Source: Spirochaetales bacterium (GTDB taxonomy: Bacteria; Spirochaetota; Spirochaetia; Sphaerochaetales; Sphaerochaetaceae). From it: DNA of 57,595 nt. The first letter of the stretch is position 1. Every line of letters starts with the position of its first letter. The notes under the pieces were generated by a model, which was not told where the DNA came from, did not search any database, and saw nothing but the letters and a program-made list of their open reading frames with translations. Of this stretch, positions 1-57,595 are shown one piece after another. The stretch spans positions 1-57,595 of the forward strand of contig JAAYIV010000001.1 in the NCBI GenBank assembly GCA_012523305.1. The letters are read 5' to 3'. A program made the translations under genes and the position numbers.

Positions 1-770
1 CTTTCATACCCAAGATACATTCCAAGATAATTGTCGAATCCACGGATTGAAATCGTCGGAACTCCGTTTCGTACATCTTTTTCCCACAAGTCAAACACAT
101 CACAAAGGAACTTCCCGTATTGTTGCGGCGTCACCGAGAAATCAGCAGCCTGGCGTTTCCCCGTGGGGTCAGTTTCTACACAGGGAATGAACTGCAGATA
201 GGTAAAGCCGAGGGATTTCAGATATTCATAGGTTTCCTTTCCGTATTGTGCCGAGTAATTGTTGACCACCGATATCGCATTGACCGCCACATCGTTGGCC
301 AACATCTCTTTAGCAACCTGCTCAACTTTATGGTGAGATCCTTTTCCTGCAAAATCAAGACGGTAGTGATCGTGCACATGCTCAGGGCCGTCTATCGAAA
401 GACCTATGAGGAATGAATATTTCTTAAGAAAATCGATCCAACCTTGATCGATCAGGATACCATTTGTCTGTAATGAGTTTGAAACTCGCATCCCTTTGCC
501 GTATTGCGTCTGCAGTTCGACTGCCTGTTTAAAGAAATCCAAACCTGCCAATGTGGGTTCTCCGCCTTGCCACCCAAAAGACATTGCTGCACCTGGTCGA
601 CCCAATGCCTGGCGGATCATGATCTCCAACGTATCAAACGACATCCTATGACGAGTGCCGGAACCAAAGTATTCATCTTTGCAAGAATAGAAACAATACT
701 TACATGCTAAATTACAATCAGGGCCTGCTGGCTTAACCAGAAGGAATGAAAGGGGTTTTCTCATTTCCAT
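1..770 (-). CDS. Anaerobic sulfatase-maturating enzyme, radical SAM (partial, C-terminus beyond window)
   Basis: A radical SAM enzyme of the anSME family, which oxidises an active-site Cys or Ser of sulfatases to formylglycine without oxygen. Translation of the minus strand starts MEMRKPLSFLLVKPAGP and soon shows the CX3CX2C cluster motif (CNLACKYC) near residues 20-27. It is followed by SFGWQGGEPTLAG and LIGLSIDGPE, all typical of the family. About 256 residues are present and the C-terminal SPASM half, with its auxiliary clusters, lies off the left edge. No Shine-Dalgarno sequence precedes the ATG; a -10-like TATACT ends 6 nt before it, so the mRNA may be leaderless. No sulfatase gene is in the window, so the substrate is unknown. 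A peptide-modifying SPASM protein is a less likely alternative. Confidence 0.85.
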   Translation of the reverse strand, partial: MEMRKPLSFLLVKPAGPDCNLACKYCFYSCKDEYFGSGTRHRMSFDTLEIMIRQALGRPGAAMSFGWQGGEPTLAGLDFFKQAVELQTQYGKGMRVSNSLQTNGILIDQGWIDFLKKYSFLIGLSIDGPEHVHDHYRLDFAGKGSHHKVEQVAKEMLANDVAVNAISVVNNYSAQYGKETYEYLKSLGFTYLQFIPCVETDPTGKRQAADFSVTPQQYGKFLCDVFDLWEKDVRNGVPTISIRGFDNYLGMYLGYE

Positions 771-776
771 ATTGAG

Positions 777-806
777 AGTATATTGGCAACTCGTACTTTG
801 GTTCAA
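777..806 (-). promoter_or_regulatory. Candidate promoter of the sulfatase maturase gene
   Basis: On the minus strand TTGAAC (806-801) lies 18 nt before TATACT (782-777). The ATG at 770 follows 6 nt after the -10, so transcription would start at or beside the start codon. Found by eye. Confidence 0.35.
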
Positions 807-869
807 TACTACGTCTATTATTGCCTTTTTGACGTTCCACTGAAGTATCAATTCTGATAGGATGAAATC

Positions 870-1652
870 ATGACCTTCGTAATCTTTTTAGTGTGTCTTG
901 CAGCTTCAATTGTCGGAGCAGTCAGCGGTATCGGTGGCGGTGTGATCATCAAACCCGTCATGGATACATTCGGTTCATATTCCGTATCGACGATTAATTT
1001 CCTCACTAGTTTTACCGTTTTTTCAATGACTGCGGTCACTTTGCTTAGAAATCGCAATTCCGGGATAGTCCTTGAAAAAAAGACAAGCACTACCCTTGCA
1101 ATCGGAGGAATTGTCGGAGGGCTGGCAGGAAAACAACTCTTCGATGTATTGAAAGCAGGGTTCGGTAACGACAGACTCGTAGGAGCTACACAATATGTGG
1201 TACTCACCATCCTGACCGTACTGGTCCTGATATTCACTCTTTTTAAAAGTCACGTCAGACCTGCCAAACATGAACATGTCGTGTTCACCGGTTTTATTGG
1301 CCTCATGCTTGGCGGTCTCGCATCATTTCTCGGAATCGGCGGAGGGCCTATCAATATCGCCGTCCTCTACCTCTTCTTTGCGATGGATTCAAAGAAAGCT
1401 GCGTTAAATTCAATCTACGTGATTCTGTTTTCGCAGGCAGCCAATCTTTTGATGACATTTATCCAAAAAACCATACCGGAATTCGATCCGTTACTTCTTG
1501 CAGTGATGGTAACAGGTGGTATCGGAGGCGGCCTGATCGGTTCTTGGCTCACGAAGCGCCTTTCGCTGAAAGGTGTTGACTATCTGTTCAGCGCTGTGAT
1601 GGCAATTATTATTGTCATCAGCATTTTAAATTTCTTCAGATTTATCAGATGA
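870..1652 (+). CDS. TauE/SafE family membrane permease
   Basis: A 260-residue integral membrane protein of the TauE/SafE (formerly DUF81) family, thought to move sulfite, sulfonates or other organosulfur anions across the inner membrane. Two glycine-rich repeats mark the family: GAVSGIGGGVIIKP near residues 17-30 and GLASFLGIGGGPINIAVLY near 149-167. About seven or eight hydrophobic segments are visible. The start has AGGATG about 6 nt upstream. It diverges from the sulfatase maturase, which makes a sulfur link tempting but unproven, and is followed by the two chromate-transporter genes on the same strand. The substrate cannot be read from the sequence. Confidence 0.85.
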   Translation: MTFVIFLVCLAASIVGAVSGIGGGVIIKPVMDTFGSYSVSTINFLTSFTVFSMTAVTLLRNRNSGIVLEKKTSTTLAIGGIVGGLAGKQLFDVLKAGFGNDRLVGATQYVVLTILTVLVLIFTLFKSHVRPAKHEHVVFTGFIGLMLGGLASFLGIGGGPINIAVLYLFFAMDSKKAALNSIYVILFSQAANLLMTFIQKTIPEFDPLLLAVMVTGGIGGGLIGSWLTKRLSLKGVDYLFSAVMAIIIVISILNFFRFIR

Positions 1653-1671
1653 TTATAATAAGGTAGGCCAC

Positions 1672-2259
1672 ATGGAAGAACAACATACTATTGCGAAAGG
1701 AGCAAAACTCCTCTGGATATTGTTCAGATCAACGTTCACTCTGAGTGCCTTCACCATCGGCGGCGGGTATGTGATCGTACCGTTGATGAGAAAGTTATTC
1801 GTTGAAAAGTATAAATGGATTGAAGAGCATGAAATGCTGGATATGATAGCCATCGGGCAAGCAGCCCCGGGGGTGATTGCCGTGAATACATCGATCCTCA
1901 TCGGCTACAAGCTTGCCGGTGTATTGGGAGCGCTCGTTACCGTACTGGGGACGATCTTGCCACCGATGATCAGCCTCACCATCCTTTCATACATCTATGG
2001 AGCGATAAAGGACAATGTAATTATTCGCACATTGTTTTACGGTATGAGTATCGGAGTAGCCATCGTGATCCTTGACGCCGTGGTGAGTATGGGAAAGGCA
2101 ATTTTCGTGAAGAAAAAAGCCATCCCTATCGCAATGATGTTCATCGCATTCATCGTTGCTTACGTAGTAGGTGTTAATATCGTCTTCGTAATCCTCGGCA
2201 GTGCTCTCATCGGGATCGCTACAACATATCTTCTTGCTTCAAAAGGAGATTCAAAATGA
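1672..2259 (+). CDS. Chromate transporter family protein, first half (ChrA-like)
   Basis: A 195-residue membrane protein of the short-chain CHR family. These proteins come as adjacent pairs that together equal one long ChrA. The N-terminal signature TLSAFTIGGGYVIVPLMRK and the MIAIGQAAPGVIAVNTS segment (CHR proteins usually have QxxPGP at this place) are clear. It overlaps the next gene by four bases (ATGA), so the two halves are probably translated together as a heterodimer. The start is preceded by AAGGTAGG. CHR proteins export chromate in some bacteria; in an anaerobe with no other metal-resistance gene nearby, another oxyanion is equally possible. Confidence 0.85.
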   Translation: MEEQHTIAKGAKLLWILFRSTFTLSAFTIGGGYVIVPLMRKLFVEKYKWIEEHEMLDMIAIGQAAPGVIAVNTSILIGYKLAGVLGALVTVLGTILPPMISLTILSYIYGAIKDNVIIRTLFYGMSIGVAIVILDAVVSMGKAIFVKKKAIPIAMMFIAFIVAYVVGVNIVFVILGSALIGIATTYLLASKGDSK

Positions 2260-2834
2260 TTTATTTCGAATTGTTCTGGAGTTTCTTCCAAATCGGAATT
2301 TTAAGTTTCGGTGGCGGTTATGCCGCTCTCCCGCTGATTCAAAACCAAGTCGTTGATATTCGCGGCTGGCTAACACTGCAAGAATTCACCGATGTGCTCA
2401 CCATTTCCCAAATGACTCCCGGACCGATAGCGCTCAACGCCGCATCGTTTATAGGAACTCGCCTAGCGGGACCGTTGGGCTCTATTGTCGCCACAGTTTC
2501 AGACGTCCTGCCGGCTTTGATTATCGTCATGTTCCTCGCCTGGTTCTATTTCAAGTATCGGAGTATGCGTGTGATGCAAGGAGCTCTCAGCGGACTACGG
2601 CCAGCGGTGGTCGCTTTGATCGCATCAGCCGGATTATCGATTTTATTCACCGTATTATTCGGGAATAAAGAATTTCCTTCATCGTTGGACAATATCAAAC
2701 TCTACGCCCTGATAGTATTTATCCTCGGATTTATCGTGATCCGGATACGCAAATTGAATCCACTGGCAATGATTCTCGGATGTGGGGTGATTACAGTAGT
2801 ATTGAACCTGATTGGATTACCCATCGGTGTCTGA
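2256..2834 (+). CDS. Chromate transporter family protein, second half (ChrA-like)
   Basis: A 192-residue partner of the preceding gene, again a single CHR domain with ILSFGGGYAALPLIQNQV near the N-terminus and LTISQMTPGPIALNAASF near residues 48-65. The PGP motif is more canonical here than in the first half. The two halves overlap at ATGA (2256-2259), with AAAGGAG just upstream. It is tail-to-tail with the LarA-like gene, one base apart. Substrate is unknown; chromate or sulfate-like anions are the family's known substrates. Confidence 0.85.
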   Translation: MIYFELFWSFFQIGILSFGGGYAALPLIQNQVVDIRGWLTLQEFTDVLTISQMTPGPIALNAASFIGTRLAGPLGSIVATVSDVLPALIIVMFLAWFYFKYRSMRVMQGALSGLRPAVVALIASAGLSILFTVLFGNKEFPSSLDNIKLYALIVFILGFIVIRIRKLNPLAMILGCGVITVVLNLIGLPIGV

Positions 2835-2835
2835 A

Positions 2836-4215
2836 TTAATCGGCGATCGGAATCACATACGGTCCATCGCCGATCCAACTGATACTCATATCCTCTATGG
2901 TTGAACCTTCACGCCTGGCAATATCTTGTAAAGCTCCTCGGATCATTTCTGAATAGTGGTCACTCTTATCACCGCTTGCGATAAACGACTTGCCATTGAT
3001 TCCTGGCAATTGCTGCCAATCCTTATCATCAACCTGGGGAGCATAAAAATAGAGATGATCCATCCCTATTTTATCAAACACCTTAGCCCATTGTTGTACC
3101 TGCCACTGTTCGGGAATAAAAGTCCAAGAATCAGAGCATATCATGTGTTTGTAAGCTTGAGGGCCAATGATAGTGAGAAGGGACAGATTCGTCCGATAGT
3201 TCACCGATCCTATCGGATCAGCGCTATCGGTCAGATCTGCAATGATGATAAGGTAACCGCCTTTCTTCAATATTCCCATCGAGGCAACTGCACATTTTGC
3301 ACTTTGATAATGATTGATTCCTACGAACCCTGCATGGGTAATCACTACATCTGTTGCGTTGGCAGCGACTTGCACATCATTCTTGATGTGTTTCACCGCA
3401 GCTTCGTGAGCTTTTTGCAATTCTCCCGCGAAAACTCCGGTAAGGTGGAAGGCATGATCGACAGTGACATTGACTATAAAATCAACTTTGGCGGCCTTAG
3501 CCACTTCCAAGGCTTCTTGATGTACGGGATTGTTTTCGAGATTTAAATCTCTTGATTCAGGATCAGCCATCAATTCAGCACTATGAAAGACATAAGTTCC
3601 TTTCTCACCGATAATACCCGGACAGACTGCTTTTCTACCGCCCGAAGCACCTGCCATGAAATGACTTTCAACCAATCCCGTGGCAATCTTCAAATCTGCT
3701 TCCACAAACAATCTGTTCAACACAATATCCATGCCCCTGCTTGTTGTCCCGATACCGGTCAGCATCGACTCATCCTTGCAGTTATGGTTTGTAACAGGCA
3801 ATGGAAGCGCTAAGATTCTCGGATCGAGCATGTTGCGAATCTCTTCATCCTTTAGCGGCCGATGGGTTCCCGTAGCTATCAGTATGGTAATTTCAGATGC
3901 GGCATACCCTTGTTTAAGTAAAATATTCACAATCGGGAAAAGGATTCCTTCGTCTCCCTTGTATGGAACGGGACGTGTGTTATCCGAGATTATTATCGTT
4001 GCGGTGGCACGCCTACCCTTTTGTTCAAGACACTGCTTCATCTTGCCTTCTGCGATCATCATCAACGACGGACAGCCAACAGGATGGTGTAGCGCATCAT
4101 CGATAGCTTGGGGCGGATCTGCTAATCGGATCAGCTCTTTCAGTGAAATGACGTTGGTATGATCGGGTAATTCCAATGTACCGTACTTGGTTCCGAACGG
4201 GTTGTCCAGGCGCAT
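2836..4215 (-). CDS. LarA-like nickel-pincer racemase (DUF2088 family)
   Basis: A 459-residue protein of the lactate racemase LarA family, whose known members epimerise 2-hydroxy acids with a nickel-pincer nucleotide cofactor. Family residues are visible: SDNTRPVP with the DNTR motif at 78-81, ATGTHR with His118, VESHFMAG with His185, GGRK with Lys195 (equivalent of the lysine that attaches the cofactor), and His211. All catalytic positions therefore look intact. The start is preceded by GGAGG 6 nt upstream. No cofactor-synthesis genes (larB, larC, larE) are in the window, so either they lie elsewhere or this is a family member with another substrate. Its neighbours (DUF362 protein and Asp/Glu-type racemase) do not identify the substrate. 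Confidence 0.8.
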   Translation of the reverse strand: MRLDNPFGTKYGTLELPDHTNVISLKELIRLADPPQAIDDALHHPVGCPSLMMIAEGKMKQCLEQKGRRATATIIISDNTRPVPYKGDEGILFPIVNILLKQGYAASEITILIATGTHRPLKDEEIRNMLDPRILALPLPVTNHNCKDESMLTGIGTTSRGMDIVLNRLFVEADLKIATGLVESHFMAGASGGRKAVCPGIIGEKGTYVFHSAELMADPESRDLNLENNPVHQEALEVAKAAKVDFIVNVTVDHAFHLTGVFAGELQKAHEAAVKHIKNDVQVAANATDVVITHAGFVGINHYQSAKCAVASMGILKKGGYLIIIADLTDSADPIGSVNYRTNLSLLTIIGPQAYKHMICSDSWTFIPEQWQVQQWAKVFDKIGMDHLYFYAPQVDDKDWQQLPGINGKSFIASGDKSDHYSEMIRGALQDIARREGSTIEDMSISWIGDGPYVIPIAD

Positions 4216-4630
4216 GTGTTCCTCCGAAAGCCCCCCGGCCAGATGATATGACGAGTGTGGCTTACACGATTCTGATGAATTTATTTCGTATACGAGATGG
4301 TACTATCATGCATATTTCATGTCAATCGAAACTGACGATCTCGGTATTGTTTCCTTAGTACTGTCGATCACGGTGCGCTGTCTGAAAGTGAGAACCTTTT
4401 TCACCACATGATGGTTACCGGTTCTTGAGTCAAACATCTTTTGGAAGCGTATGAGACTTGATGCAAAAGAAAACTGCCCGGGAATTCTAAGAATTTTACT
4501 GAAAATAATACATATGCTATTATTGATTACCATGGAATGATCACTCGTTTGCTGCGAACCGGAGATAAAGAAGCTGGCAAACGTGTGCTCTATAACTTAA
4601 TCATGCGCTCCGGTTGTAAAGAGATACCGT
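4216..4630. other. Intergenic region between divergent LarA-like and DUF362 genes
   Basis: No convincing gene is seen in these 415 bases. The region should hold the promoters of both divergent genes. An 8-bp perfect inverted repeat (AACCGGAG at 4557-4564, CTCCGGTT at 4608-4615) ends 15 nt before the DUF362 start. A 37-codon frame from ATG 4537 overlaps that start out of frame and has no recognisable product. Confidence 0.5.
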
Positions 4631-5737
4631 ATGGCCCTCGATTCTCATGATATCGCGATCATCTATGGTTCTGATGCGAGAACGATGACACGGTCTTTAA
4701 TCGAACACGCCGATCTAAAGAATATGGTTTCCAACCGCGATGCCCATATTGTAATAAAACCTAATCTCGTCGTTGCCAAGAACTCCGGCGAAGGCGCGAC
4801 AACGCACGTCGAAATTGTCCAGACAATCGTGGAATATCTGTTAGCCCACGGCTTCACACACCTGTCGATCGCAGAAAGTGCTTGGGTCGGGGATGATACC
4901 CGCCGCGCTTTCTGCGTCAATGGCTACGAAGAGCTTTCAAAGAATACCGATATCCCATTAATAGACGTCAAACGCGATACGTACCAGATTATGAACAAAC
5001 ATGGCATCCGGATGGAAATATCCAAGACAATTATGGACTGCGATTTCCTCATCAACATCCCGGTGCTCAAAGGCCACTGTCAGACGCACATGACATGTGC
5101 TCTGAAGAATATGAAAGGGTGTCTTTCCGATAGATCAAAACGTCAATTTCATTCGATGGGCTTGCACACGCCGATAGCGACCTTGAACAGTATCCGTTGT
5201 GCAAATGTGGTTATCGTTGATAGCCTAAACGGTGATCTTGATTTTGAAGAAGGAGGCAATCCTGTTGCCACCAATAGGATGATGATAGGTCGCGATAGCG
5301 TCCTTATCGATGCACACGGAGCACGCCTATTAGGTTTTGACATCAAAGATATTTCGTACATCGCTCTGGCTGAACAGTTTGGGGTTGGTTCTGCCGATAT
5401 TACAAAAGCCAATATCGTTTATCTGAACAAGGATGAGATTAACAACTACTCGAGACCGATCGGGCGTGCCAGACAGTTGCTGCAACATGTCGATGAACGT
5501 TCTGCATGCAGTGCTTGCACGGGCAACCTTGTCCATGCGTTGGCCCGGCTCGACGAGCAACACTTACTTTCCAAATTGCAGGCCAAGATAAGTATCGGAC
5601 AAGAATTCAAGCATATCGCCAGCGACGGTATCGGAATCGGTCATTGCACGCGGTTGTTCGCCCACTCGGCATACGGTTGCCCGCCGGATGCCTTAACCGT
5701 TTTGAAATTTCTCACTTCCATCATTGTCGAGCAATGA
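4631..5737 (+). CDS. DUF362 domain protein
   Basis: A 368-residue DUF362 protein. The family is widespread in anaerobes, often alongside ferredoxin domains, and has no settled biochemical function. Recognisable features are IVIKPNLVVA near residues 40-50, the NIPVLKGHCQTHMTCALKN segment near 141-159, and a C-terminal part with two cysteine pairs, CSACTGN and GHCTRLF followed by YGCPPDA. These could bind an iron-sulfur cluster. The start is preceded by a weak AAAGAG. The last 45 bases overlap the 3' end of the racemase gene on the other strand. No function is proposed. Confidence 0.75.
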   Translation: MALDSHDIAIIYGSDARTMTRSLIEHADLKNMVSNRDAHIVIKPNLVVAKNSGEGATTHVEIVQTIVEYLLAHGFTHLSIAESAWVGDDTRRAFCVNGYEELSKNTDIPLIDVKRDTYQIMNKHGIRMEISKTIMDCDFLINIPVLKGHCQTHMTCALKNMKGCLSDRSKRQFHSMGLHTPIATLNSIRCANVVIVDSLNGDLDFEEGGNPVATNRMMIGRDSVLIDAHGARLLGFDIKDISYIALAEQFGVGSADITKANIVYLNKDEINNYSRPIGRARQLLQHVDERSACSACTGNLVHALARLDEQHLLSKLQAKISIGQEFKHIASDGIGIGHCTRLFAHSAYGCPPDALTVLKFLTSIIVEQ

Positions 5738-6376
5738 TTGTACCTCAGCGATACAGAGTGACGGACTGCTTACTACGACACGATTGCATATCGATGCGAC
5801 CCGATGCTCCATATGAGCCATCGATGCTTGGGAAAGGACGATAAGATCACAATCTTGAATCATTTTTGCCGTTTCAACGATCAGGATGTCGTGAAGCTCA
5901 GCATCACCCTGTGCCATCGCGTTTCGAGCTCCGGCACATAAGTACGGTTGCATTGTCACGTGTTTATTCAAACCTGCCGCATTCTGTTCTATTTTATCCA
6001 TCGTGGGACCGAAGGTGCTTTCCGAAGTCGCCATGATTGCGATATTGCTACCTTGCAGAGCCGCTTTTTGGCACATGGCATCATCGATAGCTACCAACGG
6101 TACCGAGATGGTGGGCCTTATCCGAGTCACGGCAGGTGTCAGTGTCGAACAAGTCACGACAATCACATCCGAATCTGCCATAAGTGCGTTATCAATGTCG
6201 TTTTGCAATCGTTTGAAATTAATATCTGAAAAATAACCTTTTGCCAGGGTATCCGCAAGAAGATATTCATCAAGAATATGTGAGATTTCAATATCACTAC
6301 CGATGTACTCTCGCATCTGTCGTTCAAAGCTGTCGATAAGGGTTCTTACCGTATGGATCAATGTAATGTGGCTCAT
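5693..6376 (-). CDS. Aspartate/glutamate racemase family protein
   Basis: A 227-residue protein of the Asp/Glu/hydantoin racemase superfamily, which normally uses two cysteines to swap a proton at an alpha carbon. The first is present in VVTCSTLTPA near residue 75. At the second site the sequence reads LIVLSQASMAHM near residues 181-192, so the usual cysteine is not there. This LSQAS form occurs in a branch of the family of unclear activity. AAGGAG precedes the ATG, and a clear promoter (TATAAT at 6403-6398) lies just upstream. The 3' end overlaps the DUF362 gene by 45 bp. True racemase activity is uncertain. Confidence 0.75.
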   Translation of the reverse strand: MSHITLIHTVRTLIDSFERQMREYIGSDIEISHILDEYLLADTLAKGYFSDINFKRLQNDIDNALMADSDVIVVTCSTLTPAVTRIRPTISVPLVAIDDAMCQKAALQGSNIAIMATSESTFGPTMDKIEQNAAGLNKHVTMQPYLCAGARNAMAQGDAELHDILIVETAKMIQDCDLIVLSQASMAHMEHRVASICNRVVVSSPSLCIAEVQSLLDNDGSEKFQNG

Positions 6377-6397
6377 CGCAATGCTCCTTGTAGTAGT

Positions 6398-6403
6398 ATT
6401 ATA
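6398..6403 (-). promoter_or_regulatory. -10 box (TATAAT) of the Asp/Glu racemase family gene
   Basis: A perfect TATAAT on the minus strand, with a TCGACA -35-like box 16 nt upstream. It is followed by AAGGAG and the ATG at 6376. Confidence 0.55.
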
Positions 6404-6513
6404 CCGGTAAGAACACGCGTGTCGAGCTTAGATTGCCATTACTATGGTGTAATAACTCGACAAAAAGTCTTTAAGATTGGTAGAATGGCCTATCCGAATT
6501 TTGTGGAGGAGCC

Positions 6514-7074
6514 ATGACACCGACGATGTACGTGATGATTGCGGTAGCAATCCTCATCACTGCTGGAAATATGACATTGCTATACCGAATGAAGAAAAAC
6601 AAACAAAAATCCGCACAAAAATATAATCAGTTGTTAGTAGATCTTCGAGATCGGACCATCGATATGATGGAGAAACACGAACTGCATTTCGATAGGACCT
6701 ATCCGCTGGTAACCGATAACGATCAGATGTATCTGATTTGTGTCGACACGAAGAAACGGATGGTATCGTATGCGGATAACCAAACCGTGACCATCATCGC
6801 ATGCGAAGACATAGAAGCAAGTAGCGTAGACATACGGTACGCCGAAGACAAACGTATCATCGAAAAGGTTGACTTGAATATCAGTTTGGCAAAACCGAAT
6901 GAAGCGATCGGCATTCCGTTGGGAACCCGCACGTTAAAAGCAAAAAGCATGGTCGGCAAATACATCGTGGATACGGCTACCCAAATGAATGACGTGCTTC
7001 AGCGTATCATCAAAAACGATCCTGCATACTTCGAACCGGAGGAGGAAACAGAGATTGGAAAGAAGAAGAAATAA
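6514..7074 (+). CDS. Small membrane-anchored protein of unknown function
   Basis: A 186-residue protein I do not recognise. Residues 4-24 form one hydrophobic segment followed by positively charged residues (RMKKNKQKSAQK), so the body (about 160 residues) is probably cytoplasmic. The soluble part is rich in charged residues and beta-prone stretches and ends in a lysine run (EEETEIGKKKK). GGAGGAG lies about 5 nt before the ATG, so the gene is well expressed in appearance. It stands alone between the racemase and the XRE regulator. Confidence 0.6.
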   Translation: MTPTMYVMIAVAILITAGNMTLLYRMKKNKQKSAQKYNQLLVDLRDRTIDMMEKHELHFDRTYPLVTDNDQMYLICVDTKKRMVSYADNQTVTIIACEDIEASSVDIRYAEDKRIIEKVDLNISLAKPNEAIGIPLGTRTLKAKSMVGKYIVDTATQMNDVLQRIIKNDPAYFEPEEETEIGKKKK

Positions 7075-7268
7075 GTAAGGAATGTACTCACTATGTAGTA
7101 TGTTCGTAAGACATATTCAAGCTCTTTTTTATTAAAGCGTCTTATCAATGCAACAATTACTTTAATGGTAATAATATTAATATATACTGAAAGAAATAAA
7201 TTAAGAAACCTCTGGTAAATCCTAAGGAAATTTCGTGGTGTTATAACTTACTTTATTACATTATTTAC

Positions 7269-7303
7269 CTAATATATTGTCATATTTCATGACAATATAT
7301 TAG
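7269..7303. promoter_or_regulatory. 15-bp perfect inverted repeat, probable operator
   Basis: Arm CTAATATATTGTCAT (7269-7283) is matched exactly by its reverse complement at 7289-7303, with a 5-base centre. The inner half-site TTGTCAT appears a third time at 7367-7373, over the presumed -10 region of the XRE gene. No T-run follows, so an operator is more likely than a terminator. Autoregulation by the XRE protein is an inference. Confidence 0.55.
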
Positions 7304-7341
7304 ATTTAAATAGAGTATCGTACCGGTTTTGCATCTAACTA

Positions 7342-7370
7342 TTTACAGAAATTAAAAACGGCTTTATTGT
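7342..7370 (+). promoter_or_regulatory. Candidate promoter of the XRE regulator
   Basis: TTTACA (7342-7347), 17-nt spacer, TATTGT (7365-7370). The ATG at 7377 begins 6 nt after the -10 box and there is no Shine-Dalgarno sequence. A TTGTCAT half-site overlaps the -10. Confidence 0.35.
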
Positions 7371-7376
7371 CATAAC

Positions 7377-7598
7377 ATGGACGTTGGAAAAGCGATTAGG
7401 GATTTGAGGATGAAAGCTGGACTCTCACAGGACAAACTCGTCGCCCAAACGGGGATTTCCAGAAGTCAGCTATACTTTATCGAATCCGGAAGATGCGTTC
7501 CAAGAGTCGAGACGATGGAAAAGATTGCTTCGGTGCTGAATGTGAAAGTCTCGGACATCATTATCTTAGCCGAGACACAGTATCCGACAAAACAATAA
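7377..7598 (+). CDS. XRE-family transcriptional regulator
   Basis: A 73-residue protein made of one Cro/C1-type helix-turn-helix domain. The recognition region is clear (LSQDKLVAQTGISRSQLYFI, residues 19-38, then ESGRCVPRVETMEKIASVL). There is no second domain, as is usual for short XRE regulators that dimerise and bind a palindrome. The long inverted repeat upstream and a third half-site over the presumed -10 suggest it represses its own gene. The start has no ribosome-binding site and may be leaderless. A candidate structured RNA follows immediately downstream. The target genes are unknown. Confidence 0.8.
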   Translation: MDVGKAIRDLRMKAGLSQDKLVAQTGISRSQLYFIESGRCVPRVETMEKIASVLNVKVSDIIILAETQYPTKQ

Positions 7599-7599
7599 T

Positions 7600-7804
7600 T
7601 GGCGTGCACATGTCAGTTATCCATCCTTGATGCTTGGGTCGCAGCCCTTGGAACAATAGGGCGTAGTGAGGAACACACGGATATATCTCATGTAAATGAG
7701 ATACTTGTGCCTCGTCACATTGTCTTACCGATGGTAACAATCGCACATCGGTTGGTAAGACATACAAACATTAATCCCCGGACTGCAATCTGCTCCGGGG
7801 ATTA
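7600..7804 (+). ncRNA. Candidate structured RNA ending in a terminator
   Basis: This stretch carries several base-paired elements in a row: GCCCT/AGGGC around 7644-7662, a GTGAGG/CCTCGTCAC helix enclosing the perfect TATCTCAT/ATGAGATA hairpin (7684-7703), GTCTTACC/GGTAAGAC (around 7732-7761), and a terminator stem (7772-7804). ATGTC near the 5' end can also pair with GACAT near 7760, which would close a long rod like 6S RNA. I cannot assign it to a family. It could instead be the 3' UTR of the XRE mRNA or the leader of the RpiR gene. Orientation is taken from the terminator. Confidence 0.35.
7772..7804 (+). terminator. Rho-independent terminator-like hairpin
   Basis: TAATCCCCGG (7772-7781) pairs exactly with CCGGGGATTA (7795-7804) across a 13-nt loop, followed by a short TTATTTG tail. 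It sits between the XRE and RpiR genes. Confidence 0.65.
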
Positions 7805-7822
7805 TTATTTGTCCACAGCTAT

Positions 7823-7851
7823 TTGCAGCGGTATGAAAGCAATGCTATAGT
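7823..7851 (+). promoter_or_regulatory. Candidate promoter of the RpiR-family regulator
   Basis: TTGCAG (7823-7828), 17-nt spacer, TATAGT (7846-7851). The ATG follows 6 nt later with no Shine-Dalgarno sequence between, so a leaderless mRNA is likely if this promoter is used. Confidence 0.45.
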
Positions 7852-7857
7852 TGTTCT

Positions 7858-8730
7858 ATGGAAGGATGCCTGTACCTTATCAAGCAGTATGTTCCCGGAT
7901 TGTCACCATCTGAACGGAAAGTGGCTGAATATCTGATCAATCACCCCGTGGAAGCGGTTGGATTTAACATCACAAAACTAGCTCAGAAAGCCAATACGAG
8001 TACCGCAGCGATTATTAGGTTCGCCAACCGCATAGGGTACAAAGGGTATTCCGATCTGCGATTGCATCTTGCAAAAGAGGTGTTTTCGACTGAGAAACCC
8101 CATGAAGACAGGCTGTTGATTGAACTTGACGAATCCACGACCACTGACGATATCGTGAAGACCATGGTGGGAATTACACATGAAAGCATTGAAGGATTGG
8201 CCAAAGTTATCGATCGTACCGCACTGGAAGCAGCTGTGGAAACGATTGCCACCGCCCGCCATATCGTGATTTGCGGTGTCGGGGCTTCGGGAATCGTGGG
8301 CACGGATTTGCAACAAAAACTTGCCCGTTTGGGACTTTTGGCGATCTACACGCCCGATTCCGACATGCAGATCGTTCAAGCGTGCGCATTAAAGGAAAAC
8401 GACGCATTGGTGGCCATTTCCTATTCTGGAGAAACGAATAAAGTCCTGCGAGTCGTTCAAGAGGCGAAAAACAACCTCACCCCGACGATCGCTATCACGC
8501 GAATCGGAGGAAACACTTTAACAAAGCGCTCTGACATCAATCTTTTCGTACCGAATATCGAATCGCTATTCCGCCAGGGTGCAACGATATCTAGAATCAA
8601 TCAACTCATGGTGGTGGATATCGTATATGCGATGATTCTCTCTCGTTTCAAGGGAAATACCAACGCGATTCTCAAACGCACATGGGAGGCGGTCTCCCAT
8701 GTGGGTGAAACTTCTGCCAATGCCGATTGA
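7858..8730 (+). CDS. RpiR/MurR family transcriptional regulator (HTH + SIS)
   Basis: A 290-residue regulator with an N-terminal RpiR helix-turn-helix (LSPSERKVAEYLINHP at residues 15-30, ITKLAQKANTSTAAIIRFAN at 39-58) and a C-terminal SIS sugar-phosphate-binding domain (HIVICGVGASGIVG near 134-147, ISYSGETNKVLRVV near 191-204). Such proteins sense a phosphosugar in the cytoplasm and control sugar uptake or catabolism. It abuts the ilvB gene tail-to-tail with no gap, so neighbours do not tell its target. No ribosome-binding site precedes the ATG; see the candidate leaderless promoter. Confidence 0.85.
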   Translation: MEGCLYLIKQYVPGLSPSERKVAEYLINHPVEAVGFNITKLAQKANTSTAAIIRFANRIGYKGYSDLRLHLAKEVFSTEKPHEDRLLIELDESTTTDDIVKTMVGITHESIEGLAKVIDRTALEAAVETIATARHIVICGVGASGIVGTDLQQKLARLGLLAIYTPDSDMQIVQACALKENDALVAISYSGETNKVLRVVQEAKNNLTPTIAITRIGGNTLTKRSDINLFVPNIESLFRQGATISRINQLMVVDIVYAMILSRFKGNTNAILKRTWEAVSHVGETSANAD

Positions 8731-10404
8731 CTATTGTTCGGGAGAATCCTCGATCATGTCATCGATCGAAGCTCCGGGGGCTACCATCGGAAAGACTTTG
8801 TTGTCCACCGGTATTTCGCAATCAACAAGTACCGGAGCATGAAGTGAGATCGCAGCGTTCAATACCATGGCAGGATCATCATCTATTCCAAGATGCATAC
8901 CGTTTATCCCGTAGGCTTGGGCGAGCTTGATCCAATCAACCGAGGTATCGAGCGTCGTTTCCGAATAACGGTGTTCATAAAAGAATGTCTGCCACTGACG
9001 GACCATGCCGAGAGTATGGTTGTTCATCAATAGAATTATAATCGGAAGATTGTAACGAGCGATGGTCGCCAATTCATTACAGTTCATCCTGAAACTTCCA
9101 TCTCCGGCTACATTCACAACCCTTTTATCCAGATTGCCAACTTGTGCACCGATGGCAGCTCCGGTACCATACCCCATCGTCCCCAATCCTCCTGAAGATA
9201 AAAATCTTCCCTTCGGATTGTGACAATAGAATTGGGCCGTCCACATCTGATGTTGCCCGACTTCGGTTACTATGATCGCATTTTCAGGCAGGAGTTGGTT
9301 CAAAGCGCGAAGGACTTGCTTTGAGCGTCTGTTCTCAACGGAGACTTTTATCGGATACTCTTGTTTCCACAATGCGATCTGCTCCATCCAAGAAGTATGG
9401 ACGATTGGGGAACGCTCGAGCATGGTATTCAATTCGCCCAGCACTTCCTTGATATCTCCGATGACATGATGTAGTGTCGGCATATTCTTATTGATCTCCG
9501 CGGGATCCACGTCAATCTGGACAATCTTTGCTTTTTTAGCGAACGCACTGGCTTTGCTCACAACGCGATCACTGAACCGGGCCCCGATGACGAGTAACAG
9601 GTCACAGCGATTTACCGCGATATTGGAAACCCTGGTCCCGTGCATTCCTATCATGCCTGTAAAACGTACATGATCGCAGGCTACCGCTCCTGTTCCCATG
9701 AACGACACTCCCATCGGGCTATCGATCAATTCGATGAACTTCGCAAGCTCACCTTGAGCATTCGCCCTGATCACACCGCCACCCACATAGAGCATCGGTC
9801 TTACTGATTCCCTGAGCATCTTGATTGTTTTTTCCAAAGCATTCTGCATCGGTCTCAAACGAATAATCGGGTCGGTGTCCGCCTTCTCATAATCACAGAT
9901 TGCAGCGCTCACATCCTTGGGAACATCGATGAGCACCGGCCCCGGCCTTCCCGATCTGGCTATCCTGAAGGCTTCTCTGATCGTAGGAGCCAATTCTCGC
10001 ACATCCTTCACGATATAATTATGTTTGGTGATCGGCATGGTGATACCTGTTATATCGACCTCCTGGAAACTATCCTTACCCAACAATGCCGTAGTCACAT
10101 TGCCGGTAAATGCGACAATCGGGATCGAATCCATGTAGGCTGTTGCCAGTCCGGTCACAAGATTGGTAGCACCCGGACCGCTGGTGGCAATGCAGACGCC
10201 CACCTTTCCAGTAGAACGGGCATATCCGTCCGCAGCGTGCGAGGCCCCTTGCTCATGTGAGGTAAGTATGTGACGAATGGATGACCGGTACTTGTACAAC
10301 GCATCATAGATATTGAGTACGGCTCCTCCGGGAAATCCGAATACCGTATCAACTTGCTGCTCAATCAAACATTCAATTAATATTTCTGATCCATTCAACT
10401 TCAT
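8731..10404 (-). CDS. ilvB: Acetolactate synthase, large (catalytic) subunit
   Basis: A ThDP-dependent enzyme that condenses two pyruvates to 2-acetolactate (valine and leucine branch) or pyruvate and 2-oxobutyrate to acetohydroxybutyrate (isoleucine branch). The 557-residue length fits. Visible are the N-terminal FGFPGGAVLNIYDALY, the catalytic Glu in SHEQGASHAADGYAR, and the ThDP motif GDGSFRMNCNELATIARYN followed by the NN pair. ATG 10404 is preferred over the in-frame GTG two codons earlier because AGGTGACT sits just before it. This is the last gene of the ilv-leu operon, 15 nt after ilvD, so its small subunit ilvN lies at the opposite end, about 10 kb upstream in the same transcript. Confidence 0.95.
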   Translation of the reverse strand: MKLNGSEILIECLIEQQVDTVFGFPGGAVLNIYDALYKYRSSIRHILTSHEQGASHAADGYARSTGKVGVCIATSGPGATNLVTGLATAYMDSIPIVAFTGNVTTALLGKDSFQEVDITGITMPITKHNYIVKDVRELAPTIREAFRIARSGRPGPVLIDVPKDVSAAICDYEKADTDPIIRLRPMQNALEKTIKMLRESVRPMLYVGGGVIRANAQGELAKFIELIDSPMGVSFMGTGAVACDHVRFTGMIGMHGTRVSNIAVNRCDLLLVIGARFSDRVVSKASAFAKKAKIVQIDVDPAEINKNMPTLHHVIGDIKEVLGELNTMLERSPIVHTSWMEQIALWKQEYPIKVSVENRRSKQVLRALNQLLPENAIIVTEVGQHQMWTAQFYCHNPKGRFLSSGGLGTMGYGTGAAIGAQVGNLDKRVVNVAGDGSFRMNCNELATIARYNLPIIILLMNNHTLGMVRQWQTFFYEHRYSETTLDTSVDWIKLAQAYGINGMHLGIDDDPAMVLNAAISLHAPVLVDCEIPVDNKVFPMVAPGASIDDMIEDSPEQ

Positions 10405-10419
10405 AGTCACCTCATGTAT

Positions 10420-12081
10420 TTAGTCAGCGAACACAGCTCCGCGTACCGCACTCGTAACCTGTTTGGCATAACGGGCCAAATATCCCTTCGTTATCTTCGG
10501 TTGCGGTGCTTTCCAAGCAATCCTTCGTTTCTCCAATTCTTTCTCATCCACAAGCAACGAGAGATTCCCTTTCTCAATATCGATCTCGATCATATCGCCT
10601 TCTTCTACCAACGCGATCGGACCCCCGACGGCTGCTTCCGGCGAAACGTGTCCGATTGAAGCACCTCTGGTTGCCCCGCTGAAACGGCCATCCGTGATCA
10701 AGGCAACCGATCTATCAAGGTTCATCCCGGCGATCGCAGACGTCGGGCCTAGCATCTCGCGCATTCCAGGCCCTCCTTTAGGGCCTTCGTAACGAATGAC
10801 AATGACATCACCGGAAGTAATCGTACCCTTGAGAATGGCATCGCTCACTTCTTCTTCCGAGTTAAACACTCTGGCCGGTCCTTTATGATGGAGCATCGAT
10901 GGATCCACGGCAGAGCGTTTTACCACCGCGCCTTCCGGTGCGAGATTTCCGCTCAGCACAGCGATTCCTCCGGTCACGCTGTAGGGATTGTTCGCAGGTC
11001 TGATTACGTCATGATCTTTGTTACGCGACTTGGCAATCTGATCTCCGATGGTGGTACAAGAGACTGTCTTCGCACTGTTGTCGATCAAACCAAGACTACT
11101 TAATTCCGTCATGACGGCCATCACACCGCCCGCTCTGTCCAGATCCTCGATATGATGGTGACCCGCAGGAGCCAAGTGGCACAAATTCGGAGTCCTGCTA
11201 CTGATTTCATTGGCGATGAAGATATCGAGATCGACATGGGCTTCATGGGCTATCGCAGGGAGATGCAACATACTGTTCGTACTGCATCCCAGTGCCATGT
11301 CGACTGCCAGAGCGTTGTTGAAAGCTTGTCTGGTCATGATATCCAAAGGCTTCACATCGTGTTTGAGCACTTCCATCACCGCATACCCGGCTTCTTTTGC
11401 CAATCGGTCACGCTCGGCATACACGGCTGGAATCGTTCCGTTTCCAGGAAGTGCCATGCCCAAGGCTTCGGTCAAACAGTTCATGCTGTTGGCAGTGAAC
11501 ATGCCCGAGCAGGAACCGCACGTCGGACAGGCAGAGTTCTCGAATGCAAGGAGCTCTTCGTCCCCGATCATCTTCGCCGCATGACTGCCAACCGCTTCGA
11601 ACATCGTCGACAGACTGATAGCTTTCCCGTCCTTCTTACCCGCAAGCATCGGTCCGCCAGAGACAAACACCGTAGGGATGTTAATCCGTGCCGCGGCCAT
11701 GAGCATCGCAGGTACGATTTTGTCACAATTCGGTACCATGACCAACGCGTCAAACGGGTGAGCCAACGCCATCGATTCGATGGAATCAGCGATCAACTCA
11801 CGGCTTGCCAATGAATATTTCATGCCGACATGGCCCATGGCAATACCGTCACAGACTCCGATAACCGAAAATTCGATCGGAGTTCCCCCCGCGGTTCTGA
11901 TTCCGGCTTTCACCGCATCAACAATTCGGTTCAAATGGACATGACCGGGAATGATCGAGTTGGCTGAATTCACCACACCGATCAACGGAGCGTTGATCTC
12001 GCGATCGGTAAGGCCCAAAGCTTTCAATAATGATCTATGGGGAGCACGGACGGCTCCTTTCTTCATCGCATCGCTTCTCAT
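10420..12081 (-). CDS. ilvD: Dihydroxy-acid dehydratase
   Basis: Dehydrates dihydroxyisovalerate and dihydroxymethylvalerate to the 2-keto acids of valine/leucine and isoleucine. The 553-residue protein has the iron-sulfur ligands expected of the family ([14 protein letters not shown] near residues 116-129 and [16 protein letters not shown] near 190-205) and the [17 protein letters not shown] segment. It starts with an ATGA overlap with the stop of ilvE, so it is translationally coupled. Oxygen sensitivity of the cluster would suit an anaerobe. Confidence 0.95.
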
Positions 12082-12962
12082 ATCTTTGCTCCGTTTTCAG
12101 GTTTTTTCGTATACTCCCTGAATGCTTGTAACAGCTTCATCGTCACTGATCCTGCAACCCCGCCGGCTATCTTTCTTCCGTCCAATTCTGTCAGGGCTAT
12201 GATTTCAGCTGCGGTTCCGGTGAGGAACGCTTCATCCGCATTTAGTAAATTGTAATGGGTAAACGGTTCCTCTTTCACGACATATCCAAGTTCTCGGGCA
12301 ATTTTTATCACTGATTGGCGTGTTATTCCGTCCAGTGTGCCAAGCCATACCGGAGGAGTTAAGATTTCATCGTCTTTCACCATGAAGACATTATCTCCGG
12401 TACACTCGGTCACTATTCCATCATCGTTGAGCATCAAAGCTTCATCGGCACCATAGCGATGGGCTTCGATCGAAGCCAGGATGCTATTCAGATAATTCAG
12501 GCTCTTGATCTGCGGATCGATAATCGTGGCCTTGTTCCTTCTGTAACTGCTCGTGATGACGTTCAGGCCACGCCTATAAGCTTCTTCAGGGTATAGGGCG
12601 ACCTGACCGGCAATACAGAACAAACGGGGCTTATGTGCTTCTGGTTTTGGATACAATCCCAATCCGTCAGCACCACGGGTACACACCAATCGGACATAAC
12701 CATCAGAAATATTGTTTTTCCTGCAGGAATCCAGCACGACTTCAGTCATTCCCTTTTTGTCGAAGGGAAGTTGGAGAAACAATGCATTAGCTCCGGCAAA
12801 AAACCGGTCGATGTGATCTTTGAGTTTGAATACTTGGCCATGATAAGCACGAATCCCTTCAAATACGCCGTCTCCATATAAAACCGCATGGTCGAATACC
12901 GAAATCTTTGCTTGCTCAACCGGTACGAATTGTCCATCCAAATATACTAATTGTCCGCTCAT
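12078..12962 (-). CDS. ilvE: Branched-chain amino acid aminotransferase
   Basis: A fold-type IV PLP enzyme of 294 residues that makes Val, Leu and Ile from their keto acids. The N-terminus VSVFD-like block ([19 protein letters not shown], residues 18-36) and the region with the PLP lysine ([18 protein letters not shown], near 150-167) are typical, as is [26 protein letters not shown] precedes the ATG. It overlaps ilvD by four bases and follows leuB by 21 bases. D-amino-acid transaminases share the fold, but the operon settles the role. Confidence 0.93.
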
Positions 12963-12983
12963 ACTTCTCTCCTTTTAACCATC

Positions 12984-14048
12984 TCAGATGGCCTGAGCAA
13001 TCAATGATCCCATTTCTTTTGTTCCAACCGGATGCATCTGTGAACTCATTATGTCCAGTGTCCTATAACCATCGTCAAGCACTTTACTTATTGCAGTCTC
13101 GATAACGGCAGCTTCTTCTTCCAAATTAAAGCTGTGACGAAGCATCATGGCAACCGAAAGAATTGTTGCGATGGGATTCGCTTTGTCCTGCCCCGCTATA
13201 TCGGGAGCGGATCCGTGAATCGGTTCGTACATGCCGAAGGAGTCTTCACGAAGGCTTGCCGACGGCAACATGCCGATGCTTCCGGTGATCATGCTTGCCT
13301 CGTCGCTGAGGATATCTCCAAACATATTGGTAGTTACGATCACATCAAATTGCTTGGGATTTCTGACCAATTGCATCGCTGCGTTATCAACATACATATG
13401 GCTGACGGTAACTAGCGGATACTCCGTTGCCACACGGTTGACTACCGAACGCCACAACCTGCTCGATTCAAGGATATTTGCCTTGTCAACACTCATCAGT
13501 TTCTTCTTACGTTTCATTGCTAATTCAAAGGCTTTCCGTGCAATTCTTTCAACTTCCAGCTCTGAATAAGCCATCGTATCATACGCACGAGTTCCATTTT
13601 CATTTCTTCCGCGATCACCGAAATAGATTCCGCCGGTGAGCTCTCGGACCACCATCAAATCAAGGCCGCCTTCGATGATGTGATCTTTTAACGGACAGGC
13701 TTCTGAAAGCTGCCGATAGAGGATCGCAGGTCGTAAATTACAGAATAATTTCAACCCTCCACGCAACCCGAGCAATGCTTTTTCAGGACGCATATCGCCT
13801 TTCAGGTCATCCCACTTCGGACCGCCAACGGAACCTAACAAGACAGCCTGGGCATCGGCACATCCGAGCAGGGTAGATTCTGGCAACGGTTCGCCAACCG
13901 AATCGATAGCCACTCCTCCGGCGAGGTAAAACGAGAAATCAAGCGTATGGTTAAACTTTTTGGCGACTTCACCGAGTACTTTGATTCCTTCGGCCACGAT
14001 ATCGGGGCCGATCCCGTCACCGGGAATAACCGCAATCTTCAATTTCAT
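12984..14048 (-). CDS. leuB: 3-isopropylmalate dehydrogenase (also probable beta-methylmalate dehydrogenase)
   Basis: NAD-dependent oxidative decarboxylase that converts 3-isopropylmalate to 2-ketoisocaproate. With citramalate synthase in the same operon it probably also turns erythro-3-methylmalate into 2-oxobutyrate. The 354 residues begin [16 protein letters not shown]; the frame stays open 29 codons further upstream, but AAGGAG before ATG 14048 and the ATGA overlap with leuD fix this start. [31 protein letters not shown] and [14 protein letters not shown] are family signatures. Confidence 0.95.
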
Positions 14049-14539
14049 TTCGCCATCTCCTTCTTCAGATACTGTACCAACCCTTCTGCTTCGATCATTT
14101 TTTGGATAAACGGAGGAAATGCTTCTGCTTTCCAACTTTCGTTTGTCGTGAGATTGCTGATCAATCCGCTAGTAAAATCGACCTCTACCGTATCGCCATC
14201 CCTGATTCCCTTTACAGCTTCGGGACATTCGAGAATGGGTAGTCCGATATTGATTGAATTACGATAGAAAATTCGGGCAAAGGATGAAGCGATAACACAA
14301 CTGATCTTTGCTGTTTTTATCGCCAGCGGGGCATGTTCACGAGAAGAACCGCAACCGAAATTCTTATCGGCCACAATGATGTCCCCCGCTTTGACCCTCT
14401 TGATGAACGTCGGGTCGATATCTTCCATGCAGTGCGAAGCCAATTCGGCGGCGTCGGAGGTGTTGAGATACCGTGCCGGGATGATCACATCCGTATCCAC
14501 ATTATCTTTATAGCGAAAAACTGTTCCGTGTGCTTTCAT
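14045..14539 (-). CDS. leuD: 3-isopropylmalate dehydratase, small subunit
   Basis: The 164-residue swivel subunit of isopropylmalate isomerase, of the short type found in archaea and many anaerobes. Seen: [17 protein letters not shown] near residues 10-26, and [18 protein letters not shown] near 58-75, the substrate-recognition loop. Together with LeuC it isomerises 2- to 3-isopropylmalate and probably citramalate to methylmalate. It begins one base after the leuC stop and overlaps leuB by four bases. Confidence 0.93.
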
Positions 14540-14540
14540 C

Positions 14541-15809
14541 TTAATTGACTCCTATCTCTTCGGGATTGGCTATCCTGCCGGTCAAGGCCGAAGCGGCGGC
14601 CACTGCCGGGCTTGCCAGATACACTTCACTTTGAACATGTCCCATTCGACCTACAAAATTCCTATTGGTGGTCGCGACAGCCCGTTCTCCCTCAGCCAAA
14701 ATTCCCATATGTCCGCCAAGGCATGGGCCGCATGTCGGTGTGCTCACCACCGCCCCTGCTTCAACAAAAATTCTTAACAATCCCTCTTCCATGGCCTGCA
14801 GATAGATTTGTTGGGTGGCAGGGAATATGATGGTCCTCACTCCTTTGGCAACCTTACGGCCTTTCAACAGTTGAGCTGCCACCCTAAGATCGCTTATCCG
14901 GCCATTGGTACAAGAACCGATCACCACTTGGTCAATCGGCACGTTTCCAACCTCATCGATAGTTTTTGCATTTTCCGGTAGGTGGGGGAACGCAACTGTC
15001 GGTCTGATAGCTCCAAGATCGATATCGACAGTCCTCTCATACTCGGCATCGCTGTCAGCTTCATACACCTTGGGGAGCCGCTTGCAATGTGAAGCCACAT
15101 ACTCCAGGGCAACCGCGTCGACCGGGAATATTCCATTTTTCGCACCGGCTTCAATAGCCATGTTGCACACGGTGAACCTGTCATCCATCGTGGTGGAGGC
15201 CACTCCTGTGCCACAGAATTCAATTGACTTGTACAGGGCACCGTCGACACCGATCATGCCGATGATGTGAAGCACCAGGTCCTTTCCCGATACCCATCGG
15301 GTAAATGTACCTGTCAGATTAAAGCGAATAGCTTGTGGGATTTTGAACCATAGCTTGCCCGTTGCCATCGCGGCTGCCATATCTGTGCTGCCGACACCGG
15401 TTGAAAACGCTCCCAGGGCTCCGTACGTGCAGGTATGACTATCGGCACCGATAATCAGGTCCCCTGCGTTCACCAAGCCCTGTTCCGGAAGCAATGCATG
15501 TTCGATTCCCATCTGACCCACTTCAAAATAGTGTTCGATATCAAAATCATGGGCGAACTGTCGCATGCACTTGCATTGCTGGGCAGCTTTGATATCCTTA
15601 TTGGGTGTAAAGTGATCCGGGACCAACGCGACTTTGCTTTTGTCGAACACCTTATCGAGATTGAATTTCGCGAATTCTTTTATCGCTACCGGGGATGTGA
15701 TGTCATTGCCCAACACTAGATCGACATCGGCCATCACCAATTGCCCAGGATGGACTTGTGGCAATCCAGCATGTTCTGCCAGGATTTTCTGTGTCATTGT
15801 CATGCTCAT
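14541..15809 (-). CDS. leuC: 3-isopropylmalate dehydratase, large subunit
   Basis: The 422-residue catalytic subunit, carrying the aconitase-type [4Fe-4S] cluster. Cluster cysteines are seen in [16 protein letters not shown] near residue 301 and [13 protein letters not shown] near 359-371. [20 protein letters not shown] near 117-136 is also typical. It is the shorter, archaeal-type LeuC that works with the short LeuD following it. The start overlaps the end of cimA by four bases, with GGAG 7 nt upstream. A homoaconitase or dimethylmalate dehydratase would look similar, but the operon supports leucine/citramalate use. Confidence 0.93.
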
Positions 15810-17440
15810 GCATTTGCTCCTTGATGTGAATCGACGGGAGCAGCCACTCCCTCTTTCATTAATTTGTATTCAATCGAATCAACCAATGCCATCCAACTGG
15901 CATCGATGATATCGGCAGATACCCCGACTGTCGACCAGTTCGTGCTGCCATCGGTTGTTTCTATGAGAACCCGTACTTGAGCTGCGGTCGCGCTACGGGA
16001 ATCAAGCACACGGACCTTGTAATCCGTGAGGTGCATTCCATTCAAGGACGGATAGAATCCTTCCAGGACTTTACGCAGGGCCTTATCAAGGGCGTGTACG
16101 GGACCGTCGCCTTGGGCTACCGCTATCGCTGATTGTCCGTCCACATGTACTTTCACCACCGCAGTATGACTTGTTTCAGGTCCGCCTATCAATGGTCTTT
16201 CGCCCAAGGTCTTGTAGTGATCGAGGGTGAAATAGGGGTGGTACGTTCCCAAGTGTTTGCAAATGATCAATTCAAACGAACTTTCAGCTCCTTCGAATTG
16301 ATATCCGGCCATCTCCATCCGTTTCAAGGTATTGATGATCGCTTTTGTCCTTTCATCGTCCTTACCGATCGACGGCGCATATTTCTGGATTCGATTCAGC
16401 ACCATCGCCCTGCCGGCGACTTCACTCATCAAAAGCCTTCGTTCATTGCCAACGAGTTCGGGATCGATATGTTCGAAGGAAAGCGGATTTTTTGCAATTC
16501 CGTCGATGTGCATCCCGCCTTTATGAGTAAAAGCGCTGATACCGACATACGGCATACCGTCAGAGATACCGATATTGGCGATTTCGGCGACCGATCGAGT
16601 GATCAATGTGAGTTTTGTCAATGATCCTGGCAATAATACTTCATAGCCCATCTTAATACTCAGCGTGGGAATCAAGGTCGCCAGATTGGCATTTCCGCAC
16701 CGTTCGCCAAACCCGACGAGCGTTCCCTGGACTTGTCTCGCACCCGATTCCACGGCCATCAAAGAATTGGCTTCCGCACATGAAGAATCGTTATGAGTGT
16801 GGATTCCGATAGCAATCTTTGAATATGTACGCTTCAATGTGTCTACGACCAGATGTGTGATTTCCTTGACGTATGTCGGCAGCGATCCTCCTCTCGTATC
16901 ACATAACACCAACGTTTTTGCTCCGGCATCGGCGGCCGCTTCCAAAGTCTTCATCGCATAATCGGGATTACTTTTATAACCGTCAAAGAAGTGCTCTGCA
17001 TCGAATAGCACTGTTTTCCCTTTTGCAACCAGATATGCTATGGTCTCGCGTATCATAGCGATATTTTCCGCTAATGTCGTTCGTAGAATATCGGTGACTT
17101 GGAAATCCCAACTTTTGCCAAAGATCGAGATCGTATCGGTTCCGGCTGATAGCAGTTGGGCTATACCCGTATCGTTCGCAGCGTTGCTCGACGGTCTGCG
17201 AGTTGAGCCGAAAGCAACCAGCTCGATGTGGTTAAGGTGCAAATTCGCAGCTTCTTTGAAGAACTCAAGATCTTTAGGGTTTGATCCCGGATTACCGGCT
17301 TCGGCATAATCCACCCCGAGTTCATCCAAGAGTTGCACAATCTTCAATTTATCCAAAACGGAGAATGAGATTCCTTCTGCCTGTGCGCCATCACGTAAAG
17401 TGGAATCAAAAATCTCGATCCTCTTTTTGTTATTCTCCAT
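15806..17440 (-). CDS. cimA: (R)-citramalate synthase
   Basis: Condenses acetyl-CoA with pyruvate to citramalate, the first step of the threonine-independent isoleucine route. The 544-residue protein has a DRE-TIM aldolase domain beginning [20 protein letters not shown], the metal-binding [16 protein letters not shown] region, and a C-terminal LeuA_dimer regulatory domain ([16 protein letters not shown] and after). DGAQAEG in place of the DGEQAPG seen in the neighbouring leuA marks the citramalate synthase branch. It starts two bases after the leuA stop. No threonine deaminase gene is in the operon, which agrees with this route. Confidence 0.92.
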
Positions 17441-17442
17441 AT

Positions 17443-19095
17443 CTAGAGCTCCTTGGTTACATCTTCCTTGACAGTTCCACTGACTTTCATGTCACGTGAG
17501 AGTGCTTCTTGAGAAAGAGTCACCCATGATTTGGCTTTTGCTCCGGCACTGAGAAATCCTTCCTGGTTTGGGAGTGAAAGATTCTGTTCCGATGCTTCAA
17601 TCATTCTGTTGACCGCCGCCAACAACCCGAGCATGCTTGCTTCGATGACGTCGGTACTTACCCCTCTGCCCCGGAAAACTCCGTTTTCATCCGATATCTT
17701 CACCAACACCTCGCCCAAAGCATCACGGTGCTCGGTAACAGCTCTCAATTGATAATCTTCAAGAACGTACGGATGCTTGATGATTCGTTCGACAGCCTTG
17801 AAACATGCATACACCGGGCCGGTAGCCATCTCAACCGCCTGCATCCGTTTATCGTCACGCTTGAGCGTGACGCAAGCCGTTGCAGTCATGTTGTTACCGC
17901 TGTTGACGACAAAATTCACTAGTTCGTAAATCTTCGGGGCGGCTTGTGTCCCGCTTTCCATCATTGCAATGAGATCGCGATCGGTTATCTCTTTTTTCTT
18001 GTCGGCAACACTCTTGAAATCACTGAACAGCTTAGATGCCATCTCGGTTGTAAGTTGATATCCGAGTTCTTCCATCCGTCGGACAAACGCATGCTGACCC
18101 GAATGCTTTCCCAACACCATGGTCGTCTTTTTCAACCCGATCGATTCGGGAGTCATGATTTCGTACGTCTTGGAATTGGCCATCATCCCGTGTTGATGGA
18201 TACCTGATTCATGGGCAAATGCATTTGCTCCGACTATAGCTTTGTTCGGGGCAACGGCGACGCCTGTTATCGACGAGAGCAACCTGCTTGTCGGGTAAAG
18301 TTCTTCAGTTTTCAAGTCATAAGAGAAATCGTACAGATCGGGACGGGTCCTGATGGCCATCACGACTTCTTCGACCGCTGCGTTTCCTGCACGTTCTCCG
18401 ATACCGCCGATGGTACATTCAGCTTGTCTGGCACCTGAACGCAAACCGGCCAACGTATTGGCGACAGCGAGACCGAGATCGTTATGGCAATGAACTGAGA
18501 GTATTGCCTTGTCAATATTCACGACATTGTTCATGATCTTGGCAATCAAGGCACCGAATTCCTCAGGCATGCCATAGCCCACGGTATCGGGAATATTGAT
18601 AATCGAGGCTCCCGATTCGATTGCTGTTTCGATGACATCATATAAAAAATCGATATCGCTGCGAGAAGCATCTTCAGCTGAAAACTCGACTTCAGGACAG
18701 AGATCTCGCGCATAACGCACCATCGATGCAACCTGATCGAGTGCTTGCTGGCGACTCATCTTCAACTTGTACTCAAGATGCAGGTCACTGGTCGCGATGA
18801 ATGTATGGATCCTCGGTCGCTGTGCCTGTTTCACCGCTTCCCACGCACAATCGATATCTTTTTTCAGCGCCCTAGACAGGGAGGCCACCGTACAATGCCG
18901 CATCGTTTTGGCAATTGCTTCAACCGAAGCAAAATCGCCGGGCGAGGCAATGGCGAAGCCAGCTTCAATCACATCCACGTTCAATAGTTCGAGCTGTCGG
19001 GCCATTCGAAGTTTTTCTTCCAGGTTCATACTGTATCCCGGAGCTTGTTCGCCGTCCCTCAATGTCGTATCGAAAATCGTAATGTGTTCTGCCAT
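17443..19095 (-). CDS. leuA: 2-isopropylmalate synthase
   Basis: Condenses acetyl-CoA with 2-ketoisovalerate, the committed step to leucine. The 550 residues comprise a catalytic TIM barrel (FDTTLRDGEQAPGYSMNLEE, residues 8-27; LSVHCHNDLGLAVANTLAG, near 201-219) and a C-terminal allosteric LeuA_dimer domain where leucine normally binds. Length and motifs are typical of the main bacterial LeuA. GAGAGGTGAGACA precedes the ATG. It lies 32 bases after ilvC. Confidence 0.95.
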   Translation of the reverse strand: MAEHITIFDTTLRDGEQAPGYSMNLEEKLRMARQLELLNVDVIEAGFAIASPGDFASVEAIAKTMRHCTVASLSRALKKDIDCAWEAVKQAQRPRIHTFIATSDLHLEYKLKMSRQQALDQVASMVRYARDLCPEVEFSAEDASRSDIDFLYDVIETAIESGASIINIPDTVGYGMPEEFGALIAKIMNNVVNIDKAILSVHCHNDLGLAVANTLAGLRSGARQAECTIGGIGERAGNAAVEEVVMAIRTRPDLYDFSYDLKTEELYPTSRLLSSITGVAVAPNKAIVGANAFAHESGIHQHGMMANSKTYEIMTPESIGLKKTTMVLGKHSGQHAFVRRMEELGYQLTTEMASKLFSDFKSVADKKKEITDRDLIAMMESGTQAAPKIYELVNFVVNSGNNMTATACVTLKRDDKRMQAVEMATGPVYACFKAVERIIKHPYVLEDYQLRAVTEHRDALGEVLVKISDENGVFRGRGVSTDVIEASMLGLLAAVNRMIEASEQNLSLPNQEGFLSAGAKAKSWVTLSQEALSRDMKVSGTVKEDVTKEL

Positions 19096-19127
19096 TGTCT
19101 CACCTCTCTTGTTTCGGGAATTACCCG

Positions 19128-20120
19128 TTATTTTTTCAACCAGCTCATCAATGCACGCAATTTCTTACCGGTTGTTTCGAGCAGGCTTTCTGATTCGATT
19201 CTTCGTCTTGCGTTGAAGAACGGTCGCTTCACTTGGTTTTCCAACAACCAATTCCTAGCGAACGTACCGTCCTGGATTTCACCAAGAATCTTTTTCATCT
19301 CGTTTCGTGTGGCATCGTTTATGATTCGTTTGCCACTGACATAGTCACCGTATTCCGCAGTATCGCTGATCGAGTAACGCATATAGGAAAGCCCGCCTTG
19401 ATTAATCAAATCAACGATGAGCTTCATTTCATGGCAGCACTCGAAATAGGCCATCTCAGGTTGGTATCCCGCTTCGACCAATGTATCGAATCCGGCTTTG
19501 ATAAGGGCACTGACTCCACCGCAGAGCACCGCCTGCTCACCGAAGAGGTCTGTTTCGGTCTCTTCTTTGAATGTTGTTTCGAAAATACCGGCTTTCCCGG
19601 CACCCAAACCCGCGGCATAAGCCAACGCGACTTGCGTAGAATCTCCAGAAGGATCCTGGTGCACCGCTATCAGTGAAGGAACGCCTTTTCCTTCTTGGAA
19701 TTGCGACCGTACGGTGTGCCCGGGACCTTTGGGGGCGATCATGATCACGTTCACATCCTTCGGCGGGGTGATTTGCCCGAAATGAATGTTGAAACCATGG
19801 GCGAAGGCCAAGTATTTGCCCTTTGTCATTCCTGCTTCGATGCTCTCGCTGTATAATCGTGATTGTTTCTCATCATTAACCAACAGCATCACCACATCTC
19901 CGGCTTTCGCAGCTTCCGCGGCCGTCATCACCCTGAGTCCGGCTTCCTCTGCCTTTTCCCATGAAGGACTACCTTTATAGAGCCCCACGATCACGTTTAC
20001 GCCCGATTCATGGAGATTGAGCGCATGGGCATGTCCTTGGCTCCCGTATCCGATAATCGCAACGGTCTTTGTCTCCAATACACTCATGTCTGCATCTTGT
20101 TCGTAATACATCTTGCTCAT
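19128..20120 (-). CDS. ilvC: Ketol-acid reductoisomerase, class I
   Basis: Isomerises and reduces acetolactate and acetohydroxybutyrate to the dihydroxy acids. The 330-residue length is that of class I enzymes. The Rossmann motif [17 protein letters not shown] is at residues 25-41 and the C-terminal knotted domain begins near 185. The cofactor-specificity loop reads [13 protein letters not shown]: the residue that is usually Arg in NADPH-dependent class I enzymes is Tyr, while the serines are kept. The effect on NADPH versus NADH use is uncertain. AAGGAG precedes the ATG, 55 bases after ilvN. Confidence 0.95.
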
Positions 20121-20175
20121 TCGAAAACTCCTTAATTATTCACCCTTCGGTCTCTATAGATCGTGGATGGTAATG

Positions 20176-20694
20176 TCAATATTCGCTGTCATCCGGGCTT
20201 GCATCGCCTTTGGCTTGACTGTCTCTTCCCATTGCCGTTATTCCGGTTCGTACCAATTCACATATCCCATAGGGTCGGGAAAGCCTGAGAAACGAATTGA
20301 TCTTGTCCAGGTTTCCCGTCAATTGCAACGAAATGGTCGCTTCCGACACATCTACAATTTTTGCTTTGAATATCTCGGACAATTGGATGACAGCGGCCCT
20401 GTTTCCATTTTCCGTACTGAGTTTCACAAGGATCAATTCAGCTTGGATGCTGCCTTGATGCGAAAGTTCGACTACGTTGATAACATCAATCAGTTTCGCC
20501 ACTTGCTTCTCAATCTGTTCCACGATTTGCCGATCCCCTGTTACGACTATGGTAATCCGAGAAATCGTTGGAATCTCCGTTTCTCCGACAGAAAGACTGT
20601 CGATGTTGTATCCCCTGCGGCTGAACAGGCCGACTACCCTGGAAAGAACCCCGGGGTGGTTGTTTACTAATATTCCTAATGTATAGCGTTCCAT
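20176..20694 (-). CDS. ilvN: Acetolactate synthase, small (regulatory) subunit
   Basis: A 172-residue regulatory subunit with an N-terminal ACT domain (YTLGILVNNHPGVLSRVVGL, residues 4-23, with RRGYNIDSL) that binds valine for feedback inhibition of IlvB, and a C-terminal activation domain. The frame is open ten codons further upstream, but ATG 20694 is chosen because AAAAGGAG lies 7 nt before it and the protein then begins MERYTLG as in homologues. It is the first structural gene of the operon. The GGAG of its ribosome-binding site can be closed in a 5-bp hairpin (see separate entry). Confidence 0.93.
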   Translation of the reverse strand: MERYTLGILVNNHPGVLSRVVGLFSRRGYNIDSLSVGETEIPTISRITIVVTGDRQIVEQIEKQVAKLIDVINVVELSHQGSIQAELILVKLSTENGNRAAVIQLSEIFKAKIVDVSEATISLQLTGNLDKINSFLRLSRPYGICELVRTGITAMGRDSQAKGDASPDDSEY

Positions 20695-20699
20695 TGTCT

Positions 20700-20714
20700 G
20701 ACTCCTTTTGGAGT
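20700..20714 (-). promoter_or_regulatory. Hairpin over the ilvN ribosome-binding site
   Basis: On the minus strand ACTCC (20714-20710) and GGAGT (20705-20701) pair across an AAAA loop, burying the GGAG used by ilvN. Two further copies of the same half-sites lie upstream (GACTCC at 20758-20753, GGGAGTC at 20737-20731) and can pair with each other or with this site, so translation as well as transcription may be controlled. Confidence 0.4.
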
Positions 20715-20740
20715 GAATTATCACGGAGATGACTCCCGAT

Positions 20741-20823
20741 AAAAAAGTGTCAGGAGTCCCTATACGGTTATGCCAACACCACCGTGGAGAAGTCTTCCAC
20801 GGTTACGTAACGGCTTGCCGTGG
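20741..20823 (-). promoter_or_regulatory. Attenuator of the ilv-leu operon
   Basis: Just after the leader peptide stop the RNA has mutually exclusive stems. Segment 1 CCACGG (20823-20818) pairs with segment 2 CCGTGG (20802-20797). Segment 2 CCGTGGA (20802-20796) can instead pair with segment 3 TCCACGG (20788-20782). ACGGT inside segment 3 (20785-20781) can pair with ACCGT (20768-20764), which would trap the 5' arm of the terminator in its loop. The terminator stem is GTGTTGG (20779-20773) with CTGACAC (20753-20747), followed by six Us (20746-20741). The stop codon is placed so that a ribosome there would cover segment 1. Confidence 0.6.
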
Positions 20824-20829
20824 AGAGAG

Positions 20830-21000
20830 TTATAGAATAATTAGGGTTACAATAATAATGGAGATAATAAGGAGGGGTAGTACAGATACTATAGGAAGGG
20901 ATGAGCAAATAATAGCGGATAAAGATCGGGGTCTTGTCTGTCCTGACGGGTTACACTGAAGTCCCATCGTTGATTGACGCCTATTGTGCGTACTTCTCAT
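20830..21000 (-). CDS. Leader peptide of the ilv-leu operon, rich in Ile/Leu/Val
   Basis: A 56-residue frame between the promoter and the attenuator. From residue 27 to the end 20 of 30 residues are Ile (10), Leu (7) or Val (3), ending IIIVTLIIL and stop. This composition is the hallmark of leader peptides that sense charged branched-chain tRNAs by ribosome stalling. The first ATG (21000) has AGAGG 8 nt upstream and is the likely start; an in-frame ATG at 20967 would give 45 residues but lacks a ribosome-binding site. The N-terminal half (MRSTHNRRQSTM...) is basic and has no such bias. It is short enough to be missed by standard gene calling. Confidence 0.75.
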   Translation of the reverse strand: MRSTHNRRQSTMGLQCNPSGQTRPRSLSAIICSSLPIVSVLPLLIISIIIVTLIIL

Positions 21001-21031
21001 AATATGTACCTCTCACATGAAGATTGCTTCT

Positions 21032-21060
21032 GTTGTAACCATGATACGGGAAAATGTCAA
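21032..21060 (-). promoter_or_regulatory. Promoter of the ilv-leu operon
   Basis: On the minus strand a consensus TTGACA (21060-21055), 17-nt spacer and TACAAC (21037-21032). Transcription would begin near 21025, about 25 nt before the leader peptide ATG and 330 nt before ilvN. Confidence 0.6.
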
Positions 21061-21190
21061 TCATTTGATTCAATTTTCATGCACATATAACAACATATTT
21101 TGTATTAATATACACTTTTCATACATCTTTATCATATTTGTAGTAAATTCACCAACCTTCGGCTACACTATTCACGCGAGGGTTTTGAGA
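21061..21190. other. AT-rich divergent control region between ilv leader and histidine kinase
   Basis: No gene is seen. The histidine kinase frame is open through here, but the codons before the TTG at 21191 are AT-rich, run across the opposing ilv promoter and leader, and are not kinase-like. The kinase promoter must lie here; I see no consensus -35/-10 pair. Confidence 0.5.
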
Positions 21191-22963
21191 TTGGTTACAG
21201 CGCATGACAATCATAAAAGAAGTGTTCTGTATGGGTCCCTATTTTATCGGCTCATCTCGTACTTTCTCATTGTGATGATTATCCCCCTAGTGGTGTTGAG
21301 TGTATATTACGTTGCTGCCGGAAACAATGCGATCACCAAAAACTTATCCGATCAAAATGAAATGGCTACAGTCAGGATTGCTGACCAGGTCAAATCGATC
21401 ATCGAATCATATCGTCATAAAACATATGTGCTCAGTACGAACAATACGATCATCAGTGAATTGGATGCAGATGCTCCGGAAACCAGCTCGTCCCGTTCAA
21501 AAGAAATATATGAGCAGTTGTTCACGATCATGCGCGGCGATACTTACTTGGCAAGTGCTACGATAGTGAGCAGTTCGGGCCAGGCACGTTACTCTACCCA
21601 CCTGTTTCCCTCCCGTTACGATATCAGGTACAACCGCAACGATTGGAATCCGTTTTTCACCCTTTCGAGGACTGCCGGAGAAAACGCATCGGTCATCACC
21701 ATTGAAAACCGATATGCGACACAAACCAATGCGTTCGTGTTCATGAGCATCTATCGCAAAGTGCGTAACACGGCCGGAGAGGAAGTCGGTTATGTCGCGG
21801 TCGACATATTCCAAGAAGCGCTTTCGTCTCTAAATAATTGGTTCAGATTCAACGAAATCATTCTTATCGACACCGATAATTTTCTTGCTTCATCGCTATT
21901 GACCACAGATCGCTTCGGAGATTTTTCCAATTTCCCCGAATTACGTTCGATACAGGCTCCATTCACGCGTAAAACCATTACCGACAGCTCCATGATCATT
22001 TCAACAGTTTCAATTCCCGGTACTTCTTTCATAGTAGCCGGTGTCACCGATACCACGGTGCATCGTCAAGGAATCACTCATTTCTTCTTTATTATCATCA
22101 TGGTCGCTTTGTTGGGTTTATTGGTCGCCAGCGTGCTAGCGTTTTTCTTTACCCGATCGATAGCCAAGCCTGTCAACCGGCTTACATCCTCGATGAGAAA
22201 AGTCGAAGCAGGAGATTTGGCAGTGAGGGTTCACGAATCAAAGATTGTTGAATTCGCACAATTGGACAGCACGTTCAATGCCATGGTCAGCCAAATTGCT
22301 GAATTGCTCAACCTCACTCGAGAGGAGGAAGAGAAAGTCAGGGAAGCAGAACGGAAAGCCCTTCATGCTCAGATGAATCCTCATTTCCTGTACAATACGC
22401 TCAATACCGTGAAGGCGATAGCCAAACTTCATGGCGAACAAGAAATCCTTATGATAGTTACCAAACTTGGCAGGCTGCTCCGTGAGAGCATCGAAAACCG
22501 GGAAACAGAGCAACCGCTCAGCCAAAGCATCGCCTTGGTCGAGAATTATCTTGCCATCCAAAAAATTCGCTTCGGGGAAAAACTGGTCACATCGATCGAG
22601 GTTGATCCGAGACTCAACGATCTCATGTTGCCTAAGCTTGTCATCCAACCGCTGGTTGAAAATGCTCTGATCCATGGATTGGAACCCAAGACCGGAACAT
22701 GGCGTCTGGCAATCAGATGCTCTGTGGTGGACTCTTGGGCGGTCATTACGATCAGTGACAATGGAATAGGCATACCGAAAGGCATGTTACCCGAAAATCT
22801 TGAAGAACTCGCCAATTCGGAACATATCGGACTCTATAATATCTATCGAAGGATGCAATTGCGTTTCAACACTTCTTTTTCGTTCAGGATCGATTCGATT
22901 GAAGGGGAAGGAACTGAAATTTCTATCGCTGTTCGAAGAGACAGAGAGGAGAACGTCGGATGA
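21191..22963 (+). CDS. Sensor histidine kinase, YesM type
   Basis: An inner-membrane kinase of 590 residues: TM1 near 21-41, an extracellular dCache-like region to about 295, TM2 near 297-320, HAMP (RSIAKPVNRLTSSMRKVEAG), then the His_kinase domain with phosphorylated His in HAQMNPHFLYNTLN (His about 398) and a HATPase_c domain with QPLVENALIHGL and ITISDNGIGIPKG. YesM kinases usually sense sugars or their binding proteins. A TTG start at 21191 is chosen because GAGGG lies 8 nt before it and the protein then begins just ahead of TM1; an upstream in-frame ATG (21017) would add 58 non-conserved residues. Overlaps its response regulator by four bases. Confidence 0.85.
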   Translation: MVTAHDNHKRSVLYGSLFYRLISYFLIVMIIPLVVLSVYYVAAGNNAITKNLSDQNEMATVRIADQVKSIIESYRHKTYVLSTNNTIISELDADAPETSSSRSKEIYEQLFTIMRGDTYLASATIVSSSGQARYSTHLFPSRYDIRYNRNDWNPFFTLSRTAGENASVITIENRYATQTNAFVFMSIYRKVRNTAGEEVGYVAVDIFQEALSSLNNWFRFNEIILIDTDNFLASSLLTTDRFGDFSNFPELRSIQAPFTRKTITDSSMIISTVSIPGTSFIVAGVTDTTVHRQGITHFFFIIIMVALLGLLVASVLAFFFTRSIAKPVNRLTSSMRKVEAGDLAVRVHESKIVEFAQLDSTFNAMVSQIAELLNLTREEEEKVREAERKALHAQMNPHFLYNTLNTVKAIAKLHGEQEILMIVTKLGRLLRESIENRETEQPLSQSIALVENYLAIQKIRFGEKLVTSIEVDPRLNDLMLPKLVIQPLVENALIHGLEPKTGTWRLAIRCSVVDSWAVITISDNGIGIPKGMLPENLEELANSEHIGLYNIYRRMQLRFNTSFSFRIDSIEGEGTEISIAVRRDREENVG

Positions 22964-23724
22964 GTTATTCGGTAGTGCTCGTGGAAGACGAAGAGCTGAC
23001 CCTCCAAGAGCTGGAAACCACAACGGATTGGCAAAAGTTTGACATGCACGTTATCGGAACAGCTACCAACGGAATGGACGGCGAGCAACTCATCAAAGCG
23101 CTCGAACCCGATATCGTCATTACCGATATCAGACTTCCCGGACAGGATGGACTGGAGATGCTTTCACACTGCCCGGTGAATTACGCTATCATTTTGAGCG
23201 GACACAGTGATTTCAGCTACATGCAGAAAGCAATCCGTCTTTCGGTGTTTGATTTCTTACTAAAGCCCGTCGCTGACGAAGATCTTGAACACACACTAGC
23301 CAATCTCTCGGAAAGAATACAAGAAGAAGACGACGAGATGGACCGGATGAAGAAGCAAACCGACACTTCGGGATGCATAACGCTACCGGTAAAAGTCAGC
23401 AACAGGATCGTTGATGCCGCAATCCAGTTTATCAACAACCACTATCATCATTCGATAGGGTTGCAAGAGACATGTGATCATCTGAGCGTATCTGAAAGTC
23501 ACCTCTGTCGGTTATTCAAAGAATGCACGGGGATTAATTTTCTCTATTACCTCAATGCATACCGAATCAACAAAGCCATAGAGATGATGAAGGATCACTC
23601 GATCACCATCCAGCAAATTTCAGCGGGCAACGGTTTCCCGAGCTCCGGTTACTTTGCTAAAATCTTCAAAAAGTACACGGGAGTCCTCCCCAGCCAATAC
23701 CGTGATCAAAATAGTATGCTCTGA
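22960..23724 (+). CDS. AraC-type response regulator
   Basis: The partner of the YesM kinase. The 254 residues comprise a receiver domain with the phosphoacceptor Asp in PDIVITDIRLPGQDGLEML near residue 52, and a C-terminal AraC helix-turn-helix pair (LQETCDHLSVSESHLCRLFK near 168-187; IQQISAGNGFPSSGYFAKIF near 218-237). The linker is short, giving a protein about half the size of many regulators of this class. The likely target is a sugar-uptake operon, possibly the ABC transporter at 26-29 kb, but no site was identified. Confidence 0.88.
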   Translation: MSYSVVLVEDEELTLQELETTTDWQKFDMHVIGTATNGMDGEQLIKALEPDIVITDIRLPGQDGLEMLSHCPVNYAIILSGHSDFSYMQKAIRLSVFDFLLKPVADEDLEHTLANLSERIQEEDDEMDRMKKQTDTSGCITLPVKVSNRIVDAAIQFINNHYHHSIGLQETCDHLSVSESHLCRLFKECTGINFLYYLNAYRINKAIEMMKDHSITIQQISAGNGFPSSGYFAKIFKKYTGVLPSQYRDQNSML

Positions 23725-23727
23725 TGG

Positions 23728-24453
23728 TCATAATATGTTTAGAGCTTCCTGCAATACATTTTTATACACCGAAAATTCCAACCCTTTCTGACTGAAGTCA
23801 TCACGTAATTTTATAGTTCTGTCAGTGATTGGATATCCTACGATGGATTCTATCGTTTCAGCATCCAGTCCCCATATCAAAAGATCTGAATAGGTCGTGT
23901 TTCCCTTGATGATCATTTCTTCGCTCGCAACATCATGTTCTTGTGTAGCGGATGTCGCATATGTTTGATTGATCGCGATTGAACGGGCAGTCAATACAGT
24001 TGCCGTCGTTTCATCGATGCTCCCCAGATCTGCCAGGATCCTGATCGCAGATTCAGGCAGTAGTGTTGTGGCTTCCGGTTCGTAAGGTACTTGATCATAA
24101 AGAGAAACAAACCATTTGATACTGTCCGTACCGACTTCCCCATTATCAATGTCCTTATACAGTTCTTCAAGATCTTTTGCTTTATACTCGTTCGCACCTT
24201 TTTGTGACGTATCCAAAGCAAATGCCTGAGCGATTGTTTCAGCGGGAACAGAAAAATAATGCTCGATATCTTCAAACGTATATGAGCCCCGAATATCGGA
24301 AGGATTGTTTAGCCCTGCAAATTGCCCTGTTGTAAATTTTGCAGGCACTTTTGATTGCTCGTCATTCCAAAGACCAAATATCATAAGCAATGCAACCGCA
24401 ACGACAATGAAGGCTGCGACTCCCGTACCCAATACTGTTGATGATATTCTCAT
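23728..24453 (-). CDS. Membrane-anchored protein with two similar helical modules, partner of the NapH-like protein
   Basis: A 241-residue protein with one N-terminal membrane segment (residues 10-28) and a body facing, most likely, outward. Two segments resemble each other: IRGSYTFEDIEHYFSVPAET at 54-73 and IKGNTTYSDLLIWGLDAETI at 182-201. Each consists of I-(K/R)-G, a short helix, then a second helix with AETI. Similar modules are found attached to NapH/NosR-like ferredoxin proteins; that comparison is from memory. It overlaps the NapH-like gene by four bases, so the two act together. Function unknown; an electron-transfer accessory role is an inference. Confidence 0.55.
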   Translation of the reverse strand: MRISSTVLGTGVAAFIVVAVALLMIFGLWNDEQSKVPAKFTTGQFAGLNNPSDIRGSYTFEDIEHYFSVPAETIAQAFALDTSQKGANEYKAKDLEELYKDIDNGEVGTDSIKWFVSLYDQVPYEPEATTLLPESAIRILADLGSIDETTATVLTARSIAINQTYATSATQEHDVASEEMIIKGNTTYSDLLIWGLDAETIESIVGYPITDRTIKLRDDFSQKGLEFSVYKNVLQEALNIL

Positions 24454-25304
24454 TCGTTCGTTCCCTCGGAAGTTGTTTCCTTACCTGCCGTTCCTAAGTA
24501 GACAGTTTCTTTCACCGGACAAGCATATTCTGAAGTGCAGAGCATACATGTGATACATTGTGGATGCTTCACCGTCTCGGTAGTGGAGATTGTAATATTC
24601 ATCGGACAGGAGACATCACACTTACCGCAATCGATGCATGTGGCAGCCTTCCTGTGAATTTTGAATATCCTGAAATAATTGGTTAATCCGAGCAGGGCTC
24701 CATAAGGACACGCATATTTGCAGAATGGTCGTTCGACAAATAGCGAAGCAATGATGACAACAGCAAGGATGATATAGGCAGAGATGGCAACCTCACTTGT
24801 CCATAAATTGAACAAAGCATAATAAGGATCATATGAAGAGAAGACTAGCGTTGCCGATAGCGCGGTAGACACTACAATCCAAATTAATAAAATATAACGG
24901 ATAAAACGCAAGTATCTGTCAATTTTTGAAGGAATGAACCTATTGTACCGTTTCTTAAACAGTGTGCGTCCGATCATTCCAATCCATTCTTGGAACGTAC
25001 CGAACGGACAAATCCAACCGCAGAATACCGGACCCGCGATGATTGCCGTAACAAAAACGATCAACATCAGATAAAAGGAAGAGTCATGGATCTTTTGGAC
25101 GAACGTACCGGTGGTGACGTACCGATACAATGACACCACCCCTCCGAACGGGCAAACGGCATGTAATGAGGCCCCTTCGATAACCGGTAAGAATTCAGCT
25201 ACCTCGGAGTATGAGTGAGAGAGCGTGATCAGCAGTACGAGCGTGAAGAATCCGATTTGGATTATCCGTCTTATGTTCTGCTTCCTTCGATTCCTGTGTT
25301 TCAT
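24450..25304 (-). CDS. NapH/MauN-like membrane ferredoxin
   Basis: A 284-residue polytopic membrane protein with four or five hydrophobic helices, two conserved cysteine motifs at membrane edges (FCGWICPFGTFQEW near 94-107 and FCKYACPYGAL near 195-205), and a C-terminal cytoplasmic two-cluster ferredoxin domain (CIDCGKCDVSCP near 225-236 and CITCMLCTSEYACP near 251-264). Such proteins pass electrons between quinols or ferredoxin and an outward-facing partner. The partner here is presumably the coupled downstream protein. The ribosome-binding site is weak (AGGGAA, about 9 nt from the ATG). The pathway served cannot be told from the neighbours. Confidence 0.8.
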   Translation of the reverse strand: MKHRNRRKQNIRRIIQIGFFTLVLLITLSHSYSEVAEFLPVIEGASLHAVCPFGGVVSLYRYVTTGTFVQKIHDSSFYLMLIVFVTAIIAGPVFCGWICPFGTFQEWIGMIGRTLFKKRYNRFIPSKIDRYLRFIRYILLIWIVVSTALSATLVFSSYDPYYALFNLWTSEVAISAYIILAVVIIASLFVERPFCKYACPYGALLGLTNYFRIFKIHRKAATCIDCGKCDVSCPMNITISTTETVKHPQCITCMLCTSEYACPVKETVYLGTAGKETTSEGTNE

Positions 25305-25394
25305 TTCTTATTATTCCCTGTTGAGATCATGAACTATCGGATACATCATACAAGGTAAGATATGGTCAAGAAATGATGAAGAATAGATAAATAT

Positions 25395-26015
25395 TCATAC
25401 TCCTAAAAATGAAGCAAGGTCCCGGTCGATATCCTTATTCGATTTCTTGTCGTAATGGAAGGCTGTCATCCCCAATGCCCTTGCCGCACTGACATTGATC
25501 AAATAATCGTCGATGAACAGAGTGTTTTCCGCATCGGCATGTTCTTCCGTAAGAATTCGCTCAAAGAATTGTCTGCTCGGCTTCGTTACTTTCAATTCAT
25601 GAGAGGCATATACTTTGTCGAATATGAAAAAATAACCTTCCCTGTCCAAGTATTCCCAATGCGGAGCATACGTATTGGAAGCACAGACCACCCTTTTCCC
25701 TGCGGATTTCAATGATGTGAGGATCTGCACTACGGGAGCATTCCAGTAAGGCTTGAAAAATATTGCCAACGGATCTTTTTCGACCCTGACTGAGAAACGT
25801 TCTTCGACATGGTCCCAATACACGTCCGAATCGATGGCGCCATCCATCAATGGAAATTCGTATTTTTTATAATCATCGAGTAACTCTTCATATTCAAGAT
25901 GATAATATTCGGCTATCTTTTCGATTACCGTGATTCCTTCGATAACCACATTTCCCATGTCAAAAAGATAGAGGTCCCATGATCGGGGACCTCCCGAGAC
26001 AGTCGTTGTTTGCAT
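25395..26015 (-). CDS. HAD-superfamily phosphatase, YihX-like
   Basis: A 206-residue HAD hydrolase. Motif I is FDMGNVV, the form (second Asp replaced) seen in alpha-glucose-1-phosphate phosphatase YihX and relatives; later motifs are VVCASNTYAPH, KVTKPSRQFF and FIDDYLINVSAA. The ATG at 26015 begins one base after the stop of the sugar permease gene, with GGGGTGAT before it, so the phosphatase belongs to the transporter operon. A sugar-phosphate substrate is therefore likely, though not proved. The frame stays open 12 codons upstream, inside the permease gene. Confidence 0.75.
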   Translation of the reverse strand: MQTTTVSGGPRSWDLYLFDMGNVVIEGITVIEKIAEYYHLEYEELLDDYKKYEFPLMDGAIDSDVYWDHVEERFSVRVEKDPLAIFFKPYWNAPVVQILTSLKSAGKRVVCASNTYAPHWEYLDREGYFFIFDKVYASHELKVTKPSRQFFERILTEEHADAENTLFIDDYLINVSAARALGMTAFHYDKKSNKDIDRDLASFLGV

Positions 26016-26016
26016 A

Positions 26017-26895
26017 TCACCCCTTTCGTGATTCGTATACAGCCGCACCACCGATAAAGTATTTTGAAAGAGCCCCGAAAAGAATGAACATCGGGATACT
26101 GGCGATCATGGCCACAGCCATCATCGCACCTTCGTCAGTTAATTTTTCTTCAGAAAATTTCGTAATGTAAAGTGGAATCGTCTTCATTTTCTCTGACTGG
26201 GAAATCAATAACGGCCACAAAAGATTGTCCCACTGTCCCCTGAATGACAGAATTCCCAATGTTGCGATAACAGGTGCGCAGTTCGGAAAAACGATCCTCC
26301 AGAATATTGAAAACTCATTCAAGCCGTCAACGCGAGCCGCATCGAGAAATTCAGAAGGGAACGTTGTCAGATACTGGCGCATTTGGAATACCCCGAAAGC
26401 GCTTACGAGGAACGGTACGATAAGGCCGACATAGGAATCCTGCATTCTCAACCCGGTCGCCACCATATACAACGGAATCATGATCGCTTCGAAAGGAATC
26501 ATCATCGTTGCCATGATCAGCATGAATATGAAATTCCTACCTCGGAATTTGAATTTCGCAATCCCGTACCCTGTGATCGATGCGATCAACACCGTGGTGA
26601 TGGCAACCGCGAGAGCTACTACCAAAGAATTGAATATATTACGTGGAAACGTCCACGCCATGTCATTGCCCTGCACTGCCTTCACATAGTTCTGGTAATA
26701 AAAGCTTTCGGGAATCCAGCTAAAGGGCATCCTTACGATTTGACTGCTGGTCATGAACGAGGCTGTCACCATGAACACCAAAGGCATCAGCGTGAATATC
26801 AATACCAGCAGCAATACACCCCAAGAGACGAACTTTAACCATGGAATACGTCGAATCAGAGTAGGGTCAGCTGTCGTAATCGCTTCATTAGCCAT
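26017..26895 (-). CDS. Sugar ABC transporter permease, MalG type
   Basis: A 292-residue inner-membrane permease of the carbohydrate uptake-1 family, with six hydrophobic helices and the EAA loop EFLDAARVDGLNEFSIFWRI near residues 196-215, where the ATPase docks. It pairs with the MalF-type permease 12 bases upstream and the binding protein before that. No ATPase gene is in the cluster, so a shared MsmK-like ATPase encoded elsewhere is expected. The sugar is unknown. Confidence 0.9.
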   Translation of the reverse strand: MANEAITTADPTLIRRIPWLKFVSWGVLLLVLIFTLMPLVFMVTASFMTSSQIVRMPFSWIPESFYYQNYVKAVQGNDMAWTFPRNIFNSLVVALAVAITTVLIASITGYGIAKFKFRGRNFIFMLIMATMMIPFEAIMIPLYMVATGLRMQDSYVGLIVPFLVSAFGVFQMRQYLTTFPSEFLDAARVDGLNEFSIFWRIVFPNCAPVIATLGILSFRGQWDNLLWPLLISQSEKMKTIPLYITKFSEEKLTDEGAMMAVAMIASIPMFILFGALSKYFIGGAAVYESRKG

Positions 26896-26907
26896 AGCAG
26901 ACCTCCT

Positions 26908-27834
26908 TTAATATTCGACTTCTTCCGATTTGGAAGTCCTGAATTGCAACCAGGTGAATAACAGCATGATCAAAAAGAGCACGATACTCATCGCGCTTGC
27001 CCTCCCGATGCGCTGGTTCCTGATTCCTGTCGTGTAAATGTTCAGCGTAATGACATTGATCGGATCTCGTGGAGCACCGCTTTGTACCAAAAGGTATTGA
27101 GTGCTGAACGTTTTAAGACACTGTAGCATTGCCATGATTGAAACCAAGACGACCGTCGGTTTCAATAATGGTAACGTGATTCTCCAGAAGGCTTTCCACC
27201 GACTGGCTCCATCGATCGTGGCTGCTTCGAATATTGTCGAAGGTATCGAAGAAAGCCCTGTGATGAACAAGACGACAAAGTACCCGATATATTTCCAAAA
27301 GTAGACTATCATTGTCGAAAACTGCACCATGGTACTATCCGAAAGCCAACGCCTGTCCATCCCGGGAGTATTGAAAATCCAGTTCACCCAAAGGTTGGCA
27401 ATTCCTCTCGGGTCGAAAATCAGCATCCAAATGGCTGCCGCTACTACCGATGAGATAACCGCCGGAGTATAATAAGCGATTTGCAGAAACCCTCGCATTT
27501 TGTTGTTTTTCACGTTCGTCATCAACACAGCAAGCAACAGACTGAGTATTACGATGGGGATGAAGGTCCCTAAGGTAAACACGAATGTTGCTCTGATGGA
27601 ATTCCAGAAATCTGGTGATTGCATGATATAAAAATAATTACCCAGTCCCATGAATTTAGGTTTGGCCAGTGATAGTACACGCTTATCGAAAAGACTCGTG
27701 TACAAGGCATTGAGTATCGGATAGAAGCTGAAGATGGTGAAAAAAAGGATTGCCGGGACTGTAAACGCAAAGCCCCACCGAGCCTCAATTTTTTCTATAC
27801 CGATGTACTTCCGTTTTGGTATGTTTTCTTTCAT
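26908..27834 (-). CDS. Sugar ABC transporter permease, MalF type
   Basis: A 308-residue partner permease with six hydrophobic helices and the EAA loop TIFEAATIDGASRWKAFWRI in its C-terminal third. ATG 27834 (protein MKENIPKRK) is preferred over a start 14 codons upstream, because AGGTGG lies 4 nt before it and the upstream codons run into the intercistronic hairpin. It is the second gene after the binding protein. Confidence 0.88.
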   Translation of the reverse strand: MKENIPKRKYIGIEKIEARWGFAFTVPAILFFTIFSFYPILNALYTSLFDKRVLSLAKPKFMGLGNYFYIMQSPDFWNSIRATFVFTLGTFIPIVILSLLLAVLMTNVKNNKMRGFLQIAYYTPAVISSVVAAAIWMLIFDPRGIANLWVNWIFNTPGMDRRWLSDSTMVQFSTMIVYFWKYIGYFVVLFITGLSSIPSTIFEAATIDGASRWKAFWRITLPLLKPTVVLVSIMAMLQCLKTFSTQYLLVQSGAPRDPINVITLNIYTTGIRNQRIGRASAMSIVLFLIMLLFTWLQFRTSKSEEVEY

Positions 27835-27864
27835 GCAGCCACCTATTGGGAGAATATATCCGAC

Positions 27865-27890
27865 AGGCCGGCGCATACTGCAGCCGGCCT
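27865..27890 (-). other. Intercistronic hairpin between binding protein and permease genes
   Basis: AGGCCGGC (27890-27883 on the minus strand) pairs perfectly with GCCGGCCT (27872-27865) across a 10-nt loop. No T-run follows, so it is more likely a stabiliser or partial terminator that keeps binding-protein mRNA more abundant than permease mRNA, as in malE-malF. Confidence 0.55.
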
Positions 27891-27909
27891 AGCGGTTTTG
27901 GTTGTGAGC

Positions 27910-29202
27910 CTACTGTTCGTCGATGAGTTCTTGAGCAGCAGTTTTCAAAGTAGCCAATGCTTTTTCCGGAGTTACCCCGGAGAGCATCACCGATTCGACG
28001 GCAGTGCGGATCAACGTCTGCAGTTCAGCACTGTTCTTTCCATAATACACGATGTGACCGCGTTCGAAGTCTTTGGTGAATACTTCAGAATACGGAATAT
28101 TCTTATAGGTGTCGGAGTTCATCAACGCCTTTGTCGGTTGAATCAACGATACTTCCTTCAGGTATTCTTCAGCATGGCTGAGCATGTAACCGATGAATTT
28201 CCAAGCAGCTTCCTGCTTTGCCTTTGAACTCTGCGCATTGACCATGTAGTAATGGCCATAGAAGCAACCGGCGAGATCCTGGACAGCATTTTCGAATACC
28301 GGGAACGGTACGACCATCCATTCGCCACTTTCATAGAATGCAGGATTTTCAGCTTTGATCCTACCGATCTGATACAGACCGGTGGTGGCCATCGCGATAT
28401 CATTCAGGTCTTTGTTGAACAATGAACGGGCATTTTTATAGGTCGGCGAACCGAGATTGCGTCCGCTCGGGCCCCATTCCTTCATGTAGTTAAGGAACTT
28501 TAACCAAGCCTCTTCTCCAACGATGGCTTCTTTGCCATCATCGCTGATAAGCTTTCCACCAAGCTGTTCGACCATCGGTACGAAGGCGACCAAGTAATAC
28601 GGATAGCGGAAATCGAATCCACGGCGGACAAGAATGTCGCCTTCGCGGATTACGAGTTTCTCAGAGATTTCAGCCATCTCTTCCCATGTCTTCGGATAAT
28701 CTTTCACAGGATCGAGTCCCGCAGAACGGAACACTTTCTTGTTGATGAAGATACACCAGTTGGTGAGTTCCAACGGCAATCCGTAAATCTTGCCATCAAC
28801 GGTCACCGGATCAAGAATTCCATCCATATAGGCATCTACAAGTGCGGCTTGACTTGCAAAACCGGCAGCCTTAGCGTCAATCGGAGCAACCCGGCCGTTT
28901 GCGATATAGGCATACTCATCTTCAATCGAAAGGTTGAAGATATCAGGTCCGGAATTCGCTGCGAATGCGGTCTGGATCAGCTCGATAAGTTTTGTAGAAG
29001 CTTGGGTTGTCCGAACAATTTTAACATTCGGATTAGCAGCTTCGAATTCTTGGATATACCGGTCTTCGATACGGGTTCTGTTCGGATCCTCGTGGGTCCA
29101 GAACTGAAGGGTAATCGGGCCTTGTGCTTCTTGTGATCCCTGAGCAAACAGCGGGGTCACAAAAAGAATCAAAGCGATGAGCAATAAGAGACTTTTTTTC
29201 AT
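27910..29202 (-). CDS. Sugar ABC transporter substrate-binding protein
   Basis: A 430-residue extracellular solute-binding protein of family 1. It starts MKKSLLLLIALILFVTPLFA, a classical signal peptide probably cut after FA, with no lipobox cysteine. The core has ITLQFWTHEDPNRTRIEDRY near residues 30-50 and the C-terminal EEAAWKF-like block (SKAKQEAAWKFIGYML). ATG 29202 has GGAGG 6 nt upstream; the frame stays open 11 codons further, without support. It is the first gene of the transporter operon. The ligand cannot be read from sequence. Confidence 0.9.
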   Translation of the reverse strand: MKKSLLLLIALILFVTPLFAQGSQEAQGPITLQFWTHEDPNRTRIEDRYIQEFEAANPNVKIVRTTQASTKLIELIQTAFAANSGPDIFNLSIEDEYAYIANGRVAPIDAKAAGFASQAALVDAYMDGILDPVTVDGKIYGLPLELTNWCIFINKKVFRSAGLDPVKDYPKTWEEMAEISEKLVIREGDILVRRGFDFRYPYYLVAFVPMVEQLGGKLISDDGKEAIVGEEAWLKFLNYMKEWGPSGRNLGSPTYKNARSLFNKDLNDIAMATTGLYQIGRIKAENPAFYESGEWMVVPFPVFENAVQDLAGCFYGHYYMVNAQSSKAKQEAAWKFIGYMLSHAEEYLKEVSLIQPTKALMNSDTYKNIPYSEVFTKDFERGHIVYYGKNSAELQTLIRTAVESVMLSGVTPEKALATLKTAAQELIDEQ

Positions 29203-29249
29203 GGTTATACCTCCACTTGGCATTCCTGCTTCCATTTTCTATCCAATGG

Positions 29250-29262
29250 TTGCTAAAAGCAA
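29250..29262. promoter_or_regulatory. Small palindrome upstream of the sugar transporter operon
   Basis: TTGCT (29250-29254) and AGCAA (29258-29262) form an inverted repeat about 50 nt before the binding-protein ATG. It could be an operator, but it is short and may be chance. Confidence 0.25.
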
Positions 29263-29279
29263 GAGAACAAAATTGCCAT

Positions 29280-29654
29280 TCATGAAGGATTTTTGCTATT
29301 CTCTACAAACGCTGCCAACCGCTCCATCGTATTCGAACTCAACACGTGTTCCATTCGACAAGCTTCAGCTTCGGCAGTCTCGTCATCAACTCCGAGAATC
29401 GACCCTAAAAACGTGGTAAGAACTTTATGACGGCGGTACACTTGGGCGGCTTTCAAGCGTCCTTTCGGTGTCAACTCGATGGTTCCATAGGATTCTTGGT
29501 GGATATATCCATCGTTTTGAAGGATTTTCATTGCCCGGTTAACACTCGGTTTGGTTACCTTCAATCGAAGCGCAACGTCAGTAAGACGCACTGACTTGTG
29601 GTCTTCTTCCAAGGCCAAGATTGCCTCCAGATAATCCTCTCCTGACTCACGCAT
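29280..29654 (-). CDS. DtxR/MntR-family metal-dependent regulator
   Basis: A 124-residue regulator with an N-terminal winged helix (ESGEDYLEAILALEEDHKSV, then VRLTDVALRLKVTKPSVNRA with the recognition helix) and a short dimerisation and metal-binding part (RRHKVLTTFLGSILGVD, EAEACRMEHVLS with the Cys/His/Glu positions expected of the iron/manganese family). There is no C-terminal SH3 domain, so it is of the short MntR type. ATG 29654 is chosen because GGAGGG lies 6 nt upstream; the frame stays open 20 codons further. It follows the EIIC gene by 70 bases and is probably cotranscribed with it. Target not identified. Confidence 0.85.
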   Translation of the reverse strand: MRESGEDYLEAILALEEDHKSVRLTDVALRLKVTKPSVNRAMKILQNDGYIHQESYGTIELTPKGRLKAAQVYRRHKVLTTFLGSILGVDDETAEAEACRMEHVLSSNTMERLAAFVENSKNPS

Positions 29655-29724
29655 CGCAACCCTCCGCTCATATTCGGATACGACTATCGTAGCATGTAGT
29701 CGCAGCAAGTGCAATAAAGCCTCT

Positions 29725-30753
29725 TCACGCCAACTTCATGTCACCAAGTTTTATCCATCCGCGACTTCTCATAATCGCTGCGATCAATGCGGTCAGTACC
29801 GCAGGCAAGGCAACATGCAACACAAGTATTTTCCACCAAGCCGAAGGTCCCATCACCGCAAGGGTATTGAATTGCCCGACCAGGCCGCTAGTCCCCATTC
29901 CCGCTCCGGCGGCATTGTTCTCCATTTTAAACACAAGCGTGGATAATGGACCGAGCAAAGCCGCGGTGAGTGTCGGCGGAATCCATATCTTCCAATTCTT
30001 AACGATATTCGGCATCTGGAGCATTGAAGTCCCCAACCCTTGGCTTATCAATCCTCCGACCTTATTATCTTTCCACGATGCGACGGCAAACCCGACCATC
30101 TGAGAACAACACCCTACAGTTGCCGCCCCTGCCGCGAGTCCTGAAATACCCAGCGATATGCATATGGCAGCACTGCTGATCGGTAGGGTGAGCACCATAC
30201 CGACAACTACCGAAACGAGAATCCCCATCGGTAGCGGATACAATGTCGTAAGGGTGTTTATAAACGCTCCGATGGCTCTCATCATCGCTGCGACCACCGG
30301 TGCTAAAAACACTCCTACAAGACCCCCGATCAAGATGGTGACAAATGGTACCAATATGATATCGACTTTCGTTCTTCCTGCGATAAGTCGGGAAGCTTCA
30401 GCCCCCGCCAATGCTGCCAATAGAGCTCCAACCGGTTCTCCGATTGAAAACCCGGTGAGAACTGCGCCTTCCCATACCAACGTCCCGGCCCCTATCGCAC
30501 CGGTGACAGCGCTGGCGAATACTCCCAAAGGAGAGCATCCTACGGAAAGGGCAACCCCCACACCGATAGCGGGTCCGAGAAGATATTGGGCTGTCTGTCC
30601 GAATCTGACGAGCAAATCGATGTGGGCATATGTTCCGATTTGTTTAATGATCAGACCGATGATCAACGAGGCAAACAGACCTCTTGCCATGCCATCGAGG
30701 ATGCGAACGATATACTGTGAGATTGACCGGGGCTTCTTGATGTCTTTGTCCAT
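29725..30753 (-). CDS. Orphan PTS EIIC-like membrane protein (PTS_EIIC_2 family)
   Basis: A 342-residue, ten-helix-like hydrophobic protein of the stand-alone EIIC family, with glycine-rich stretches such as LGPAIGVGVALSVGCSPLG and FSIGEPVGALLAALAGAEAS. No EIIA or EIIB domain is attached or nearby, so it may act outside normal phosphotransfer, and its substrate is unknown. ATG 30753 is preferred, with GGAG 7 nt upstream; the frame is open 13 codons further. A promoter overlapping the upstream terminator fits (TTTACA, 18 nt, TACAAT). Confidence 0.75.
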   Translation of the reverse strand: MDKDIKKPRSISQYIVRILDGMARGLFASLIIGLIIKQIGTYAHIDLLVRFGQTAQYLLGPAIGVGVALSVGCSPLGVFASAVTGAIGAGTLVWEGAVLTGFSIGEPVGALLAALAGAEASRLIAGRTKVDIILVPFVTILIGGLVGVFLAPVVAAMMRAIGAFINTLTTLYPLPMGILVSVVVGMVLTLPISSAAICISLGISGLAAGAATVGCCSQMVGFAVASWKDNKVGGLISQGLGTSMLQMPNIVKNWKIWIPPTLTAALLGPLSTLVFKMENNAAGAGMGTSGLVGQFNTLAVMGPSAWWKILVLHVALPAVLTALIAAIMRSRGWIKLGDMKLA

Positions 30754-30834
30754 ACGCTTCTCCATTTTTGGAAAATCGGATGACTGCAACATCAGGCTCC
30801 ACCGTGGGGAGCGAGAAGGCCTCCGTTGCGACCC

Positions 30835-30864
30835 ATTGTAGACAAATAATCGAAAAAATGTAAA
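30835..30864 (-). promoter_or_regulatory. Candidate promoter of the EIIC-like gene
   Basis: On the minus strand TTTACA (30864-30859), 18-nt spacer, TACAAT (30840-30835). The -35 box touches the 3' edge of the OadBG terminator stem. Confidence 0.45.
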
Positions 30865-30895
30865 GAACCATGCCGATAATCTGGCATGGTTCTTT
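30862..30895 (-). terminator. Rho-independent terminator of the oadB operon
   Basis: A 13-bp perfect stem, AAAGAACCATGCC (30862-30874) with its complement (30883-30895), and an 8-nt loop. On the minus strand a U-rich tail follows after CTTTACA; on the plus strand TTTT follows at once, so it may work both ways. Confidence 0.85.
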
Positions 30896-30920
30896 TCATA
30901 ATCAAAGATATAGTATAATA

Positions 30921-31055
30921 CTAATCTTTCTTTTCTTTATTCTTAAACAATTTGGGGAAGGCTGACAAAATAAGATAAATGATGAAGATGACAACAAATA
31001 TCGCTACCATTCCCTGCCACATCAAAGTTAAAGATTGACCGAATACTTCCATCAT
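30921..31055 (-). CDS. Short OadG-like gamma subunit of a sodium-pump decarboxylase
   Basis: A 44-residue protein (MMEVFGQSLTLMWQGMVAIF...) starting 12 bases after the OadB stop. It has one hydrophobic helix (residues about 13-33) followed by the basic tail KLFKNKEKKD. Small single-span gamma subunits that follow or precede the beta subunit are typical of oxaloacetate, methylmalonyl-CoA and glutaconyl-CoA decarboxylases, where they help assemble the complex. GGAG lies 9 nt before the first ATG (31055); the second ATG (31052) is also possible. The usual proline-rich linker and metal-binding histidines of larger OadG proteins are absent. Easily missed because of its size. Confidence 0.7.
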   Translation of the reverse strand: MMEVFGQSLTLMWQGMVAIFVVIFIIYLILSAFPKLFKNKEKKD

Positions 31056-31067
31056 AGCCTTTGTCTC

Positions 31068-32207
31068 CTATAACAACATGCCTGGAACCAGGCCCAGGAT
31101 AACGCCCCCGGCCACGACCGAGGCAATCTGTCCCGCTACGTTGGCACCGACGGCATGCATCAACAGATGATTCTGCGAATCGGCTTCCTGTCCCATTCTC
31201 TGCACGACACGCGCTGACATCGGGAAGGCAGAAATACCTGCAGCTCCCACCATCGGATTAATCTTTTGTTTCGAGAACACATTCAATAGCTTGGCGAATA
31301 ACACACCGGCAATCGTATCGAACACGAATGCAAGCAGTCCGAGCGCCATGATCATCAGTGTTTGGACCTGCACGAATCGTTCTGCCTGCATCGAAGCCGC
31401 GATCGTAATACCCAGAAGCAATGTTATCAGATTCGCCAATACATTCTGGGCCGTATCCGTCAATGAACCGAGCACACCGCTCTCGCGGATGAGATTACCG
31501 AACATGAGTAATCCGACCAAGCTGACCGAAGCGGGAGCGACATAGCCGGCAACCATGGTCACGATAATCGGGAAGAGCAAGCGTGACATGCGCGAAACCT
31601 GCTTTGGACTGTACGGCATGCGTATTGCACGTTCCTTCTTCGTAGTGACCAGCTTGATGGCAAATGGTTGGATAATCGGAACGAGTGCCATATAAGAATA
31701 AGCTGCCACGGCTATCGCCCCTACATATTGGCTTTTCAATACTTGCGAGACTAAGATTGACGTTGGTCCGTCCGCTGCTCCGATTATTCCGATCGAAGCG
31801 GCATCACGAAGCGGGAATCCCATTAATGCTGCTACTGAAATCGTTGCAAATATTCCAAACTGAGCGGCAGCTCCAAACAAAATCAGCTTCGGATTACTTA
31901 GCAACGGACCGAAATCAATCATCGCTCCTATCCCGATGAACAAGAGCAAGGGCATAGCTTCAGAAGCTTCGATACCTACGCGGAATAACCATTCGAGGAT
32001 TCCTTGGACTTCTCCTATTCCTACCATGGTTTGGTTCAAGGCTCCTGATAACGGGATGTTTACTAGAATTGCTCCGAATCCCATTGGAAGCAATAACGCA
32101 GGTTCTAGTTTTTTGGCAATCGCAAGATAAATCAAGACAGCACCGATCAAGTACATGACCAATTGTTGCCATGTAGTATTCTCAAATCCCTGAATCAAAA
32201 AATCCAT
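31068..32207 (-). CDS. Sodium-pumping decarboxylase beta subunit (OadB/GcdB/MmdB family)
   Basis: A 379-residue polytopic membrane protein that couples decarboxylation of carboxybiotin to export of sodium. The conserved Asp lies in IGIIGAADGPTSILVSQVL near residue 160, and the C-terminal motif region KINPMVGAAGISAFPMSARV is intact. ATG 32207 has AAGGAG 8 nt upstream; the frame is open ten codons further. The alpha (carboxyltransferase) and biotin-carrier genes are not in the window, so the acid decarboxylated cannot be told. It is followed by the 44-residue gamma-like protein and a strong terminator. Confidence 0.88.
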   Translation of the reverse strand: MDFLIQGFENTTWQQLVMYLIGAVLIYLAIAKKLEPALLLPMGFGAILVNIPLSGALNQTMVGIGEVQGILEWLFRVGIEASEAMPLLLFIGIGAMIDFGPLLSNPKLILFGAAAQFGIFATISVAALMGFPLRDAASIGIIGAADGPTSILVSQVLKSQYVGAIAVAAYSYMALVPIIQPFAIKLVTTKKERAIRMPYSPKQVSRMSRLLFPIIVTMVAGYVAPASVSLVGLLMFGNLIRESGVLGSLTDTAQNVLANLITLLLGITIAASMQAERFVQVQTLMIMALGLLAFVFDTIAGVLFAKLLNVFSKQKINPMVGAAGISAFPMSARVVQRMGQEADSQNHLLMHAVGANVAGQIASVVAGGVILGLVPGMLL

Positions 32208-32330
32208 CGGGAACTCCTTTTGGACAGGATGTATCACACCAAGAGCGACTATATCATTATGGCTGCTCAGCGGTCAACTAAATTGATTGTCCTATATTTT
32301 TGATGAACAGTAATAAATTTACCTATTTTC

Positions 32331-32344
32331 TGTATAATTATTCA
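32331..32344. promoter_or_regulatory. ArgR-like box upstream of the amino-acid ABC transporter
   Basis: TGTATAATTATTCA fits the ARG-box pattern TGAAT-N4-ATTCA with one change, and resembles the two boxes before argC in this window (TGTAT-N4-ATACA). A TATAAT lies inside it. It ends 97 nt before the start of the binding-protein gene. Confidence 0.5.
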
Positions 32345-32400
32345 TAAATTATGCATACATTGCTTTTCAAAAATGTAAAAACATCCTATAGTCATACCAC

Positions 32401-32419
32401 ACCATCGGTTCCCGGTGGT
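32401..32419 (+). other. Leader hairpin before the amino-acid binding protein
   Basis: ACCATCGG (32401-32408) pairs with CCGGTGGT (32412-32419) with one G-U pair and a 3-nt loop. A -10-like TATAGT lies just upstream near 32388. No T-run follows, so a stabilising role is as likely as any. Confidence 0.35.
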
Positions 32420-32441
32420 GGCAATTCAAGGGGGATTCAAC

Positions 32442-33254
32442 ATGAAACGAAGTATTGCACTGATTGTGATGGTATGCGTGTTGGCAGTGTCATTGTTCTC
32501 TGCCGGCGTGAAAGAAGTTTCGGAAGAAGATCTTTCGTTAAAAAAGATCCAGGAAAAAGGGAAATTCGTTTTGGGCTTGGATGATAGTTTCCCTCCATTG
32601 GGATTTCGGAATGAAAAGAATGAAATCGTTGGCTTTGATATTGACGTGGCTAGGGAGGTATGCAATCGTCTCGGTGTGGAATTGGTCCTCCAAGTCATCG
32701 ACTGGAATGCAAAAGAACAAGAATTGAATACAGGAAATATCGATTGTATCTGGAACGGTTTTACCATTACGGATGAACGAAAAGAGAATATAAATTTCAC
32801 CGAACCCTATTTGAACAACGCTCAGGTAGCCGTAGTGAAAAACTCAAGCCCCTTCAATTCTCTTGCTGATTTGGCGGGAAAAACCGTGGGATTGCAAGCG
32901 GGTTCCAGTGCTTCCGATGCCGTTAACGGCAATGTGGATTTCGCCAAGTCATTGAAAGCAGTAATTGAAGTCAAAGATAATCTCACCGCATTGATGGATC
33001 TTGAAATCGGTGGAGTTGACGCAGTGGTGCTCGACCTGTTCGTCGCTGCCGATAATATCAGCCGCAGCGGGAAGGACTTCAGAATCATCGACGAGCCGCT
33101 TGCCAAGGAAGAGTACGGAATCGGTTTTAGAAAGAATGACAATGCTTTGAGAGATAAGGTGCAGGAACTTTTGGAAGGAATGGCCAAAGACGGTTCGTTG
33201 GCAAAAATTTCCACCGCTTGGTTCCAAGCCGATATCACGGTTGTCGGACAATAA
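32442..33254 (+). CDS. Polar amino-acid ABC transporter substrate-binding protein
   Basis: A 270-residue periplasmic binding protein of family 3 (His/Arg/Gln type). It begins MKRSIALIVMVCVLAVSLFS, a signal peptide, then has the family blocks FVLGLDDSFPPLGFRNE, NIDCIWNGFTITDERK and AGKTVGLQAGSSASDAV. GGGGGA lies 6 nt before ATG 32442; the frame is open nine codons further. First gene of a three-gene uptake operon. The ArgR-like box upstream suggests arginine or another basic amino acid, but the ligand residues do not allow a firm call. Confidence 0.9.
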   Translation: MKRSIALIVMVCVLAVSLFSAGVKEVSEEDLSLKKIQEKGKFVLGLDDSFPPLGFRNEKNEIVGFDIDVAREVCNRLGVELVLQVIDWNAKEQELNTGNIDCIWNGFTITDERKENINFTEPYLNNAQVAVVKNSSPFNSLADLAGKTVGLQAGSSASDAVNGNVDFAKSLKAVIEVKDNLTALMDLEIGGVDAVVLDLFVAADNISRSGKDFRIIDEPLAKEEYGIGFRKNDNALRDKVQELLEGMAKDGSLAKISTAWFQADITVVGQ

Positions 33255-33260
33255 TCATTG

Positions 33261-33896
33261 ATGAAAGAATTACTGCTTCAGCTGTTGAAAGGTACGCTGA
33301 CATCGCTGGAAATATTTTTCCTTACGCTCTTGTTTGCCCTGCCCCTTGGGTTGATCGTAGCCCAAGGGCGCATGAGCAAACATAAGATCATCAGTTCGCT
33401 TGTCAATGTATATATCATGATCATGAGGGGCACTCCGTTGATCTTGCAGTTATTGTTCGTTTATTTTGCCCCGTATTATATTTTCAAAGCATCTTTTGAT
33501 AGGTTCACCGCAGTAATCATAGCTTTTGTCATCAACTATGCCGCTTACTTTGCTGAAATTTATCGGGGTGGGATTCAAAGTATTCCGGCAGGACAATACG
33601 AGGCGTCCTCGGTACTCGGCTTTTCAAAATTTCATACATTCACCCATATCGTGATGCCGCAGGTGATTAAGCGTATCATGCCGGCGATGGGAAATGAAGT
33701 CATCACATTGGTGAAAGACACTGCGCTGGCACAAACCATCGGTGTGGCCGAGTTGTTCAGGGCTGCCCAGAACGTAGCTTCGAGAGAATTCTCGACATTA
33801 CCGATTTTTATTGCCGGACTGTTTTATTTCGTGATGAACTGGATAGTATCGAAAAGTTTTGACAAGATCGAAAAACGCTTGGCCTATTACCGTTAA
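33261..33896 (+). CDS. Polar amino-acid ABC transporter permease (HisM type)
   Basis: A 211-residue inner-membrane permease with five helices and the EAA loop GQYEASSVLGFSKFHTFTHI near residues 112-131. Start ATG 33261 lies 6 bases after the binding-protein stop, with no strong ribosome-binding site, so it is probably translated by coupling. Only one permease gene is present, so it likely acts as a homodimer, as in GlnP-type systems. Confidence 0.9.
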   Translation: MKELLLQLLKGTLTSLEIFFLTLLFALPLGLIVAQGRMSKHKIISSLVNVYIMIMRGTPLILQLLFVYFAPYYIFKASFDRFTAVIIAFVINYAAYFAEIYRGGIQSIPAGQYEASSVLGFSKFHTFTHIVMPQVIKRIMPAMGNEVITLVKDTALAQTIGVAELFRAAQNVASREFSTLPIFIAGLFYFVMNWIVSKSFDKIEKRLAYYR

Positions 33897-33908
33897 GAGG
33901 AACATCTG

Positions 33909-34682
33909 ATGGAAGTCATTGACATACAACACATCTCAAAACGGTTTTCTGATGAAGTCGTGCTTAATGACATCTCTTTTACGGTACAAAAAGGTGAGGT
34001 AGTGTCAATCATCGGACCTTCGGGTTCTGGTAAGTCAACGCTTCTGCGTTGCATCACACATCTTGAAACGATTGATTATGGTTCAATCATTATCAGCGGT
34101 GATACGATGGTACGTACCGATGCCTCGCGAAAAGTTCTCTATGCTGATAAGAAAACTTTGCAACGAATTACCAATCGAGTTGGCTTGGTGTTCCAGAATT
34201 TCAATTTATTCCCTCATTTCAATGTGCTGAGAAACATCACGGAAGCGCCGGTTCATGTAAAGAAGATGCCTTTGAGCGAGGCAAGAGAAATCGGTCTTCA
34301 ATTACTGGACAAAATGGGACTTGCCGATAAAGCCGATGCATATCCTTATCAATTGTCAGGGGGACAGCAACAGCGCGTGTCGATTGCCCGTGCATTGGCA
34401 TTAACACCCGATGTGCTGTGTTTTGACGAACCTACCAGCGCTCTTGATCCGGAGCTTACCGGAGAAATCCTGACAGTCATCAAAAATCTTGCCCAAGAAC
34501 GCATGACCATGGTAGTGGTAACCCATGAAATGGCGTTTGCCCGGGATATTTCTGACAGGGTAATATTCATGGATGACGGGTTGATCGTGGAAGAAGGACC
34601 TCCCAGTCAAGTCATTTCCAATCCTCAGGCAGAACGGACAAAGAAATTCCTCAACATCTTCGGGGCTCAATCAAACAGATGA
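33909..34682 (+). CDS. Polar amino-acid ABC transporter ATPase (HisP/GlnQ type)
   Basis: A 257-residue ATPase with Walker [10 protein letters not shown] near 37-45, Q-loop [13 protein letters not shown], signature [15 protein letters not shown] near 154-168, Walker [16 protein letters not shown] near 173-187, and switch His in VVTHEMAF. Twelve bases after the permease, with AGAGGAAC before the ATG. The last 16 bases overlap the Fic-like gene on the other strand. Confidence 0.93.
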
Positions 34683-35614
34683 CCGAGGCTTTCGGCCAAT
34701 TCAAACGTATGTAATGTTACTTCCACTTGATAATATTTTGTATAGGAAGCTGCGATCGAGGCGGTAAAGATTTCGCCGACTTGCCTGCAATCCCCTCGCC
34801 TGAACGAAAACTTCACCGCATCATATAAGGATTCGAGTGCATCGGGCGTGATGAGAGGCATCGGGTATCCCGAACGCACAAGATGCATGCAAGCCATCAA
34901 GAAAGCAATGGCTGCATTATCATCTTGGTAGGGTCTGATACGCATCAATTCGACGAAAAGAAATGTCGCGCTGGCTACGGGATGAAGCCACCTCCAATCA
35001 CCTTCGAACTGAGAAAACAGGATCTCTATCCTATGGCGGACATCGACGACACGCTCTGATGGTGAAAGCTCAAGATCACCCGCAGAAGAAGTGCGATATT
35101 CATGATTCCCCTGATGGGGACGATGATGGGCGAGCATGGTTCGTATTCTTTGCATCGCATATTCGTTGACCTGTTCATTCACATCAATCGATTCGAATAT
35201 CCAATCGATCACCTCGATCGTGTTGAGCACCGCGATATGATCAAACAGCGAGAATCGGGGCTGAACTACCCCTGTACCGATTGCTTTCAGTTCATTTATA
35301 GTCACATCGATATGTTGCATCAGGCATACGACAGATGCCACGTCAATTATCATCTCATCATTGTATAACGGGCTCTTAGCGATTTGTTGTCTGCATTCGT
35401 CCAATTCCTTGAAGGATTGGAAACCAATGTGGAGTGTACGATTCTTATGGTGCCTGAGCGACCGAGCATCTCCCGGTTTGGACTGTTTGGGCAGTATCCA
35501 AGACCATCCGTTGCGGATGGCTCCGTCAATCCGACCTGTCTGGCAGAGCAAACGGACTCTCCTATCGGTAATATTCCAAGCCTTTGCCGCCTCTCCCACT
35601 GTCCAATATTCCAT
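34667..35614 (-). CDS. Fic-like protein with degenerate active site and N-terminal helix-turn-helix
   Basis: A 315-residue protein. The N-terminal 50 residues ([20 protein letters not shown], then [20 protein letters not shown]) look like a MerR- or excisionase-type helix-turn-helix. The C-terminal part has the helical layout of Fic/DOC proteins: [19 protein letters not shown], then [17 protein letters not shown]. In active Fic proteins this place reads HPFxxGNGR; here it is [10 protein letters not shown], so the catalytic His and the GNGR phosphate-binding loop are gone. AMPylation is therefore unlikely. A binding or regulatory role is an inference. AGGAG precedes ATG 35614; the frame stays open 15 codons further. 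Convergent with the ABC operon, overlapping it by 16 bp. Confidence 0.6.
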
Positions 35615-35750
35615 CTCAACACTCCTAGTTCCAGCACTGCAAGTATACATGGTAGACAACGAAACAAAAAGAGCCTTTTAGCTCCATCGAGGTAATGCCT
35701 GTTGGGAAAAGCATACTATTCGTGTATACTCCGTTTCGGAGGAGATGAAA

Positions 35751-37040
35751 GTGGAACTGTATGATGTAGTGATCGTGGGTTCAGGTCCTGCCGGGATGGG
35801 AGCTGCTTTTGAAATTGCCAACGCGTCAAAAAAAAATCTTAAGATACTGATGATCGATCAGGAACAATTCTCCACCGGAGGAATGAGAAACGATTGTAAG
35901 ATGAATTTTACGTATCCGATTGGATTTCCCGAAGAATATTGGAGCGCTGATCAGGCAAATTCGATGATGGATCAAGTCATCGGATATCTTAGGCCGGACA
36001 TCTTACCCAAGACGAATATAGATATTTACAGGAAGAGGGCCCGCAGGCTGGGATGTGACCTGCTCGATATCAGGCAAGCACACCTTGGAACCGACGGAGG
36101 GTTGTTGCTCATCAAGCGTTTGCTTGCCGAGTTGAACGCGGTTGGCATCCAACTATCACTCGGTGAGACGATGCTTTCAGTCGATGACACACATCAGGTT
36201 ATCGCCACGGATAAACGGGACATCGGTTATAAAGTGTTGTTGATCGCTCCAGGGCGCAAAGGATTCCATTTTCTCCAGATGATGTTGCAAAGCATGGGAG
36301 TGCCTTTCGTGGATAATATCGTTGATATCGGAATCCGAGTGGAAACCCGGATCGAACATTATCCGATCGTAAACGATTATTATGACCCAAAATTTTATTT
36401 TCCAGAAAAAGTAAGAACCTTTTGTACAAACAGCGGAGATGCCCATGTCGTTAAAGAACGATATGTGACAGCCAGGGCAGACGTGTGGTATTCGGTCAAT
36501 GGCCATGCGTATTCAGCGGCAAAGCATGAGTCGAATGGATTAACAAACTTCGCGATACTCAAGACCGTACGTTTCACCGCACCGCTTGCCAGCGGACAAG
36601 CTTTTGCCGAAAACCTTGGGTTACAAGCCGCTTTGATGGGAGGTAACAAACCATTGATGCAACGAGTCGGTGATTTCCGATTGGGCTCAAGGAGTAAAGA
36701 AAACAGCTTCAATGCCGATTTATTTGATTTCCCTCCGAGTTTGCGTGATTGTTGCCCTGGCGACATTTCATTGGCCATGCCGGCAAAAATCCTCAGGGCT
36801 ATCTGGAAAGCTATGAAAAACCTCGACACGATCGTTCCCGGAGTGTTGCACCCGTCTACCATCATGTATTATCCGGAGATCAAACTATATGCCAACAAGC
36901 CGCAGTATCTTGATGACCATTTCAGGGTGACGAACCATGTTTTTCTTGCAGGTGACGGAGCAGGAACGAGTCGTGGAATCACCGCCGCGTGGGCAAGCGG
37001 GATCAGAGCCGCCCGGGGGATGTTGGGACTGTTGGAGTAA
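35751..37040 (+). CDS. FAD-dependent dehydrogenase of unknown substrate
   Basis: A flavoprotein of about 429 residues of the uncharacterised FAD-dependent dehydrogenase group (COG2509 style). The FAD-binding motif VVIVGSGPAGMGAAFEIAN opens the protein, and a C-terminal block HVFLAGDGAGTSRGITAAWA carries the second FAD contact. Active-site or redox cysteines are not evident. Two starts are possible: ATG 35745, which sits almost on top of GGAGGAG, and GTG 35751, at a normal 8-nt distance from it; the GTG is preferred. No partner gene is evident. Substrate unknown. Confidence 0.75.
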   Translation: MELYDVVIVGSGPAGMGAAFEIANASKKNLKILMIDQEQFSTGGMRNDCKMNFTYPIGFPEEYWSADQANSMMDQVIGYLRPDILPKTNIDIYRKRARRLGCDLLDIRQAHLGTDGGLLLIKRLLAELNAVGIQLSLGETMLSVDDTHQVIATDKRDIGYKVLLIAPGRKGFHFLQMMLQSMGVPFVDNIVDIGIRVETRIEHYPIVNDYYDPKFYFPEKVRTFCTNSGDAHVVKERYVTARADVWYSVNGHAYSAAKHESNGLTNFAILKTVRFTAPLASGQAFAENLGLQAALMGGNKPLMQRVGDFRLGSRSKENSFNADLFDFPPSLRDCCPGDISLAMPAKILRAIWKAMKNLDTIVPGVLHPSTIMYYPEIKLYANKPQYLDDHFRVTNHVFLAGDGAGTSRGITAAWASGIRAARGMLGLLE

Positions 37041-37043
37041 GAC

Positions 37044-38582
37044 TTACATCAACGGAGCAAATAATTTGAGTACATTGCGGCCTAACCGCTTATGAACCGG
37101 AAGTGATTCTTCATCAGCTTGCGATATCTCGGTGCATACTTGAAGCGTCCGTTCGATATCATCCCTGACTGCTCTTACCACCGTCGAATGATAAAAGGCT
37201 ACCCCGCATTCGAAGTGAAGATAGAAACTTCTGAAATCCATATTTGTCGTTCCGACGATCGACACCTCGTCATCGGAAACAAACATCTTGGCATGGATGA
37301 AGCCCGGAGTATATTCATATACGCGGACACCTGCCAAAAGCAACTGCATGTAATTAGACCGTGATACCGGATGCACATACCACTTATCAGGATAATGGGG
37401 AGTGATGATCCTCACATCCACTCCGCTTTGGGCAGCAATTATCAGTGACGTGGCCATTTGGGTGTCGATAATAAGATACGGAGTGGTAATCCATACATAG
37501 CGTTTTGCATGGTTTATGATCTGGATATATGCATTTTCAGCAACATTATCCCCATCGAGCGGACTGTCGCCGAAAGGTTGGATATATCCATCCGTAAGAA
37601 ACTTTTTCTTTGGAATGAATTCAGTCAGGTCCAAGTCTTCGTTTGTCGTGAACATCCATTGCTGTAAGAAAAGCAAGGTCAGGTCCCATACTGCGTCGCC
37701 TTTGAGCATCACCGTGGTGTCTTTCCAATGTCCGAAACGAATTTTGCGGTTTATGTATTCGTCCGCGAAATTTATCCCGCCGGTAAACCCGACATCCCCG
37801 TCAATCACTATTATCTTGCGGTGATCACGGTAATTCAATCGGGAATTCAGGTGAGGACGAACCCGGTTGAACGCAACGACAATAATTCCCAGCGACCTAA
37901 TTTTTCTTTCATATCCTGCAGGCAATGTGGGAATACTTCCCATGTCATCGTACATCAATCTGACGACGACTCCTTCATGTACTTTCTTAACCAACAGATC
38001 GAGCAAGGTGCCCCACATCTCGCCTTCCTCGATAATGAACGATTCGAGCAAGACGAATCGCTTTGCAAGCTCTATTTCTTTCAATATCTGACGGAATGCC
38101 AATTCCCCGAGGGCGAAGAACTCGACTTCGGTGTGGTTCCATACCCTTCCGCTGGAAATAGTGGTGATATAATCCGCTTGTCTAGCCAGATGCGGGCTTA
38201 CTTGCCTCAGCTGTTCAAGGATTTCAGGCTTTGGATGTGGCAGCGTGGTACGCATTTCTCTTTCATAGTGTTCTTGATACCGGGCCATCTCGCGTGCGAA
38301 TTTACGTCCGCCGCCTCTTGGTCCGAATATGATATAGAAGGGAACTCCGAACACAGGAGCAGCGAGAACAACAATGATCCAAGGTATTTTATAAGCGGGA
38401 TGATCATCGCGACTCACGATATAGAACACCACAACAAAACCGAATGCGGTCATTATTGTCAAATAATACCCATTGCCGGCTGAGAAGTTGGCAATTATGA
38501 AAATAATGGCTGCAAATTGCAATGCTATCAAAAAAAGGAACAATGGCAGGCGTCCTATCAGGCGCTTTAATAATTTATTCAT
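37044..38582 (-). CDS. Cardiolipin synthase-like phospholipase D family protein
   Basis: A 512-residue enzyme with two N-terminal membrane helices (residues about 10-32 and 36-55), then a PLD_N region and two PLD catalytic domains. Both HKD motifs are intact: HRKIIVIDGD in the first and HAKMFVSDDE in the second. Cardiolipin synthases of this type join two phosphatidylglycerols in the inner membrane. AAGGTAG is about 10 nt upstream. It follows the TPR gene by ten bases and is probably cotranscribed with it. Confidence 0.87.
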   Translation of the reverse strand: MNKLLKRLIGRLPLFLFLIALQFAAIIFIIANFSAGNGYYLTIMTAFGFVVVFYIVSRDDHPAYKIPWIIVVLAAPVFGVPFYIIFGPRGGGRKFAREMARYQEHYEREMRTTLPHPKPEILEQLRQVSPHLARQADYITTISSGRVWNHTEVEFFALGELAFRQILKEIELAKRFVLLESFIIEEGEMWGTLLDLLVKKVHEGVVVRLMYDDMGSIPTLPAGYERKIRSLGIIVVAFNRVRPHLNSRLNYRDHRKIIVIDGDVGFTGGINFADEYINRKIRFGHWKDTTVMLKGDAVWDLTLLFLQQWMFTTNEDLDLTEFIPKKKFLTDGYIQPFGDSPLDGDNVAENAYIQIINHAKRYVWITTPYLIIDTQMATSLIIAAQSGVDVRIITPHYPDKWYVHPVSRSNYMQLLLAGVRVYEYTPGFIHAKMFVSDDEVSIVGTTNMDFRSFYLHFECGVAFYHSTVVRAVRDDIERTLQVCTEISQADEESLPVHKRLGRNVLKLFAPLM

Positions 38583-38592
38583 TATTTATTTA

Positions 38593-39699
38593 CTACCTTT
38601 GTTTCAAGTGATCCTCTGTGCCATCCTCATATTCATCTTCATACACTTCTAGCTCATGGAAGGTCTCGGTGTCAATCTCAACCGCAGGATCATCATCCTT
38701 ATAATAATCCTCTTCATCCAATTCAATGTTGGGTTCCCGATCGTCATCATCGTCCAAATCGGTATTGGGAGTCTCATCCTTATCATCGAACAAATCTTCA
38801 TCATCGTATTGGTGTGTCTCAAAGTAGGAAATATCGATCGGGGAAGAAATTTCTTCAACAGGTGTGTCTTGAAGCGATTCGATTGATGCCAGCATCTGTT
38901 TTACTTGTGCTTCAGAATAAGCGGTAGTATGAAAAAATTGCTTGCTCAGCGCTTCTTTGTACAACTGTCGGGCTTTCTCATACCGCCCCAAGGCCTGTTC
39001 GACTTTGGCTGCATGCACATATGCCTCAGGGAATCCTGGCTTGGTCGATTCAAATAATTGCCCATATAATCGGCGTGCTTCGGCATATTTCCCGCGTAGG
39101 ATGAATAACAGACCGCAATTATCAATCATTCCGGGAGTTTCCTGCATCTTTGAAGCAGCTTCTTTCATTACTGCCTCTGCTTCAGCAAGATCGCCCATCT
39201 CAAGAAGGAAACTTCCGAGGTTTACATAAAGATTCTTATCCGCAAGGTTGGCTTTTCGGATTTCTTGGAGCATATCGACAGCTTCCCTTTTCTTATCAAG
39301 CACCCACAACGACATCGATCGGGATATGTTAGCACTCGCAATCAAAGTCTGGTTCGGTTTTTGTTTGTGCTGTTCTTTTTCTATCACAGATGCGAGTATT
39401 TCATCGCCGATAACCGGATCACCTTTTTGGGTAAACAGATTAGCCAACATTATCGTGTAATTAGGACTTAAACCCGCCTTCCAGCCTTTTTCATATAAGC
39501 GCCAAGCTTTATCACTATCGGGTTGTTTTGCATTCATTGCCTTTGAAGCCATCGCAACATACAGGTATCCGCGTTTATAAAACATAAACACTGCAGCCAA
39601 ACCAACCGCAATGAGGATTCGGACCAACTGTGATACCGGAAGCACGGCGATGACCAAAACAACAGCAATCACAATGGCAAAGGTCTTGTTTTTGGACAT
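38593..39699 (-). CDS. TPR protein with membrane anchor and acidic tail
   Basis: A 368-residue protein. Two hydrophobic segments at residues 6-24 and 27-43 anchor it; then come tetratricopeptide-like helical repeats (for example AWRLYEKGWKAGLSPNYTIM, ARRLYGQLFESTKPGFPEAY, ARQLYKEALSKQFFHTTAYS). The last 70-80 residues are low-complexity and strongly acidic, rich in Asp and Glu. Such proteins usually act as scaffolds. ATG 39699 has GGAGG 8 nt upstream; the frame is open five codons further. It precedes the cardiolipin synthase-like gene, so an envelope role is plausible. Confidence 0.7.
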   Translation of the reverse strand: MSKNKTFAIVIAVVLVIAVLPVSQLVRILIAVGLAAVFMFYKRGYLYVAMASKAMNAKQPDSDKAWRLYEKGWKAGLSPNYTIMLANLFTQKGDPVIGDEILASVIEKEQHKQKPNQTLIASANISRSMSLWVLDKKREAVDMLQEIRKANLADKNLYVNLGSFLLEMGDLAEAEAVMKEAASKMQETPGMIDNCGLLFILRGKYAEARRLYGQLFESTKPGFPEAYVHAAKVEQALGRYEKARQLYKEALSKQFFHTTAYSEAQVKQMLASIESLQDTPVEEISSPIDISYFETHQYDDEDLFDDKDETPNTDLDDDDDREPNIELDEEDYYKDDDPAVEIDTETFHELEVYEDEYEDGTEDHLKQR

Positions 39700-39770
39700 C
39701 AGGGGAACCTCCAAAGAATGGTAGCCTTATCATGCCATATTTGGAACATCATTGCCATAGTACATCACTC

Positions 39771-39799
39771 TTGTAGAAGTTATCGGAAGTCGCTACCAT
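39771..39799 (+). promoter_or_regulatory. Candidate promoter of queH
   Basis: TTGTAG (39771-39776), 17-nt spacer, TACCAT (39794-39799), then 6 nt to the ATG at 39806. No Shine-Dalgarno sequence is present. Confidence 0.3.
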
Positions 39800-39805
39800 G
39801 ATGAC

Positions 39806-40369
39806 ATGGAAAAGTTATTGTTACATTGTTGCTGCGGACCATGTTCGACAGCCTCCGTAGAACAACTTATTTCCTTGGGGTACGAAATCACACTTTTTTT
39901 TGGTAATAGCAATATCTTCCCGGCTGAAGAAGCTGACAGGCGTTACGAAGCACTGGAACGGGTAGCTCACCACTTCGGTCTTCCATGTATCCGTACGATG
40001 CAACGTCACCAACAGTGGCTGGAGGCGATCAAAGGTTTGGAAGCAGAACCCGAAGGCCACCGGCGTTGTGAAAAATGTTTCGAATGGAATTTGGCAGAAG
40101 CAAAAGAAATTGCCACAACACTTGGAATCGATAAGTTCACCACGACACTGACTATCAGTCCACACAAACGATCTGCTACGATTTTCTCGGTAGGGCAATC
40201 ACAAGAAGGGTTTGTTGCACTTGATTTCAAAAAGAAAGGCGGTTTTTACAGAAGCATCGAGCTTTCCGAAGTGCTCAATCTGTATAGACAATCGTATTGT
40301 GGGTGTGAATTTTCGATGAGCCGTCTGTTAAAGAAGCAGCAAGCTGACGGCCATGACACCCATTCCTGA
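39806..40369 (+). CDS. queH: Epoxyqueuosine reductase QueH
   Basis: A 187-residue protein of the DUF208/QueH family, which reduces epoxyqueuosine to queuosine in the anticodon of tRNAs and replaces QueG in many anaerobes. The conserved cysteines are in LLHCCCGPCS (Cys 8, 9, 10, 13), HRRCEKCFEWN and YCGCEFSMSR; they bind a [4Fe-4S] cluster and a second metal. The start has no ribosome-binding site and a -10-like box 6 nt upstream. The last 42 bases overlap the zupT gene on the other strand. Other queuosine genes are not in the window. Confidence 0.88.
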   Translation: MEKLLLHCCCGPCSTASVEQLISLGYEITLFFGNSNIFPAEEADRRYEALERVAHHFGLPCIRTMQRHQQWLEAIKGLEAEPEGHRRCEKCFEWNLAEAKEIATTLGIDKFTTTLTISPHKRSATIFSVGQSQEGFVALDFKKKGGFYRSIELSEVLNLYRQSYCGCEFSMSRLLKKQQADGHDTHS

Positions 40370-41137
40370 CAGTACTCCGTAGATTGCCAAATGATGTTCA
40401 CCGTATTTTTCTGCCGTGGGAAGCAATTCATCAAACGAAATGTAAATCATGATTCCGGCTGTCGCAGCAAGTACGATGCCTAGCATCAAATCAGTGCGCA
40501 ACCATGAAAACAACATCAATCCGATGATCGCACCGAGCATCTCCGACAATCCAGACGCTAGTGATATAAGGAAGGCTCTGCGTCTTTTCCCCGTGGCAAA
40601 ATAAATGGGAACAGCCACGGCGATTCCTTCCGGGATATTATGGATGGCAATGGCGATGGCAATACTGACTCCAAGATGAGTATCAGCCATGAAACTTGTA
40701 AACGTAGCCAATCCTTCCGGGATATTATGGATGGCAATGGCGATGGCGGTCATGAATCCCGTGCGCAACAAGCCCTTATGGACATGTGAGTCTCTCGAGT
40801 CGATCATGCTTTGCACATCGGGGATTTCGTGGGGGTTGTCAATCGACGGTACGAAACGGTCAATTAGGGCAATGACCAAAATCCCGAAGAAGAAAGAAGC
40901 GACATTGAGAACCGACGCAAGGCTGTCACTTAGTATTTGTTGCAGGTAAAAAAATCCTTCAGGAAGAATTTCTACAAATGATAAATAAATCATTACCCCA
41001 GCAGAAAAACCGAGGGATACCGCTAAAAAACGTGAGCTGTTACGTTTTTGAAACATGCTGAGAAGACCACCGATCCCGGTAGAAAGACCGGCAATCAACG
41101 TCACTAACAGCGCACTTAATACCAATATGGGATCCAT
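40328..41137 (-). CDS. zupT: ZIP-family metal transporter, ZupT type
   Basis: A 269-residue inner-membrane transporter importing zinc, iron or other divalent metals, with eight hydrophobic helices. The metal-binding motifs of TM4 and TM5 are present as IAIHNIPEGLATF and IAIHNIPEGIAVAV. The two motifs are encoded by an identical 35-base stretch (40626-40660 and 40713-40747). ATG 41137 gives MDPILVLSALLVTLIAGLST; a TTG 12 codons earlier lies on the -35 box of the candidate promoter. No ribosome-binding site precedes the ATG. Overlaps queH by 42 bp at the 3' end. Confidence 0.85.
   Translation of the reverse strand: MDPILVLSALLVTLIAGLSTGIGGLLSMFQKRNSSRFLAVSLGFSAGVMIYLSFVEILPEGFFYLQQILSDSLASVLNVASFFFGILVIALIDRFVPSIDNPHEIPDVQSMIDSRDSHVHKGLLRTGFMTAIAIAIHNIPEGLATFTSFMADTHLGVSIAIAIAIHNIPEGIAVAVPIYFATGKRRRAFLISLASGLSEMLGAIIGLMLFSWLRTDLMLGIVLAATAGIMIYISFDELLPTAEKYGEHHLAIYGVLSGMGVMAVSLLLL
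40626..40747. repeat. Two identical 35-bp copies inside zupT
   Basis: The 35 bases at 40626-40660 recur exactly at 40713-40747 (87 bp apart). They encode the metal-binding motifs of TM4 and TM5. Identity at every third position suggests recent copying between the two. Confidence 0.85.
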
Positions 41138-41143
41138 GGCCAA

Positions 41144-41173
41144 ACAGTAATCCGTTATCGTATCAGATGTCAA
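41144..41173 (-). promoter_or_regulatory. Candidate promoter of zupT
   Basis: On the minus strand a perfect TTGACA (41173-41168), 18-nt spacer, TACTGT (41149-41144), then 6 nt to the ATG at 41137. No Shine-Dalgarno sequence. Confidence 0.35.
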
Positions 41174-41191
41174 TGGATATGTTCGCCATGC

Positions 41192-41614
41192 CTAACATTT
41201 TGTCGTGATACGATTTTCAATCATTCGACGGATTGTCTCGAGAGTCATCGAATCATCGATGAGCTGCTCGGTCATGCAATCAATGCGGTCAACCATTTCA
41301 TCAAAAGCATAAGCCACCGAATAGCGGGTAAATAGTAACTCGGCACTCTTGCTTAAAACTTTCGATTTCACACATGAGAACCCTAAGAGCACGGTCAATG
41401 CCGCGGCTGCCCTCCCCGTTACCCTGTCATGCAGAAAGAGTGTTTTTGTATCTAACGGATGCGTGATGACATATCGTTCCAATTCCAACAAAGGATGCAA
41501 CCATTTTCCCGTACTTTCAAATAGTATGTGCTGATCATTATCGAGTACCTGCAAGGAAATTCCTTTAGGCAGGCTCCTCTGAATCAACCATGAAGGTAAT
41601 GTCGTTCTGTTCAT
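41192..41614 (-). CDS. DUF1893 family protein
   Basis: A 140-residue protein of the DUF1893 family (LYLHDKVIGRAAA-type block, here TLFLHDRVTGRAAAALTVLL, then KSKVLSKSAELLFTRYSVAY). The family resembles cytidine deaminase folds but lacks a proven activity. The Cys of the final segment CMTEQLIDDSM is where the family has CPME. ATG 41614 overlaps the stop of the patatin gene by four bases, so the two are translated together; the frame is open seven codons further. Function unknown. Confidence 0.65.
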   Translation of the reverse strand: MNRTTLPSWLIQRSLPKGISLQVLDNDQHILFESTGKWLHPLLELERYVITHPLDTKTLFLHDRVTGRAAAALTVLLGFSCVKSKVLSKSAELLFTRYSVAYAFDEMVDRIDCMTEQLIDDSMTLETIRRMIENRITTKC

Positions 41615-43632
41615 GTTCTGAATACGAACCCCCACACGATATTGTTGACTCGTTGGTCATACCCTACGAATCCCGATAGGGTTGTTCCTTTGAGCCCAAG
41701 CAACGCAAGTTCGGTAGAGAGTTCAAGACCGACCGAAACCGAAGGCCAGACTTGTCCGACGGAGTTATATAACAAATCGGTATACACACCTACTTTCGAA
41801 TCCTTCAAGATCATCATCTCTCCAAAGGTGGGTTTGAAACTCTTCGGCTGCCATGAAAATTGCAATCTGGAAGAGATGAGATAATTGGCAGGATTCAAGG
41901 CTCCGGCGGGAGATAACGATCCTTGGGTGCTTAACACCGGATCGGTCGTTCGAAATTGATCTGCCATATAGAACGGTACCTCACCCTTTCCGTCCAAAGC
42001 AAATCTTCCATTGAACGAACCTTCTATGAACAAATCGTAAGGCAGTGGAAAAAGGGAGCGCATCTTCACGTTGATGAAGGATCTGTCATACGTTCCGGCC
42101 ATTTGCCAATCAGTTCCCACCGAAATGGCAAATGGATAGCCATGCGTGTTGGTCCACTTAACATTGGTACCCGCTGTCAGCAACATGCCTGATAACGAAA
42201 ATTTCGATGATAGCTGATTCTCCAAGGAACCGGCCAATGAAATCTCCAACCGCTCTGAGAACATCGCATGTCTCATATCCAGACCGACCCTGCTGTAATA
42301 GGAAGGCAACCAAGTACTATCCCAAAAGAAACCAAGATCAACCGTGGCCATCATGAAAGGCAGCAGATGAGCTCGTAATGAAGTCATCATTGCCGGGTAG
42401 GCATCCATCGGAACAGTTGATTTCCATCCCATTCCAGCATCGATCGAGAAATCAATCAACTTCCATCGCAAGTCATATGAAAGGCCCAACACATTGTCAT
42501 CGCGTAAGATCCATGGATCTCCATCGTATTGGTAACTAGTAATCCCCGGGAACAATTGATGGGAGAATCGGGACTGGTTTACTCGTTCGAACAGACTATA
42601 GTTATGGATTACCGATTTTTCCCTCGCAGAGAAATCGGCCCTGACTGTTCTCGTTGCCTGGCCTGCCCCGCGTGCATCGAGCCGGGCCAGTTCGTCTTTA
42701 TGTGCCGCCGCCGAATCGTATCCCTTAACAACGATCTCGCCGATCGCAGAAAAATCCATGAATGAGAATCCTTCGACATCACATCGTATCCACAAGGTAT
42801 CCGGGTAAGAGAGTAATTCAACCACTCCCTGACGGCGTTTACCGATATCGAACGCGACATTTACTATTGAGACACTATTGCGAAGATTGATTCCGATTCC
42901 TTCATAAAACGTGGTCGATACGACTACCGTATGCGAATAATCATAAGCAACTTTAAGCGGGACGAGGTTTGTCATTCCTCCGTCAATCAACAAATGCCCG
43001 TTATATTCTACCGGAGAAAAGTATACGGGAAGGACGAACGAGGCTTCCAAAATCGAGATGAAGTCGCCTTCTGCTATGAGAATCTGGCGTTTAGTTGCCA
43101 AATCTTCAGAAACGACCATCACCGGAATCGGCAAGTCTTCCAATCTCAAGCCTTCACCCAAGAAATTTTCAACCAGAGCGCTAAATCTTGAGGTATCGAG
43201 GAAGCCTCCTCCGAGAGGAAGCGTCAAATCAAACAATTGCCCCATGTTGATACTGCTGCAAACGGTAATGATCTGTTCGGGAGATAACCCTGCCCCATAG
43301 AGCAGTGCGACTATCGAACCCATTGAGTTTGAGATGATAAAATCGGGAACGATCCCCTGTTCTTCCAGATATTTCAACACTCCGATGTGCGCGAATGCCC
43401 GGGCTGATCCTCCCGATAAGACCAACCCGACCGGTTCCCGTTCCCCATTGGTTCGTTCAAGAATTCTCTGTCGAAAATTGGCATCGCCATAGGTTATCGG
43501 AATATTAGCCGCCAACAACTCATTGGAATTGTTCAGTACTGTTTCAGGTGCGATGATTGCACTGGACAATGGAACGCAGATACAGACGAAAATAAGGATG
43601 CTTGTTATTAATCCTTTATATTTTGCAACCAT
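41611..43632 (-). CDS. Patatin-like phospholipase with C-terminal outer-membrane barrel
   Basis: A 673-residue protein, probably exported. Signal peptide to about residue 25; patatin domain with the oxyanion region GLVLSGGSARAFAHIGVLKY near residues 67-86, a serine motif ISNSMGSIVALLYG near 99-112, and the Asp of the dyad in LLIDGGMTNLVPLK. The last 300 residues alternate polar and hydrophobic residues in beta strands (for example TVDLGFFWDSTWLPSYYSRV), as in a barrel. This resembles PlpD-type (type Vd) autotransporters; a POTRA domain is not obvious. The serine motif reads S-N-S-M-G where G-x-S-x-G is usual, but the Ser is kept. GGAGG precedes the ATG. Confidence 0.78.
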   Translation of the reverse strand: MVAKYKGLITSILIFVCICVPLSSAIIAPETVLNNSNELLAANIPITYGDANFRQRILERTNGEREPVGLVLSGGSARAFAHIGVLKYLEEQGIVPDFIISNSMGSIVALLYGAGLSPEQIITVCSSINMGQLFDLTLPLGGGFLDTSRFSALVENFLGEGLRLEDLPIPVMVVSEDLATKRQILIAEGDFISILEASFVLPVYFSPVEYNGHLLIDGGMTNLVPLKVAYDYSHTVVVSTTFYEGIGINLRNSVSIVNVAFDIGKRRQGVVELLSYPDTLWIRCDVEGFSFMDFSAIGEIVVKGYDSAAAHKDELARLDARGAGQATRTVRADFSAREKSVIHNYSLFERVNQSRFSHQLFPGITSYQYDGDPWILRDDNVLGLSYDLRWKLIDFSIDAGMGWKSTVPMDAYPAMMTSLRAHLLPFMMATVDLGFFWDSTWLPSYYSRVGLDMRHAMFSERLEISLAGSLENQLSSKFSLSGMLLTAGTNVKWTNTHGYPFAISVGTDWQMAGTYDRSFINVKMRSLFPLPYDLFIEGSFNGRFALDGKGEVPFYMADQFRTTDPVLSTQGSLSPAGALNPANYLISSRLQFSWQPKSFKPTFGEMMILKDSKVGVYTDLLYNSVGQVWPSVSVGLELSTELALLGLKGTTLSGFVGYDQRVNNIVWGFVFRT

Positions 43633-43706
43633 CGGACACCTCCATACATATTCATTACTTTATACATGCAATCATAAGTAAAAACAAATTCACATGCAAT
43701 ATTTAA

Positions 43707-45359
43707 TCAAAAATTCCGTTTGTTCCGGTACATCATCGCATCGGCACGCTCAAGGATCATGAATGGATTTGCAACATCCGGGAACGACCCTGATGCATAT
43801 CCGCTTGAGATTGATAATGGAACAATCCCTTTCAGATTGATTTCTTCAATCCTTTTCTTTAGATCCATGGCAAGTGCAGAAATCTGTGTCGAACTCGCAC
43901 GTTCCATTATCACTACAAACTCATCTCCTCCGATTCGGTAACACAACGCACCTGTCGGGGCATACACTTCTTTAATCAGGTGGGCAACCTTTCTAAGAGC
44001 AGCATCACCGGCTTTATGACCGAAATTGTCGTTGATCTGCTTCAGATGATCCAGATCGAGCATGATACATGTGGTATCGGTAACTCTTTTCAGATCATTG
44101 CGCATGTGTTCCAATTCATCTTCAAATGCTGTCCTGTTGGGCAACCCGGTGAGGATATCGGTGAATGCGATCTTCTGGAACATCTCGGCTTTGACTCCTT
44201 GACGATATGAATCAAGCAACCGTATCGATGTCCTATAACCTGCCAAAACAGTCAATACTAGCAGAGAAACCATGAAATATTGGCTATTATCATAAGATGG
44301 CGTGACATAATATCTCAAGATATCTACGAAGATACCGATAGCCAAAATAGAAAATCCTATGAGCATCCAAGTCGCTTCGGAATGCGACTTATGCTTCACT
44401 GCTTTGATAAGCGTATAGAGGATGGTCGTACACATGAGAAAAATAAGCATGTGCGTAGGCAAGAGTGTAAGTATCCCTTGCGATTGAATAAAAATCACGA
44501 ACAATCCGCTCAGAATATAATTTGCAAGCAACGCAATCGTGACAAGACGGAACATCCAAGGTTTCTGAGGATGAAACACATGCATCACGAACATTCCGAA
44601 CGGAGCGGCACATAGCATGATGCAACTGATCTTTAACACCATGAGGCTCTGATACGTACCGAAAATCAATTGCGGGATATTCGTTGCCAAAATCGCCCAA
44701 ATTCCAACCAGAAGGGAAAATACTCCGAAAAATAAAATTCCTTCGGTTTTCAGATTGCGGCTTGCCATTATCAGACTCAATATCACCACGCCCAAGCCCA
44801 TGATGATTACGAAGATACCCAACAACGCCGTGCCAATATTCTTGATAAGGATATGGGCAAACAAGGTATACCCTTGGCCGATGATTACTTCCGGAAGCAT
44901 CGGAGCACGTGATCCATGTGAGAAATTTTCAAACCTGATTTCCAATGTCTTGCCATGGCTATCAGGAGGGATAGCCATCAAATGGTACCCCCCGACAGGA
45001 ATTTTCTGATTATATTGCGGCGGGTATCCGAAAGAGTACGTCTGCAAACCATCGATCAACACCGTTATTTTTTGGGCAATCGTACGGAAAATCAATGAAT
45101 GAGGATCGGTGTATTCCAAAGGAAGCGATGTGCTATATGTCACCCGATCGGCTGTCTTTAGATCAATCGGTGTTTCGCCCGGTTTCGTGATTCCAGAAAC
45201 TTGACCGGACTCATACGACCACTGCCTATCGAGTAATGTAAGCGGTTTATCAAGAATAGAACCGCTTCGTCCCGCAGCACCGAGCAATATCATCAGAATC
45301 ACAACCGAACAAGCGACCAGGATTATCCAAAACGGTCCCAAAGCTTTCAGGCGTTCCAT
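43707..45359 (-). CDS. Membrane diguanylate cyclase with 7TM sensor region
   Basis: A 550-residue protein: N-terminal TM (about 10-32), an extracytoplasmic jelly-roll-like segment (to about 170), seven hydrophobic helices (about 180-380) as in 7TMR-DISM receptors, and a C-terminal GGDEF domain (YRIGGDEFVVIMER) expected to make cyclic di-GMP. LPNRTAFEDELEHMRND and MLDLDHLKQINDNFGHKAGD are conserved. The inhibitory RxxD site normally five residues before GGDEF is absent. ATG 45359 has GGAGG 7 nt upstream; the frame is open eight codons further. It follows argD, but a functional link is not evident. Confidence 0.85.
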   Translation of the reverse strand: MERLKALGPFWIILVACSVVILMILLGAAGRSGSILDKPLTLLDRQWSYESGQVSGITKPGETPIDLKTADRVTYSTSLPLEYTDPHSLIFRTIAQKITVLIDGLQTYSFGYPPQYNQKIPVGGYHLMAIPPDSHGKTLEIRFENFSHGSRAPMLPEVIIGQGYTLFAHILIKNIGTALLGIFVIIMGLGVVILSLIMASRNLKTEGILFFGVFSLLVGIWAILATNIPQLIFGTYQSLMVLKISCIMLCAAPFGMFVMHVFHPQKPWMFRLVTIALLANYILSGLFVIFIQSQGILTLLPTHMLIFLMCTTILYTLIKAVKHKSHSEATWMLIGFSILAIGIFVDILRYYVTPSYDNSQYFMVSLLVLTVLAGYRTSIRLLDSYRQGVKAEMFQKIAFTDILTGLPNRTAFEDELEHMRNDLKRVTDTTCIMLDLDHLKQINDNFGHKAGDAALRKVAHLIKEVYAPTGALCYRIGGDEFVVIMERASSTQISALAMDLKKRIEEINLKGIVPLSISSGYASGSFPDVANPFMILERADAMMYRNKRNF

Positions 45360-45415
45360 CAAGCGCCTCCATGTACTCGACAATGTAAGGCTGCTTCATA
45401 GTTACTGTCAACTCA

Positions 45416-46615
45416 TCACAGGTATGTAATGGAGGATAACACATCCGACAGGATATCGATTGCCCTATCAATTTCTTCACATGTAATTACCAACGGGGGG
45501 ACGAAACGAATAACATTCGTTCCGGAAGGCGCGACCAACAGGCCATGCTCCATACACTCGCTGATAATAGGCTTGACCGGTATCGACAATTCGATTCCCA
45601 TCATCAAAGCCACACCCCGGACATCGGTGATGAATGAAAAACGTTCTTTCAATTGCATCAATCGTTTATGCAATTGTGCCGCACCGGTATGCACATGCTG
45701 CAAGAACCGTTTGTCCGCCAATTTACTCAGGACCACATTAGCAGCAGTCGCGGATAACAAATTCCCACCGAAAGTTGCCGCGTGATCCCCTGGCTCGAAT
45801 ACTAGTGCGGCTGTTCCGTGGGCTGCGATCGCTCCCATGGGTATGCCGGATCCCAATGCTTTTGCCATTGCGATCACATCCGGTTTCACCTGATAGGCTT
45901 GCCATGCGAATGGATAACCGGTACGTCCGAGACCACATTGCACTTCATCGTACACCAATAACATGTCGTGTGTGTCGCAAAGGGTTCTCAGTCCTTTCAG
46001 AAATGCTTTGTCAGCCGGTACGATGCCACCTTCTCCTTGCACAGGTTCTACAATAATCGCACAAGTTCGTTCAGTGACAAGCGATGTCACTTTTTCAATA
46101 TCATTGAACGGCGCATAAGAAAAGCCAGGAAGAATTGGAGCGAAGCCCTTCTGATACTTGGTTTGGCCGGTCGCGGTCATCGACCCGTAGGTCCTCCCGT
46201 GGAAAGAATGTTCCATCGTGATGATATCGGTTTTCTTGGGATCTTTGGCACTGCCTGCTTTTCTCACCAATTTGATAGCGGCTTCAATCGCTTCGGTACC
46301 ACTGTTACAGAAGAACACGCGGTCCATTTCTCCTAGCGAGGCAATTCGACCGGCAGCTTCGACAGCCTGTTCATTCCAATAGAGATTCGAGCAATGGAAC
46401 AATCCTCTTTCTATCGTTTTCATCAGTGCCGTGTTAAGTTCTTGATTATCATAACCGAGGATATTCACTGCGATACCGGCAACCATATCAACATATGATT
46501 TCCCATCGACATCAAATACGGTACTGCCTTTACCGCTATGCAGCACCAAAGGAAACTGGGCATAATTGTTCATAAAGACTTTATTTCCTTGTTCGATCAC
46601 TCGCATGCTTTTCAT
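45416..46615 (-). CDS. argD: Acetylornithine aminotransferase
   Basis: A class III PLP aminotransferase of 399 residues that makes N-acetylornithine from the semialdehyde. Seen: VFFCNSGTEAIEAAIKLVRK near residues 99-118, HGRTYGSMTATGQTKYQKGF near 138-157, DEVQCGLGRTG near 220-230 and KPDVIAMAKALGSGIPMGAI with the PLP lysine near 250. GGAGG is 7 nt upstream. It is the fourth gene of the arg operon, 13 bases after argB. Ornithine aminotransferases are similar, but the operon decides. Confidence 0.93.
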   Translation of the reverse strand: MKSMRVIEQGNKVFMNNYAQFPLVLHSGKGSTVFDVDGKSYVDMVAGIAVNILGYDNQELNTALMKTIERGLFHCSNLYWNEQAVEAAGRIASLGEMDRVFFCNSGTEAIEAAIKLVRKAGSAKDPKKTDIITMEHSFHGRTYGSMTATGQTKYQKGFAPILPGFSYAPFNDIEKVTSLVTERTCAIIVEPVQGEGGIVPADKAFLKGLRTLCDTHDMLLVYDEVQCGLGRTGYPFAWQAYQVKPDVIAMAKALGSGIPMGAIAAHGTAALVFEPGDHAATFGGNLLSATAANVVLSKLADKRFLQHVHTGAAQLHKRLMQLKERFSFITDVRGVALMMGIELSIPVKPIISECMEHGLLVAPSGTNVIRFVPPLVITCEEIDRAIDILSDVLSSITYL

Positions 46616-46628
46616 TTGTAGACCTCCG

Positions 46629-47489
46629 TCAGACTGTCATCATCGTTCCGATTCCCTCATTGGTGAATATTTCAAGTAATAGACTGTGGGGAATCCTTCC
46701 GTCCAAGATATGTACGTTTTGAACACCTTTTTTAATACCATCGATACAGCACTGTGTTTTGGGAATCATCCCCCCTCTGATAGTGCCGTCGGCAATGAAT
46801 GCGTGGGCTTCGCCAAGCGAAAGTTGGCGAATGATCGACCCGGGGTCGTTCTTATCGCGAAGGATTCCCTCGACATCGGTTAAAAATACTAATTTCTCGG
46901 CATGCAACGCCCCGGCTATCGCACTCGCTGCATAATCCGCATTTATGTTGTATGTGTTGCCTTCGCTGTCCGTTCCGACAGGAGAGACCACAGGAATGAA
47001 ATCATTGCCCATCAGGGTTTCCAACAGCATGGTGTTCACTTCTTCTATCTCACCTACGAACCCGAGGTCCTTGCCGTCTGATAATAATTTATGGGCGATA
47101 AGGGTATCTCCGTCCTTCCCGTTGATACCCACGGCATTGATTCCCTGTGATTGAAGACACTGCACCAATTCTTTTCCGATAGTTCCAGAAAGGACCATCT
47201 CGGCTATTCCTGCGGTTTCCGCATCGGTAATCCTGAGACCATCGACGAATGAACTTTTCTTATTGAGCCTATCGAGCATTTCGGTAATCGACGGACCTCC
47301 GCCATGCACAACTACCGGACGGAGACCGATTCTCTTAAGCATGGCGATATCTTGGATGACCGATTTTTTCATCGACTCATCGGTCATCGCGCTCCCGCCG
47401 TATTTGACCACGATGGTAGTTCCAGCGAACCGCCTGATATACGGGAGTGCTTCGATCAGTACGTTTGCCTTCTCAATCTCTTTTGTCAT
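46629..47489 (-). CDS. argB: Acetylglutamate kinase
   Basis: A 286-residue amino-acid kinase that phosphorylates N-acetylglutamate. Seen: TIVVKYGGSAM near residues 25-35, PVVVHGGGPSITEML near 58-72, NADYAASAIAGALHAEKLVF near 178-197 and LSDGKDLGFVGEIEEVN. It starts two bases after the argJ stop, with AGGAG 8 nt before the ATG. An N-terminal arginine-sensing extension, found in feedback-inhibited forms, may be represented by residues 1-20, but this is uncertain. Confidence 0.95.
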   Translation of the reverse strand: MTKEIEKANVLIEALPYIRRFAGTTIVVKYGGSAMTDESMKKSVIQDIAMLKRIGLRPVVVHGGGPSITEMLDRLNKKSSFVDGLRITDAETAGIAEMVLSGTIGKELVQCLQSQGINAVGINGKDGDTLIAHKLLSDGKDLGFVGEIEEVNTMLLETLMGNDFIPVVSPVGTDSEGNTYNINADYAASAIAGALHAEKLVFLTDVEGILRDKNDPGSIIRQLSLGEAHAFIADGTIRGGMIPKTQCCIDGIKKGVQNVHILDGRIPHSLLLEIFTNEGIGTMMTV

Positions 47490-47491
47490 GA

Positions 47492-48712
47492 TCAGCTCCT
47501 GTAATCCCCATTGATACGTACATATTCATACGTAAGGTCACATCCCCACGCTGTTGCTTTACCGATGCCGGTTCCGACAACCGCATGAACGACAATTTCC
47601 TTTTCATTGAGTATCTTTTTTGCCACGTCTTCATCAAAAGCCAGGGGTAATCCGTGTTTCAACACCGCGATGGTTCCGACGGGACTGCTGTAATCCATTG
47701 AGACCGAAGACGGATCCAATTGTGCTTTAGCATATCCCATCGCACACAAAATCCTGCCCCAATTGGCATCGGCTCCAAAAAAAGCCGCTTTGACAAGATT
47801 GCTCGAGATTACCGATCGTGCCATCAACCGAGCGTCCTCCACCGAAGCAGCCCCTTCGATTTCGACTTGGATAAACTTTCCCGCACCCTCACCGTCTTTC
47901 ACGATCAACTTTGCCAATTCGGCATGAACCGCACCAAACGCATCGGCGAAGAGTTTCTCATAGTCAGATCCTGATGTGATCCGAGGGGCACCCGAACACC
48001 CATTGGCAAGGACGATTACCGTGTCATTGGTACTGGTATCACCGTCCACGCTGATCATGTTGTAACTTTCTGCAATCGAATCACCCAATAAATCTTGCAA
48101 CAATCCTTTATCTATCTCGGCATCCGTAGTGATGAACGAAAGCATCGTTGCCATATTCGGATGAATCATCCCCGATCCTTTCGCCATCCCGCCGATTTTT
48201 ACCGTATGGCCGCCGATGTCCAACTCCACGGCAACTTGCTTGACAAACGTATCGGTAGTGCAAATCGCCCAGGCAGCGTCATATGCGGCTTCATTAGTGG
48301 TATCAAGCAATGATGCGCAATTATCGATACCCGATACGATCTTATCCATCGGAAGCAACACTCCGATGACGCCTGTCGAACATACCAGCACTTCAGTATC
48401 CTGACAGTTAAGCGCCTTGGCCGTGGTCTCGGCCATCTTGGCAGCATCAAGCATACCCTGCTCACCTGTACAGGCATTTGCGTTTCCACTGTTTATGACA
48501 ATAGCCTTTACCGGTTCATTCGAAGCAACAATCTGCTGGTCCCATAACACCGGAGCTGCTTTCACCATATTGGTGGTAAAGGCTCCTGCGACCACTGCCT
48601 GACTATCGCTGATCACGAGCGCGATGTCTTTTTTCTTTTTCTTGATTCCCGCCGCAAAGCCGGCTGCCTTATATCCCTTAGGGGCGGTAATACCCCCGTC
48701 AATCCACTTCAT
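47492..48712 (-). CDS. argJ: Bifunctional ornithine acetyltransferase / N-acetylglutamate synthase
   Basis: A 406-residue enzyme that transfers the acetyl group from acetylornithine to glutamate, making arginine synthesis cyclic. The self-cleavage site is seen in KGSGMIHPNMATMLSF, where the precursor is cut before the Thr to give alpha and beta chains. INSGNANACTGEQG and the final region ILNEKEIVVHAVVG are typical. It lies 16 bases after argC. Whether it also makes acetylglutamate from acetyl-CoA cannot be seen; no argA or argE is in the window. Confidence 0.95.
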   Translation of the reverse strand: MKWIDGGITAPKGYKAAGFAAGIKKKKKDIALVISDSQAVVAGAFTTNMVKAAPVLWDQQIVASNEPVKAIVINSGNANACTGEQGMLDAAKMAETTAKALNCQDTEVLVCSTGVIGVLLPMDKIVSGIDNCASLLDTTNEAAYDAAWAICTTDTFVKQVAVELDIGGHTVKIGGMAKGSGMIHPNMATMLSFITTDAEIDKGLLQDLLGDSIAESYNMISVDGDTSTNDTVIVLANGCSGAPRITSGSDYEKLFADAFGAVHAELAKLIVKDGEGAGKFIQVEIEGAASVEDARLMARSVISSNLVKAAFFGADANWGRILCAMGYAKAQLDPSSVSMDYSSPVGTIAVLKHGLPLAFDEDVAKKILNEKEIVVHAVVGTGIGKATAWGCDLTYEYVRINGDYRS

Positions 48713-48728
48713 ACGGTCCTCCGCCTAT

Positions 48729-49775
48729 TTACATTGGAAATGCGGGAATTGCTTCAAGGCCACAATCTTCTGCAAACCCACATACGATATTCATATTCTG
48801 AACCGCTTGGCCAGCAGCTCCCTTGACCAGATTGTCGATAGCACCACAGACAACGATACGGCTATTTCTCGTATCGAGTACATATCCGATATCACAGAAA
48901 TTTGAGCCTTTCACCCAACGCGTTTCAGGTAAGACTCCGTTACCCAATAATCGAATGAACCGCTCGTTCCCGTAACTATCCTTGAACGCGGCATCGATTG
49001 CCTTTGCATCCGCATGTGGTGCAAGATTGGCATAACACGTTGCCAGAATCCCTCGGTTCATCGGAACAAGGTGGGCAGCGAACGATACCGTTATGTTTTT
49101 GCCCGCTACCATGGAAAGTTGTTCTTCAATCTCAGGGATATGTCGGTGGGTGCCAACCCCATACGCTTTTATCGTCTCATTGCATTCACAAAACAACGAA
49201 TCAAGTTTTTCATTCCTTCCTGCTCCGGAAACCCCTGATTTTGCATCGATGATAATCGAACGCTCATCAATCAGATGTGCCTGTAATAACGGGGCTAACG
49301 TCAAAATCGAACACGTTGTGTAGCACCCCGGATTCGCAATGAATGCAGCCCGTGCTATTTCACAGCGATGCAATTCACATAATCCGTACACGGCTTGTTC
49401 GAGAATTGCCCGACCGCCATGATCGGTCTTGTACCACTTTTCATAAACATCCGCATCCTTCATTCGAAAATCTGCGCTGAGATCTATTACTTTGCATCGG
49501 TCGATAACGGAAGCGGTCAATTCTGTAGTCGCAATCCCATGCGGCAGGGACAAAAACAACACGTCGCTCGACGCTGCCAATTCAGGGATACGGGATGCGG
49601 CGCACTGTTCGTCGTAGATGTAACGGAGATTGGGATATTGGCTTGAAAACTGTTTGCCCACATGAGAGTGCGAAGCTGCTGTGATATGTCTCACATAAGG
49701 ATGCGAAACAAGTATCCTCAACAGTTCAGATCCGGCGTATCCGGTAGCCCCAACAATCGACACATCGACTTTCAT
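48729..49775 (-). CDS. argC: N-acetyl-gamma-glutamyl-phosphate reductase
   Basis: A 348-residue NADP-dependent reductase, third step of arginine synthesis and first gene of the operon. Rossmann motif SIVGATGYAGSELLRIL near residues 6-22 and active-site Cys in FIANPGCYTTCSILTLAPL near 145-163 are clear. ATG 49775 is preferred, with GGAG 9 nt upstream; a TTG one codon earlier is possible. Two ArgR-like boxes lie 23 to 77 bases upstream. No argF, argG or argH in the window. Confidence 0.95.
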   Translation of the reverse strand: MKVDVSIVGATGYAGSELLRILVSHPYVRHITAASHSHVGKQFSSQYPNLRYIYDEQCAASRIPELAASSDVLFLSLPHGIATTELTASVIDRCKVIDLSADFRMKDADVYEKWYKTDHGGRAILEQAVYGLCELHRCEIARAAFIANPGCYTTCSILTLAPLLQAHLIDERSIIIDAKSGVSGAGRNEKLDSLFCECNETIKAYGVGTHRHIPEIEEQLSMVAGKNITVSFAAHLVPMNRGILATCYANLAPHADAKAIDAAFKDSYGNERFIRLLGNGVLPETRWVKGSNFCDIGYVLDTRNSRIVVCGAIDNLVKGAAGQAVQNMNIVCGFAEDCGLEAIPAFPM

Positions 49776-49797
49776 CAAGCAATTCTCCTATAAATAA

Positions 49798-49811
49798 TGT
49801 ATATACATACA
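49798..49811. promoter_or_regulatory. ArgR-like box 1 upstream of argC
   Basis: TGTATATACATACA, fitting TGTAT-N4-ATACA, a close variant of the ARG box. It lies 23 nt before the argC start, between the presumed promoter and the gene. Confidence 0.6.
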
Positions 49812-49838
49812 AAATAGAGGGTTTGTATACCCCTTTAC

Positions 49839-49852
49839 TGTATATTTATACA
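49839..49852. promoter_or_regulatory. ArgR-like box 2 upstream of argC
   Basis: TGTATATTTATACA, same pattern as box 1, its centre 41 bp (about four helical turns) away. A possible promoter on the minus strand overlaps it (TTGTAT, 18 nt, TATACA near 49824-49829), so ArgR bound here would block RNA polymerase. Confidence 0.6.
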
Positions 49853-49976
49853 AAAATGTCCATTTTTATTGGTATGGCACGGTAGTTTCATATTCATTAT
49901 GGTGTATCCATGAACAAATACGAGTCCGTTTTGGAATTTCGTGGATAGAAGTAAGTATTGGGGGCTTGTAATTTTT

Positions 49977-49992
49977 TGTTGCATTTGCAACA
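49977..49992. promoter_or_regulatory. Crp/Fnr-type palindrome upstream of the hcp operon
   Basis: TGTTGCATTTGCAACA is a perfect 7+2+7 inverted repeat; read as TGTTG-N6-CAACA it has the geometry of Crp/Fnr sites. Its centre (49984.5) is about 41.5 bp before the transcription start predicted from the -10 TATGAT (50014-50019), the usual place for class II activation. Confidence 0.65.
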
Positions 49993-50013
49993 TTAAATAG
50001 TATCTTCATCTGA

Positions 50014-50019
50014 TATGAT
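50014..50019 (+). promoter_or_regulatory. -10 box of the hcp operon promoter
   Basis: TATGAT (50014-50019), with transcription start expected near 50026. There is no consensus -35; the palindrome covers that place, as in activator-dependent promoters. Confidence 0.5.
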
Positions 50020-50049
50020 GTTTCAACGAGAAAGGAGCAACCATCCTCT

Positions 50050-50520
50050 ATGCGAAGAGCAGAGCGACAAACTGATGATGCTTATGCGATGCGATTGTTT
50101 GAACAGGTCGAATGGGTTTCGGTGGCGACAACCGGTCCGGACGGACCATACGTGGTTCCGATGACCCCGATTATCGTTGGTCCCACGATATACTTGCATT
50201 GTGCGAGCGAAGGCAAACGTCTGGATAACCTGCACCATGATAAGCGCGTGTGTATCGCATGTGTTGGAAGCAGTGTTGTTGATAAACATCAGTTCTCGAT
50301 GGAATATGAATCGGCCATCGCCTTTGGAAGCATTGAATTCGTGGACTCGAGGGAAGAAAAAAAAATTGTTTTGGATGCTCTTTCACGCAGGTTCACTGAT
50401 CATTGCGCCAAGGAAACTTCCGAACACATTGAACGGTTGGCGGACAGCACGGTGGTACTCAAGGTCGCGCTCACTTCGATAACAGGAAAAATCAGAAAAA
50501 GAAAGGATCATTATACATAA
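50050..50520 (+). CDS. Pyridoxamine 5'-phosphate oxidase family flavoprotein (NimA-like)
   Basis: A 156-residue protein of the PNPOx-like split-barrel family, nearest to Nim/antibiotic-resistance-type flavoproteins (SVATTGPDGPYVVPMTPIIV near residues 24-43, LHCASEGKRLDNLHHDKRVC near 49-68). It probably binds FMN or heme and works in the cytoplasm. First gene of the hcp operon; AAGGAG lies rather far (about 12 nt) from the ATG. The stop overlaps the next start by one base. In this setting a role in handling nitric oxide or other reactive nitrogen species is an inference; nitroimidazole reduction is another known family activity. Confidence 0.8.
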   Translation: MRRAERQTDDAYAMRLFEQVEWVSVATTGPDGPYVVPMTPIIVGPTIYLHCASEGKRLDNLHHDKRVCIACVGSSVVDKHQFSMEYESAIAFGSIEFVDSREEKKIVLDALSRRFTDHCAKETSEHIERLADSTVVLKVALTSITGKIRKRKDHYT

Positions 50521-51263
50521 TGCTACGTACTATTATTACCATAGACAAAGATAGGTGTGATGGCTGCGCTTTATGCGTCACCGCATGCCATGAAGGAGCC
50601 ATCGGTCTGGTCGATGGCAAGGCTACGCTGCTGCGTGAAGATTATTGCGATGGCCTGGGCGATTGTCTTCCGGCTTGTCCGACAGGTGCGATCACATTTG
50701 AAAAACGGGAGGCCCTCTCATACGACGCCCTAGCGGTTCAAGCCAATATGGAGGCAAAGTCACACTTGTTGTCCTCGATCCGCGAAGCTAAGCTTTCCTG
50801 TAGCATTTCAGAAGGAGGATGTCCTTCAGCCCAACCAAAAACACATGATGAGAACACATCGGAAACATCGGCCGGACTACCTGTCCGATCCCAATTACGC
50901 CAATTCCCGGTGAAAATCCGACTGGTTCCCGAGAATGCACCGTTCTTTGCCAATGCAAACCTACTTATTGCCGCAGATTGTACCGCGTATGCGTTCGGAG
51001 ACTTCCATAACAGGTTCATGCGTTCGGCGATCACATTAATCGGATGCCCGAAACTTGATGAAACTGACTACAGCGAGAAACTGGCGAGCATTTTGGCAAC
51101 GCATACGATTAAGACACTTACCGTAGTTCGAATGGATGTTCCCTGCTGCGGCGGGTTGACCCATGCGGTTCGCAAGGCAATCGAGAACAGTGGCACATCG
51201 TTACCGTTGGAGATTGTTACGATCTCATCGGCAGGATCGATTCTCTCAATTGTCAAGGAGTGA
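50520..51263 (+). CDS. Two-cluster ferredoxin-domain protein of the hcp operon
   Basis: A 247-residue iron-sulfur protein. The N-terminal 65 residues hold two clusters: CDGCALCVTACHEGAI near residues 14-29 and CDGLGDCLPACPTGAI near 43-58. The remainder contains cysteines (SISEGGCPSAQP, IAADCTAY, IGCPKLD, DVPCCGGLTHAV). Proteins of this shape stand next to hcp in many anaerobes and may pass electrons to the hybrid cluster. It overlaps the flavoprotein gene (TAATG) and is followed by the cupin gene two bases later. Electron donor role to Hcp is an inference from context. Confidence 0.82.
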   Translation: MLRTIITIDKDRCDGCALCVTACHEGAIGLVDGKATLLREDYCDGLGDCLPACPTGAITFEKREALSYDALAVQANMEAKSHLLSSIREAKLSCSISEGGCPSAQPKTHDENTSETSAGLPVRSQLRQFPVKIRLVPENAPFFANANLLIAADCTAYAFGDFHNRFMRSAITLIGCPKLDETDYSEKLASILATHTIKTLTVVRMDVPCCGGLTHAVRKAIENSGTSLPLEIVTISSAGSILSIVKE

Positions 51264-51265
51264 TT

Positions 51266-51580
51266 ATGAGTACGAACGTATTTGAATTTTCTATGGGTGA
51301 CGAACTGGCTATGCAGCGTCTGGTAAAAGACGATCGGCTTATGATCAACAGGCTTGTCGTTCCATCCGAAAGTGAAGTGCCGGCACACAAAACCGAATCA
51401 AGCGCCTATTTCATCGTGACTGACGGTATGCTTTCATTGGCCTTGAACGGAGAGCCCGAACAAGAGTATCCGACCGGTACGATCGTTTCTATTGCAGCCG
51501 GTTCGATGCTTGCGATAGCAAACAGACAAGACAGCGTGATGCGCATGTTTGTGATCAAGACTCACAATGACGGTTGTTAA
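51266..51580 (+). CDS. Small cupin protein of the hcp operon
   Basis: A 104-residue single-domain cupin-like protein (APAHKTESSAYFIV-like block KTESSAYFIVTDGMLSLALN, then YPTGTIVSIAAGSMLAIANR). The usual two-His-one-Glu metal-binding set is not clear: only one His lies in the first motif. ATG 51266 has AAGGAG 5 nt upstream and lies two bases after the ferredoxin stop. Function unknown; its place suggests it binds or senses something related to Hcp action. Confidence 0.65.
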   Translation: MSTNVFEFSMGDELAMQRLVKDDRLMINRLVVPSESEVPAHKTESSAYFIVTDGMLSLALNGEPEQEYPTGTIVSIAAGSMLAIANRQDSVMRMFVIKTHNDGC

Positions 51581-51612
51581 GACCGCAAAATTATATGAAT
51601 AGGAGTTTATCA

Positions 51613-53172
51613 ATGTCTCAAATGTTCTGTTTTCAATGTGAACAAACAGCAGGTGGCAAAGCCTGTACCGGAAGTCGTGGGGTCTGTGGAAAGATGGCGG
51701 ATACTTCGAACCTACTCGATGACATGACCGGAGCACTTATTGCCCTTGCAAAGGTAAGCAAAGGCAAAGAGCGAAAACCTTCTACGGATTTCATCATGTT
51801 GGAAGGCCTTTTCACTGCGATCACCAATGTAAATTTTAATAATGAAACAATCGATGCCATCATCAGGCGTATCAACACCGAACAAGAGGCGTACGGCAGT
51901 GTCGAACAACCCTATACGATGAGCGACCTCTGGCAGGATCATGAAGACATCCGTTCATTGAAGTCCCTGATACTCCTCGGATTACGTGGCATGGGCGCTT
52001 ATGCCTATCACGCATGGGTACTTGGATTCAAAGATGAAAAAATCAATGACTTTTTCTTTGAAGCGATGCAAGCGATCGGATCAAACACCAGCCAAGACGA
52101 ACTGCTTCCCCTTGTGTTGAAAACAGGAGAAGTAAATCTTGATTGCATGCAAATGCTTGACAGGGCAAACACCTTAACATACGGAGATCCGGTTCCTGTG
52201 GAGGTTCCGCTTACGATTGAAAAGGGTCCGTTCATCGTGGTCAGCGGCCACGACCTGCTGGATCTGTACAAGTTATTGGAACAGACAGAAGGCAAAGGCA
52301 TCAACATCTATACCCATGGCGAGATGCTTCCGGCACACGGATATCCCAAACTCAAGGCTTTTAAGCACCTCAAGGGGAATTTTGGCACGGCATGGCAAAA
52401 TCAGCAGAAGGAGTTTATCGATATAGCCGGACCCGTATTGTTCACGACAAATTGCCTCATGCCCCCAAAAGATAACTACAAAGATCGCATATTCACTACC
52501 GAAGTTGTTTCCTTCCCCGGTTTGGTACATATCGGAGAAGAAAAAGATTTCACTCCGGTAATCGAAAAGGCACTGGAACTCGGAGGATTCGAGGAAGATA
52601 GGCGATTGACCGGTATCAACGGCGGAACCGTAGTTACCACAGGGTTCGGCAGAAAGACCGTGTTGTCGATCGCGCCTCACATCGTTGATGCTGTAAAACA
52701 GGGCAAGATCAATCATTTCTTCCTCGTCGGGGGATGTGACGGAGCGAAACCCGGACGCAACTATTATACTGAATTCGTGGAGAAAGCTCCTCACGATACG
52801 GTGATTCTTACCGTTGCCTGCGGGAAGTATCGTTTCAATGACTTGCAGCTCGGAACCATCGAAGGGATTCCTCGCCTGGTCGACATGGGACAGTGCAATG
52901 ATTCGTACGGAGCCATCCAGGTAGCGGTTGCACTGGCCAAGGCTTTTGACTGCCAGGTCAATGATCTTCCTCTCACTTTGATTCTCTCGTGGTACGAGCA
53001 GAAGGCAGTGTGCGTACTCTTGTCTTTGCTCCACCTGGGCATCAAGAATATCCACTTGGGACCTACGCTCCCCGCTTTCGTCTCCCCAGGTGTTTTGAAA
53101 TTCCTCGTGGACACGTTCGATGTCACCCCGATTTCAACGGTTGAGGAAGACATGAAGAAACTTCTTGCCTAA
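51613..53172 (+). CDS. hcp: Hybrid-cluster protein (hydroxylamine / S-nitrosation reductase)
   Basis: A 519-residue protein carrying a normal [4Fe-4S] cluster, bound by the N-terminal cysteines in MFCFQCEQTAGGKACTG and SRGVCGK (spacing CX2CX8CX6C), and the Fe-S-O hybrid cluster, whose ligands are in VSGHDLLDLYKLLEQ, FTTNCLMPPK, LVGGCDGAKPGRNYYTEF and ILTVACGKYRF. Hcp reduces hydroxylamine in vitro and nitric oxide in cells under nitrosative stress. ATG 51613 has AGGAG 8 nt upstream and gives the usual M-x-x-MFCFQCEQT start; the frame is open 13 codons further. Last gene of a four-gene operon; a strong terminator follows. Confidence 0.95.
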   Translation: MSQMFCFQCEQTAGGKACTGSRGVCGKMADTSNLLDDMTGALIALAKVSKGKERKPSTDFIMLEGLFTAITNVNFNNETIDAIIRRINTEQEAYGSVEQPYTMSDLWQDHEDIRSLKSLILLGLRGMGAYAYHAWVLGFKDEKINDFFFEAMQAIGSNTSQDELLPLVLKTGEVNLDCMQMLDRANTLTYGDPVPVEVPLTIEKGPFIVVSGHDLLDLYKLLEQTEGKGINIYTHGEMLPAHGYPKLKAFKHLKGNFGTAWQNQQKEFIDIAGPVLFTTNCLMPPKDNYKDRIFTTEVVSFPGLVHIGEEKDFTPVIEKALELGGFEEDRRLTGINGGTVVTTGFGRKTVLSIAPHIVDAVKQGKINHFFLVGGCDGAKPGRNYYTEFVEKAPHDTVILTVACGKYRFNDLQLGTIEGIPRLVDMGQCNDSYGAIQVAVALAKAFDCQVNDLPLTLILSWYEQKAVCVLLSLLHLGIKNIHLGPTLPAFVSPGVLKFLVDTFDVTPISTVEEDMKKLLA

Positions 53173-53191
53173 AAATTGTTCAAGCTCTATC

Positions 53192-53217
53192 ACCGCTGGT
53201 CTTACCAGCGGTTTTTT
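53192..53217 (+). terminator. Rho-independent terminator of the hcp operon
   Basis: ACCGCTGG (53192-53199) pairs with CCAGCGGT (53205-53212) across a 5-nt loop, followed by T-run to 53217. It starts 20 nt after the hcp stop. Confidence 0.9.
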
Positions 53218-53368
53218 GTTGCATAAACTACCCTATTTATGTTGCATTTTTATGAATGCGAGTTGCATAAACATAATTATTGCAACATATATAGCTGCTA
53301 TTGTTGCATTTTATTGCAAAATACCGTATATAGTGAACATCTAATGCAACAGATGAGATATTCTTGCA
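53217..53368. repeat. Phased array of TGTTGCA half-sites upstream of purL
   Basis: TGTTGCA or its complement TGCAACA occurs at 53217, 53240, 53281 (inverted), 53302 and 53345 (inverted), with AGTTGCA at 53261 and TTGCA at 53364. Steps are 23, 21, 20, 21, 43 and 19 bp, i.e. about two helical turns or a multiple. GTTGCATAAAC is repeated exactly at 53218 and 53262. The half-site is the same as in the palindrome before the hcp operon. It covers the presumed purL promoter region (a -10-like TATAGT is at 53329). Confidence 0.65.
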
Positions 53369-53456
53369 TCAGGTACATGAAGCCCTTTTTTACAGAGCCG
53401 TCTATTGCCAATCCGTACGATGACTTGAGGTGTAAATCTTCCGGAAGGAGAAACAA

Positions 53457-55784
53457 TTGACCAACCAAACGAACGTATGTGCCAAGCAGGACTATGATTT
53501 CACTTCAATGTCTGACAGGCAAGTTGCTGAACTATTAGGCACGATCCACGCCGGCCTTACGGTGGATGAATCTCGCCATTTGCAAACCAACATCCTACGA
53601 CGTCCCCCTACTCTGGCAGAGCTCATCCTGTTCGGTATCGAAGGATCGGAGCATTGCTCATATAAAAGTAGTCGCCACTATCTCAAACAGTTCGTGACCG
53701 AGGGCCCTGATGTCATCATCGGTGCGAAAGAGGATGCTGGAATCATCAGGGTCGCACAGGATGCCGATGGAAATGCCTATGCGGTCGTATTAAGTCATGA
53801 ATCACACAATCATCCCAGTCAAATCGTACCCTACGAAGGAGCTGCCACCGGTGTTGGAGGTAATGTGCGGGATGTTTGTTGCATGGGGGCTAACGTGGTG
53901 GCGCTGGCTGACGACTTACGATTCGGTACGCTAGAGGACCCACATAACGTGTGGTTGATGGATGAGGTTGTTTCTGGGATAGCCGGTTACGCAAATCCCA
54001 TCGGGGTTCCCAATATCGGTGGCGGTATCCAATTCGATGACAGTTACAATAACAACTGCCTCGTCACCGTCGTTACGTTAGGCCTTATCGCCGAAGATGC
54101 GATAATCCACTCGCATGCACCTTCGGGAGCTGAAGGGTATGATGTGATCCTTGTGGGAAAACCAACCGACCAGAGCGGATTCGGTGGAGCCAGTTTTGCT
54201 AGTTTCCAACTGGAAGAAACCAAAAAAGAAGCGAATAAAGGAGCGGTTCAAGAGCCGAACGCATTTTTAGGAAGACATCTCATCAAGGCTTCGACAGAAC
54301 TGTTTGCCCTACTGAAATCAAAACAGCTTCTCGACAAAGTCGCATTCAAGGACTTGGGAGCCGGAGGAATCGCATGCGCAAGCGTAGAACTCGCTGAAAG
54401 CGGCGGATACGGAGCGACAATCGACCTGGATCGTGTCCATGTCACCGATAACAGTATTGCCTCACATGTGATTCTATGCGCGGAGACACAAGAACGATAC
54501 ATGTGGGTTTCACATCACGATGTCAGTCAGATCATACTCGATCATTACAATACGACATATGCTCTCGGTGAGGTATCGGCGAAAGCTGAAGCGAGGATCA
54601 TCGGAACACTTACCCGTGACGGACAGTACAAGGTGTTTTCAAAAGGTCAGCTGATCGTTGATGCCCCCGCATCATGTGTCACCAAAGGATTTTCATACCA
54701 ACGTCCAATCGCACCCAAAAGTACTAAACCCGTCATTGTTCCGCTCGAATGGGACAATGATGTGAGAAACGAACTGTTATCAATTCTGGCCGATTGCAAT
54801 ATCGCTGATAAAAGTTGCATCTATGATCGTTATGACAAGCAGGTACAAGGGTGTACCGTAGTAGAACCGGGTGAGGCCGATTGTGGGATCATCGCCGCTT
54901 TCGACAGTAGCCGTTATCCCGAAGAACTCCGTGCTATCGGCATTACCCTCACCACGGATCAGAATCCTCGGTGGAATGCTATCGATCCGTACCAAGGAGC
55001 GGTGAACGCTGTCGCGGAAGCGTATTGCAATACCATCGCCACCGGGGGCACACCGATCGCAATATCGGATTGTCTTTGTTATGGGAATCCTGAAAAGTCG
55101 GAACAAATGTATGAATTCGCACAAGGATGCAAGGGTGTTGCCAAGGCTTCTTCAACATTGAATATCCCTGTTATCGCTGGAAATGTTTCATTCTATAACG
55201 AATCGGATTCGCAAGCGATAGCACCTAGTCCGATGATAGCCATGATCGGCAAAATCCAAGATCATAAAAAAGCGATTACCATCCGTTTCAAACAAAGCAC
55301 ATCCGTATTGATCATGATCGGCCAGCGAAAAAGGGAATGCGCCGGAAGCATTCATTACCAACTGCACGGTGCGACCGGCGAACATCTTCCGCAACCAGAC
55401 CTGGAAATGCTTTCCAGGTGTGCTACTGTGATCCGGAAATCCAACGCGATCGGGTCAATTTTCGCTTGTCATGATATTTCTGAAGGAGGCGTCGCTACGA
55501 CCTTGGCAGAAATGGCCATTGCTTCTGGTCTGGGTTGTGATGTGACGATTCGGTCCGCGCTGGCCATAAACGAAACTCTCTTTGGCGAATCGTTCGGGTT
55601 TGTTCTAGAAGTACCCCGGCACCACGTATCGGCAATTATGAGGTCATTCGAACAACATGAAGTGGATGCCTATGTTATCGGGACCACGAATGGTGGAGAA
55701 AATGTAAACATCAATTCGATTTCATGGTCGATCAACGAATTGGCATCGGCTTGGAAATCAGGATTGCGAAAGTTAATCGGCTGA
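53457..55784 (+). CDS. purL: Phosphoribosylformylglycinamidine synthase subunit PurL
   Basis: The ATP-dependent synthetase subunit of the fourth step of purine synthesis, 775 residues. SEHCSYKSSRHYLKQF near residues 62-77 with the catalytic His, LSHESHNHPSQIVPYEGAAT near 108-127, and KDLGAGGIACASVELAESGG near 300-319 are typical of the small PurL that works with PurQ and PurS. The start is TTG 53457, with AAGGAG 6 nt before it; no ATG fits. purM and purQ follow. A purS gene is not seen between hcp and purL or between purL and purQ, so it should be elsewhere. Confidence 0.92.
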   Translation: MTNQTNVCAKQDYDFTSMSDRQVAELLGTIHAGLTVDESRHLQTNILRRPPTLAELILFGIEGSEHCSYKSSRHYLKQFVTEGPDVIIGAKEDAGIIRVAQDADGNAYAVVLSHESHNHPSQIVPYEGAATGVGGNVRDVCCMGANVVALADDLRFGTLEDPHNVWLMDEVVSGIAGYANPIGVPNIGGGIQFDDSYNNNCLVTVVTLGLIAEDAIIHSHAPSGAEGYDVILVGKPTDQSGFGGASFASFQLEETKKEANKGAVQEPNAFLGRHLIKASTELFALLKSKQLLDKVAFKDLGAGGIACASVELAESGGYGATIDLDRVHVTDNSIASHVILCAETQERYMWVSHHDVSQIILDHYNTTYALGEVSAKAEARIIGTLTRDGQYKVFSKGQLIVDAPASCVTKGFSYQRPIAPKSTKPVIVPLEWDNDVRNELLSILADCNIADKSCIYDRYDKQVQGCTVVEPGEADCGIIAAFDSSRYPEELRAIGITLTTDQNPRWNAIDPYQGAVNAVAEAYCNTIATGGTPIAISDCLCYGNPEKSEQMYEFAQGCKGVAKASSTLNIPVIAGNVSFYNESDSQAIAPSPMIAMIGKIQDHKKAITIRFKQSTSVLIMIGQRKRECAGSIHYQLHGATGEHLPQPDLEMLSRCATVIRKSNAIGSIFACHDISEGGVATTLAEMAIASGLGCDVTIRSALAINETLFGESFGFVLEVPRHHVSAIMRSFEQHEVDAYVIGTTNGGENVNINSISWSINELASAWKSGLRKLIG

Positions 55785-55798
55785 GGGGAGATGCAAGT

Positions 55799-56851
55799 AT
55801 GGATTATACACAAGCAGGCGTCAACATCGATATGGGGAACAATGTTGTTGACCTGATCAAGCCATTGGCGGCTACTACCGCCAATAGGCATTTGCTTAAA
55901 GGTATCGGGAGTTTTGCTTCGTTTTTCGACATGACGGAAATCTTGCGAACATATCGGCACCCCGTACTCGTGCAAAGCACCGATGGGGTCGGTACGAAGA
56001 TCACCGTGTGCAACATGGCCAATGATTATTCAATGATCGGTAAGGATCTTTTCGCGGCGTGTGCCAACGATATCGCCGTACACGGGGCGAAACCGCTTAC
56101 ATTTCTCGATTATATTGCAAACGATACGCTTGAAGTCGATGTAGTTATTCATATTATACGAGGCTTGTGCGAGGCGTGCAAAGAGGATAACGTCTGTCTT
56201 GTTGGTGGGGAAACCGCTGAAATGCCTGGTACATACGCACCGTTAGAGCATGATCTGGTCGGGTTTGTCACAGGCGTGGTCGAGAAGGACAATATCATCA
56301 ACGGCGAGAATGTCACACCGGGTGATGTGGTGATGGCGGTCGGCTCGACAGGATTGCACACCAACGGATATTCGCTTGCCAGAAAGGTATTGTTCGAGAT
56401 GGCCAATCTTGATCTGGATGATCATACGATTATTGAAGGTACAAGCCTTAAGCAAGCGTTGCTCGCTCCTCACCCTTCGTATGTTGGTGGAATCCAACAA
56501 TTGCTATCGGCAGGATTACCTATCAAAAGCATGGCCCACATAACCGGCGGCGGATTATTGGAGAACATTCCCAGGGTATTGCCAAAAGGCGTACGGGCAC
56601 ACTTGTACCCTGAACGGTGGCAAAGGCAAGCCATCTTCGATCTCATCGCCCGGCTTGGCGATGTGTCGAACGAACAGATGTACCGAACATTCAATATGGG
56701 ACTGGGTTTGATCATCGTAGTGGACAATGCAGATAAAAACGAAGTGTTCGATGCCATGCATAAGGCCTTCCGGCAACCTGTGTATATCGTAGGACATATC
56801 GAACAAGGTGAAGGCCAGACAATAATCAAGGGTATCAAGGCAACTCCATGA
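55799..56851 (+). CDS. purM: Phosphoribosylformylglycinamidine cyclo-ligase
   Basis: Closes the imidazole ring to aminoimidazole ribotide. The 350 residues begin MDYTQAGVNIDMGNNVVD and show QSTDGVGTKITVCNM near residues 62-76, GGETAEMPGTY near 139-149 and SMAHITGGGLLENIPRVL. ATG 55799 has GGGGAG 9 nt upstream; the frame stays open 25 codons further inside purL, without support. It starts 14 bases after purL and overlaps purQ by four bases. Confidence 0.93.
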   Translation: MDYTQAGVNIDMGNNVVDLIKPLAATTANRHLLKGIGSFASFFDMTEILRTYRHPVLVQSTDGVGTKITVCNMANDYSMIGKDLFAACANDIAVHGAKPLTFLDYIANDTLEVDVVIHIIRGLCEACKEDNVCLVGGETAEMPGTYAPLEHDLVGFVTGVVEKDNIINGENVTPGDVVMAVGSTGLHTNGYSLARKVLFEMANLDLDDHTIIEGTSLKQALLAPHPSYVGGIQQLLSAGLPIKSMAHITGGGLLENIPRVLPKGVRAHLYPERWQRQAIFDLIARLGDVSNEQMYRTFNMGLGLIIVVDNADKNEVFDAMHKAFRQPVYIVGHIEQGEGQTIIKGIKATP

Positions 56852-57595
56852 AGCGTACACCAAAGATAGCAGTGATCGAATTCCCCGGAACAAACTGTGA
56901 GCAAGAAAGTGCGACGGCGATCAAGAGAAACGGTGCAATCCCATATTTTTTCAGATGGAATGACCGGGCGAGCATGCTCGAACAGTGCGATGGCATCGTG
57001 ATTCCCGGAGGATTCTCCTATGAAGACCGAAGCCGTTCCGGTATTATCGCAGCGATGGATCCGCTGATGGACACATTAAAGAGAGAAGCAGAAAAAGGCA
57101 AACCGATATTAGGGATATGCAACGGTGCCCAGATATTGATCGAATCGGGTCTGGTCCCCGGATTCAAAGAATACCCGCTCGGTGCGGCATTGGCTCCGAA
57201 TGTTCAGAAGATTGACGATCACATCATCGGTACCGGATTTTACAACGCATGGGTATATGTGACAAACGGTAATGAATCTATGACCGACGCACCGTTCACC
57301 GCATCATTTTCTGGACAAACCGTCATGAGAATACCCGCAGCCCATGCCGAAGGGAGATTCACCATACCCCCGCAATTACTTACTTTGTATAGAGAGAAAA
57401 AGATGATTCCGTTCAGGTATTGTGATCAACAAGGAAATGTGGCGACAGGGTTTCCCGAAAACCCGAACGGATCGGTTGACAGTATCGCAGCTCTCACAAA
57501 TATCGATCAGCACGTGATGGCCATCATGCCCCATCCCGAAAGAACAGTTGCAGGTGATCCGATATTTTTATCCATGATCCGATATATCGAAAAAG
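56848..57595 (+). CDS. purQ: Phosphoribosylformylglycinamidine synthase subunit PurQ (partial at right edge)
   Basis: The glutaminase subunit that supplies ammonia to PurL. The frame opens MKRTPKIAVIEFPGTNCEQE and reads to the window end (249 codons) without a stop, so the C-terminus is missing. The nucleophile Cys is in ILGICNGAQILIESG near residues 85-99 and the His-Glu pair in AIMPHPERT near the end. ATGA overlap with purM. Recognised by translation of the sequence; the usual size is about 225-270 residues, so only a few codons should be missing. Confidence 0.92.
   Translation, partial: MKRTPKIAVIEFPGTNCEQESATAIKRNGAIPYFFRWNDRASMLEQCDGIVIPGGFSYEDRSRSGIIAAMDPLMDTLKREAEKGKPILGICNGAQILIESGLVPGFKEYPLGAALAPNVQKIDDHIIGTGFYNAWVYVTNGNESMTDAPFTASFSGQTVMRIPAAHAEGRFTIPPQLLTLYREKKMIPFRYCDQQGNVATGFPENPNGSVDSIAALTNIDQHVMAIMPHPERTVAGDPIFLSMIRYIEK

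Follow-up and report, generated by a model that had tools for sequence, protein, structure and literature searches.

The ten-gene ilv-leu operon of a Sphaerochaetaceae draft genome, to which Sphaerochaeta sp. UBA6084 and related Spirochaetae MAGs come closest among named relatives, is most probably controlled as a whole by a ribosome-mediated attenuator of the ilvGMEDA type, as judged from its sequence and from the conservation of its parts. In E. coli, ilvGMEDA is a branched-chain operon with one leader peptide that mixes Ile, Leu and Val codons, followed by alternative stems. The likeness is that here too a mixed Ile/Leu/Val leader would control a branched-chain operon through alternative stems: a translatable leader ORF rich in codons for the operon's end products precedes ilvN, and it is followed by mutually exclusive stems, the choice between which would be set by the position of the ribosome. 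The window analyzed, 57,595 nucleotides of contig JAAYIV010000001.1, contains the complete operon, which an earlier note had described as a ten-gene ilv-leu operon, and its ten genes are confirmed by NCBIfam. The gene order ilvN-ilvC-leuA-cimA-leuC-leuD is common to the relatives. Coordinates of the features are collected in the table.

Features of the ilv-leu leader region and operon, with positions in the window
Feature	Position	Strand	Basis or remark
-35 element TTGACA	21055..21060	-	sequence; kept in relatives with spacing of 17–18 nt
-10 element TACAAC	21032..21037	-	TACAAC/TACAAA in relatives
Leader Shine-Dalgarno AGAGG	21009..21013	-	sequence; GAGGT(G)/GAGG at same position in relatives
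Leader peptide ORF, 56 codons + stop, 3′ half Ile/Leu/Val-rich	20830..21000	-	counterpart in 97/98 upstream regions
Segment 1 core CCACGG	20818..20823	-	nearly invariant
Segment 1 as P1 5′ strand (ACGG 20821-20818, GCCG 20814-20811)	20811..20821	-	folds; RNAalifold consensus
Segment 2 ACCGUGGA, 5′ strand of P2 and partner for segment 1	20796..20803	-	folds, RNAalifold consensus, pairing counts
Segment 3 UCCACGGU, 3′ strand of P2	20781..20788	-	folds, RNAalifold consensus
P1 distal strand (GUG 20779-20777, UGGC 20775-20772, CCGU 20767-20764)	20764..20779	-	folds; helix pairing
Weak terminator-like hairpin (20780-20773 with 20753-20746) and U6 (20746-20741), doubtful	20741..20780	-	-9.6 kcal/mol
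9-bp hairpin GACUCCUGA/UCGGGAGUC, U6 in loop	20731..20758	-	-13.6 kcal/mol
ilvN Shine-Dalgarno AAGGAG, inside small local hairpin ACUCC-aaaa-GGAGU	20702..20707	-	
Operon ilvN-ilvC-leuA-cimA-leuC-leuD-leuB-ilvE-ilvD-ilvB	8731..20694	-	NCBIfam

The leader is preceded by the consensus-like promoter that had been claimed for it, with -35 and -10 hexamers separated by 17 nt (21060-21032, minus strand) and conserved in the relatives, and by a Shine-Dalgarno sequence 8 nt 5′ of the ATG at 21000 (minus strand); the stop codon is at 20832-20830. The frame has the proposed length of 56 codons, and 20 of its last 30 codons are indeed for Ile, Leu or Val, with codons for all three continuing up to the stop. 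Of the 1,075 stretches of 30 codons that precede a stop in any of the window's six frames, none has a higher count, and the runner-up has 15. Upstream of the promoter (21061-21115, minus strand), and at the same place in relatives, is an AT-rich motif, TGCATAAA-N-AT..., which is often repeated (TGCATAAACATAC...TATGAATA) and is present in 27 of 35 distinct regions. It resembles ArgR boxes, an ArgR homologue (L143) is encoded in the genome, and the motif possibly represents a second, protein-based control. The ilv promoter is also adjoined by divergent frames (20984-23724, plus strand), whose translations resemble those of a sensor histidine kinase and of an AraC-type response regulator.

The earlier note had made its proposal depend on conservation of the leader codons and stems in related genomes, and both are kept. 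An ilvN gene is present in 94 of the 139 family genomes surveyed, and we compared 98 upstream regions, nearly all from Sphaerochaetaceae, with a few near-duplicates and one locus from another family. An Ile/Leu/Val-rich leader lies 5′ of ilvN in 97 of these (it is missing in L097 only), ending approximately 77–146 nt before the aligned ilvN start, and such a leader was also found in both genomes examined from a second family of the class. The last 15 leader codons contain a median of 10.5 Ile, Leu or Val codons, compared to 3 in shuffled sequence. These observations argue strongly for the sensing of all three amino acids by a single leader, as had been proposed. Leader length ranges from about 17 to more than 80 codons and the sequence is free except for its Ile/Leu/Val richness, yet every leader neighbors ilvN and the CCACGG/CCGUGG segments. 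Conceivably the frame could give rise to a hydrophobic microprotein with a function of its own rather than act as a sensor, since it is both conserved and hydrophobic, although its freedom of sequence and length and its constant position beside ilvN and the paired segments make this highly improbable. Because the leader is conserved across almost the whole family and is followed by stems that a ribosome could mask, it is very probably an ordinary amino-acid sensor. With a covariance model a single convincing copy per genome is recovered, in few genera, and no further copies of the switch in the genome under study.

None of 200 shuffled versions folds as well as the 141 nt that follow the leader (z -3.35), and the stems begin 7 nt after the leader stop with CCACGG (20823-20818), as the note had placed them. 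Segment 1 (CCACGG) and segment 2 (CCGUGG) directly follow the leader stop in nearly every sequence, and the exact pair is present in 79 of 95; what comes after them falls into three architectures. First, in the two sister genera g12 and g16 (architecture A) segment 3 is CCACGGG, CCCGGGC or similar and is followed by a U-tract, forming in all 52 distinct leaders a terminator at least as stable as -8 kcal/mol, with segment 2 as its 5′ arm in 51 of the 52. The alignment of orthologous leaders that had been suggested for covariation supports the 2:3 helix in these two genera, with a score equalled by 1 of 500 shuffles, although segments 1 and 2 are too uniform for covariation to say anything on the 1:2 helix. 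Since segment 1 starts at the stop codon, a ribosome positioned there must block 1:2 pairing and let the 2:3 terminator form, and from its sequence architecture A is a compact, textbook three-segment attenuator. Secondly, in genera g3 and g18 (architecture B) a separate C-rich/G-rich hairpin comes after the 1:2 pair, and only some of the sequences have a recognizable U-tract. In these genera (e.g. L008, L075 and L081) a conserved GCUUAUACCC follows the CCCC/GGGG hairpin between the leader and ilvN, and the U-tract, which a few species have retained (L086, L092 and L135), is gone from most.

Thirdly, the window and genera g4, g6, g17 and g21 (architecture C) share one long hairpin, in which an outer helix, P1, pairs segment 1 with a distal strand and an inner helix, P2, pairs segments 2 and 3. 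RNAalifold recovers P1 and P2 unguided; 92% of their cells are paired compared to 29–50% in slid versions, and the covariation score is equalled by 19 of 500 shuffles. The alternation of 1:2 and 2:3 pairing in the earlier note is strongly supported by conservation, with 1:2 pairing possible in 100% of cells, but segment 1 pairs more stably, and in a conserved way, with the distal strand at 20779-20764, the P1 helix being paired in 89% of cells. Segment 1 thus has two partners, and the footprint of a ribosome at the stop codon includes or adjoins it. Intrinsic terminators are not conserved in this clade, most members of which are without any U-run hairpin, and, the 1:2 pair set aside, the window is the only one of nine distinct architecture C sequences with a hairpin of at least -8 kcal/mol ahead of a U-run.

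The switch envisaged in the earlier note used this hairpin, with its U6 at 20746-20741, as the off state, and as the on state 1:2 pairing together with segment 3 pairing to 20768-20764. Both hairpins can be drawn, and when 1:2 is imposed the leftover RNA does pair as ACGGU:ACCGU. The U6 itself is present, but the hairpin preceding it is weak (-9.6 kcal/mol), is matched by 23% of shuffles that keep the U6, and is absent in relatives; once transcribed, the 9-bp hairpin GACUCCUGA/UCGGGAGUC competes with it. The proposed antiterminator is a metastable fold about 5–8 (5.6–7.7) kcal/mol less stable than P1 plus P2. Folding the 5′ UTR with stalled-ribosome constraints, as the note had advised, gives the terminator hairpin (in RNA ending at the U6) a probability of 0.001 with the ribosome stalled at least five codons upstream, and of 0.04–0.17 with it at the stop or one codon before; in these models the effect of the ribosome on the terminator has the right direction, yet the off state is weak. 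When the model places the ribosome at the leader stop, P1 still has a probability of 0.90. Five extra nucleotides, CUCUC (20829-20825), absent from relatives, lie between the stop and segment 1; they pair with AGGGA (20761-20757) and shift segment 1 partly outside the modelled ribosome footprint, and it is because of this spacing that P1 mostly stays formed. The 1:2 on state could matter kinetically, as 1:2 is transcribed first, a point that equilibrium folding cannot decide. As an exact description of the window the earlier switch is unlikely, while its general logic, in which a ribosome at the stop masks segment 1 and a stalled one frees it, is borne out in the sister genera with clean terminators.

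We propose that when charged tRNAs are plentiful the ribosome would reach the leader stop and mask segment 1, such that segment 2 pairs with segment 3 and expression falls, and that a shortage of Ile-, Leu- or Val-tRNA would stall the ribosome upstream and leave segment 1 free. In the sister genera a free segment 1 would keep segment 2 from the terminator, a 1:2 antiterminator opposing a 2:3 terminator. In the window's clade it would instead close the long P1 plus P2 hairpin and sequester the distal strand, so that the operon stays on; candidate routes to the off state in the window are the weak U6 terminator, Rho, or translation. A more speculative reading, to which we give clearly less than even weight, is that one family has kept the same leader peptide and rebuilt its read-out, with a terminator in some genera and a terminator-free, ribosome-gated long hairpin (acting, for example, on translation) in the window's clade.

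A narrower possibility, of rather lower probability, is that the leader in this clade acts on ilvN translation, or through long-range pairing near its ribosome-binding site, and not on transcription termination. The general lack of U-run hairpins in the clade favors this, and in most members a stretch about 25 nt 5′ of ilvN is complementary to the loop that precedes segment 2, cognate pairs being slightly better than permuted ones (p 0.04), a weak value given that nine or ten sequences and several pairings were tried. The 2:3 loop likewise pairs better with the Shine-Dalgarno region in cognate pairs (p 0.037). However, the pyrimidine-rich loop strand is explained by an extended P2 stem, and modelled accessibility of the Shine-Dalgarno sequence shifts inconsistently between states. 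An anti-Shine-Dalgarno role of the 2:3 loop was rejected, the statistics being weak and the extended P2 stem the better explanation, as were an accessibility that follows ribosome position, for the same inconsistency, and a match between the distal strand and downstream RNA, which is not better than with permuted partners (p 0.23). Rho-dependent termination, tuned by leader translation and occurring within the C-rich, G-poor leader or beyond it, is improbable. Rho is encoded in the genome, and the 3′ half of the leader is 29–34% C and 8% G in the two genus groups from which terminators are mostly absent, but composition is nearly equal in genera with clean intrinsic terminators, and a stalled ribosome would bare more RNA, which is the wrong logic. 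The ribosome-mediated attenuator is the reading we prefer.

The leucine codons of the leader were also compared with those of the operon. The window's leader uses CUA, CUU, CUC and UUA and never UUG or CUG; CUA accounts for 3 of its 8 Leu codons compared to 4% in the operon, and UUG, with 36% in the operon, is not used. Ile is mostly AUU and Val mostly GUA. The theory of Elf and Ehrenberg, derived for E. coli, holds that CUA gives a sensitive Leu attenuator and that UUG or UUA would not (PMC1183508), and the leader's Leu codons appear to fit the pattern expected for sensitive attenuators. However, third-position G is also rare in the Ser, Pro, Thr and Ala codons of the leaders, which suggests that some of the bias may help the leader to stay free of structure, and we do not take it as proof of tRNA sensing, since it may in part be a general avoidance of G.

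The principle is a familiar one, and ilvGMEDA is counted among the known attenuators (PMC1183508). Relative to ilvGMEDA, the sister genera have a three-segment switch immediately behind the leader stop, the window's clade has one long hairpin without a conserved terminator, the host is a spirochaete, and the leucine genes are within the same operon. The Corynebacterium ilvB-II motif similarly combines an Ile/Leu/Val-rich uORF before a branched-chain operon with alternative stems, terminator versus antiterminator, but its uORF is 15–17 codons long and inside that motif's P1, and the first gene is another (PMC10272879); at the level of detail compared, no sequence relation to the spirochaete leader was seen. 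The only spirochaete precedent found in the literature searched is the Leptospira ilvB motif WRC-14-1 (PMC8632094), reinterpreted as having a uORF rich in branched-chain amino acids (PMC10272879). It shares with the present leader the spirochaete host and a uORF of this kind and differs, by its description, in having seven representatives, a location before ilvB, and runs of Val (PMC8632094, PMC10272879). The window gave no Rfam match at the gathering score or with E up to 5 (leader elements, T-box, ppGpp and other riboswitches), and we found no description of this leader for Sphaerochaeta in the open literature searched. The leader thus appears to represent a principle known from ilvGMEDA and Corynebacterium ilvB-II, newly recognized in Sphaerochaetaceae. 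It adds a conserved attenuator of this family that is missing from Rfam and, in the literature searched, undescribed, and it provides a natural series of different read-outs to which one sensor appears to be coupled, such that the evolution of an attenuator can be followed and tested.
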